From contig CASFBR010000055.1 of NCBI GenBank assembly GCA_949292795.1, forward strand, positions 1-39,590: 39,590 nt of DNA, given 5' to 3'. This document shows, in pieces, positions 1 through 39,590 of this stretch. The stretch is from an uncultured Eubacteriales bacterium (GTDB lineage Bacteria > Bacillota > Clostridia > Lachnospirales > Lachnospiraceae). Made by a program: the position numbers and the translations under genes. The notes beneath the pieces were generated by a model. The model saw only the letters and a list, made by a program, of their open reading frames with translations. It ran no database searches and was not told the DNA's origin. How positions within the stretch are numbered: position 1 is the stretch's first letter; the number at the start of each line of letters is the position of its first letter.

Positions 1-129
1 TCGGATAGGGGAAGATTCCTTCCCCTACCCGATCATCGCGATGCCTCGCTCATCTCGTGGCACTGCCACTCGATGACCGTTGCCCGTCGGATGTCCGCCC
101 GTGCAAGCACGGCGGCCGCCCTCCGGGCG
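1..129. repeat. Cluster of four short inverted repeats
   Basis: Four stem-loops follow one another. 1-14 pairs with 19-32 (one mismatch, loop of 4). 57-61 pairs with 65-69. 95-104 pairs with 107-115 (one bulged base, loop of 2). 117-121 pairs with 125-129. No credible gene overlaps them. The left part may belong to a larger element cut by the window edge. Function unknown; they could be palindromic intergenic repeats or structured 3' RNA. Confidence 0.5.
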
Positions 130-137
130 TATCGCGC

Positions 138-175
138 AAAACAGCCGCAGCAAAATAACCTCGCTGCGGCTGTTT
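138..175 (-). terminator. Probable intrinsic terminator of nrdR
   Basis: A perfect 13-bp inverted repeat (139-151 with 163-175, loop of 11) lies about 85 bp past the nrdR stop. Read on the minus strand it ends in four T. The stem core CAGCCGCAG also occurs in the hairpin after ftsZ (8006-8050). Confidence 0.55.
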
Positions 176-259
176 GTAAATCCGGATATGGCGGCACATC
201 TTCGTTAATTTGTATATTTCATCATCCAACAGCAGCTTCCATGCTGCCGCTATACGAAA

Positions 260-733
260 TCACTGATGCTCCGTCTCATCATTGTGATCTAAAATCTTTT
301 TAATCTCATCCATAAACGTATTGACATCCTTAAATTCCCGATACACGGACGCAAAACGCACATAGGCTACCGGGTCCAGTGATTTAAGTTTATCCATGAC
401 AATCTCTCCGATCACATTGACGCTGATCTCACGATCCTCCTTGTTAAAAATCTCCGTCTCGATCTCGTCTACAAGCCTGCGTATCTGATCTGCTGAAATC
501 GGCCGTTTATGGCAGGAACGCACGATACCGGCTTCAATCTTCTGGCGGCTGTAAGGCTCCCGGTTATTATCCTTCTTAATGACGATCAGAGGGATTGTCT
601 CAACCTTTTCATAAGTGGTAAAACGTTTCTGACAGGCTTCGCACTGGCGCCGTCTGCGGATTGAACTGTTGTCCTCCGCAGGCCTTGAATCAATCACTTT
701 TGTGTCCTCAGCACCGCAAAATGGGCATTTCAT
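260..733 (-). CDS. nrdR: Transcriptional repressor NrdR
   Basis: NrdR represses ribonucleotide reductase genes when its ATP-cone senses dATP/ATP, acting in the cytoplasm as an oligomeric DNA-binding protein. The 157-aa product has the usual family length. The N-terminal zinc ribbon has Cys3-x2-Cys6 and Cys31-x2-Cys34, with the basic RRRR stretch between the pairs, followed by the ATP-cone from about residue 49 to 139. The ATG is preceded by AGGAGG about 11 bases away, so the start is secure. It is last in the minus-strand series sigG, ylmC, nrdR, a Clostridia arrangement, here with hisA inserted between sigG and ylmC. It has its own sigma-A promoter (891-919) and a hairpin-bearing leader. I saw no typical NrdR box at this promoter, and no nrd genes lie in the window. 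Confidence 0.96.
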
Positions 734-852
734 ACGAATTACGTCCTCCTGTTTCTCTATGAGTAAAATTGATAACAGCCTGAACTGGCCAAACTATTAC
801 AAAAGCTGTCCTTCCGCGGATATGCCGGATCATCGTTCTTCCGGGAAGGTTA

Positions 853-881
853 GCGTCGGTGTACTGAATGTACGCCGACGC
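853..881 (-). promoter_or_regulatory. Hairpin at the 5' end of the nrdR transcript
   Basis: A 12-bp stem with one G-U wobble (853-864 with 870-881) and a 5-base loop lies within a few bases of the start point expected from the promoter at 891-919. A stem placed there could stabilise the mRNA or act as a regulatory leader. It lies about 120 bases upstream of the nrdR SD site, so it does not cover that site directly. Confidence 0.5.
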
Positions 882-890
882 CACATAAAT

Positions 891-919
891 ATTATAATCA
901 ATTATTAATTTAAGGTCAA
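891..919 (-). promoter_or_regulatory. Sigma-A promoter of nrdR
   Basis: On the minus strand, TTGACC (919-914) and TATAAT (896-891) are separated by 17 bp of very A/T-rich DNA. This is close to the sigma-A consensus. The expected start point is near 885, leaving a leader of about 150 nt before nrdR. Confidence 0.75.
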
Positions 920-993
920 CTCTTTTCACCGCATTTCCCCCGCCCTTATGTAACAGTTCGGCCAGTCAAACTGCTACATGCAAAAATTCATTT

Positions 994-1010
994 AAAATCG
1001 CCTGCGGCGA
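994..1010 (-). terminator. Possible terminator after ylmC
   Basis: On the minus strand a G/C stem TCGCC/GGCGA with a 3-base loop (998-1010) is followed by TTTT (997-994). It lies about 75 bp past the ylmC stop and before the nrdR promoter. The stem is only 5 bp. Confidence 0.4.
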
Positions 1011-1086
1011 CGGGCTTTTTGCACTTCAGAATCATTTCTCACGGTTTGCACTGTAAATGCGCAGACCTAACTGAATCGTTACGCTC

Positions 1087-1347
1087 TTATTTTTCAGCAC
1101 AGCGGCGCGCGGCCTCCACATTGACATCGACCAGGATAATGTCCGGGCCGATCTGGCGCACGCAATTCCATCCGATGATACACTCGCTCTCCCGTCCAAA
1201 CAGCCCGCAAAACTTTCCCGGCCCCGGAATGATGAGCTGACAGATTTTTCCGCAGTTTGGATCAAATTCAATATCTGCCACACAGCCAAGCCGCTGGCAG
1301 TCCCGCACATTAATGACTTCCTTTTGCCGAAGATCACAAAATCTCAT
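1087..1347 (-). CDS. YlmC/YmxH family PRC-barrel sporulation protein
   Basis: An 86-aa protein beginning MRFCDLRQKEVINV, matching the small YlmC/YmxH family of PRC-barrel-like proteins found in spore formers and usually encoded next to sigG. It is rich in cysteine, with a CQRLGCV and CGKIC pattern around residues 18-40. The biochemical role is not established; a sporulation link is inferred from family and position. A longer reading back to 1452 is possible, but GGAGGAAATGT sits directly before the ATG at 1347, and the upstream extension is basic low-complexity translation of a 40-bp repeat, so I use 1347. Its usual neighbour sigG has been separated from it by hisA and repeats. Confidence 0.85.
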   Translation of the reverse strand: MRFCDLRQKEVINVRDCQRLGCVADIEFDPNCGKICQLIIPGPGKFCGLFGRESECIIGWNCVRQIGPDIILVDVNVEAARRCAEK

Positions 1348-1391
1348 ACATTTCCTCCATTCCGGCAAAACCCCCGCCCCGCCATGCCAGA

Positions 1392-1464
1392 CGCCGCCAT
1401 AACGATCGCTTCTTAAGCCGCGCCGCCTGTGCGCCGCCATAACGATCACCACTTAAGCCGCGCC
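1392..1464. repeat. 40-bp tandem repeat, two copies
   Basis: The 33-base segments 1392-1424 and 1432-1464 are identical except for three positions in the middle, giving a 40-bp period. They lie just upstream of ylmC in noncoding DNA. The period is exactly one third of that of the larger repeat at 1551-1800, although the sequences differ. Confidence 0.75.
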
Positions 1465-1550
1465 TCCCGGGTATAAAAAGCAGCGGATATTATATTATAC
1501 TACAACATATGCATTGCCATCCCGGACGGTGACAAATTCATTGCTTTCAT
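1465..1550. other. A/T-rich spacer between two repeat blocks
   Basis: Part of the 534-bp gene-free stretch between ylmC (1347) and hisA (1882). It holds overlapping TATAAT-like hexamers on the minus strand near 1488-1500, with no convincing -35, and the start of a plus-strand promoter (1529-1558). I see no gene in the whole stretch. Confidence 0.4.
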
Positions 1551-1558
1551 GGTATAAT
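1529..1558 (+). promoter_or_regulatory. Candidate promoter toward hisA
   Basis: GTGACA (1529-1534) and TATAAT (1553-1558) are separated by 18 bp. The -10 hexamer is embedded in the palindrome that starts the first 120-bp repeat, so a transcript would start inside the repeat and carry a leader of about 310 nt into hisA. Confidence 0.4.
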
Positions 1559-1800
1559 AGGCACGAAGTGGCTATTATACCTCGTCTTTTGCGCGGCGGC
1601 CAAAGGCCGCTCTCTTCTGCGCAAACGTACGCATCCTGGCGAAGCCATTTCCTGGTCGCCTTGCGGACAGGATATAATAGGCACGAAGTGGCTATTATAC
1701 CTCGTCTTTTGCGCGGCGGCCAAGGGCCGCCCTCTTCTGCGCAAACGTACGCATCCTGGCAAAGCCATTTCCTGGTCGCATTGCGGACAGGATAGAATAG
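1551..1800. repeat. 120-bp tandem repeat, two copies plus a 10-bp third start
   Basis: 1551-1670 and 1671-1790 are about 95% identical with no gaps; 1791-1800 begins a third unit. Each unit has three modules. The first is a 31-bp palindrome (arms GGTATAATAG and CTATTATACC around CACGAAGTG; one arm has a G-to-A change in unit 2). The second is a G/C hairpin (GCGGCC-AAA-GGCCGC). The third is an ATCCTG...CAGGAT inverted repeat with an inner stem. Because the period is a multiple of 3, several frames on both strands stay open, but nothing suggests they are genes. The modular build resembles palindromic intergenic repeat elements. Confidence 0.9.
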
Positions 1801-1881
1801 CCACATCACACATTTACGATTCAAAAAAGTGCCGGACTTCAAAGCAGACATCCGGCATCCGTATAAGAACAGGAGATATGT

Positions 1882-2718
1882 ATGAAATTCAGACCATGTA
1901 TTGATATTCACAACGGCCTTGTCAAGCAGATCATCGGCGGCAGTCTCACTGATCAAAAAGACCAGGCATTAGAAAATTTTGTTTCTGCAAAAGATGCCGC
2001 CTGGTATGCCCGGCTTTACCGGGAGCGCGGCTTAAATGGCGGCCATATTATTTTGCTAAACCCTGCATCCTCCCCATACTATGAGGCAGACCTTTCCCAG
2101 GCGCGCGGGGCGCTTGGCGCCTTTGAAGGCGGGATGCAGATTGGCGGCGGGATCACTGATGAAAACGCAGCCCGCTTTCTTGACTGGGGCGCTTCCCATG
2201 TAATCGTCACCTCATTTGTTTTTAAAGACGGACATATCCATATGGACCGTTTAAAGCAGCTGGCCAAAAAAATCGGCCGCAGCCATCTTGTCCTTGATCT
2301 TAGCTGCAAAATGCGGCCCGGGCTGCCCGGAAAAAATATATCCGACGGCCACAGCCCGGAAAACGGTCCGGATTATTATATTGTCACAGACCGCTGGCAA
2401 AAATTTACCGACGTTGCCATCAGCGAGGAAACCTTTGCTCTGCTTGAACCCTATTGCAGCGAGTTTTTAATCCACGCCGTCGATGTGGAAGGTAAAAGCC
2501 AGGGTGTTGAGGCCGGCCTGATTGAGCGTCTTGGCCGCCTGACGGCGCTTCCTGTAACGTATGCCGGCGGTATTCACACCACCGATGATATTGCCCTGAT
2601 CCGCCGTCTTGGTCAGGGACGCATGGACTTTACAGTTGGCAGCGCATTAGACCTTTTCGGCGGTCCGCTCGCTTTTGATGCGCTGTGCGCACAGTATGGC
2701 CCACACCGTGTGCAATAG
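1882..2718 (+). CDS. hisA: Eukaryotic-type HisA: ProFAR isomerase
   Basis: Likely catalyses the fourth step of histidine synthesis, the Amadori isomerisation of ProFAR to PRFAR, in a TIM barrel. The 278-aa product resembles yeast HIS6 more than ordinary bacterial HisA: it starts FRPCIDIHNGLVKQI and contains QIGGGI, LVLDLSCK, FLIHAVDVEG and VTYAGGI in the order seen in the eukaryotic-type family. The Asp of CIDIHNG (residue 8) and the Asp of HAVDVEG are in place to act as the catalytic pair. AGGAG sits 6 bases before the ATG. It is the only plus-strand gene in the first 22 kb, has no other his gene beside it, and splits the sigG-ylmC-nrdR series, so transfer into this site is plausible. Confidence 0.9.
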   Translation: MKFRPCIDIHNGLVKQIIGGSLTDQKDQALENFVSAKDAAWYARLYRERGLNGGHIILLNPASSPYYEADLSQARGALGAFEGGMQIGGGITDENAARFLDWGASHVIVTSFVFKDGHIHMDRLKQLAKKIGRSHLVLDLSCKMRPGLPGKNISDGHSPENGPDYYIVTDRWQKFTDVAISEETFALLEPYCSEFLIHAVDVEGKSQGVEAGLIERLGRLTALPVTYAGGIHTTDDIALIRRLGQGRMDFTVGSALDLFGGPLAFDALCAQYGPHRVQ

Positions 2719-2752
2719 AACGCAGCGGCAGGCCCGGGCAGACGTGCTGTCT

Positions 2753-3538
2753 TTATTTTTCCGGGCTCAGATAGGTGCGCATCGTTTTAAGCGCATTTTT
2801 CTCAATACGGGAAATCTGAGCCTGGGAAATCCCCAGCTCCTTTGCCACCTCCATCTGCGTCTTTCCCTCGTAAAAACGCATTTTGATAATGCTGCTCTCC
2901 CGCTCACACAGACGCTTCATCGCCTCTTTCAGGGCGATACTTTCCACCCAGCTCTCTTCGTCACTTTTCTTATCGCTCACCTGATCCATAATGCACAGCG
3001 TGTCCCCGCCTTCAGTGTATACCGGCTCATAAAGAGAAACCGGACTCTGAATGGCATCCATGGCAAAGACAATATCCTCCTTGCTGATGCCGATCTCACC
3101 GGCAATTTCCATAATGGTCGGCTCCCTGTTATTCTTTTTAATATAAGCCTCCTTGGCATAGATGGCCTTGTAGGCGGTATCCCGCAGCGAACGGCTGACC
3201 CGGATGCTGTTATTATCCCGAAGGTAGCGCCGTATTTCCCCGATAATCATCGGACATGCATAGGTTGAAAACATCACCTGCTGGCTCAGGTCAAAATTAT
3301 CAATGGCTTTGATCAGTCCAATGCAGCCCACCTGGAACAGATCATCCACATTTTCACTGCTCCCGGAAAAACGGCCGATCACACTTAAGACAAGACGCAG
3401 ATTCCCTTTGATAAAGGTTTCCCGCGCAGCACGGTCGCCGGCCTTAATCTGACGCATCAGCGCTTCCTTCTCATCCTTTTTCAGCAGCGGAAGCCTGGAT
3501 GTATTGACTCCGCATATTTCAACTTTATAGCCTGCCAT
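2753..3538 (-). CDS. sigG: RNA polymerase sporulation sigma factor SigG
   Basis: SigG directs late forespore transcription. The 261-aa product matches Bacillus sigma-G nearly end to end: the N-terminal KVEICGVNTSRLP stretch, region 2 (NLRLVLSVI, DDLFQVGCIGLIKAIDNF), PMIIGEIRRYLRDNN, and the C-terminal helix-turn-helix TQMEVAKELGISQAQISRIE. A longer reading to 3592 exists, but the homologous start is MAGYKVEICG at 3538, with GGTGAT about 8 bases ahead. In most spore formers sigG follows sigE directly; here ptsI and repeat DNA lie between, so sigG should rely on its own promoter. I could not assign a clear sigma-F type promoter in the 350 bp upstream. Confidence 0.96.
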   Translation of the reverse strand: MAGYKVEICGVNTSRLPLLKKDEKEALMRQIKAGDRAARETFIKGNLRLVLSVIGRFSGSSENVDDLFQVGCIGLIKAIDNFDLSQQVMFSTYACPMIIGEIRRYLRDNNSIRVSRSLRDTAYKAIYAKEAYIKKNNREPTIMEIAGEIGISKEDIVFAMDAIQSPVSLYEPVYTEGGDTLCIMDQVSDKKSDEESWVESIALKEAMKRLCERESSIIKMRFYEGKTQMEVAKELGISQAQISRIEKNALKTMRTYLSPEK

Positions 3539-3730
3539 AGAAATATCACCGACCCATCTTCGTATATTTTGTGCTACATAAATCATGCACACTTTCTGAT
3601 GGGTTTATACCGGTCCGGCTATGGTTTCATTTTCCAAAAGAATCCGCTACGCAGGATTGTGTGCCTGCGGCGGGCCGCATAAGCGCCAGCTTCCGCTTCG
3701 CCGCTGTGCAATTCCAGGCAAAACTCCCGC

Positions 3731-3835
3731 GCCAGGCGCGGTCGCTTCAGCGGCAATTTTCTTATCGCGCGCGTGCGCATCTTAAGCGAAGCTTTTTTAT
3801 GACATAGGAACGCCGTTTCCTATGCAATAAAAAAT
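3731..3835. repeat. Dispersed intergenic repeat, copy A (past the 3' end of ptsI)
   Basis: Aligns without gaps to 5611-5715, at roughly three quarters identity over 105 bp. It begins with the shared GCCAGGCGCG and ends with TATGCAATRA plus an A-run. The A-run end coincides with the T-tract of the ptsI terminator (3829-3873). With 3539-3730, which holds no gene I can support, it fills the 348-bp sigG-ptsI spacer. Confidence 0.75.
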
Positions 3836-3873
3836 GGCCGAACAGCCTCGGGGCATATCCGGGCTGTACGGCC
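3829..3873 (-). terminator. Intrinsic terminator of ptsI
   Basis: On the minus strand a 12-bp stem with one T-T mismatch (3862-3873 with 3836-3847, loop of 14) is followed by ATTTTTT. It starts 13 bp past the ptsI stop. Confidence 0.8.
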
Positions 3874-3886
3874 GTCGTTTTGGCAA

Positions 3887-5545
3887 TTACAGATATTTTT
3901 TAAGCATTTCTTCGCGGCACCTGGCAACATTGGTCTCCAGAATGATCTTGCGCAGGCCGAGGATGCGGCCCGGAGATACCGAAAGCTCATCCACACCCAT
4001 GGCAAGGAACAGCCCTGTCAGCTCCGGGTCCGCGCCAAGCTCGCCGCAGATACCGGTCCAGATGCCGGCTTTATGAGAATTTTCCACAACCATGGCAATC
4101 ATGCGCAGCACCGCCCTGTGATGGGGATTATAAAAATCATCCAACTTTTCATTCTGGCGGTCAATCGCCAGTGTATACTGAGTCAGATCGTTTGTGCCAA
4201 TGCTGAAAAAATCCACCTCTTTTGCCAGCAGGTCGCTGATCATAGCGGCCGCAGGCGTCTCGATCATGATCCCCTGTTCCACATCTCCAAAGGCGATATT
4301 GTGTGCGCGCAGCTCGTCCTTCACCTCATCGGCAATCTTTCGTATCTGCAAAACCTCCTCCACCGAGGTAATCATCGGATACATAATGGCAAGCTTTCCG
4401 TAAGCGCTTGCTCTAAAGATCGCACGCAGCTGCGTCTTAAAAATCTCCGGACGGCTTAAGCATATGCGGATCGCGCGGCAGCCCATGGCCGGATTCTCCT
4501 CATGTCCGAGATTAAAGTAGTCCGCCTGCTTATCCGCACCGATGTCCAGCGTGCGGATAATGACACGCTTTCCGGCCATTGTCTCGGCAACAGTTTTATA
4601 AACCTTAAACTGCTCATCCTCTGTCGGGAACGTTTCTTTGTCCAGATAAATAAACTCACTGCGGAACAGGCCGATGCCGCCGGCATCATTTTGCATAACC
4701 ATACCCAGGTCCTTAAGGTCGCCGATATTGGCATAGACCATGATCTTCTGGCCGTCCTGCGTCACATTATCCCGGCCTTTAAGCGTCTGTAAGAGACGCC
4801 GCTTTTCCAGGTCCTCCTCCATCCGGGCCCTTCTGGATTCCAGCGTCCTTTCATCCGGATCAATATAGAGACGTCCTTCATAGCCGTCGACAACGGCCAG
4901 CTTCCCGTCTATGGAATCATCCAGTGCAATGTCCGCTCCGATAAGCGCCGGGATATTCATCGTCCGGGCGAGGATTGCCGTATGGGAATTGACCGAGCCA
5001 TGAACAGTCACAAATGCCAGCACTTTATTTTTATCAAGCTGCACCGTCTCACTTGGGGCCAGATCATCAGCAATAATGATCACCGGTTCATCGATATGCA
5101 GGGCGTCTTTATGGTTTCCGTGAAGCACCGATAAAAGCCGCTCGGACACATCCTTGACATCCGCTGCGCGGCCGCGCATATATTCGTCATCTATGGAGGC
5201 AAAGACCATCTGAAAATTATCGCTTGTCTCCGCCACAGCAAACTCAGTATTCACCGACTGCGTCCGGATGATATTTTCAATAGACTCAATATAGTCCATG
5301 TCCTCAAGCATCATCTGATGAATCTCAAAAATGGCCGCGCTGGCTTCCCCGACCTCCTTAACCGCTTTATCATATAAAGCCTTCAGCTGGCGTCCGGCCG
5401 TGTCACACGCCTCGTGGAACCGGGCAAGCTCCCGGTCTATATCCTCGATCCTGCAGCGCTTTACCTGCTGTTCTTCCTTCTGGTAAACGCATATTTTCCC
5501 GATCGCGATCCCGCCAAATACACTTTTTCCCTGATAGCTTTCCAT
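3887..5545 (-). CDS. ptsI: PEP-protein phosphotransferase, enzyme I of the PTS
   Basis: Enzyme I takes phosphate from phosphoenolpyruvate onto a histidine and passes it to HPr, starting the sugar phosphotransferase relay in the cytoplasm. The 552-aa protein has the N-terminal swivelling domain, the phospho-histidine motif GSVNSHTAILAR (His188, normally GGxTSHTAI), and the C-terminal PEP-binding barrel with GIGLFRSEF, IRTLDIGADK, MIETPAA, SIGTNDLTQYT and the catalytic Cys of GICGELGAD. It is a little shorter than the common ~570 aa. AAAGGAGAG precedes the ATG. No ptsH is adjacent. It stands alone between sigE and sigG with an intergenic repeat on each side and its own terminator, so it is probably a separate unit; I found no clear promoter. 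Confidence 0.94.
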   Translation of the reverse strand: MESYQGKSVFGGIAIGKICVYQKEEQQVKRCRIEDIDRELARFHEACDTAGRQLKALYDKAVKEVGEASAAIFEIHQMMLEDMDYIESIENIIRTQSVNTEFAVAETSDNFQMVFASIDDEYMRGRAADVKDVSERLLSVLHGNHKDALHIDEPVIIIADDLAPSETVQLDKNKVLAFVTVHGSVNSHTAILARTMNIPALIGADIALDDSIDGKLAVVDGYEGRLYIDPDERTLESRRARMEEDLEKRRLLQTLKGRDNVTQDGQKIMVYANIGDLKDLGMVMQNDAGGIGLFRSEFIYLDKETFPTEDEQFKVYKTVAETMAGKRVIIRTLDIGADKQADYFNLGHEENPAMGCRAIRICLSRPEIFKTQLRAIFRASAYGKLAIMYPMITSVEEVLQIRKIADEVKDELRAHNIAFGDVEQGIMIETPAAAMISDLLAKEVDFFSIGTNDLTQYTLAIDRQNEKLDDFYNPHHRAVLRMIAMVVENSHKAGIWTGICGELGADPELTGLFLAMGVDELSVSPGRILGLRKIILETNVARCREEMLKKYL

Positions 5546-5610
5546 AAGCTTCTCTCCTTTACATTCATACGCACTTTCCAGCTAAAGACTTCCGCCTGCG
5601 CAGCTTAAGC

Positions 5611-5715
5611 GCCAGGCGCGGCCGCTTTCACGGCAGCTTTCATATTGCGCGCATGCACATCCCAGGCGGAGCTTTTTATTTCACAAAAAACACCGTTTCT
5701 TATGCAATGAAAAAC
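5611..5715. repeat. Dispersed intergenic repeat, copy B (upstream of ptsI)
   Basis: Same family and orientation as 3731-3835, aligned without gaps from GCCAGGCGCG to the TATGCAATGA-A-run end. Its right end abuts the sigE terminator hairpin (5710-5737), just as copy A abuts the ptsI terminator. The two copies bracket ptsI as direct repeats. Confidence 0.75.
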
Positions 5716-5737
5716 GTATGCCGTATGCGTATTTTTT
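5710..5737 (-). terminator. Probable terminator after sigE
   Basis: A short imperfect hairpin (ACGTAT/ATGCGT around a 5-base loop, with G-T pairs) is flanked by A5 and T6, so it could stop transcripts from either side. It lies about 30-55 bp past the sigE stop. Confidence 0.5.
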
Positions 5738-5765
5738 CTATTTTAACTTAATGCCCGCACGTTCG

Positions 5766-6518
5766 TCAATGATGGATTTCATCCGGTTTAAGCATCTCTT
5801 TTTTCAAACGCAGGATGATCTTTTTTTCAAGCCTTGAAATGTACGACTGGGAAATGCCGAGCATATCTGCCACCTCCTTCTGGGTCTTTTCCCGACCGTC
5901 GCCGCTGCCAAGGCCATAGCGCATCCGTATGATCGTCTGCTCCCGCTCCGACAGCTTTTCTAATGCCGCATTTAAAAGCATACGGTCCGCTTCATCCTCA
6001 AGGCCTTTTGATACCTCATCCTCGTCCGTTCCTAAAATATCAGACAAAAGCAGTTCATTTCCATCCCAGTCCACGTTCAGCGGCTCATCGATGGACACCT
6101 CCATCCGGGTTTTATTATTCCGCCGCAGATACATAAGAATCTCATTTTCAATGCACCGCGATGCATAGGTGGCCAGTTTAATATTCTTTCCCGGATTAAA
6201 CGAATTGATCGCTTTGATCAGGCCGATCGTTCCAATGGAGATCAGATCCTCCACCCCGACACCGGTATTATCAAATTTTTTTGCGATATAGACGACCAGT
6301 CTCAGATTGTGCTCGATGAGCAGCGTTTTTCCATGCTTTTCCATGCTCGTGCCGATCATATTGATCGCTTTTTGCTCCTGCTCTCCCTCCAGCGGCACCG
6401 GAAGCACCTCCGCTCCGCCTATATAAAAAATTTCCCCGTTTTTCGGATAAATAATACTGCAAAAGCCCTGCATCATCTTCGAGTGCAGCCGTCTGGCCAG
6501 AGCTATATTTTTAAACAT
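5766..6518 (-). CDS. sigE: RNA polymerase sporulation sigma factor SigE (pro-form)
   Basis: Sigma-E controls early mother-cell gene expression and is made as an inactive membrane-associated precursor cut by SpoIIGA. The 250-aa product has a pro-sequence of about 30 residues ending near [10 protein letters not shown] (31-40), the site equivalent to the YYIGGSEALP region of Bacillus. It then has region 2 ([45 protein letters not shown]), [18 protein letters not shown], and the C-terminal helix-turn-helix [27 protein letters not shown] precedes the ATG. It lies 39 bp after spoIIGA and is presumably co-transcribed with it from 7606-7638. A hairpin follows at 5710-5737. Confidence 0.97.
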
Positions 6519-6557
6519 ATCGCGTTCCCCCTGTATGATCTGATAAAATACAACGAT

Positions 6558-7586
6558 TTATTGACCTGCATCCGGCCTTTGTCCCCTCCGGCGGCAAAGC
6601 CGGCGCTCCCGGGCGCAAAGCCTGGCGCCGGTGAGCATCTGCGGATGCAGTATGCCCTGATAAGTGCCTTTTCCGGAAAAATGACCGGGATAAATTCCGA
6701 TCACCGCACCTGCATACTCATAGAGCGTGCGGCCATCGCAAATCACCGCGCGGTCTGCCACCACCGCCGTCATTTTTCCCTGACGTATGCCGATGGTGTG
6801 AAACGGCACGGACAGACGTGCTTTATTCATATCTTTAAAACAGGTATCTTGTAAAATTTCATCAACAGCAGCTTGCTCTACGACCGTTACCGGCCTGCCA
6901 AAAACCGGTTCATGCAGCTGATTTCCCGTATCCAGAAGTACCCTTAGCGTCACTTTTTTTACGCCAAACTCCAGGCACAGTTCGTAAATATGCGCCAGAT
7001 TACTTTGGCGGCGGTTCCACAATGCCAGCGCGCCAATCCCTGCGGCGCAGGCTGCCCCTGTGCAAAGTCCCAGCCACAGCCAGCCGCAAAGCATCCCGGA
7101 TGCCGCTGCAGCTTCAGACAGTATTTCATATGATTCCGGCGCAGGCGCCGATGGAATAAGATCACGATCCGGTGTCACAAGATTTTCAAGAAGCGAAAAA
7201 ACACCTCCGGTAAATATCGCTGTGCCGTAAAGTACAGCTACGTTTTTCATCAGGATGTGTTTGTTATGTATGCCAAATGCAAGAAAGATCATCAGCATAC
7301 TCAAAAGAATGTAAGAAATGCCTGTACTTGCAATATTTTGTATAATCCCCGGCACGCCGGCCGCACCGCCGGGGAAGCGTACATTCGCGGACACGGTCCA
7401 TACGGTATCGATGCAGCAATAAAGGCTTCCCGCTGCCGCAGCGGCCATGATCCGCAAAAATGAGGCCGGCTGTTTTAAAAACAGACAGGTCAAAAGCAGC
7501 AGCGCACTGTTTATCAGGACATTTTCCAAAAACAGCAGATCAACATAAACAACGATCCCGCGATCACCTCCTGAATGCTTATCCAT
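6558..7586 (-). CDS. spoIIGA: Sigma-E processing peptidase SpoIIGA
   Basis: Membrane aspartic-type protease that removes the sigma-E pro-sequence after septation. The first half holds about five hydrophobic helices. The second half is a cytoplasmic protease domain with the catalytic-type motif LLDTGNQL (Asp219) and later VPFHTIG and GIYPG. The listed start is the ATG at 7586, but it has no SD site and would lie only about 13 nt from the predicted transcription start. A near-perfect SD (AGGAGGTGATC, 7572-7562) lies inside codons 5-8, and homology to other SpoIIGA proteins (MKIYLD in Bacillus) begins at the ATC codon at 7556, read as I-V-V-Y-V-D. Initiation at AUC, or a single-base error in an ATG, is therefore possible. 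sigE follows by 39 bp. Confidence 0.9.
   Translation of the reverse strand: MDKHSGGDRGIVVYVDLLFLENVLINSALLLLTCLFLKQPASFLRIMAAAAAGSLYCCIDTVWTVSANVRFPGGAAGVPGIIQNIASTGISYILLSMLMIFLAFGIHNKHILMKNVAVLYGTAIFTGGVFSLLENLVTPDRDLIPSAPAPESYEILSEAAAASGMLCGWLWLGLCTGAACAAGIGALALWNRRQSNLAHIYELCLEFGVKKVTLRVLLDTGNQLHEPVFGRPVTVVEQAAVDEILQDTCFKDMNKARLSVPFHTIGIRQGKMTAVVADRAVICDGRTLYEYAGAVIGIYPGHFSGKGTYQGILHPQMLTGARLCARERRLCRRRGQRPDAGQ
7562..7572 (-). promoter_or_regulatory. Strong ribosome binding site inside the listed spoIIGA frame
   Basis: AGGAGGTGATC on the minus strand matches the 16S anti-SD almost fully. After AGGAGG, 10 bases lead to the ATC codon at 7556, which aligns with the start Met of Bacillus SpoIIGA. 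No ATG, GTG or TTG in frame lies at a usable distance. Confidence 0.7.
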
Positions 7587-7605
7587 AAGCTTCGGCGTCG
7601 GTTAT

Positions 7606-7638
7606 AGTATACTCTTTTTGGAATGATTTTTTTGTCAA
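7606..7638 (-). promoter_or_regulatory. spoIIG-type promoter with long spacer and 0A-like box
   Basis: On the minus strand a perfect TTGACA (7638-7633) and TATACT (7611-7606) are separated by 21 bp rather than 17. The Bacillus subtilis spoIIG promoter, used by sigma-A with Spo0A~P, also has consensus-like hexamers with an over-long 22-bp spacer. The -35 overlaps TTTGACA, one base from the 0A box TTCGACA. A second box is not clear. Confidence 0.7.
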
Positions 7639-7678
7639 AACAGCGGCTGCGCGTCCCTATTGGTTATCTACGCTTTTT

Positions 7679-7858
7679 TCACAGTTTCGCGGCAGAGCCG
7701 TCCAGCCGGCGGATCATCCGGTCCGATACCGCACGGATACCGTAGATAAGCAGCAGAAGGATGCCCAGGGGGATCGCCAGTACGGCTACCAGCCAGATCA
7801 GCAGCCAGGCGACAATATTACAGCAGATTTTTTTGAATTGAAGAAATTGACGTGACAT
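7679..7858 (-). CDS. 59-aa single-span membrane protein, unknown function
   Basis: A short frame running from ATG (7858) to TGA (7679), with GAGGTGG 7 bases before the start. The product begins MSRQFLQFKKICCN. One hydrophobic helix spans about residues 15-40 (rich in Leu, Ile, Val, Trp), followed by a positively charged tail (IRAVSDRMIRRLDG). By the positive-inside rule both ends are basic, so topology is unclear. I do not recognise the family. It sits between ftsZ and spoIIGA on the same strand, about 70 bp upstream of the spoIIGA promoter. A possible extended -10 (TGCTACAAT, TACAAT at 7937-7932) lies upstream. A division or sporulation link is only suggested by position. Confidence 0.65.
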   Translation of the reverse strand: MSRQFLQFKKICCNIVAWLLIWLVAVLAIPLGILLLLIYGIRAVSDRMIRRLDGSAAKL

Positions 7859-8005
7859 ATCGATCCACCTCTTTTTAAATTAGCCATGCGTTTCTTTCAG
7901 CCGGCCATGTATGCATCGGATTTACAGGCTTATTGTAGCAAAACGCAGGCGCCGGGCGCTATCGATTCGCCTTACAATTTATCCGTCAAATCTTACAAAT
8001 ATGCA

Positions 8006-8050
8006 ACACAGCCGCAGGAGCGACCATTCTGATCGCTCCTGCGGCTGTGT
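8006..8050 (-). terminator. Long perfect hairpin after ftsZ
   Basis: An 18-bp perfect inverted repeat (8006-8023 with 8033-8050, loop of 9) begins 27 bp past the ftsZ stop. There is no strong T-run, so it may be a terminator aided by stem strength, or a 3' stabiliser. It shares the ACAGCCGCAG arm with the hairpin after nrdR. Confidence 0.6.
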
Positions 8051-8076
8051 ATTTAAGTTATCACTGACAATATAAA

Positions 8077-9216
8077 TTATTTCTTCTGTAAGAAGCTTGG
8101 AATCTGGATCGTGCTTCCGGTGGGCGCATCCTTTCTCGGCGCAAAGCTTGGCTGAACCGGATGAGAAGCGGCACCGCTTCTGAAAGCCCCGGAGGAAGCT
8201 CCTGCAAATCCCGGCTTTGGCTTATCTGCCTTCTTTGTATAGGCAGCGCCCTGGCCTGCGCTGGCCTGTTCCTCAAGCCCTGTGGCAATGACTGTGATCT
8301 TTGCGGTATCCGGTGTGGAATCGTCATACATCGCACCAAAGATGATGTTTGCAGACTCTCCTGCCAGCTCCTCCACATAAGTTGCAGCTTCATTTGCCTC
8401 GATCAGGCCGATGTCACCGGAGATATTGATGATAATGTCGGTCGCGCCCTCGATGGTCGTCTCAAGCAGCGGGCTTGTGATTGCCTGCTTAACGGCGTCA
8501 ATGGCCTTGTCATCCCCGTGGCCTTCGCCGATACCGATATGCGCGATACCTTTATCCTTCATAACGGTCTGAATATCGGCAAAGTCAAGATTGATCAGAC
8601 CGGGCAGATTAATCAGGTCCGTGATGCCCTGAACGCCCTGCTGGAGCACTTCATCTGCCTTCTTTAAAGCTTCCGGCATGCTTGTTCTGCGGTCAACGAT
8701 CTCAAGCAGCTTATCATTGGGGATAACGATCAATGTATCTACATTCGCTTTCAGGCGTTCGATTCCCTGAAGCGCGTTGTTCATACGCTGTTTTGCCTCA
8801 AATCTGAAAGGCTTTGTAACAACGCCGACGGTAAGAATACCCATCTCCTTTGCAATGCCGGCAATGACCGGTGCTGCGCCGGTTCCGGTGCCGCCGCCCA
8901 TACCGCATGTAACAAAGACCCTATCGGCGCCTTTCATGATCTCGGCAAGGTCCTCCTGATTCTCCTCGGCCGCCTTGGCTCCAACCTCAGGCTTCGCCCC
9001 GGCGCCAAGACCCTTCGTTAGCTTTTCTCCGATCTGTACAAGCTGACCGGCCTTACATAGCTGCAATGCCTGTTTATCTGTATTAATACCGATAAATTCC
9101 ACACCAACAATACTTTCATCGACCATTCGGTTTACTGCATTATTACCGGCGCCGCCCACACCGATGACAAGAATTTTAGCGGCAGAGTCCATTTCGTTTG
9201 TTTTTATCTCAAGCAA
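8077..9216 (-). CDS. ftsZ: Cell division protein FtsZ
   Basis: Tubulin-like GTPase that polymerises into the division ring and recruits the septal machinery. The 379-aa protein has the nucleotide-binding [13 protein letters not shown] near residue 20, the tubulin signature [13 protein letters not shown] near 107, the T7 loop NLDFADI, a variable linker with KADKPKPGF, and a C-terminal peptide ending [10 protein letters not shown], the usual partner-binding tail. The start is TTG at 9216 with AGGAGG 8 bases upstream; the later in-frame ATG (MDSAAK) has no SD. It is the last dcw gene here and has its own promoter at 9267-9295. No ftsA is present nearby. Confidence 0.98.
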
Positions 9217-9266
9217 GAGTACATCCTCCTTTAATATTAATCTTCTGGTTAAGGCTTCTATATTAT

Positions 9267-9295
9267 ATAATACTTTTTTTTCTTTAAATTTTCAA
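9267..9295 (-). promoter_or_regulatory. Sigma-A promoter of ftsZ
   Basis: On the minus strand TTGAAA (9295-9290), a 17-bp A-rich spacer and TATTAT (9272-9267) lie in the 89-bp ftsQ-ftsZ gap. It would give FtsZ expression independent of the upstream dcw genes. Confidence 0.65.
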
Positions 9296-9305
9296 CTACT
9301 ATTTA

Positions 9306-10199
9306 TCATTCTTTCGTAAAAATTATGGAATCCTTTGACGGGTCATAATTTTCCAGATGCAGCGTTCCCTTCAGGCCTTCAAGCTCCGGCAAAAGGTTGT
9401 GCAGCTCGGTCACCTTATCCTCCAGATAGTCACTGCCTCCGAGCATAACCTGAATATCGCCCATCGTCAGGCTCATCGTCAAATCCCCGGAAAATCGGAC
9501 CGTATCAACGGACATCTCATATTTTTTAAGAAGGAGTGTAAGATTCAGCAGTGGATTGTAAATTGTTGTATCTGTTACATTCAACATCTGATTCAGCTGC
9601 GGCTCTTCATATTCCAGCCCTTCGATAAGCGGCACATCCTCCTGGCATACATCGCTGATTTCGCAGACAATACCATCGGTATCAATATAAATATAGCGTT
9701 CACCGTCTTTAATGCAGCCGGTAACGATCTTTTCCACAACCTCGATGTTGATCGTATCGGCGCCGCCTATATCCATATAGATTCCATCAAGAAACGGTAT
9801 GCCTTCCACATCCATATCTTTATGCTGGAGATAGAAAATAATCGTGTTATGATACTGCTCATCATATTGGATCAGATCAAGTATCTCCTCTTTTGTATAA
9901 CGGCTGTTTCCGGTCACATTGACCGTCTTTAGCCGAAATCCAAATACAAAGATCAGCGCCAGTACTGCCAGTATCGCAAGTACGATCACAAACCGCCGCA
10001 GCAGCTTTTTAAGCCGCGCTTTCCTGCGCTCCATGCGCATCTGCTGACCCCGAAGCGCTGCCGGGCTCAAAGGAATTTTCTTCCTTTTTGGCCGCTTCGC
10101 CCGCCGGTGTCCTTTCCCCTGCGGTCCTTCACGGCTGTGTCTTTTAATCTGCGCGGCGTCCGCTTTATTGTGCTGTTGTTTTTCTGCATGTTTTTCCAT
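9306..10199 (-). CDS. ftsQ: Cell division protein FtsQ/DivIB
   Basis: Bitopic divisome protein that forms a complex with FtsL and FtsB/DivIC and regulates septal wall synthesis. The 297 aa comprise a strongly basic cytoplasmic part (1-69), one membrane helix (about 70-88), a POTRA domain starting LKTVNVTGNSRYTKEEIL (about 90-160), and a beta-rich extracellular domain. The start ATG at 10199 has AGGTGAT 6 bases ahead. It lies 16 bp after murA and before ftsZ, the standard place in this cluster. Sequence conservation in this family is low, so the call rests on the POTRA motif, topology and position. Confidence 0.9.
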   Translation of the reverse strand: MEKHAEKQQHNKADAAQIKRHSREGPQGKGHRRAKRPKRKKIPLSPAALRGQQMRMERRKARLKKLLRRFVIVLAILAVLALIFVFGFRLKTVNVTGNSRYTKEEILDLIQYDEQYHNTIIFYLQHKDMDVEGIPFLDGIYMDIGGADTINIEVVEKIVTGCIKDGERYIYIDTDGIVCEISDVCQEDVPLIEGLEYEEPQLNQMLNVTDTTIYNPLLNLTLLLKKYEMSVDTVRFSGDLTMSLTMGDIQVMLGGSDYLEDKVTELHNLLPELEGLKGTLHLENYDPSKDSIIFTKE

Positions 10200-10215
10200 A
10201 AAAATATCACCTGTT

Positions 10216-11466
10216 TTAAACCTTACAGATCTTCGCGCCCAACTGACTTAAGTCTCTGCAAATATCTTCGTAGCCCCGTTCAATATAGTCCGGGCGCCCA
10301 ACCAGCGTATTGCCCTCTGCCATTAAACCGGCAATCACAAGCGCAGCCCCGCCCCGCAGGTCGCAGGCTTCCACAGCACAGCCATGAAGGGGCGTGCCGC
10401 CGCGGATTACCGCTTTGTTCTGTTCAATGCCTATATCGGCACCCATTTTGAGCAGCCAGGGCACGATCTTAAAACGATCCTCGAAAATTTCTTCGCAGAT
10501 CACACTCGTTCCCCGGGCCGCCGTAAGACAGACCATGAGCTGAGACTGCATATCTGTCGGAAAGCCCGGAAATGGCTGCGTATGGATACATTCTGCCGGC
10601 AGCAGAAGCGGCGGTGCGATCACGCGGACCTGACGGTTTTTCAGGACAATGCCGCAGCCCATGTCTGCCAGCACATCCAGCGTTGGCCCAAGGTCCCTTG
10701 TACCCACATCCACGGCAGTCACATCACCGCCGGTCGCCGCAGCGGCCGCCAGATAAGTGCCTGCTACAATGCGGTCCGGCATCACCCGATAAGCAATACT
10801 CCGAAGCCGCTTCACACCGTGTATGATAATGCAGCCAGTACCCATGCCGTGAATATCGGCACCCATGGCATTAAGGAACAGGCATAAATCAATAATCTCC
10901 GGCTCCTTGGCCGCATGACGGATGACCGTCGTATCCTCTGCCAGCACCGCGGCAAGAATCACATTTTCCGTAGCCCCAACACTTGGGTATGGAAAATCGA
11001 CTGTGCTCCCGCGCAGCCCTGTTGTCTGGCACTCCAGACCTCTGTCACTGCTTCGGATGCAGACATTCATTGCTTCCAGCGCCTTTAAATGAATATCCAC
11101 CGGCCGCTTGCCGATGCAGCATCCGCCCGGCCATGGAATACTCACATAATGAAGCCGTCCAAGCGCCGCCCCCATAAGCATCACTGAAGAGCGCATCGCT
11201 GACGCGTCTGCCTCCGAGATTTCTCCGGTCAATGCCGGGGACGTGTCCACCGTCACATGATCCGGATGCATCTGCGTATGACAGCCCATCGCTTCCAGTA
11301 TTTTTAACATATTATAAACATCCCGTATATGGGGACAGTTATAAAGCTTTGTCTCTCCGTGGGCAAGAAGGCAGGCCGCCAGCATCGGCAGCGCCGCATT
11401 TTTCGAGCCCTGGATGTGTATTTCTCCGTTAAGGGGGCTTCCTCCCTGAATGCTCACACAAGCCAT
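10216..11466 (-). CDS. murA: UDP-GlcNAc 1-carboxyvinyltransferase MurA
   Basis: Transfers enolpyruvate from PEP to UDP-GlcNAc, the first committed step of peptidoglycan synthesis, in the cytoplasm. The 416-aa protein has GSKNAALP near residue 20, GGCCIGKRPVDIHL (the fosfomycin-target Cys aligns to Cys116), the repeated inside-out barrel halves, and GFPTDMQSQLM near the C-terminus. The track-length start is GTG at 11475, but GGAGG lies 8 bases before the ATG at 11466, which begins MACVSIQGGSPLNG. It occupies the slot between ftsW and ftsQ that usually holds murG in related genomes. Firmicutes often carry two MurA paralogues; which one this is cannot be told here. Confidence 0.95.
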   Translation of the reverse strand: MACVSIQGGSPLNGEIHIQGSKNAALPMLAACLLAHGETKLYNCPHIRDVYNMLKILEAMGCHTQMHPDHVTVDTSPALTGEISEADASAMRSSVMLMGAALGRLHYVSIPWPGGCCIGKRPVDIHLKALEAMNVCIRSSDRGLECQTTGLRGSTVDFPYPSVGATENVILAAVLAEDTTVIRHAAKEPEIIDLCLFLNAMGADIHGMGTGCIIIHGVKRLRSIAYRVMPDRIVAGTYLAAAAATGGDVTAVDVGTRDLGPTLDVLADMGCGIVLKNRQVRVIAPPLLLPAECIHTQPFPGFPTDMQSQLMVCLTAARGTSVICEEIFEDRFKIVPWLLKMGADIGIEQNKAVIRGGTPLHGCAVEACDLRGGAALVIAGLMAEGNTLVGRPDYIERGYEDICRDLSQLGAKICKV

Positions 11467-11571
11467 GGCAGGCACCTCCGGAGTCTATGCTCTACCTTAC
11501 TATATGCGCCCGCAGCGCTGAAGGTGCCATCTATGCGAAACTGCCTGCCATTTCTTTTTTATATGGCAGCC

Positions 11572-12726
11572 TCAGCCCTCCATCCGTATCTGGCGGGATA
11601 CGCCAAGAACCAAGCCGATCTCACATACAAGGATCGCCACACTTGTACCGCCATAGCTGATAAAGGGGAGCGTAATTCCTGTGTTGGGAATAAAATTGGT
11701 TGCCACCGCAATATTGATAAATGCCTGGATGCCGATCTGAGTCATAATGCCGACTACGAGAAGGGCGCCAAACAAATCCGGCGCATTATTGGCAATGATC
11801 ATACACCGCCAAAGCAAAAGGACAAAAAGTAAAATAATCGCCACTGCCCCGAATAATCCAAGCTCCTCGCAGATAATCCCGAAAATCATATCGTTGTGGG
11901 CTTCCGGCAGATAATCAAGCTTTTGGATGCTCTGACCGAGCCCTTTCCCGAAAATACCGCCGGAGCCAATGGCATAAAGCGACTGGCGGATCTGATAAGC
12001 GTAATCATCCGTCTCCACATTGAGCCAGGCTGTAATACGGCCCATACGGTAAGAAAACATCAGCAGGCCGGCTACAAGGCCGACGATACACAGACCGATG
12101 ATTGCCACAAACGGCTTATACCGGTCGCTGGCCACAAACACAATCACAAATGTAATTCCGAGCAGAATCATGGCGGTACTTAAGTTTGTCAGCACGACAA
12201 CAAAGACCATGGGCGCTGCCAGTAAAAACACTTTAATAATGCCGCCGAAGGTGTGCAGGCTTTTTACAGTCCGGCTGCATACAAAGGCCAGGAACAAAAT
12301 CAGCGCCACCTTGGACACCTCCGAAGGCTGAAACTGAATCGGTCCGATTGCAATCCACCGGCTCTGTCCATGGCTTTCCGAACCGACGCCGATAAACGGC
12401 GTCAATATCTGGATGATCAGCATAACGATATAGGCAAAAAAAGCGAATTTTGCAAAAAAGTGATAATCAAAACGGCTGATAACGATCGCGCCCACAAACC
12501 CTAAAAGGGCTAACAGCCCCTGACGGAACACATAGTAATAGGAATCCCCGTTATTTTCTATGGATGATGTGTAGGCCGTCGTGCTGTAAATCATCACAAG
12601 CCCAAAGCATACAAGGAAAATAACAATAAAAAACAGGCTATAATCAAAAAAACGTTCCTGACGGTGCTTCCTGGCACTTCGGCGCTTTAGGGGCGCCTTT
12701 ACTGTCTGTATCTGGTTTTTTTCCAT
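11572..12726 (-). CDS. ftsW: SEDS glycosyltransferase FtsW (SpoVE-like)
   Basis: Polymerises lipid II into glycan strands at the septum together with a class B PBP. The 384-aa product is a multi-span membrane protein (about 10 helices) with a basic N-terminus and the SEDS signatures SRWIAIGPIQFQPSE, GSGGIFGKGLGQS, LPEAHNDMIF (containing the catalytic-type Asp) and GITLPFISYGGTS. GGGAGTGAT precedes the ATG. It lies 73 bp after murD and before murA. In spore formers the dcw FtsW homologue may serve vegetative division, spore cortex synthesis (SpoVE), or both; sequence alone does not decide. Confidence 0.95.
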   Translation of the reverse strand: MEKNQIQTVKAPLKRRSARKHRQERFFDYSLFFIVIFLVCFGLVMIYSTTAYTSSIENNGDSYYYVFRQGLLALLGFVGAIVISRFDYHFFAKFAFFAYIVMLIIQILTPFIGVGSESHGQSRWIAIGPIQFQPSEVSKVALILFLAFVCSRTVKSLHTFGGIIKVFLLAAPMVFVVVLTNLSTAMILLGITFVIVFVASDRYKPFVAIIGLCIVGLVAGLLMFSYRMGRITAWLNVETDDYAYQIRQSLYAIGSGGIFGKGLGQSIQKLDYLPEAHNDMIFGIICEELGLFGAVAIILLFVLLLWRCMIIANNAPDLFGALLVVGIMTQIGIQAFINIAVATNFIPNTGITLPFISYGGTSVAILVCEIGLVLGVSRQIRMEG

Positions 12727-12799
12727 TTATATCACTCCCTGACAGCCGGCATGACAGCGGCTTAAAGCGCGCAGCCGGCCATGACCGCCGCGCCCCGCT

Positions 12800-14163
12800 T
12801 TAATCCGCCAGTTGATGAACATAGTCTTTAAAGAGCCTGCCGCGCTCCTCATAATTTTTAAACATTCCCCAGCTCGCACATGCCGGCGACAGCAGCACGG
12901 CATCCCCGGGGCAGGCATGAGCGGCGCAAAGCTCCACTGCTTCTTTAAGGGACTCTGCCCGGAGGATGGCGTTAAAGCCATGCGCTCTTGCACATGCCTC
13001 GATCTGATCGGCGGTCTGTCCGAGAAGCACAAGCAGCTTCACCTTATCTCCAAAGGAATCGATCCATTCGTCATACTCGGACTGTTTATCATAGCCGCCG
13101 CCAATGAGGATGGTCGGCCGCACCATCGCCTCCACAGCCTTGATTGCCGCGTCGGGATTGGTACCCTTGGAATCGTTATAGTAGCTGACGCCTTTTTTCT
13201 GCGTCACAAATTCAATTCGGTGCTCCACAGCCTTAAACTCCGTAAGCACTTTAAAGACCACGTTTTGTGCAACGCCAAGACAGCGGGCAATCGCTACCGC
13301 AGCCATGACATTTTCCATATTATGTACGCCCAGAATGTTTAAATCATCGGCATTGCAGATATGCTCGCTCTGATGATCATGGGCATAGCGTATTTCTCCG
13401 TCTTTAAAATAATAGCCTTCCTCAAGCACATGGCGTGCGGAAAAAAAGATCACCTGAGCCTTTGTGTCGTTTGCCATGGCACGGGTCACTTCATCGTCAT
13501 AGTTAAGCACTGTAAAATCCTGACTGGTCTGATTTTCAAAAATACGCTTTTTGTATTAATATAACATTCCATCGTATGATGGCGGTTCAGATGATCCGGC
13601 GTAATATTTAAAACAGCGCTCACATGGGGATGGAAGTCCTCCACAGTCTCCAGCTGAAAGCTGGAAATTTCCGCCACCGTCACGCTGTCATCGGTCGTTT
13701 CCAGTGCTCTTTGTGTATAGGAGTGACCGATATTTCCCACAACAAAAACCGAATCAAACCAGGCGGACAAAATCTGCCCGGTCAGCGCTGTGGTCGTTGT
13801 TTTACCGTTGGTTCCTGTGATCGCTGCCAGCGTCCCCTTCGCATAGTGCCAGGCCAGCTCGATCTCGCCCCAGACCTTCACGCCGCCGGCTTTAAGCGCC
13901 AATACAAACGGCGCATCCACCGGAACACCGGGACTTAACACAGCAAGCGCCAGCGTCCGGATCGTCTCCTCAGAAAGCGCGCCGGTCAACACCCGGACAT
14001 TGGTCACCGGGACATCAAAACGCGAAAGAATCTCCTCCTGCGTCAGGGCTTCATTGCTGTCATATAAAATAATCTCTGCCCCCACAGCCATGAGCAGCTT
14101 TGTCGCACCGATACCGCTGATTCCCGTACCGGCCACGAGCACTGTTTTATTTTTTAAATCCAT
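12800..14163 (-). pseudogene. murD: MurD, D-glutamate ligase, split by a -1 base frameshift
   Basis: MurD adds D-Glu to UDP-MurNAc-L-Ala using ATP. Two overlapping frames together make one MurD. 14163 to about 13552 gives the N-terminal Rossmann part and the P-loop GTNGKTTTTAL (about residue 115) through NITPDHLNRHHTMECYINTK. 13548 back to 12800 continues VLNYDDEVTRA... through the ligase C-terminal domain with NDSKGTNPDAAI, ILIGGGYDKQ and LLSPACASWGMF. The break is in a run of five A (plus-strand T5, 13548-13552); a sixth A would restore INTKKRIFENQTSQDF and a 454-aa protein. MurD is essential, so a consensus error, a recent mutation, or -1 slippage on the A-run are the options. GAGGAAA precedes the ATG. 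Confidence 0.9.
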
Positions 14164-14190
14164 TGTATTTTCCTCCGTTGTGCAAATACG

Positions 14191-15174
14191 TTACAATGCC
14201 AGAAATCCGATCACACATAAAACAGCCGTCACAATGGCAAATACTGCCACGACCTTTGTCTCTGCCCAGCCGCACAGCTCAAAATGGTGGTGGATCGGGG
14301 CCATTTTAAAAATACGTTTTCCGTGAGTCGCCTTAAAATAAGTCACCTGAAGGATGTCCGATAAAATCTCCACAAGATAGACCAGTCCCACAATGGCAAT
14401 AAAGATCGGCATATTCATCATATAGGCCATCGATGCCACAAAGCCGCCCAGCGCAAGGGAACCGGTATCGCCCATAAATACCCGGGCCGGGTGCGCATTA
14501 AAGAGCAAAAAGCCGAGAAGCGCGCCCATGACCGCACCGGCAGCCGGATGCAGTCCGCTTCCTACTGCCACTGAAACGACAAGGAAAAATGCCGCCACAA
14601 GTACCGTGACATTGGACAGCAGCCCATCCAGCCCGTCGGTGAGGTTCGTCCCGTTGACCGTGCCAAGCATAATGATAAACAGCGCCGGCACATAAATCCA
14701 CAGCGGCAGGTCCAGATACAGTCCGTCCTTTACACCTCCGGTAAAAGGAATCAGCATCTTTGTGCCGACACCGCTGTAACGGATCAGATAAAAAGCAAAC
14801 ACTGCAGTGACGATGATCTGTGCGATGAGCTTTTGTATTTCCGTCAGTCCAAGATTTCTTTTCTTTACAACCTTAATATAATCGTCCAAAAATCCAATGA
14901 TGCCAAAACCCAGCGTCGTAAACAGAACCGGTATGATCTTCGGATAATCTTTTACAAAAAACAATGACGCAATCATTGCCGCCAGCAAAAATATAATTCC
15001 GCCCATTGTCGGCGTTCCTGACTTTTTCTGATGCGCCTTGGGGCCCTCCTCCCGGATATACTGGCCGAATTTCAGCCGGTGAAGCCACGGGATCACAATC
15101 GGGCCGAGAACGGCACTGATTGCAAATGCAATAAGTATTGGCAGCAAAATGGAATATTTCAGATCGGAAAACAT
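14191..15174 (-). CDS. mraY: Phospho-MurNAc-pentapeptide transferase MraY
   Basis: Integral membrane enzyme that joins phospho-MurNAc-pentapeptide to undecaprenyl phosphate to make lipid I. The 327-aa product has about 10 helices and the family motifs EEGPKAHQKKSGTPTMGG, FLDDYIKVVKKRNLGL, NLTDGLDGL and the histidine cluster APIHHHFELCG. A longer reading to 15306 exists, but the homologous start is MFSDLKYSILLP at 15174, with GAGGTAAGG just ahead. A good promoter lies upstream at 15230-15258, so mraY and the downstream genes can be expressed apart from the PBPs. murD follows after 27 bp. Confidence 0.97.
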   Translation of the reverse strand: MFSDLKYSILLPILIAFAISAVLGPIVIPWLHRLKFGQYIREEGPKAHQKKSGTPTMGGIIFLLAAMIASLFFVKDYPKIIPVLFTTLGFGIIGFLDDYIKVVKKRNLGLTEIQKLIAQIIVTAVFAFYLIRYSGVGTKMLIPFTGGVKDGLYLDLPLWIYVPALFIIMLGTVNGTNLTDGLDGLLSNVTVLVAAFFLVVSVAVGSGLHPAAGAVMGALLGFLLFNAHPARVFMGDTGSLALGGFVASMAYMMNMPIFIAIVGLVYLVEILSDILQVTYFKATHGKRIFKMAPIHHHFELCGWAETKVVAVFAIVTAVLCVIGFLAL

Positions 15175-15229
15175 GTACCTTACCTCGCTTGTTATGTTTT
15201 TAATGGGGCTCATCGTCCCCCGGCACCCT

Positions 15230-15258
15230 ATTATAGTACAAAAGCACTTTATTGTAAA
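15230..15258 (-). promoter_or_regulatory. Sigma-A promoter upstream of mraY
   Basis: On the minus strand TTTACA (15258-15253) and a perfect TATAAT (15235-15230) are 17 bp apart, in the 140-bp gap between the PBP gene and mraY. Confidence 0.7.
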
Positions 15259-15314
15259 GCTTGCGCCGCCTGTAAAACCGGGCCGGCTACCCGTGCGGCG
15301 CCACATTGCGCGTA

Positions 15315-17033
15315 TCAGGATATAAGATACGGCAGAACATTTTCATAAATTTCTTTCATGACCGGAGCCGCGATAGTGCCGCCGTAATAGGCTCCTTCCG
15401 GCTCATCGATCAATATAATGCCGATCACCTGCGGGTCGTCTGCCGGCGCAAATCCGAGAAACGATGCGATATATTTGCCGGACCCACGGGGAAGCTTCTG
15501 TGAAGTGGCGGTCTTTCCGCCGATACGATAGCCCTCAATGTAAGCTTTATTCCCGGTACCCTCCGATACAACCTTTTCAAGCATCATTTTCAGCGTTTCG
15601 CACGTTTCTTCCGATATACCGCTGTCGGAAACCTCATATTGAAACGCTTCCACATCCGAGCCATCGGCGCTTACTGTGCGCACGGCAAAATGGGGCGTCA
15701 CCAGCTCGCCGCCGTTGACGATTGCGCTGACCGCCCTTAAAAGCTGCATCGGCGTAATCTGAAACGACTGGCCAAAGGAAATGGTGGCCAGCTCTACCGC
15801 ACCGATATTTTCCTTTTTATGCATGATCGACGCGGATTCTCCGGGGAGATCGACCCCGGTCTTTTCAAACAGGCCCAGCTTTTCAAAATAATCATACATC
15901 GCATCTGTGCCGGCTCTGGCGCCCACGTCAATAAATACCGGATTGCAGGAATTCATAAAGCCCTGAAGAAAGGTCTGCGCTCCGTGTCCGCCCGTCTTAT
16001 GGCAGCGGATGCGCCGGTCCTCCACGATTTTAAAGCCCGGGCAAAAAAACGCATCGTCTAACCGGACGGCCTTTTCTTCAAGAGCCGCTGTCGCCGTAAT
16101 GATCTTAAACGTCGACCCCGGCTCATAAGTGTCATTAATGCTTGCGTTGCGCCACATCTGATTCAGCTTGTCGTTATCGCTTAAATCAGCCAGAGCTTCA
16201 TCCGCCGCGATTGCCCCGGTCAGTACATACGGTTCATTCAGGTTAAATTCCGGCGCATTGACCATCGCATAAATCTCACCATTCTGGGGATTCATCAGCA
16301 CGATGGATACCCCTTTGGCAGCTTTTTGCTCCAACATCTTATCGGCAATCTGCTGGCACCATGCCTGTATATTATAATCCAGGCTGATATATAAATCGCT
16401 GCCGTTTTCCGGCTCGATCCGCTTTTCTGCCGTATTTTCAACCTCTAATCCACGCACATCCGTCGTTGTCAGTATCGCACCCGCTGTACCGGCAAGATAT
16501 TCATCATACTTAACCTCCAGCCCGATAATTCCCTGGTTGTCAGCACCGGTAAAGCCAAGAACCTTCGAGGCCAGCTGACCGTATGGATAATACCGGGCAT
16601 AATCTTCATCAACATTGACGCCATCCAGCTTATAGCTGCGGATTTCATCCCCCACAGACTTGGGAACGTTGGAGCGTATCTTCTCAATGGAGCTGACCTT
16701 TTCCACGCGCTCCCGAACGAAAGCTTCGTCCAGCTTGAGTGTCTCTGACAGTACCTTGATGACCCTTTCGGGGTCCGTAATCTGATTATGGATGACAGTC
16801 ACCGTGCACACCAACTGATTGTCTGCCAGGACGACGCCGTTTCGGTCAAGGATACGCCCCCTGGCCGCCTTGATCACCCGCTCCCGCTCATGAAGGTCCT
16901 CCGCCCGTTCCTCGTAATAGCCGGACTGGGAAATCATCAGGAAACAAAGCCACGCTGACAGGACGGCCGCAATAACCAACAGTATCCACATAAAGAGCCG
17001 GATTTTTTTCCGGTGATAAAAAAGTACCGACAC
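15315..17033 (-). CDS. Class B penicillin-binding protein, SpoVD-like
   Basis: DD-transpeptidase that cross-links peptidoglycan. The 572 aa hold one N-terminal membrane helix (about 11-34), a PBP dimerisation domain (about 57-200, with RGRILDRNGVVLA), and a transpeptidase domain with S307TFK, SCN (362-364) and the third motif as KTA (507-509) instead of the usual KTG. There is no PASTA domain. A second class B PBP gene ends 60 bp upstream, as in spore formers with paired ftsI and spoVD. The call as the sporulation paralogue is inferred from the pairing, and the two could be swapped. Confidence 0.88.
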   Translation of the reverse strand: MSVLFYHRKKIRLFMWILLVIAAVLSAWLCFLMISQSGYYEERAEDLHERERVIKAARGRILDRNGVVLADNQLVCTVTVIHNQITDPERVIKVLSETLKLDEAFVRERVEKVSSIEKIRSNVPKSVGDEIRSYKLDGVNVDEDYARYYPYGQLASKVLGFTGADNQGIIGLEVKYDEYLAGTAGAILTTTDVRGLEVENTAEKRIEPENGSDLYISLDYNIQAWCQQIADKMLEQKAAKGVSIVLMNPQNGEIYAMVNAPEFNLNEPYVLTGAIAADEALADLSDNDKLNQMWRNASINDTYEPGSTFKIITATAALEEKAVRLDDAFFCPGFKIVEDRRIRCHKTGGHGAQTFLQGFMNSCNPVFIDVGARAGTDAMYDYFEKLGLFEKTGVDLPGESASIMHKKENIGAVELATISFGQSFQITPMQLLRAVSAIVNGGELVTPHFAVRTVSADGSDVEAFQYEVSDSGISEETCETLKMMLEKVVSEGTGNKAYIEGYRIGGKTATSQKLPRGSGKYIASFLGFAPADDPQVIGIILIDEPEGAYYGGTIAAPVMKEIYENVLPYLIS

Positions 17034-17093
17034 TTATCCTCCACCTATCTGCAATTTTATAATCTATTGTATGACAGGCTCTCAAAAGATATG

Positions 17094-19628
17094 TTACCCG
17101 CGCTCACCGGTATCGCTTTCGCCGCTCTCAGACGTATCGCTTTCCGATGTATCGCTTTCATTGCTCTCGGATGCGCCGCTTTCGGATGATTCATCCGCCG
17201 CATCGCCGGTTTCTTCTTCCTGCTTGGCCTTCTCTGCTTCCCGCTGCTTCTCGACCGTCTGGGCGCCGGGACGGGTATCGCTGCGCGCCTCCAAAGTATT
17301 GCGCACTCCAAGGTATTCCCAGATCACTTCATCCTTTTCCTCATCAGTCAGATGCGGCCACTGGAATGTCAGGCCTGTGCTGCTGTTTAAGCTGCTGCCG
17401 GAGCCGCCGTCTTTTCCATTATCCTGGCTGTCTTCGCCGCTCTCACCCGTTGCATCCCCACCGCTCTCAGAAGAAGCATCCGATTCGCCGCCTGCATCTG
17501 TCCCGGACTCTGAGGTTTCTTCGGTGCCTGCGGTCTCTTTTGTGTCTTCTTCTGTTTCCTGAGTTTCTTCGGTATCCGTATCGCTGCTGCTTCCATTATT
17601 TGGGAAAATCTGCATATACGGCAAAAGCTCCTCATAAATTTTCCGCGTCATGATCGTTGCCAGATAGGAAGAACCCTGATCCAACACCTGCGGCTCATCG
17701 ATGACCACATAAACGACCACCTGCGGGTCCTCCGCCGGAGCGCAGCTGATAAATGAAACGGTACATTTTCCATCTTCAATGGGCTTTTTCTCCGCTGTGC
17801 CGGTCTTTCCGCCAATGGTATAGCCGTCAATATAGGCCCCGCTTCCGGTACCCTGGGTCAGTGACCCGTCTGCCTCCACCTTGCCGACTGTCTTTAACAG
17901 CGTATCTTTAATCCATTCGCTTGTGGACTTTGAAACAGTCGTGCGCACAAGCTCCGGCTCAAAAGCCTCCACCGTACTGCCGGATTCCGTGGTAATTTCT
18001 TTAACTACATGGGGCTGATAATAGCTGCCGCCGTTCACAAGCGACGAAAATGCTGCAGCCACCTGAATGGCAGTCGAGCTAAAGCCCTGGCCGAAGGAGC
18101 AGGTCGCAAGCTCTACGGTACCCATTGTATCTTCGTAATAAAGAAGCGTATTCGCGCTGGCCTCTCCCGGCAGGTCGATATTTGTCAGCTGACCGAAATT
18201 AAAGTTTTCCTGTGCCTGGATAAATGAAGTTTTTCCAAGCTTTGCGCCGATCTGCATCATGGCATCATTGCATGACTGCATCAGCGCCTGGCTTAAATCA
18301 ACCATGCCGTGAACTCCGTTATCGCCGACACGGGTATAGCCGGCGCCGTCCTCAAACAGCTCCTCGCCGTCACAGTAAAACTCATCATCGGTTTTGACCA
18401 CATCGGCGTCCAGTGCCGCAGCTACTGTAAACAGCTTAGCCGTGGAACCGGGCTCATAGGCGTCTGAAATTGTAAAATTACGCCACAGCTCATTGTAACA
18501 GGTCATCACCTCATTATCGCTGTATTCTTCAAGCTCTTCGTCCGTATAATAATTGCTCAAATCTCTCGGCTCATTGAGATTAAAAACCGGATAGCTGGCC
18601 ATGGCAAGAATCTCGCCGCTGTTTGGGTCCATCACAATCACGGATGTATTCATACTGCCAATGGCTTCGTTAAATTCCCATATCTTTTCTTCAACGATCC
18701 TCTGGATATTCACGTCGATGGTCGTCATCACATTTTCACCGTTTGCCGGTGCAATGGTCGTGCGCTCCAAATCGCTCGTCCCGGTCAGATAACCGTATTC
18801 GCGGCCGTCTGTGCCATTTAAAACATCATTATACTGCTGCTCCACGCCATAGGTGCCCTCATTTCCGGCCACCGTAAAGCCGAGAAGATCGCAGGCCAGT
18901 GTATTATAGGGGTAGCGCCGCAGATAGTCATCCTCAAACCAGATACCTTTAACATACTGGCTTACTTCAAGATCGTCCTCATCCTCTGAATTGATCAGTG
19001 CGTAATAGGGTTCAATCTGCTCGTAGGTCAGCTGACGCAGCATCACGCGGTACCGGCTTTCCGGATTTTCTTCGATCAGGTCTTTAACCTCGCCGGAATC
19101 CAGGCCAAAATATTCCTCGAGCACATCCAGTGTCGGCTCTATACAGTCGCCTTCCTCTTCAACTTTAGAATTGGTCAGCACATAGGCATCAAGAACAAGG
19201 TTATACACTTTTTCGCTGGTTGCCAGCACAGTGCCGTTTCGGTCGGTAATATCCCCCCGCCGGTATGGGATCGTCGTACTTGTATAATTTAACTGGGACA
19301 ATACCTGGCGGCTGTACTGATCGCCGCTGGATATATTAATATAAGTAATTCTTATGATCAGGGCGGCCATCAGGGCAACCATGACGCCAAAAGCAATCAG
19401 AAGCTTCTGGCGGTTATTTCTCACAAACCGGCGGGGCGGGCGTTCATAATTTCTTTTTCGTCCGCGTATCCACCGCCCTTTTGAAATGCCCGGCGGCCGC
19501 ACAGATGTGCCCTGGCGGACCGTCCTGCGGCTTTTTGATGTCTTTTTCCTGCGCCTTTGCCGAAATTCCCGGATATTATCCCGATTGTCCTTTTGACCCG
19601 GGCGCCGGTATCTGTCATTTGGGCTCAT
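17094..19628 (-). CDS. ftsI: Class B penicillin-binding protein, FtsI/PBP2-like with long acidic tail
   Basis: Septal transpeptidase candidate, paired with FtsW. The 844-aa product has a long Arg/Lys-rich cytoplasmic N-terminus (1-75), one membrane helix (about 76-96), a dimerisation domain (RRGDITDRNGTVLA near 123), and a transpeptidase domain with S395TAK, SCN (452-454) and KTG (608-610). After about residue 675 comes a 167-residue outside tail rich in Ser, Glu, Asp, Gly and Thr, interrupted by a better ordered island (about 752-780, with FQWPHLTDEEKDEVIWEYL). The start at 19628 (MSPNDRYRR) has GGAGGAACT directly ahead; a reading from 19646 lacks this. No PASTA domain is visible. Confidence 0.92.
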   Translation of the reverse strand: MSPNDRYRRPGQKDNRDNIREFRQRRRKKTSKSRRTVRQGTSVRPPGISKGRWIRGRKRNYERPPRRFVRNNRQKLLIAFGVMVALMAALIIRITYINISSGDQYSRQVLSQLNYTSTTIPYRRGDITDRNGTVLATSEKVYNLVLDAYVLTNSKVEEEGDCIEPTLDVLEEYFGLDSGEVKDLIEENPESRYRVMLRQLTYEQIEPYYALINSEDEDDLEVSQYVKGIWFEDDYLRRYPYNTLACDLLGFTVAGNEGTYGVEQQYNDVLNGTDGREYGYLTGTSDLERTTIAPANGENVMTTIDVNIQRIVEEKIWEFNEAIGSMNTSVIVMDPNSGEILAMASYPVFNLNEPRDLSNYYTDEELEEYSDNEVMTCYNELWRNFTISDAYEPGSTAKLFTVAAALDADVVKTDDEFYCDGEELFEDGAGYTRVGDNGVHGMVDLSQALMQSCNDAMMQIGAKLGKTSFIQAQENFNFGQLTNIDLPGEASANTLLYYEDTMGTVELATCSFGQGFSSTAIQVAAAFSSLVNGGSYYQPHVVKEITTESGSTVEAFEPELVRTTVSKSTSEWIKDTLLKTVGKVEADGSLTQGTGSGAYIDGYTIGGKTGTAEKKPIEDGKCTVSFISCAPAEDPQVVVYVVIDEPQVLDQGSSYLATIMTRKIYEELLPYMQIFPNNGSSSDTDTEETQETEEDTKETAGTEETSESGTDAGGESDASSESGGDATGESGEDSQDNGKDGGSGSSLNSSTGLTFQWPHLTDEEKDEVIWEYLGVRNTLEARSDTRPGAQTVEKQREAEKAKQEEETGDAADESSESGASESNESDTSESDTSESGESDTGERG

Positions 19629-19754
19629 AGTTCCTCCATTTCTCATCCAAAGCGGCAGACCTCTCTATATCCAGACGCCTGCGCATATGCCGGATATACA
19701 AAACGAGGTTGTCGCTTATACCGCAACAGCCCCGCTAAAAGCTTTATCATATTA

Positions 19755-20324
19755 TCATTCGTCAGACTGAGGGATTTCTTTATACTGCTTCACATAGTCG
19801 TCGCCGGAGCCTGAATAGTAAATGATCTGATCCTGTGACGGATAATCCATACCGAGCGCAGTCGTCGCTGTCTCAAATACCGCTTCCAGATCGATCGCAT
19901 TGTTCAGACGCTCCTGGGTCGCCTGATTTTCATCAACCAGAGCCGTTAACTCGCTTTTCAGCGATGCGATCTTTTTATTTTGTGAGGTCATCTGACTTTG
20001 CAGGCTTAAATAATAAATGCACATCACTAATGTGGCCGCCACAGCAATCCCTAAAAATAACGTATATTTCAGGTCGATCTTGAGCACCCTGGCCCGGTTT
20101 TTCACCGCGATCGCCTGATTTTTTGCTCTGCGCGCTTCCCGTCTTTTCGCCTCCTGCGCTCTTTTTGCGCGCTCCCGGCGCACCTGCTCCCGCTGTCTGC
20201 GTTCCCTTTCCGTTTCGTAAGGAGCCGGTTCCAGTTTACGCACTGTATTTCCATCCACATATCCCATATTGTATGACGATGCCGGCCGGTAATGATGTCT
20301 GGCCGTCTGTCTGCTCTGTGGCAT
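19755..20324 (-). CDS. ftsL: FtsL-like divisome protein
   Basis: Small bitopic protein of the FtsQLB complex. The 189 aa have a long, very basic cytoplasmic part (about 1-85, rich in Arg, Ala, Glu), a single membrane helix (about 88-107) and an extracellular coiled coil (about 108-145, with LKSELTALVDENQATQERLNN), then an acidic end. The start at 20324 (MPQSRQ) has AGGAG 8 bases ahead, better than 20348. FtsL sequences diverge widely; the assignment rests on topology and on the place between rsmH and the PBP genes. The cytoplasmic part is longer than in many FtsL proteins. Confidence 0.82.
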   Translation of the reverse strand: MPQSRQTARHHYRPASSYNMGYVDGNTVRKLEPAPYETERERRQREQVRRERAKRAQEAKRREARRAKNQAIAVKNRARVLKIDLKYTLFLGIAVAATLVMCIYYLSLQSQMTSQNKKIASLKSELTALVDENQATQERLNNAIDLEAVFETATTALGMDYPSQDQIIYYSGSGDDYVKQYKEIPQSDE

Positions 20325-20353
20325 GTCCTTCACTCCTCTCATCGGCATAAGGC

Positions 20354-21298
20354 CTACTGTTCCATCTGCTTCATAAACACCCTCAGCTTTGCGCTTTTAG
20401 ACCGGGGATTTTCCTCCATCTCCTTGAGGGTCGGCAGTATTGGTTTTCGTGTAATAACTTTTCCTTTTGATTTTTTCCCGCACACACAGACCGGAAATCC
20501 CGGCGGACATTCGCAGGGGTTTTCATTCTTCTTAAAAATCGTTTTTACGATACGGTCTTCCAGAGAATGAAAGGTAATAATACATATCCTGCCGTTTTCT
20601 GCCAGAAGATCGATCATATCGTTGAGACTGTCCTGAAGCACTGCAAGCTCCTGGTTAAGCTCAATGCGTATTGCCTGAAACGTCTTTTTAGCCGGATGGC
20701 CGCCCGTGGCCCGCATCTTCATGGGGATGGCCGCTTTAATGACATCCGACAGTTCAAAGGTCGTCTCGATGGGCTTTTTCTGCCGTGCCAGGCAAATATG
20801 TCTGGCAATGTTTTTTGCAAACCGGTCCTCGCCAAAATCCCGGATAATGCGGTACAGCTCACGCTCGCTGTAAGTATTGACAATGTCTCTGGCAGTCATC
20901 TCCTGCCGCTGATCCATGCGCATATCCAACGGTGCATCCTCCCGGTAAGAAAAGCCTCTCTGGGCATTGTCAAACTGATAAGATGACACGCCAAGGTCTA
21001 AAAGAATCCCGTCGACCCGGTCAATTTCCATCTGCCACAGAAGATCTTTCATGTGGCAGTAATTACTGCGGACAACGGTTACCTTATCCCCAAATTCTGC
21101 CAGACGCTTTTTGCTGGCTTCAATCGCGGCTGCATCCTGATCAATGCCAATCAGCCGGCCACCGCTTCCCAGCCGTTTGCAAATGTGCCACGCGTGTCCG
21201 GCACCCCCGAGGGTTCCGTCCACATAAATCCCATTGCTCTTTATATCCAGATTTTCAATCACTTCATTCAGCATGATTGAGACGTGCTTAAATTCCAT
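20354..21298 (-). CDS. rsmH: 16S rRNA (cytosine-1402-N4)-methyltransferase RsmH
   Basis: SAM-dependent enzyme that methylates C1402 of 16S rRNA in the decoding centre. The 314-aa protein starts [15 protein letters not shown] and shows the SAM site [10 protein letters not shown] (28-37), [27 protein letters not shown], and the C-terminal [10 protein letters not shown] with a Cys-containing [13 protein letters not shown] segment. AAGGAGG directly precedes the ATG. It follows mraZ by 41 bp, the most conserved gene pair of the dcw cluster. Confidence 0.97.
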
Positions 21299-21339
21299 GG
21301 TGCCTCCTTATAATATGTGCTGCCGACATCAGGATATTT

Positions 21340-21777
21340 TCAGAAGGTAATCCCAATATCTTCCATATGCTCCGCAATATTGTCCATATCTTCAATGTCC
21401 ACATCGCTGATTTTTTCCCAATTACTGCGGCTCCATATTTCGATGCGGCTGGATACACCAACAAGCACAGCATCTTTTTCCAGTCCGGCAAACTCCCGCA
21501 GCACGGACGGAATTAAAATTCTTCCCTGCTTGTCCACTTCACAGGAAGCAGCACCGGCAAGAAAAAAGCGGGAAAACTGACGGGCATCTTTTTTAGTCAG
21601 GGGCAATTCTTTTAATTTATCGGTGAACGCGATCCATTCTTCCATGGGATATACAAACAAACATCCGTCAAGTCCCTTGGTCACTACAAACTCGTCCCCA
21701 AGAGCCTCACGGAATTTCGATGGGACGATCAGCCGTCCCTTGGAATCTATTGTATGATTGTACTCACCGATAAACAT
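21340..21777 (-). CDS. mraZ: Transcriptional regulator MraZ
   Basis: DNA-binding regulator of the dcw operon. The 145-aa product contains two SpoVT/AbrB-like half domains with the paired signatures [14 protein letters not shown] (about 11-24) and [14 protein letters not shown] (about 79-92), and starts [15 protein letters not shown] as is typical. AGGTGAAGG precedes the ATG at 21777. It is the first dcw gene, behind promoter 21869-21897 and five 10-bp repeats (21811-21860) that are the likely MraZ binding site, so the cluster is probably autoregulated. Confidence 0.97.
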
Positions 21778-21810
21778 ACGCCTTCACCTGCCCCGGAAAA
21801 AATGGAATAT

Positions 21811-21860
21811 CTACCACGCTAATTCCATTTTCCTCCACTCTGTACCACTTTTCACCACTT
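21811..21860 (-). promoter_or_regulatory. Likely MraZ operator: five 10-bp direct repeats
   Basis: On the minus strand five consecutive 10-bp units read AAGTGGTGAA, AAGTGGTACA, GAGTGGAGGA, AAATGGAATT, AGCGTGGTAG. Four share a TGG at the same place and the fifth has it shifted by one. Published MraZ sites are direct repeats with a 10-bp period (TGGGN-N5 in E. coli, AAAGTGKN3 in mollicutes). The array lies from the expected start point into the mraZ leader, suited to repression. Confidence 0.75.
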
Positions 21861-21868
21861 ATGGTACT

Positions 21869-21897
21869 ATTGTATATTAATCCCGGGGATTTCGCAA
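21869..21897 (-). promoter_or_regulatory. Sigma-A promoter of mraZ and the dcw cluster
   Basis: TTGCGA (21897-21892) and TACAAT (21874-21869) are 17 bp apart on the minus strand, directly upstream of the MraZ repeats. The 439-bp mraZ-ychF spacer otherwise holds A/T-rich DNA (about 21900-22130), in which I see no gene, and the ychF promoter. Confidence 0.6.
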
Positions 21898-22145
21898 TAG
21901 AAAAATTGTTAAAAAATTTTTAATTTCCCTTGTTTTATCAATGTTTCCGCCGTTTTTTCCAGAACTTTCCAGCGCCAAAACAGGCCCCCAAAAAACACCG
22001 ATTCCCCACTTTGAGACTGTTTTTTAACAAAAATAAGATTACCGGCATGATATTTTTATCATTATTTTATTCATGATTTTTAATTTCATGCGATTTTGTG
22101 GAAAATTGTGGGATGAATCCCCACCGTCAAAAAAGAGATTGCGCC

Positions 22146-22175
22146 TTGTCAAGGGCGGGGCCAATGTGCTACACT
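22146..22175 (+). promoter_or_regulatory. Promoter of ychF
   Basis: TTGTCA (22146-22151), an 18-bp spacer and TACACT (22170-22175) with an extended -10 TG one base upstream. The start point near 22182 leaves a leader of about 35 nt. Confidence 0.6.
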
Positions 22176-22216
22176 GAACGTTGAGAATATTAATCTTTGA
22201 AAGGATGAAATAGAAT

Positions 22217-23314
22217 ATGAAATTAGGAATTGTCGGATTACCAAATGTCGGCAAAAGTACATTATTTAATTCCCTGACAAAAGCCGGAGCCGAGTCGGCC
22301 AATTACCCATTTTGCACCATTGATCCCAATGTCGGTATTGTTACGGTTCCGGATCACCGTCTGGATGATCTGGCCGCACTGTATGATTCTGCCCGTATCG
22401 TCCCGGCTGCCATTGAATTTGTCGATATTGCCGGACTTGTCAAGGGTGCATCCAAAGGTGAGGGCCTTGGAAACCAGTTTTTAAGCAATATCCGCGAAGT
22501 GGATGCCATCGTCCATGTCGTGCGCTGCTTTGAGGATTCCAACATTATCCATGTGGACGGCTCCATCAATCCGCTGCGGGATATTGAAACAATTAATCTG
22601 GAACTGATCTTTGCAGATATGGAAGTTATGGAGCGCCGCTACTCCAAGGTTTCCAGAGCTGCAAAAAATGATAAAAGCCAGGCTAAGGAAGCGGACCTTG
22701 TCAAACGTATCATCGACCATCTTGAGAGCGGCGCTCTGGCAAGAAGCTTCACACCGGCTGACGACGATGAAAAGGCACTGCTTGAGAGCTTTAATCTGCT
22801 GACCAATAAACCGGTCATCTATGCGGCAAATGTCAGCGAGGATGATCTTGCCGATGATGGTGCAGGCAACGCCTTTGTTCAGGAAGTCCGGGAATTTGCT
22901 GCCGGTGAAGGCTCGGAGGTATTTGTCATCTGCGCTCAGATCGAACAGGAAATCGCAGAGCTTGATGATGATGAAAAGAAGATGTTCCTTGAAGAACTCG
23001 GACTTAAGGAATCCGGGCTGGAAAAACTGATCAAAGCAAGTTACAGTCTCCTGGGGCTGATCAGCTATCTCACCGCCGGCCCGACAGAGACCCGCGCATG
23101 GACAATCCGCAAGGGGACAAAGGCGCCCCAGGCTGCCGGAAAAATCCACTCGGATTTTGAACGCGGCTTTATCAAAGCCGAGGTTGTCAGCTATGATGAT
23201 CTCATGGCCTGCCAAAGCTATACTGCCGCCAAGGAAAAAGGACTTGTGCGCATGGAGGGCAAAGACTACGTCGTAAAAGACGGCGATGTTGTATTATTCC
23301 GCTTTAATGTATAA
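22217..23314 (+). CDS. ychF: Obg-like ATPase YchF
   Basis: Universally conserved P-loop ATPase/GTPase of the Obg family that binds ribosomes; its precise role in bacteria is unsettled. The 365-aa product is full length: G1 GLPNVGKST (7-15), FCTIDPNVG, the G3 region [21 protein letters not shown], a coiled-coil insertion (about 130-200), the G4-like site in AANVSEDD (which favours ATP), and the C-terminal TGS domain ending [23 protein letters not shown] lies 11 bases before the ATG. It is divergent from the dcw cluster and followed by a degraded Uma2 gene. Confidence 0.98.
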
Positions 23315-23362
23315 TCATCGAGCCGGGCAATATTCCTCCAGACCAGAAAGGTTGTGTTTTTT

Positions 23363-23587
23363 ATGCCATTACCAAAAGAACATTTACACACCATCGAAGA
23401 TATTTATAATTTACCTGATGGCCAGCGTGCGGAGCTGATCGATGGCGTGATCTATGATATGGCACCGCCAGGTCGGATTCATCAAAAAAAAGGAGCGGAA
23501 GATTCTGCGCAATATTTTTTCAGCGATACAGTAAAATCATGTATCTTTGCGGATTTAGAAATCTGCATCGAAAATTTATTAAAATAA
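23363..23587 (+). pseudogene. Uma2-family (DUF820) remnant with internal deletion
   Basis: A 74-aa frame. Its first ~40 residues (HTIEDIYNLPDGQRAELIDGVIYDMAPP) match the N-terminus of Uma2 restriction-fold proteins, usually near 190 aa. The last ~25 residues (FFSDTVKSCIFADLEICIENL) look like the C-terminal end of the same family. The core with the PD-(D/E)XK catalytic residues is absent, so the piece is best read as a gene that lost its middle in frame. AAAGG lies 11 bases before the ATG. A strong hairpin follows at once. Confidence 0.7.
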
Positions 23588-23599
23588 TGATGCTGTGTA

Positions 23600-23641
23600 A
23601 ATCGCAGTCATTTTCCCCCGATGGAGAAAATGGCTGCGATT
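23600..23641. terminator. Bidirectional terminator hairpin
   Basis: A 16-bp stem with one T-G pair (23600-23615 with 23626-23641, loop of 10), followed on the plus strand by GCATTTTTG. It lies between the convergent Uma2 remnant and thiN. Confidence 0.7.
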
Positions 23642-23725
23642 CATGCATTTTTGAAAATGTGTCACGAAAAAGTGTTTTCGTAAAGTCCTCCGGCTTTGCA
23701 GATACCATACGATGACGGGCACCGT

Positions 23726-24415
23726 TCAGTCCTTTGTCTCCAGCACTACCGCGATCCCCTCCTGCACGGTAAGCACGGCGCACTCCCCGGTAATCTCGTT
23801 GCTCACGCACAGGCTCTCGCCTTGCGAGACTGTATGATTGTTGAGGGGATACTTTACACCGGTAAGCGTCACGCCGGAAATTTCCGGTGTCAGAGGAATC
23901 AGGGAAACATATTTCCCAAAGCGTTGCTCTTTTTTAATGACCATGGTGCCCTGCAGCAGACAAAGCTTATTATGCCCATCGATGATCCACGCCGGGATTC
24001 CCCGGGAAAATGGGAGCTTAAGCATCGTAATATTGGCAAGTACATGATCCAGGCGGCTTCCCGTAGCTCCGAGAATCCATATACCATCTTCCTTTTGCAG
24101 ACAGCAGTCAGCTTCCAAATCCGGTGCGGCCTCCCAGAAGCGCATGGCAAGCTTCAACGCAATATCAGTATCGGTGTAGTCTTTTTCCGGGTTAAACCGG
24201 TGAATGTGCACATCCGTGTGCATATACTTTTCCAGTATATCCGGACGTACGGTATCAAAATCACCGACAATGTCCGTCAGAGACCTTAGCCCCATCCGGT
24301 CAGCCATCTCAAGGCCGCCGTCCACAGCAATCACCCGGTCAAAGTGCCGGCCGGCACAAAAGCCGGCCGCAAAGCGCTCATCGATAGCGCCGCCGGACAC
24401 AATCAGCACCATCAT
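23726..24415 (-). CDS. thiN: Thiamine pyrophosphokinase
   Basis: Transfers pyrophosphate from ATP to thiamine to form thiamine pyrophosphate. The 229-aa protein shows the family motifs [41 protein letters not shown] and [15 protein letters not shown], with a beta-rich C-terminal domain. AAAGGAG precedes the ATG at 24415, which overlaps the rpe stop (ATGA-type overlap), so the two are translationally coupled. It is the last gene of the priA-to-thiN operon; rpe-thiN adjacency is a common Firmicutes arrangement. Confidence 0.95.
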
Positions 24416-25122
24416 AGCTGCTTCTCCTTTGCCGTTCCGGCAGCATCACTTTGAGCCTGTCTTTTTTCAAAAGCTGCAAAGGTGTCCAGAAAACGGCGGA
24501 CATTATCCTTAATCGAACCGTTAAAAACCTGCGAGCCGGCCACGATCACATTAGCCCCGGCTTCAAGAATCATATTCAAATTATCCGTGCTGATACCGCC
24601 GTCTACTTCAATATCCACATCCAGTCCACGCGCATCGATCATCTGTTTAAGCGCGCGGATTTTTCCGGTCATTGCCGGAATATACGTCTGCCCTCCAAAG
24701 CCCGGATTAACGCTCATCAGCAGCACCATATCCAGATCGTCAAGTACATAGTCCAGTACATTTAGCGGAGTCGCAGGGTTGAGCACAACACCAGCCTTTA
24801 ATCCCAGCGCCCGGATCGCCTGCACTGTACGGTGCAGATGTCTGCACGCTTCCGCATGAACGGTGATTATATCCGCTCCGGCCTCCTTAAACGCTTCAAG
24901 AAAACGCACCGGCTCTTCGATCATCAGATGCACATCAAATACTTTGTCTGTGCATTTTCGGATCGCCTGAATTACGGGGATTCCAAAGGAAATATTGGGG
25001 ACGAACTGTCCATCCATCACATCGATATGAATATAGTGGGCTCCGGCCTGATCTGCGGCTGCAACATCCGCTCCGAGATTGGCAAAATCTGCGGACAAAA
25101 TCGATGGTGCCAGTTTTAACAT
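24412..25122 (-). CDS. rpe: Ribulose-phosphate 3-epimerase
   Basis: Interconverts ribulose 5-phosphate and xylulose 5-phosphate in the pentose phosphate pathway; a metal-dependent TIM barrel. The 236-aa protein begins [17 protein letters not shown] and has [12 protein letters not shown] (metal-binding His and catalytic Asp), [32 protein letters not shown] and VDGGI. A longer reading to 25158 is rejected because GGAGGG lies directly before the ATG at 25122. It lies 90 bp after rsgA, in a gap holding an inverted repeat (25159-25209), and overlaps thiN. Confidence 0.97.
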
Positions 25123-25158
25123 ATTTTTTCCCTCCATCATTGGCAGCGTTAATGACAT

Positions 25159-25209
25159 AACCGTCCAGCCAGCCTGCGCAGTTCATACGCATTTTCTGAC
25201 TGAACGGTT
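25159..25209. repeat. Inverted repeat in the rsgA-rpe gap
   Basis: 14-base arms (25159-25172 and 25196-25209) pair with two G-U wobbles around a 23-base loop, which itself can form a TGCG/CGCA mini-stem. There is no T-run on either side, so it is more likely a processing or stability element than a terminator. Confidence 0.45.
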
Positions 25210-25212
25210 ACT

Positions 25213-26091
25213 TTAATAGCGCCGCTGGTTTTTAATTTCTTCATATAAAAGCACATAATTTTCATAACGGCTGGCGCTGATATGCCCCTGTGACAGTGCC
25301 TCCTTTACAGCACAATCCGGCTCATTAATATGCACGCAGCCGTTAAAACGGCACTGACCTTCATAAGGTTCAAATTCCTTAAAATAAAATCTCAGGTCAT
25401 TCGCTTCCAGATCATTGATAAACAGTGATGTAAAGCCCGGTGTATCCATCATATAGGAGGCGCCCTCCAGATGGAACAGCTCTGAATGCCGGGTCGTGTG
25501 GCGGCCGCGCTGAATCTTGCGGCTGATGTCCCCGGTCTGCATAGCCGCCTCCGGCTTTAAACAGTTCATCATCGAGGACTTTCCCACGCCGGATGGACCG
25601 GCCATGACCGTCGTTTTATCCTTCAAAAGCGCCCGCACCTTATCAATGCCTTCGTTCTGGCGCACGCTTGTAAATAATAGCTTACTGCCGCAGTTTTTAT
25701 AAATATCAAAAAGCTGCTCCTGGGACTGCATATCTGCCGCATCAGTCTTATTAAAACAGATAATCGTTGGTACATGCTGCATCTGCATCATGATCAGAAA
25801 GCGGTCCAGCATATTTAAATTCGGCAGCGGTTTTGCCACGGCAAAAATGATCATCGCCTGATCCACATTGGCCACAGCCGGCCGGATCAGGGCATTTTTC
25901 CGGGGCAATATCCGGGTGATATTGCCCTCCTTATCGCCCTCATGGGTGATTTCAAATTCGACCATATCCCCCACCAGGGGCTTGATCTTTTCATTGCGGA
26001 AAATTCCCTTGGCCTTACAGGCGTAAATGCCAAGCTTCGGCTCATGCACATAGTAAAAGCCTGCAATCCCTTTAATAATCTTTCCCTGCAT
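25213..26091 (-). CDS. rsgA: Ribosome small subunit-dependent GTPase RsgA
   Basis: Circularly permuted GTPase that acts late in 30S subunit maturation. The 292-aa protein has an N-terminal OB-fold (about 1-65), then the permuted G motifs: G4 CFNKTDAAD first, then G1 AGPSGVGKSSMMN, then G3 MDTPGF, and a C-terminal zinc module CRFNGCVHINEPDC. AGGAG precedes the ATG. It follows prkC by 15 bp; in Bacillus RsgA (CpgA) is encoded beside and phosphorylated by PrkC, so the pairing is functionally sensible. Confidence 0.97.
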   Translation of the reverse strand: MQGKIIKGIAGFYYVHEPKLGIYACKAKGIFRNEKIKPLVGDMVEFEITHEGDKEGNITRILPRKNALIRPAVANVDQAMIIFAVAKPLPNLNMLDRFLIMMQMQHVPTIICFNKTDAADMQSQEQLFDIYKNCGSKLLFTSVRQNEGIDKVRALLKDKTTVMAGPSGVGKSSMMNCLKPEAAMQTGDISRKIQRGRHTTRHSELFHLEGASYMMDTPGFTSLFINDLEANDLRFYFKEFEPYEGQCRFNGCVHINEPDCAVKEALSQGHISASRYENYVLLYEEIKNQRRY

Positions 26092-26106
26092 CCGTTTTTC
26101 TCCTGA

Positions 26107-28332
26107 TCAGTTCGCGACAACGCTGCCGCTGCCGATCACATTGCCGTCCACACTGAGCTTCCATGTCGCCGGCGCACCGTTATCGCTGCTCACCGGGTAA
26201 TAGGTCTGCCACTGATCCGGCGTCATCGTCAGTGTTCCGGTCGTCCACACAAGCGCTCCGCTGCTGTTATACACATCGATGCGCACCTGGGCCGTCTGTC
26301 CTGATGCAAGTCCGCCGATAGGATTGTCAAGTCCGGATAAGTCCACGCTTCCGGTATAGCTCTGCGGCGTCTCCTCCGTCTGAGGTCCGGTGCTCACAAC
26401 AAGATTGACATAGGCACCCTCATCGAGTACTTCACCGTAAGCCTCACTGGCATCAATCACCGTTCCCGCAGGATAATCACTGCTTTGCTCGACCTTTGAG
26501 CCAAGATTCAGATTCGCAGCCGTAAGCTTTGAGATGGCCTCATCGAGCGTCAGTCCGATGACCATCGGCATGGTTGTCGTCGCTTTTTCGGCCCCTTTGC
26601 TCACAATAATGACCACACTGGAGCCTTTATCCACCTCTGTGCCTGCGCCCGGCTCTGTACGGATCACAATATTCTCCTTCACTGTATCGCTGAACTCATA
26701 TTTTACATTTGAAATGACAAGTCCCTGTATCTGAAGGGATGTCTGTGCCTGCGTCAGTGTCAGACCGGATACATCGTCAATAGTCACCTTCTCATCGGTT
26801 TCTTCCGTTTCCTCAGTCTCTGCGCTATTGACCCACACATCGACCGTATCGCCGCGGGAAAGCTCCTCCCCGTCCTCCGGGTCCTGACGGTAAATATGGC
26901 CGGCATCCACCTCATCGCTGGAACCGTCATGCACGCTTAAAAACAGACCAAACTCGCGCAGCGCAGACTGGGCCTGGGACTCTGTCATATCATAAAGGTC
27001 CGGAACCCGGACAAGCTCCGATTCGCTGTCACTTTGGGAATCCGTCTCCAGGCTTTCCGTCTCAGTATCGGTATCGCTCATACTCTCAATGCTGCTTTTT
27101 GTCTGTCCGGTTGAAAACAGCCCGGCTGCACGGCCGATAATGAAAAAGATTACAACCACAAGAATGACAGCGCCCACGATGCCAAGCACCATCATGACCT
27201 TTTCCAGTGCCGGATTCACGCCGTCATTATCATCGTCATCCTCCTCAATGGCACTGCGGCGCTGTCCGTTTCTCCCGGCATAAGGCGGGCGTCCGGAGCT
27301 TCCCGCCGGTGTGCTGCCTGCCCTGCCGCTCCGGCTGTTTCCTGAAAATCCGCTGCCAGAGGCAGCTCCGGCTCCGCCAGCATTTTCTTCCTTCGTCTGG
27401 ACATTGCCGCCCATATGGTTCTGACGGACGCCGGCCGTATCTGCGTGATTCAGCACAACCGTCTGCTCATTGGCCGCCGGAGAAACCCCGCCGATCACCA
27501 CATACTCGCCATCGGGATGGGTCAGCACCTTACGCAGGTCTGCGATTAAGTCTCTGGCCGACGCATAGCGGCGTTCCGGTTTTTTCTGGGTACATTTAAG
27601 AATGATCTTCTCAAAGCTTCTCGGGATCGACGGCTCTAAACGTCGTGGCGGAACCATCTCTCCCTGTATATGCAAAAGTGCCACCGCTACATTTGTCTCG
27701 CCCTCAAAAGGCACCCGCCCGGTGAGCATCTCATACATCGTAATACCGAGAGAATAAATATCACTCTTGGCATCGGAATAACCGCCGCGGGCCTGCTCCG
27801 GTGAAATATAGTGGACACTTCCCGCGGCATTGGTCGTTACAGTGGTTGAATCCGCCATCTTTGCAATGCCAAAGTCTGTCACCTTCACCTTGCCGTCCCT
27901 GGACATAATGATATTCTGCGGCTTCACATCCCGGTGGATGATCCGGTTATCATGGGCGGCCTGTAATCCCGATGCGATCTGCACGGAAATATTCAGCGCT
28001 TCCTTGATCTCAAGCTTGCCCTTCATCTCAATATATTTTTTCAGGGTGATTCCCTGGACAAGCTCCATTACAATATAGTGGATGCCGTTTTCCTCACCGA
28101 CATCATATACATTCACAATGTTCGGATGTGAAAGTCCTGCCGCAGCCTGAGCCTCCACCCGAAACTTCTTTACAAACGTCTCATCGACACTAAATTCATG
28201 CTTTAATACTTTGACAGCAACCAGGCGGTTTAACTTATGATCCTTGGCCTTGTACACATCCGCCATACCGCCGGATCCGATCTTTTCCAGTATCTCGTAT
28301 CGGTCTGCCAAGTACATTCCCGGAACTACCAT
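26107..28332 (-). CDS. prkC: PASTA-domain Ser/Thr protein kinase PrkC
   Basis: Membrane kinase that senses muropeptides or lipid II and controls wall growth, germination and stress. The 741-aa protein has an N-terminal kinase domain (about 12-270) with the Gly-rich loop GSGGMADVYKA, Lys41, HRD (133-135), DFG (153-155) and the activation segment with several Thr. A Gly/Ser-rich linker follows, then one membrane helix (about 379-400), an acidic stalk, three PASTA domains (about 440-503, 515-580, 586-648) and an extra ~80-residue beta-type C-terminal domain (660-741). The ATG overlaps the stp stop by one base and has GGAGG ahead, so the phosphatase and kinase are coupled. Confidence 0.97.
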   Translation of the reverse strand: MVVPGMYLADRYEILEKIGSGGMADVYKAKDHKLNRLVAVKVLKHEFSVDETFVKKFRVEAQAAAGLSHPNIVNVYDVGEENGIHYIVMELVQGITLKKYIEMKGKLEIKEALNISVQIASGLQAAHDNRIIHRDVKPQNIIMSRDGKVKVTDFGIAKMADSTTVTTNAAGSVHYISPEQARGGYSDAKSDIYSLGITMYEMLTGRVPFEGETNVAVALLHIQGEMVPPRRLEPSIPRSFEKIILKCTQKKPERRYASARDLIADLRKVLTHPDGEYVVIGGVSPAANEQTVVLNHADTAGVRQNHMGGNVQTKEENAGGAGAASGSGFSGNSRSGRAGSTPAGSSGRPPYAGRNGQRRSAIEEDDDDNDGVNPALEKVMMVLGIVGAVILVVVIFFIIGRAAGLFSTGQTKSSIESMSDTDTETESLETDSQSDSESELVRVPDLYDMTESQAQSALREFGLFLSVHDGSSDEVDAGHIYRQDPEDGEELSRGDTVDVWVNSAETEETEETDEKVTIDDVSGLTLTQAQTSLQIQGLVISNVKYEFSDTVKENIVIRTEPGAGTEVDKGSSVVIIVSKGAEKATTTMPMVIGLTLDEAISKLTAANLNLGSKVEQSSDYPAGTVIDASEAYGEVLDEGAYVNLVVSTGPQTEETPQSYTGSVDLSGLDNPIGGLASGQTAQVRIDVYNSSGALVWTTGTLTMTPDQWQTYYPVSSDNGAPATWKLSVDGNVIGSGSVVAN

Positions 28333-29066
28333 CAGTCCACCTCCTCATCAAACGGATCGATGACAATGGCTGTAATGTTATCCAAACCGCCATGTGCTTT
28401 TGCCGTATTGACCAGAACATCCACCACAACATCGGCATCGGTCGCTGTAATGATGTCTAAAAGCTCCTGATCATCGATCATATTTGAAAGCCCGTCGGAG
28501 CACATTAAAATCCTGTCCCCGGGCTGTAAATCTACTTCAAAAAAATCCACGCGTATATCCCAGGACGCACCGATCGCCCTGGTAATAATATTTTTATCGG
28601 GATGGTGCTTTGCCTCATCACTTGTAATCTCACCGGCGCGCACCATTGCGCCTACATAGGAATGATCCTCCGTCACCTGGCTGATCTCACTGTCGATCAG
28701 GTACAGCCGGCTGTCGCCGACATTGGCCACATAGAGTGTCTCGTCAACGATAAATGCTGCCACAAAGGTCGTTCCCATGCCGGAAAGCTCCGGATGCTTC
28801 TGCGCCTTTTCCATGACAAGCTCATTAATATAATGAATGCCGTCGTCCACAAGACGTATGGGCTGATCCGGCGGCGCTTTCATTATGTAATCAATGAAAT
28901 TTTCCACAGACATTCTCGACGCAAAATCACCGGCCTTATGCCCGCCCATACCGTCAGCGACAATAAATAAATTAGGGAGCTGACCAACAGGGTCTTTTGA
29001 ATAATACATAAAGTCCTGATTCATTTTCCGCACTGAGCCAATATCTGATTTGCCAAAAACCCTCAT
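28332..29066 (-). CDS. stp: PP2C-family protein phosphatase, partner of PrkC
   Basis: Manganese/magnesium-dependent Ser/Thr phosphatase that removes PrkC phosphorylation. The 244-aa product has the PP2C signatures SDIGSVRKMNQDF, VADGMGGHKAGDFAS, GMGTTFVAAFI, VGDSRLYLI, EDHSYV, ITRAIG, LMCSDGLSNM and DNITAIVI, which include the metal-binding Asp residues. A GTG at 29078 is possible, but GAGGAATAGA before the ATG at 29066 fits better. It lies 27 bp after rlmN and overlaps prkC by one base. Also called prpC in Bacillus. Confidence 0.96.
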   Translation of the reverse strand: MRVFGKSDIGSVRKMNQDFMYYSKDPVGQLPNLFIVADGMGGHKAGDFASRMSVENFIDYIMKAPPDQPIRLVDDGIHYINELVMEKAQKHPELSGMGTTFVAAFIVDETLYVANVGDSRLYLIDSEISQVTEDHSYVGAMVRAGEITSDEAKHHPDKNIITRAIGASWDIRVDFFEVDLQPGDRILMCSDGLSNMIDDQELLDIITATDADVVVDVLVNTAKAHGGLDNITAIVIDPFDEEVD

Positions 29067-29093
29067 TCTATTCCTCACTTTCCAGGATACTCA

Positions 29094-30164
29094 TTACACC
29101 TGCCGATTCAGGTAGTTTTTCCGTAATTGACCGCAGGCAGCCTGAATATCTCTGCCCATTTCCCTTCTTATAGTAACATTTTCGCCATATTTTTCAAGGC
29201 TATTTTTAAAATTATTCACAGCGCTGTTGTCGGACTGGCGAAAATCTCTCTCCTTGATTGGATTGACCGGGATCAGATTGACATGGGCGTTAAGCCCCTT
29301 TAAAAGCCCGGCAAGGGCCCTGGCCTGTTCTGGGCTGTCGTTGACGCCGGCCACAAGACTATATTCAAACGTCAGCCGGCGGTTATTATGACTGTAATAG
29401 GCCTTACATGCCTCAAGAATCTCCCGGATGGAATATTTGTTCGCAATGGGCATCAGCGTCCGGCGCTGCTCGTCACTTACTGCATGTAAAGAAATTGCCA
29501 GGGTGACCTGAAGCTTTTCCTCTGCCAGCGCATAAATTTTCGGGACAATGCCGCAGGTGGACAGTGTAATATTTCTCTGGCTTATATGAAGTCCGTTCTC
29601 ATCGGAGAGCAGCTTTATAAAACGGACGACATTGTCATAATTATCTAACGGCTCGCCGCTTCCCATAATAACCACATTGGAAATGCGCTCTCCCAGGTCC
29701 CGCTGTATGGCGTAAACCTCATCCAGCATTTCCGATGGGGTCATACTGCGCTCCAGGCCATCCAGAGTCGAGGCACAAAACCGGCAGCCCATCCGGCAGC
29801 CGACCTGTGAAGAAACACACACCGAATTGCCATGCTTATATTTCATCAGCACGCTTTCGATAATATTTCCATCCGGCAGCCGAAACAAATACTTGCGGGT
29901 CCCGTCAATTTTGGAAACAAGACATTCCACGGTCTCAAGCGCCGTCAGTACGGCGCATGTATCTAACTTTTCCCGAAGCGCTTTAGAAAGGGAGGTCATC
30001 TCGTCAAAGCTGCGGGCCAGCTTTACATGAAGCCACTGATACAGCTGGGCGGCACGAAACTTCGGTTCCTTAAGCGTCCCTGTGACAAACACGGTCAGCT
30101 CCTCTAAATTCATCGATTTTATATCCGCTTTATCCATAGATTTTACATCAACCTTTTCACACAT
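29094..30164 (-). CDS. rlmN: Dual-specificity 23S rRNA/tRNA adenine-C2 methyltransferase RlmN
   Basis: Radical-SAM enzyme that methylates C2 of A2503 in 23S rRNA and A37 of some tRNAs. The 356-aa product has the iron-sulfur motif C123-x3-C127-x2-C130 (in GCRMGCRFC), VIMGSGEPLDNYDN, ITLSTCGIVP, SLHAVSDEQR, and the C-terminal region with Cys in AACGQL that forms the methyl intermediate. A longer reading to 30305 overlaps rsmB and is rejected; AAGGGATGG precedes the ATG at 30164. It follows rsmB by 13 bp. Confidence 0.97.
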   Translation of the reverse strand: MCEKVDVKSMDKADIKSMNLEELTVFVTGTLKEPKFRAAQLYQWLHVKLARSFDEMTSLSKALREKLDTCAVLTALETVECLVSKIDGTRKYLFRLPDGNIIESVLMKYKHGNSVCVSSQVGCRMGCRFCASTLDGLERSMTPSEMLDEVYAIQRDLGERISNVVIMGSGEPLDNYDNVVRFIKLLSDENGLHISQRNITLSTCGIVPKIYALAEEKLQVTLAISLHAVSDEQRRTLMPIANKYSIREILEACKAYYSHNNRRLTFEYSLVAGVNDSPEQARALAGLLKGLNAHVNLIPVNPIKERDFRQSDNSAVNNFKNSLEKYGENVTIRREMGRDIQAACGQLRKNYLNRQV

Positions 30165-30177
30165 GATACCATCCCTT

Positions 30178-31506
30178 TCACGGTTTTGGCCGCCGCGTAA
30201 AACGTGCGATAAAAAAGCCATCACACAAATCGGTGCCAGGGATAAACTGGCGCTCCTCTTCCATGACAAAATCAAAATTTTCCGCAAACCAGCGGGCATT
30301 TTCAATATTTTCCGCAGGATTTACCGTACATGTGCTGTAAATAAGCGTTCCCCCGGGAGCGACAGCTTTTTGTGTGGCTGTAAGTATCTCACGCTGAAGC
30401 GCTGCCAAAGCCTTTATCTGCTCCATATCCATACGGTATTTAATATCCGGCTTTTTCCCGATCACTCCAAGTCCGGAGCAGGGAAGATCCGCAAAAACGA
30501 CCTGGGCACGGCCAAAGTCCTCCGGGTCTGGTATACAGGCATCCTTCACCTGGACCGTAAGGTTTGTAAGGCCAAGACGCCGGCGGTTCTGTTCGATCAG
30601 CCGGGTCTTAGCCGCCGTCAGATCGCGGGCAAACACATGACCGCACGCACCGTCTGGCCCGGCTAATGCCATAAGCCGTCCGGCGGCATGACAGCTTTTT
30701 CCGCCCGGAGCAGCACACACGTCGATAACCGTATCACCGGCTTTAAGGCCGGCCATTTCCACAACCATCATAGAGCTTTCGTCCTGAACCGTATACAGGC
30801 CGTCACGAAAGCTTTTAAGGCCGCTCAGATGATCAAAGCCCGAAAGCTTTAATGCATAATTTACAAGACTTCCAGGCGTCACCGTTACACCCTCCGCCTC
30901 TAATATCTGCCGGATTTGCGGCACCTGATCTTCATGAACACAGCGCACCGTCACAGGCTTTTCGCAAAGACTGTCGGCAAGCATCTTTTCTGCAACCGAA
31001 AAGCCATAGCTTTCGCTCCATAGCTTTACAAGCCACTCCGGCGCGGAATACATCACCGACAGGTACAAAAGCGGTTCCCGGCTGCGATCCGGCCACCGGA
31101 CGTTATTAAGGCTCCGGGCGGCGTTTCTTAACACGCCGTTGACAAAGCCTTTAAGATTTTTAAACCCGCGCTTTCCTGCAAGGCGTACAGCCTCATTGCA
31201 AATGGCACTGGCAGGCACATGGGGCATATACATGAGCTGATAAAACGATAAACGCAAAATCGTTTTTATGACCGGCTTAAGCTTTGCCGGCTTAACTGTG
31301 GAAAAGCAGCCGATTACATAATCCAGTGTGATTAGCCGCTCTAATGTACCTTTAAACAGGCGGCTTAAAAAGCTGCGCTCCTGCTTTTCAAGATACTGGT
31401 ATTTTTCAAGCATCTGACGGTGGACCACATGGGAGGGCTTTTGTTCCCGGGTCACCTCAAGAAGCATATCCAACACGATTTCTCTGACATTGATGGAATC
31501 TGTCAA
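30178..31506 (-). CDS. rsmB: 16S rRNA (cytosine-967-C5)-methyltransferase RsmB
   Basis: SAM-dependent m5C methyltransferase for 16S rRNA. The 442-aa protein has an N-terminal NusB-like helical RNA-binding domain (about 1-140, with RSFLSRLFKGTLER and RGFKNLKGFVNGVLRN). The Rossmann domain has CAAPGGKSCHAA, FADLPCSGLGVIGKKPDIKY and STCTVNPAEN, carrying the two motif-IV and motif-VI cysteines. The start is TTG at 31506 with GGAGG 4 bases ahead, a little tight but the only well-placed start. yugP lies 18 bp upstream. Confidence 0.96.
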   Translation of the reverse strand: MTDSINVREIVLDMLLEVTREQKPSHVVHRQMLEKYQYLEKQERSFLSRLFKGTLERLITLDYVIGCFSTVKPAKLKPVIKTILRLSFYQLMYMPHVPASAICNEAVRLAGKRGFKNLKGFVNGVLRNAARSLNNVRWPDRSREPLLYLSVMYSAPEWLVKLWSESYGFSVAEKMLADSLCEKPVTVRCVHEDQVPQIRQILEAEGVTVTPGSLVNYALKLSGFDHLSGLKSFRDGLYTVQDESSMMVVEMAGLKAGDTVIDVCAAPGGKSCHAAGRLMALAGPDGACGHVFARDLTAAKTRLIEQNRRRLGLTNLTVQVKDACIPDPEDFGRAQVVFADLPCSGLGVIGKKPDIKYRMDMEQIKALAALQREILTATQKAVAPGGTLIYSTCTVNPAENIENARWFAENFDFVMEEERQFIPGTDLCDGFFIARFTRRPKP

Positions 31507-31524
31507 GTTTCCTCCCTTCCCCGG

Positions 31525-32253
31525 TCAGTCATCCCGCCGGCGTGTAAGAATTAAAAGTCTTAAAAACTGCAGGATCATTCCCGCAGCACTGGCCACATAC
31601 GTCAGGGCTGCCGCCCTAAGCACCTTTCTGGCGCCGATATTTTCATCGCCCATAAGCATTCCGCTTCCGGACAAAATCCTGAGTCCTCTGGCCGATGCAT
31701 TAAATTCCACCGGCAGGGTCACCAGATGAAAAAGTACGACCGCAAAAAATAAAACAATGCCGATCGTAATGAGCGTCCGGTTAAATCCCATAAAAATACC
31801 GACAATAATAATCGGCCACGAAATCGCCGAGCCAAAGTTGGCCACCGGCACGAGGCTGCCGCGTATTTTCAGCGGCAGATAATTTTGCGCATGCTGAATA
31901 GCATGACCACATTCATGGGCTGCAACGCTGACCGCTGCCACAGATGTCGAATGATACACCGGGTCGGAAAGCGCCAGCGTTTTATTTCTCGGGTCATAAT
32001 GGTCATTTAAATTGCCCCGGATATGGATCACACGGACATCATAGATGCCGGACCGGTGCAAAATCTCCTGGGCCGCCTGTGCACCGCTAAAGCCCCGGAT
32101 CGTAGGCACGGATGAAAAACGCCGGAAAGCGGATTTCACACCGGCCGACGCCCACAGCGACAACACTACGCCTGCAATAATCAGCAGGTACGTCCAATCC
32201 AGGTAAAATCCCGGATAACCGTAACCATAGCCAAAACGGATATACGCCAACAT
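31525..32253 (-). CDS. YugP-family membrane zinc metallopeptidase
   Basis: A 242-aa predicted neutral zinc metallopeptidase of the YugP family (PF04298). The active-site motif HECGH (113-117) sits in VAAHECGHAIQHA, with hydrophobic helices at about 20-36 and several after residue 125. The physiological substrate is not known. The start at 32253 has AGGAG 8 bases ahead; a GTG at 32262 would overlap the fmt stop. In Clostridia this gene is often placed between fmt and rsmB, as here, so it is a standard operon member rather than an insertion. Confidence 0.92.
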   Translation of the reverse strand: MLAYIRFGYGYGYPGFYLDWTYLLIIAGVVLSLWASAGVKSAFRRFSSVPTIRGFSGAQAAQEILHRSGIYDVRVIHIRGNLNDHYDPRNKTLALSDPVYHSTSVAAVSVAAHECGHAIQHAQNYLPLKIRGSLVPVANFGSAISWPIIIVGIFMGFNRTLITIGIVLFFAVVLFHLVTLPVEFNASARGLRILSGSGMLMGDENIGARKVLRAAALTYVASAAGMILQFLRLLILTRRRDD

Positions 32254-32258
32254 CACAA

Positions 32259-33200
32259 TCACTCCTGACTTGGGAGGATTTCTCCTTTCTCAAGAGAATA
32301 TCCTCTTAAAAATGCTCCGGCGTCCATACGTTTTTTACCTTCAAGCTGAAGGCTTCTGACCGCCAGGGCGCCTTTTCCTGTTTTTATGGCAAAACCGTCT
32401 TTTGTGATTTCAACAATTTCTCCCGTCTGTCCTTCATATTCTTTATCGATTACCTGTGCTTCCCAGAGCTTTAATGTCCGGCCATGGACAAACGTATAGG
32501 CGCTCGGCCACGGATTTAAACCACGGATCAGCCGTTCAAGTTCACTGGCCGGTCTGGAAAAATCCAGTTCGCCCATGGACTTTGTAAGCATTTTCGCATA
32601 TTGACCGGCCTGGCTGTCATCCTGCGGGGTGCGCACCGCTGTGCCGTCTTTAAGCGCATCAAGTGTGCGCACGAGCAGATCGGCGCCCACATCGGCCAGC
32701 TTGTCGTGGAGACTGCCGCCAGTCTCTTTTTCACTTAAGGGAACCTCGGCTTTCATGATCATATCACCGGTATCAAGCCCCTCCGCCATATACATGGTCG
32801 TCACACCGCTGACCTTCTCGCCGTTGATTACGGCCCACTGCACCGGTGCGGCTCCGCGGTATTTCGGGAGCAGGGAGCCATGGACGTTGATGCATCCATA
32901 CGGCGGGATGTCCAGGATCGATTTGGGAAGTATCTGGCCAAAGGCAACAACCACGATCACTTCCGGCGCCATATCTTTAAGAATCTGAACAAATTCCGGA
33001 TCGCGTGCTTTGACCGGCTGATACACAGGAATCTCATATTCCAGCGCTTTTTGCTTCACCGGTGAATAAGTCACCGCCTTGCCTCTGCCCCGGGCTTTAT
33101 CCGGCTGAGTGACCACCGCCGCGATCTCATGACCGCAGTCAATAAGCTTTTGCAGGGAAGGCACCGCAAAATCCGGCGTTCCCATAAATACGATACGCAT
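32259..33200 (-). CDS. fmt: Methionyl-tRNA formyltransferase
   Basis: Formylates Met on initiator tRNA using 10-formyl-THF. The 313-aa protein starts MRIVFMGTPDFAVPSL and has the catalytic region INVHGSLLPKYRGAAPVQWA (with the Asn-His pair), TTMYMAEGLDTGDM, and the C-terminal OB-fold domain around IRGLNPWPSAYT. AGGAGAG in the end of def serves as SD; the def stop and fmt start are one base apart, so they are coupled. def-fmt adjacency fits their linked roles in N-terminal formyl-Met handling. Confidence 0.98.
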   Translation of the reverse strand: MRIVFMGTPDFAVPSLQKLIDCGHEIAAVVTQPDKARGRGKAVTYSPVKQKALEYEIPVYQPVKARDPEFVQILKDMAPEVIVVVAFGQILPKSILDIPPYGCINVHGSLLPKYRGAAPVQWAVINGEKVSGVTTMYMAEGLDTGDMIMKAEVPLSEKETGGSLHDKLADVGADLLVRTLDALKDGTAVRTPQDDSQAGQYAKMLTKSMGELDFSRPASELERLIRGLNPWPSAYTFVHGRTLKLWEAQVIDKEYEGQTGEIVEITKDGFAIKTGKGALAVRSLQLEGKKRMDAGAFLRGYSLEKGEILPSQE

Positions 33201-33201
33201 A

Positions 33202-33720
33202 TTACCGCTCTCCTTTCACAGAAGCGTCATCCTCCATACCGGCATCCTCTTCATCGGACTCGTAGGTTACATCTCTGAGTGGTCCCTCTACCAGCTCCGT
33301 GTACAGATGCCCGTCCAGATGGTCAAATTCATGGCACATTGCCCTTGCAAATAATTCTGTACCTTCAATCTCAAATTCATTCATGTCCGCATCAAAGGCT
33401 ACCGCCTTGACATAGTTTGGCCGGGTCACCGTCCCGCACTTGCCCGGAACACTTAAGCAGCCCTCATCCCCGGTCTGCTCCCCGTCGGTTGCTACGATCT
33501 TCGGATTAATAAAAACATGAGGGCCCTCTCCCACATCGATCACAACAATTCGTTTTAAAATACCTACCTGAGGCGCCGCCAGGCCAACGCCGTTACATTC
33601 ATACATCGTATCGAGCATATCCCCGATCAGCTGACGGATTCTCGGCGTTACCTCCTTTACCTCCTTTGCTCTCTTATTAAGAATTGAATCACCCTGATAA
33701 CGTAAATTGCGGATTGCCAT
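33202..33720 (-). CDS. def: Peptide deformylase
   Basis: Iron/zinc hydrolase that removes the formyl group from new proteins. The 172-aa product starts MAIRNLRYQGD and shows all three motifs: GVGLAAPQVG (44-53), EGCLS (86-90, metal Cys) and HEFDH (130-134, metal His pair and catalytic Glu). Its C-terminal extension is acidic. The ATG at 33720 has AGGAG 8 bases ahead; a reading from 33738 is possible but less likely. It follows priA across 163 bp that hold a tandem hairpin repeat. Confidence 0.98.
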   Translation of the reverse strand: MAIRNLRYQGDSILNKRAKEVKEVTPRIRQLIGDMLDTMYECNGVGLAAPQVGILKRIVVIDVGEGPHVFINPKIVATDGEQTGDEGCLSVPGKCGTVTRPNYVKAVAFDADMNEFEIEGTELFARAMCHEFDHLDGHLYTELVEGPLRDVTYESDEEDAGMEDDASVKGER

Positions 33721-33744
33721 CCCACTCTCTCCTTTCATCTTTAT

Positions 33745-33873
33745 TGCCGCGCCCTTTAAGCGGCATTATGGTATCCCCTTGCGGGATTTCCTATTTTCTG
33801 CCGCGCCTTTTAGCGGCATCATGGTATCCCCTTGCGGGATTTCATCTGTTCTGCCGCGCCCTTTTAGCGGCAT
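33745..33873. repeat. 53/54-bp tandem repeat, two full copies and one partial
   Basis: Units 33745-33798 and 33799-33851 and the partial 33852-33873 each open with TGCCGCGCC and a stem GCCGC/GCGGC. The full units go on to a second stem, ATCCC-CTTGC-GGGAT. They fill most of the gap between the priA stop and the def start. The function could be mRNA processing or partial termination between the two genes. Confidence 0.85.
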
Positions 33874-33883
33874 CTTATTGCTT

Positions 33884-36136
33884 TTAATACATGGACATCG
33901 GGTCCAGATCAAACTGGAGGCTGACACTCCTTGCGTATGTACTGCCGCGCAGATGTTCCTCCATATATTCTCTTGCCTTTATCATATAAGGAAGCTTCTT
34001 ATTTTTCAAATAAAAAACTTTCCTGTAAATATCCTTTCCTTTGGCAACCTGAGCATCCGACGGCCCGATCAGAATCATATCATCGATCCCCTGCATCTGA
34101 GCATACTGTTTTAAATCCGCTGCCAGAAGCCGGATGTAGCTACTGACATCGCTCTTTAAACGGCCGGTGACAAGTACGACCATCATATGCAAAACCGGCG
34201 GATAGCCGAGCATCTGCCGGTAGCTCATCTCCTGCCGGTAAAAGCTCTCATAATCCTGGCGGCTGGCACACTGGATGCTGTAATGCTCCGGCTGATACGT
34301 CTGGATGACGACCTGTCCGGCCTTTCCTGAACGTCCCGAACGCCCTGCCGCCTGGGTCAGCAGATCAAACGTGCGCTCTGCTGCCATATAGTCTCCGGAA
34401 AACATCGAAAGGTCCGCCGCCAGTATACCAACCAGTGTCACATCCGGAAAATCATGGCCTTTAACGATCATTTGCGTCCCCACAAGAATATCCGCTTCAT
34501 GGTTTCGAAACTTTTCCAGTATGGCATCCATACTGTCCTTTTTCGCCGTGGAATCCCGGTCCAGCCGCAATACCCGCGCCTGCGGAAATTCATCAAGGAT
34601 CATCTGCTCAACCTTTTGGGTCCCTGTGCCAAAGGCCGCGACATAGGGCGAGCCGCACTGAGGGCATGTCCGGGGAAGTGGCGTCTCAAAGCCGCAGTAA
34701 TGGCATTTCAGCCAGCCCCCGGCATGAGCGGTCATGGAAATATCGCAATGACGGCATTTAAACACATAGCCGCAGCTCCGGCAGGAAACAAAGCCTGCCA
34801 GCCCCCGTCGGTTTAAAAACAGGATCATCTGCTCATGCCGCCGGAGCGTTTCCTCCATCAGATGATGTAGCTTCCGGCTGAATATTTTTTTGTTTTTCAG
34901 CCGGAACTCCTCCCGAAGATCAACCACCGAAACCTCCGGCAAAAGGCTGCCCTCCCGGGCACGCACGGTAAGGCGGTGCAATCCGTACATACCGGCCAGC
35001 GCCCGGGTATAGGATTCCAGAGACGGCGTTGCCGAGCCGAGCACGACTTTGGCGCCGCATATCCTGGCCCGCCACAGCGCGGCCTCCCGGGCATGAAAAC
35101 GCGGCGTATTCTCACTTTTATAGGCCCCGTCATGCTCCTCATCCAAAATGATCATTCCAAGGCGCTCAAAAGGCATAAATAATGCCGAGCGCGGGCCCAC
35201 AACAATATCGATCTCGCCCCGCTTGGCCCGAAGATACTGGTCATATTTTTCTCCATCGGACAGACGGGAGTTCATAATCGATACCCGCCCGCCAAAACGG
35301 CTGTAAAATCTGGAAACCGTCTGAAGGGACAGGGAAATCTCCGGAATCAGCACGATCGCCTGCTGTCCCCGGGCAAGAACGCGGCGGATCAATTCCATAT
35401 AGACCTCCGTCTTTCCGCTTCCGGTAACGCCGTAAAGCAGATGGGCAAAATGCGCCTCATCTGACCAGATACCATCGACCGCCTGCTGCTGTGCGGCATT
35501 AAGCGAAACAGGTGCTTCCTCCGGCAGCCGTGCTTTGACGGGCATCCGGTACTGTGTCTGGGACAGCTCCTCAACGATTTCATCATCCACCAGCGCTTTC
35601 AATGCCGACGGGCCGGCAGTGCATCGGGTTTTTAACGCCTCTAAAGCTACCGGGCCGTCTTTTTGCAGCGCTTTTAACGTATCGATCAGCGACAGCCGCG
35701 CTTTATACCGTTTGTCACGGCCAATACGCGCCACATAGCCGCTCAGCCGTTTTTCATCCTCCGTCAGGCGGTAATATCTGCGGATATTCTGCCGCACCTG
35801 GCGGCGCACCGGGATTACGGTCTTTAGTGCCTGATTCATCGTCCCGCCGTAAACGCGGCGGATCTGCCAGGCTAACCGGATCAGCTGCCCTTCAATGGCA
35901 AGCTCACTGTCCGTCACCTGAACAATATCTTTAATTTTATCCACATCGTAATCCGGCGTTTCCGTAATATGAATCACATAGCCCTTCATCGGCCGGTCAC
36001 TCTTTCCAAAAGGAACAATGACCGGCGTTCCGATGTCCACCAAACCAACGAGCGGCCCCGGAATCCGGTACTCAAATACCCGGTCCAGGCTGCCCGCAGA
36101 AATATCTACAATAATCTGTGCATATAAAACAGGCAT
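33884..36136 (-). CDS. priA: Primosomal protein N', replication restart helicase PriA
   Basis: Superfamily 2 DNA helicase that reloads the replisome at stalled forks. The 750-aa protein has the 3'-end-binding N-terminal domain (about 1-105), the helicase core with Walker A LYGVTGSGKTEVYMEL, the DEEH box ILDEEHDGAYK, LGSATPSLESY, the zinc-binding cysteine pairs (CRSCGYVFKCRHC, CHYCG, CPQCG), and the later motifs QMIVKGHDFPDVTLVG and LTQAAGRSGR. A TTG at 36157 is possible, but AAGGTG before the ATG at 36136 fits better. It is first in the operon that runs to thiN, behind promoter 36287-36316. Confidence 0.98.
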   Translation of the reverse strand: MPVLYAQIIVDISAGSLDRVFEYRIPGPLVGLVDIGTPVIVPFGKSDRPMKGYVIHITETPDYDVDKIKDIVQVTDSELAIEGQLIRLAWQIRRVYGGTMNQALKTVIPVRRQVRQNIRRYYRLTEDEKRLSGYVARIGRDKRYKARLSLIDTLKALQKDGPVALEALKTRCTAGPSALKALVDDEIVEELSQTQYRMPVKARLPEEAPVSLNAAQQQAVDGIWSDEAHFAHLLYGVTGSGKTEVYMELIRRVLARGQQAIVLIPEISLSLQTVSRFYSRFGGRVSIMNSRLSDGEKYDQYLRAKRGEIDIVVGPRSALFMPFERLGMIILDEEHDGAYKSENTPRFHAREAALWRARICGAKVVLGSATPSLESYTRALAGMYGLHRLTVRAREGSLLPEVSVVDLREEFRLKNKKIFSRKLHHLMEETLRRHEQMILFLNRRGLAGFVSCRSCGYVFKCRHCDISMTAHAGGWLKCHYCGFETPLPRTCPQCGSPYVAAFGTGTQKVEQMILDEFPQARVLRLDRDSTAKKDSMDAILEKFRNHEADILVGTQMIVKGHDFPDVTLVGILAADLSMFSGDYMAAERTFDLLTQAAGRSGRSGKAGQVVIQTYQPEHYSIQCASRQDYESFYRQEMSYRQMLGYPPVLHMMVVLVTGRLKSDVSSYIRLLAADLKQYAQMQGIDDMILIGPSDAQVAKGKDIYRKVFYLKNKKLPYMIKAREYMEEHLRGSTYARSVSLQFDLDPMSMY

Positions 36137-36209
36137 TTTCTCACACCTTGCTGTCAAAAATCAGAAACCGGCACAACGCTCCGATACAGGCATCAGAGGC
36201 ATTGCTCCT

Positions 36210-36240
36210 CGTGGCGGCCGCCAGGCGGTCATGCCCGCCT
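36210..36240. repeat. Palindromic hairpin in the priA-C26 gap
   Basis: GCCAGGCGG and CCGCCTGGC pair perfectly around a 6-base loop in a G/C-rich stretch (about 36185-36260). No T-run follows. The flanking bases add further G/C-rich partial pairing. It looks like a palindromic intergenic repeat. Confidence 0.5.
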
Positions 36241-36286
36241 GGCTCGCTGCTCACGAAAAATAAAGTGTTCCCGGCACTATTCTTAT

Positions 36287-36316
36287 AGTATAGCACACCC
36301 GGGCCGTCCGCCGCAA
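36287..36316 (-). promoter_or_regulatory. Promoter of the priA-to-thiN operon
   Basis: On the minus strand TTGCGG (36316-36311), an 18-bp spacer and TATACT (36292-36287) with an extended -10 TG one base ahead. The leader to priA would be about 145 nt and carries the palindrome at 36210-36240. Confidence 0.5.
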
Positions 36317-36434
36317 TCCATTTTCATATCACTTCGCAACAGGGCACAATTACCGGTAAGGCTACATTTAATAATATATATCATAGCGCCCCGTACAGTC
36401 TGCCTTAAATGGCTTACCATCTCACCTGGAAAGC

Positions 36435-36474
36435 TTTTTTGCAGCTTTTTTATAGCCTTTTTTGTAACTTTTTT
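36435..36474. promoter_or_regulatory. Four helically phased T6 tracts (likely bent DNA)
   Basis: T6 runs begin at 36435, 36446, 36458 and 36469, spaced 11, 12 and 11 bp. Runs of four or more A/T in phase with the helix bend DNA. They lie about 75-110 bp upstream of the C26 gene, a place for an UP-type or architectural promoter element. Confidence 0.55.
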
Positions 36475-36479
36475 AAAGG

Positions 36480-36523
36480 ATATTAACCATAAATAAAATA
36501 TAAGAATATTAAACATAAATAAA
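36480..36523. repeat. 18-bp direct repeat, 26-bp period
   Basis: 36480-36497 and 36506-36523 are ATATTAACCATAAATAAA-like with a single C/A difference. They lie between the T-tracts and the SD of the C26 gene, where a regulator could bind. A TATATT follows at about 36523. This completes the 409-bp spacer between priA and the C26 gene. Confidence 0.65.
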
Positions 36524-36545
36524 TATATTGTAGCAGGAGTTTATC

Positions 36546-37265
36546 ATGAAAAAAATTCTCATTGCCGGATATGAACACGGCTATGACAATTATGTCAAAG
36601 CCTTAAATGACTGCGGCGCCGATGCCGCCGTAACCCTGGCTCCGGACAGTCTGGATGACTACGGCGGGCTGCTGCTGCCCGGCGGCGGCGACATTAACCC
36701 AGGGCTTTACGGTCAGAAAAACTGCGGCAGCCGCAGCATTGATGACGGGCTCGACCAGGCACAGCTTTGGCTTCTCTCCCGTTTTGCTGCAAAAAACAAA
36801 CCGGTGCTCGGTATTTGCCGCGGCATCCAGCTCATCAATGTCTATTTCGGCGGTACGCTTATCCAGCACTTAACAAAAACGGCTGTCCATCAGCAGCCGC
36901 AGGGTGATGTTTTTCATCCCACCATCTTAACCCCCGGAAGTATGTTGCAAAAGCTGTATGGCACCTGCCGCATTATGACAAACAGCAACCACCATCAGGC
37001 TGTTTTGCGTCCGGGCCGCGGGCTCATACCTGTGGCTTTTTCTTCCGATCAGGTCACAGAGGCCGTTATCCACCAAAGCCTTCCGGTTCTTGGCATCCAG
37101 TGGCATCCGGAGCGTATGCGCTGCACATACAAAGGCTGCACAAATTGCCCGGATGGCTCCGGATATGTTCCGGAAAATTATGCCGAAGGCAGCCGCATTT
37201 TCCGGCATTTTATAAAAGCCGCGGACGGCGGCATTGACATTCATTTTGACAGGAATTATACTTGA
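36546..37265 (+). CDS. Gamma-glutamyl-gamma-aminobutyrate hydrolase family (peptidase C26)
   Basis: Class I glutamine amidotransferase-like hydrolase, probably cutting a gamma-glutamyl or similar amide bond in the cytoplasm. The 239-aa product has LLLPGGGDINPGLYG (44-56), the nucleophile elbow GICRGIQLIN (Cys91) and GIQWHPER (His187, Glu189), so the catalytic triad is complete. GCAGGAG precedes the ATG. It begins a plus-strand trio with a creatininase-family gene and an M42 peptidase. PuuD of putrescine degradation is the best-known relative, but no other puu gene is present, so the substrate is open. Confidence 0.88.
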   Translation: MKKILIAGYEHGYDNYVKALNDCGADAAVTLAPDSLDDYGGLLLPGGGDINPGLYGQKNCGSRSIDDGLDQAQLWLLSRFAAKNKPVLGICRGIQLINVYFGGTLIQHLTKTAVHQQPQGDVFHPTILTPGSMLQKLYGTCRIMTNSNHHQAVLRPGRGLIPVAFSSDQVTEAVIHQSLPVLGIQWHPERMRCTYKGCTNCPDGSGYVPENYAEGSRIFRHFIKAADGGIDIHFDRNYT

Positions 37266-37362
37266 CACATAGAAGCTGCCGGGCTGTCTTAAAACACATC
37301 CTTTTGTTTAAAGCAGCCCGCTTAAGCAGCGTTATCACAACTGCGACAGGAGGCGCAAAATC

Positions 37363-38139
37363 ATGCGATTAGCTCATATTACTGTGAAAAAGGTTGAAGA
37401 TTATTTAAAAACCAGCCAGACGATTCTTATCCCGGTGGGAAGTATTGAAAATCATGGAAAGCATATGCCGCTGGGCACAGACTGGTTCATCCCGGACGCC
37501 ATTGTCCGTCTTGTTGAAAAAAACAGCCCGGTCATGATCGCTCCGTCAATCCCTTACGGAGCCACGGATAACATTTACGGCTTTCCCGGAACGATCACCA
37601 TCGGCACAGACGGGCTGACAATGCTCCTGACAAAAATCACCGATTCTTTGTACCGCTATGGCTTTCGGAAATTTATAATCCTTAACGGACATGGCGGCAA
37701 TCAGAAAGCAATCGAAACGGTGGGGCTGGCGCTGCACAAGCGCGGGGCATGGCTTGCCAATCTTAACTGGTGGCTCATGGCCGGTGAGCTTCACCCGGAA
37801 TGGAAGGGCGGCCACGGCGGTGCGCAGGAGACGGCTGCCATTATGGGAATTGACCCGTCGCTTGTGGATATGGACTATATCCATGAATCCATGGCACTTG
37901 CCAACGATGTGGCACCCAATATGCCAACGACCGGCTGGAGCACCGTTAATTTTAAGGGCGCTACGGTCATTATGCCCCGGGAATATGTTAATTACAGCGG
38001 CAACGGCTGGTACGGCGCCGATGCTCCGGATCAGGCCACGCCCCAGTGGGGACAGGAAATGCTTCAGACGATGGCTGACTACATCGTAGATTTTGCCGCC
38101 GAATTTGACAAACTTCCTCTGCCACAGCCGCATCAGTAA
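37363..38139 (+). CDS. Creatininase-family amidohydrolase
   Basis: Metal-dependent hydrolase of the creatinine amidohydrolase/MftE-type fold. The 258-aa protein carries the metal-site motifs PVGSIENHGKHMPLGTDW (Glu29, His31, Asp40), LNGHGGN (His110) and GHGGAQETAAI (Glu156). AGGAGG lies 9 bases before the ATG. The 97-bp gap after the C26 gene contains no clear terminator with T-run, so co-transcription is likely. Family members act on creatinine, formamides or a peptide in peptide-modification pathways; none of those partners is present, so the reaction cannot be named. Confidence 0.85.
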   Translation: MRLAHITVKKVEDYLKTSQTILIPVGSIENHGKHMPLGTDWFIPDAIVRLVEKNSPVMIAPSIPYGATDNIYGFPGTITIGTDGLTMLLTKITDSLYRYGFRKFIILNGHGGNQKAIETVGLALHKRGAWLANLNWWLMAGELHPEWKGGHGGAQETAAIMGIDPSLVDMDYIHESMALANDVAPNMPTTGWSTVNFKGATVIMPREYVNYSGNGWYGADAPDQATPQWGQEMLQTMADYIVDFAAEFDKLPLPQPHQ

Positions 38140-38213
38140 ATTTGACCATATCCATATCCGGCCCCATGGCCGGAGCATTTTAAAAATATTACAGCGAACA
38201 GGAGACAAACATC

Positions 38214-39299
38214 ATGATCATCCCAGAAGAAACTTTAGAGCTTATCCGTCAGCTTTCCGATGCCAGAGGAGTCTCCGGCTTTGAAGATGAAGTGCTCGAC
38301 ATTGCCCGGAAAAACGCAAGCGATATAGCGGACATCCATGAGGACTGCTTAAGAAATCTTTATATGTACCCCAAAACCAATACCGGCCGCCGCCCGCTTT
38401 TTATGCTGGACGCCCACAGTGATGAGGTTGGCTTTATGGTGCACTCCATAAAGCCGTGCGGCACACTGCGCTTCGTACCCTTAGGCGGCTGGAATGTGGG
38501 CGCGCTCCCGGCTTCCAAGGTTCTGGTGCGCAATGCCGACGGCGATTATATCCCCGGCGTCATCGCCGCCAAGCCGGTGCATTTTATGAGCGCTGCGGAA
38601 AAGGCATCCGGCGCTCCCGCAGACATCTCCTCCCTTGTGATCGATATTGGCGCCACAAGTGCCGAAGATGCCATTAACAATTTCAAAATACGCATCGGTG
38701 AACCGGTCGTTCCGGATGTTTGCTTTGAATATAATGAAAAAAGAGACATTATGATCGGCAAAGCCTTTGACTGCCGTATTGGCTGCGCGGCACTTCTTGA
38801 AACGATGCGCCGTCTTTCCGGCGAAACGCTTAACGTAGATGTCGCCGGTGTCCTTTCCTCCCAGGAGGAGCTTGGCGAACGCGGTGTGCGGGTTGCTGTA
38901 CAAAAAGTGCGTCCCGATATTGCCCTTTGCTTTGAAGGCTGTCCGGCAGATGATACGTTCACGCAGCCCTATGCTATCCAGACGGCATTAAAAAAAGGCC
39001 CCATGCTCCGTTTTATGGACCGCTCCATTGTATGCAGCCCAAGGTACCAGCGCTTTGCCCTTCAGCTTGCCGGCAAGCTTAAGCTTCCGGTTCAGTCCTC
39101 TGTGCGCGAAGGCGGCGGCAATAACGGCGCGGTCATTAATACAGCACTTGACGGAATCCCGGTAATCGTCATCGGAGTTCCCGTGCGCTACATCCATTCT
39201 CACTACGGGATCACCTCCTGCTATGATTTTGAGGCGACCGTCCGCCTGGCCACAGAGATTGTCAAAGCGATGACCGCCGAACGCATTGAAAGCTTCTGA
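38214..39299 (+). CDS. M42-family metallopeptidase
   Basis: Di-zinc aminopeptidase of the glutamyl-aminopeptidase/endoglucanase M family, usually a large cytoplasmic oligomer. The 361-aa protein shows DAHSDEVGFMV (metal His68), AFDCRIGC (bridging Asp186), SSQEELGERGV (catalytic Glu218 and metal Glu219) and the C-terminal metal His in VRYIHSHYG. The N-terminal region contains RGVSGFEDEV, typical of the family. CAGGAG precedes the ATG. It follows the creatininase gene by 74 bp. The specific cleavage preference (glutamyl, deblocking or other) cannot be read from the sequence. Confidence 0.9.
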   Translation: MIIPEETLELIRQLSDARGVSGFEDEVLDIARKNASDIADIHEDCLRNLYMYPKTNTGRRPLFMLDAHSDEVGFMVHSIKPCGTLRFVPLGGWNVGALPASKVLVRNADGDYIPGVIAAKPVHFMSAAEKASGAPADISSLVIDIGATSAEDAINNFKIRIGEPVVPDVCFEYNEKRDIMIGKAFDCRIGCAALLETMRRLSGETLNVDVAGVLSSQEELGERGVRVAVQKVRPDIALCFEGCPADDTFTQPYAIQTALKKGPMLRFMDRSIVCSPRYQRFALQLAGKLKLPVQSSVREGGGNNGAVINTALDGIPVIVIGVPVRYIHSHYGITSCYDFEATVRLATEIVKAMTAERIESF

Positions 39300-39362
39300 T
39301 GCCGGCTGTTTTTTGTCAAACAACGATACCTTCCTTTAAACCGGCAGTCAATTGGAAAAGTA

Positions 39363-39397
39363 AATTCCAGTTCCAGTAGGTCTCAACTGGAACTTAC
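39363..39397. repeat. 9-bp perfect inverted repeat, possible operator
   Basis: AGTTCCAGT and ACTGGAACT flank an 8-base centre, with partial outer pairing of TTAC/GTAA. It lies about 60 bp upstream of the promoter at 39449-39477. It could be a protein-binding site or part of the M42 transcript's 3' end. Confidence 0.5.
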
Positions 39398-39448
39398 CAT
39401 TGCAAAAATAGTGGTGGAAGTAACTCTTCCAAACTTTTCTCTAACCGG

Positions 39449-39477
39449 TTGAATTCCGATTAGTAGTCAAATATAAT
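39449..39477 (+). promoter_or_regulatory. Sigma-A promoter near the right edge
   Basis: TTGAAT (39449-39454), a 17-bp spacer and perfect TATAAT (39472-39477). It is the strongest plus-strand promoter match in the window. The transcript starts near 39484 and leaves the window without reaching a gene. Confidence 0.75.
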
Positions 39478-39489
39478 ATAGTTACTTTC

Positions 39490-39590
39490 CCTGAGATGCA
39501 GGATAGGGCAACGCTGAGGAGCGACCTGAGCGGCATCCAGGGTTACACAGGAGCAGCACTGAGCGTGTTGCTCTTTTCTTTGCTCCTGTG
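39490..39590 (+). ncRNA. Structured leader or small RNA, unidentified, cut by window edge
   Basis: Right after the promoter the RNA can form an outer stem (CCCT..GATGC with GCATC.AGGG, about 39491-39545) enclosing AGG/CCT and a CGCT-GAGG-AGCG hairpin. A second hairpin has perfect 10-bp arms CACAGGAGCA and TGCTCCTGTG (39581-39590). An aptamer-like fold followed by a long stem is the layout of a riboswitch or attenuator. I compared it by eye with the common riboswitch, T-box, 6S, SRP and tmRNA cores and recognised none. Confidence 0.5.

Follow-up and report, generated by a model that had tools for sequence, protein, structure and literature searches.

The window analysed here, a stretch of 39,590 nucleotides that is contig 55 in an assembly of 171 contigs from a member of the Lachnospiraceae, carries on its minus strand a sporulation locus in which a TTGACA/TATACT promoter is followed by spoIIGA and then by sigE. 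The -35 element (TTGACA, 7633..7638) and the -10 element (TATACT, 7606..7611) are separated by a spacer of 21 nt, and the same promoter with the same spacer is conserved in all four genomes of the genus that were sampled, the window's own included. A promoter scan missed this spoIIG promoter because only spacers of 16-18 nt were allowed; a long spacer is typical of Spo0A-activated sigma-A promoters. The coding sequence of spoIIGA, read from the AUC codon proposed here as its start, occupies 6558..7556 (332 amino acids and a stop codon), and the next gene, sigE (5766..6518), which begins with ATG and served as our control gene, encodes pro-sigma-E, the substrate of SpoIIGA. According to the available part of a report on C. 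difficile, spoIIGA forms an operon with sigE in that species, and its promoter region is a target of Spo0A binding (PMC3789822); we assume that both features would carry over to the locus described here.

Three further observations concern the surroundings of the locus. Between ftsZ and spoIIGA lies an ORF of 59 amino acids with a membrane-like product (7679-7858, minus strand), for which no Pfam or NCBIfam match was obtained, and codons that resemble it are visible upstream of spoIIGA in two other genomes of the genus (G001 and G002). Positions 1882-2718 of the plus strand encode, in a bacterial genome, a eukaryotic-type HisA (NCBIfam TIGR02129 hisA_euk, 301.2 bits against a cut-off of 229.3), and a tandem repeat (1553-1804, unit of 120 nt, 2.1 copies, 95% match) is located just upstream of this hisA-like gene.

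The predicted SpoIIGA protein matches the Pfam family PF03419 (Peptidase_U4) with 188.8 bits against a cut-off of 28.4, its residues 2-307 covering the profile over its full length (positions 1-284 of 284). It also aligns with positions 2-293 of 293 of the NCBIfam equivalog TIGR02854, at 138.4 bits and below the cut-off of 209.55; by this stricter model the protein of the window is divergent, and the predicted product is assigned to the Pfam family only. The DTGN motif, which we take to represent the D-[ST]-G motif of aspartic proteases, and the N-terminal YxDxLF motif are invariant in the four genomes of the genus. SigE scored above the cut-offs of NCBIfam NF006158 and TIGR02835, and a sigE match is present at all of the 157 spoIIGA loci of the family.

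The longest ORF at the spoIIGA locus is opened by an ATG at 7584..7586; ahead of the conserved Tyr, the window gene has no further ATG, GTG or TTG in frame. As an earlier note on this DNA had remarked, this codon has no Shine-Dalgarno (SD) site and stands about 13 nt after the predicted transcription start; the duplex is only -1.1 kcal/mol, and the start of transcription was placed 7 nt behind the -10 element. The codon is also unconserved, and it is probably not used. Inside the frame lies an extended SD of 11 nt, AGGAGGTGATC (7562..7572), which contains AGGAGG at 7572-7567 and is separated by exactly 10 nt (7566-7557) from an ATC at 7554..7556. The coordinates that the note had given for this near-perfect SD and for the ATC were confirmed, as was its statement that the homology to other SpoIIGA proteins begins there, given that the first position of the PF03419 profile falls on the very next codon (7553). 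It had also been claimed that no in-frame ATG, GTG or TTG fits this SD, and indeed none was found at a usable distance, the ATG at 7586 being alone upstream of the Tyr. A search for RNA structure in the spoIIGA leader gave no signal (z = -0.16).

The other three genomes of the genus match Candidatus Scybalocola faecigallinarum, Ca. S. faecavium and the cultured Catenibacillus scindens DSM 106146 (G003), whose genus NCBI assigns to the Lachnospiraceae. In the column of the proposed start these genomes show ATT, ATT and, in C. scindens, ATC, so that with the ATC of the window the column is ATC or ATT in 4/4; the AUC initiation put forward in the earlier note thus finds near-cognate codons, not ATG, in the close relatives. 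From the upstream stop to the conserved Tyr, no in-frame ATG, GTG or TTG is present in G002 and G003, and the C. scindens leader, from the -10 element to the ATC, is devoid of ATG and TTG in any frame and carries a single out-of-frame GTG inside the SD. G001 also has in-frame ATG and TTG codons, and a G002 ATG that resembles that of G001 stands in another frame. Initiation at the -3 codon (TTG in G001, CTG in G002) was considered and is disfavoured, since this codon is GTT in G000 and ATT in G003; it is also 16 nt away from AGGAGG.

Starts were then read across the family. SpoIIGA was found in 199 of the 299 genomes searched, and the start region was read in the 132 at the top of the score list and in two more of the genus (134 in all), to which 23 genomes from the genera of G011, G096 and G270 were added, for a total of 157; the genera of G223 and G023 offered no further genome. 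Starts were assigned by a rule-based caller that makes use of the SD, with three resets by hand (G049, G062 and G255, from CTT, CTG and CTG, respectively, to GTG), the hit start taken as the anchor in G089, where the Tyr motif was not found, and the position corrected in G142. Neither a fragment (G405) nor the second, weak hit in G408 was read, the start region was not found by motif in G302, G382, G363 and G323, and loci L039-L067 lie outside the counts. The 157 starts comprise 49 GTG, 37 ATG, 31 TTG, 23 ATT, eight ATC, five ACG, two CTG and two others. Twenty genes, nine of them within the 134, are strict cases, that is, without any in-frame ATG, GTG or TTG from the upstream stop to the Tyr, and 17 of these 20 have ATT, ATC or ACG behind an SD; in G011, G096, G392 and G418 a stop codon directly precedes the ATT. 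The earlier note had described a rare AUC initiation: the AUC start stood, and the scope was understated, given that near-cognate spoIIGA starts recur across the family.

The near-cognate column is conserved in four genera, namely 4/4 in that of the window, 16/17 in that of G011, 6/6 in that of G270, where ATT is invariant and five genes are strict cases, and 3/3 in that of G096, where TAG directly precedes the ATT in each genome. In the genus of G011, 22 genomes were searched, of which 18 gave a match and 17 could be read; the -9 codon there is ATT in eight, ATC in four, ACG in four and GCG in one, and the -12 and -15 codons appear in 11 forms each, stops included. Only 6/17 are strict here: an in-frame GTG lies within the SD of G413 and of all four ACG genomes, TTG occurs at -30 in several others, and in G408 both GTG and TTG are nearby. 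The SD-to-start gap of this genus shifts by single bases, so that the sequence before the codon does not behave as a single coding frame. In 108 of the 157 genomes a canonical start was called at -12 or beyond, and there the -9 residue is mostly Tyr (74/108) and Ile in four; retention of Ile for reasons of the protein is thereby disfavoured. The dN/dS values of 14 pairs (0.12-0.34) indicate that these spoIIGA genes are under purifying selection.

Three genomes show that a rule of near-cognate starts is incomplete. In G401 (L177) and G214 (L086) an SD is present, no canonical start precedes the Tyr, and no near-cognate codon stands at a plausible distance; here a strong SD might be enough by itself, or the genes might be damaged or misassembled. 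In G253 (L094), which also lacks an in-frame canonical start, an ATG in another frame stands just upstream, and this gene may have a frame shift near its start or an assembly error.

The strength of the SD varies with the start codon. The median duplex energy was -10.4 kcal/mol for ATG, -14.1 for GTG, -14.4 for TTG and -17.1 for 37 non-canonical cases, the last with a median of 11 SD pairs; G214, G401 and G253 were left out of this comparison. Since the caller itself uses the SD, the comparison was repeated in a fixed window, which gave -11.2 kcal/mol for ATG, -14.1 for GTG, -15.2 for TTG and -15.5 for the 20 strict cases, so that the strict cases are clearly distinct from ATG (p = 3e-5, or p = 0.01 with seven representatives) and barely exceed the TTG starts. 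The genomes are related and do not count as independent, for which reason these p-values are too optimistic. In the non-canonical genes the SD is no closer to the start: the median distance from the last pair is 5 nt, versus 4 for ATG, 3 for GTG and 2 for TTG, and the 10-nt gap of the window exceeds the mode of 6 nt for canonical spoIIGA starts. A pattern for the 3' end of the 16S rRNA was matched in 0/9 genomes, a single-contig genome included, a result with no bearing on the anti-SD.

Starts of sigE were called in the same way as those of spoIIGA. Among the 157 loci searched, 156 could be anchored, with 147 ATG, seven GTG and two TTG starts and none without a canonical start. In the sample of 134 genomes ATG opens spoIIGA in 37/134 and sigE in 127/133; the discordant pairs comprise 90 in which a non-ATG spoIIGA accompanies an ATG sigE and none of the reverse type (p = 1e-33, a value too small given the relatedness of the genomes). 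The contrast between the two genes is evident even so.

The number of origins was estimated on a FastTree tree of SpoIIGA and sigma-E with 157 rows, in which 51 of the 154 inner branches have support under 80. Without eight ambiguous rows (G214, G401, G253, G103, G059, G099, G408 and G202), canonical and non-canonical starts are related by six parsimony changes on this one tree. The genus of the window groups with G293, which probably uses a CTG start. Beyond the family, a non-random sample of 90 loci (the 30 top-scoring loci and 60 chosen by hand to widen the range) from the 178 genomes of the class with a match gave 45 ATG, 24 GTG, 17 TTG, three ATA and one ATC, and the sigE control gave 49 ATG, nine TTG and eight GTG among 66 anchored genes. 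Three loci of this sample have no canonical start (G456 with ATC, G440 with ATA, and G610, unclear); in G456 (L257) and G440 (L278) the ATC or ATA stands at SD distance. The ATA call in G597 was rejected as an artefact, since that locus begins at a contig edge and an in-frame ATG is present. From these samples the near-cognate spoIIGA start so far appears to be much commoner within the family and not confined to it.

Several other explanations of the spoIIGA start have to be considered. The alternative to AUC initiation offered in the earlier note was a single-base error or mutation of ATG, considered here as a fault of the sequencing or assembly or as a recent change, and the window does sit in an assembly of 171 contigs; however, ATC or ATT stands in the column in 4/4 of the genus, the cultured strain included, other genera have ATT throughout, and one of their genomes, G392, is listed as a single contig. 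The C. scindens leader, with no in-frame canonical start, excludes a sequencing error and also makes upstream initiation or frameshifting unlikely, and we regard the error as practically discounted. Initiation at the ATG at 7586, from a nearly leaderless mRNA (about 13 nt) and with a 10-residue extension (MDKHSGGDRG), has in its favour that no other ATG, GTG or TTG stands in frame upstream of the Tyr, yet this codon lacks an SD, neither G002 nor G003 has an ATG in frame, and the downstream SD of 11 nt would serve no purpose; we consider this reading quite improbable. Still less credence is given to programmed frameshifting, in which ribosomes would slip into spoIIGA from an out-of-frame upstream ORF under the stimulus of the internal SD. 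Such ORFs are present, since an ATG 71 nt upstream in G002 opens an overlapping ORF of 37 codons, and the GTG inside the SD opens one of 16-17 codons in another frame in 4/4 of the genus, but the G003 leader lacks ATG and TTG in any frame and the stops directly before the ATT in G011, G096, G392 and G418 speak against it.

The most serious alternative accepts the near-cognate start as real and rivals only its purpose in dosage, proposing that the start codon drifted and was tolerated under a strong SD. The cell may require very little SpoIIGA, and the type of start changes several times on the tree. Against it, ATT, ATC and ACG are kept through whole genera, even though each is one base away from ATG, the weaker start codons go with the stronger SDs, and sigE of the same loci keeps its ATG; drift of this kind seems to us rather unlikely, well ahead of the readings above in plausibility.

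Comparison of the genomes strongly supports initiation at the near-cognate column, and the AUC start of the window spoIIGA is very probably real. The same comparison supports a spoIIGA start that is non-canonical, conserved and recurrent, in a frame under purifying selection. Our main reading, with a probability of about 0.84, is that conserved and inefficient near-cognate initiation limits SpoIIGA relative to pro-sigma-E. We infer that AUC would be decoded by the initiator tRNA, that the yield would be low and that the benefit would lie in timing. The helix formed by the extended SD would hold the 30S subunit and lead to the selection of AUC as the start, and the inefficient codon would yield little SpoIIGA per mRNA; sigE, which probably shares the transcript, has AUG as its start and would provide pro-sigma-E in excess. 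SpoIIGA would then be limiting for the processing of pro-sigma-E, which would guard against premature sigma-E activity in the mother cell. The suggestion of the earlier note that the AUC keeps the protease low would fit this family-wide pattern.

A wider reading is tentative and, in our judgement, somewhat short of even odds: selection throughout the family may favour poor starts (GTG and TTG, and repeatedly AUU, AUC and ACG), with the strength of the SD setting a narrow dose of SpoIIGA, AUC and ACG being natural, conserved starts, and a coupling of sporulation commitment to IF3 being possible. As a speculation, the presumed IF3 sensitivity of AUC and ACG could couple this commitment to the status of the initiation factors at the entry into stationary phase.

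Near-cognate starts that limit synthesis are known in E. coli, where infC, the gene for IF3, and pcnB both start at AUU. The spoIIGA start would be alike in that a near-cognate codon is proposed to limit synthesis; it differs in the gene, in the use of AUC and ACG besides AUU, and in that no IF3 feedback is known at spoIIGA. As a side observation, infC in the genus of the window (L197-L200) probably begins at an ATT behind GGAGGTG in 4/4, even though in-frame ATG codons stand four codons before this ATT and several after it. In the available part of a study of Staphylococcus aureus, infC starts at AUA, and in cvfC1 (AUU) and ccpN (AUA) a non-canonical start is conserved behind an extended SD (PMC13009471). 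In poor medium the three reporters tested there reached about 10% of the AUG level, and in rich medium ccpN reached up to 30% (PMC13009471). The spoIIGA start resembles those of ccpN and cvfC1 in the conservation of a non-canonical codon across species and in the extended SD pairing. In contrast, reduced output was measured in S. aureus and is proposed here, the SD at spoIIGA stands no closer to the start than it does behind canonical codons of this gene, AUC does not appear in the available text of that study (PMC13009471), and the gene concerned encodes a sporulation protease whose type of start has changed several times within a single family. A mutation of the start codon to AUC in a B. 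subtilis rny-lacZ fusion still allowed expression, at much lower levels, in the accessible part of another report (PMC10303841). A further precedent is sigG of Bacillus, in which a weak GTG or TTG start acts in a sporulation switch with an effect of about 1.3-fold and, in B. subtilis, as one of several brakes on this gene; in the portion of the source available, its start is non-ATG in 11/15 Bacilli and 1/13 Clostridia (PMC5942855). Both sigG and spoIIGA are sporulation regulators with a suboptimal start codon, and the sigG starts are GTG or TTG only. No report of a near-cognate spoIIGA start was found in the literature searched, which is partial, with subscription journals largely outside it.

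Gene finders accept mainly ATG, GTG and TTG, so the start of spoIIGA is probably misannotated, or the gene missed, in many spore formers of the Lachnospiraceae. To our knowledge, conserved AUC and ACG starts are very rare in bacteria, and in this family they turn up repeatedly at a single gene, next to a sigE that begins with AUG. The family offers a natural series of starts (ATG, GTG, TTG, ATT, ATC and ACG) in which the trade-off between SD strength and start codon can be studied, and the pattern as a whole suggests a simple translational control over the activation of sigma-E.
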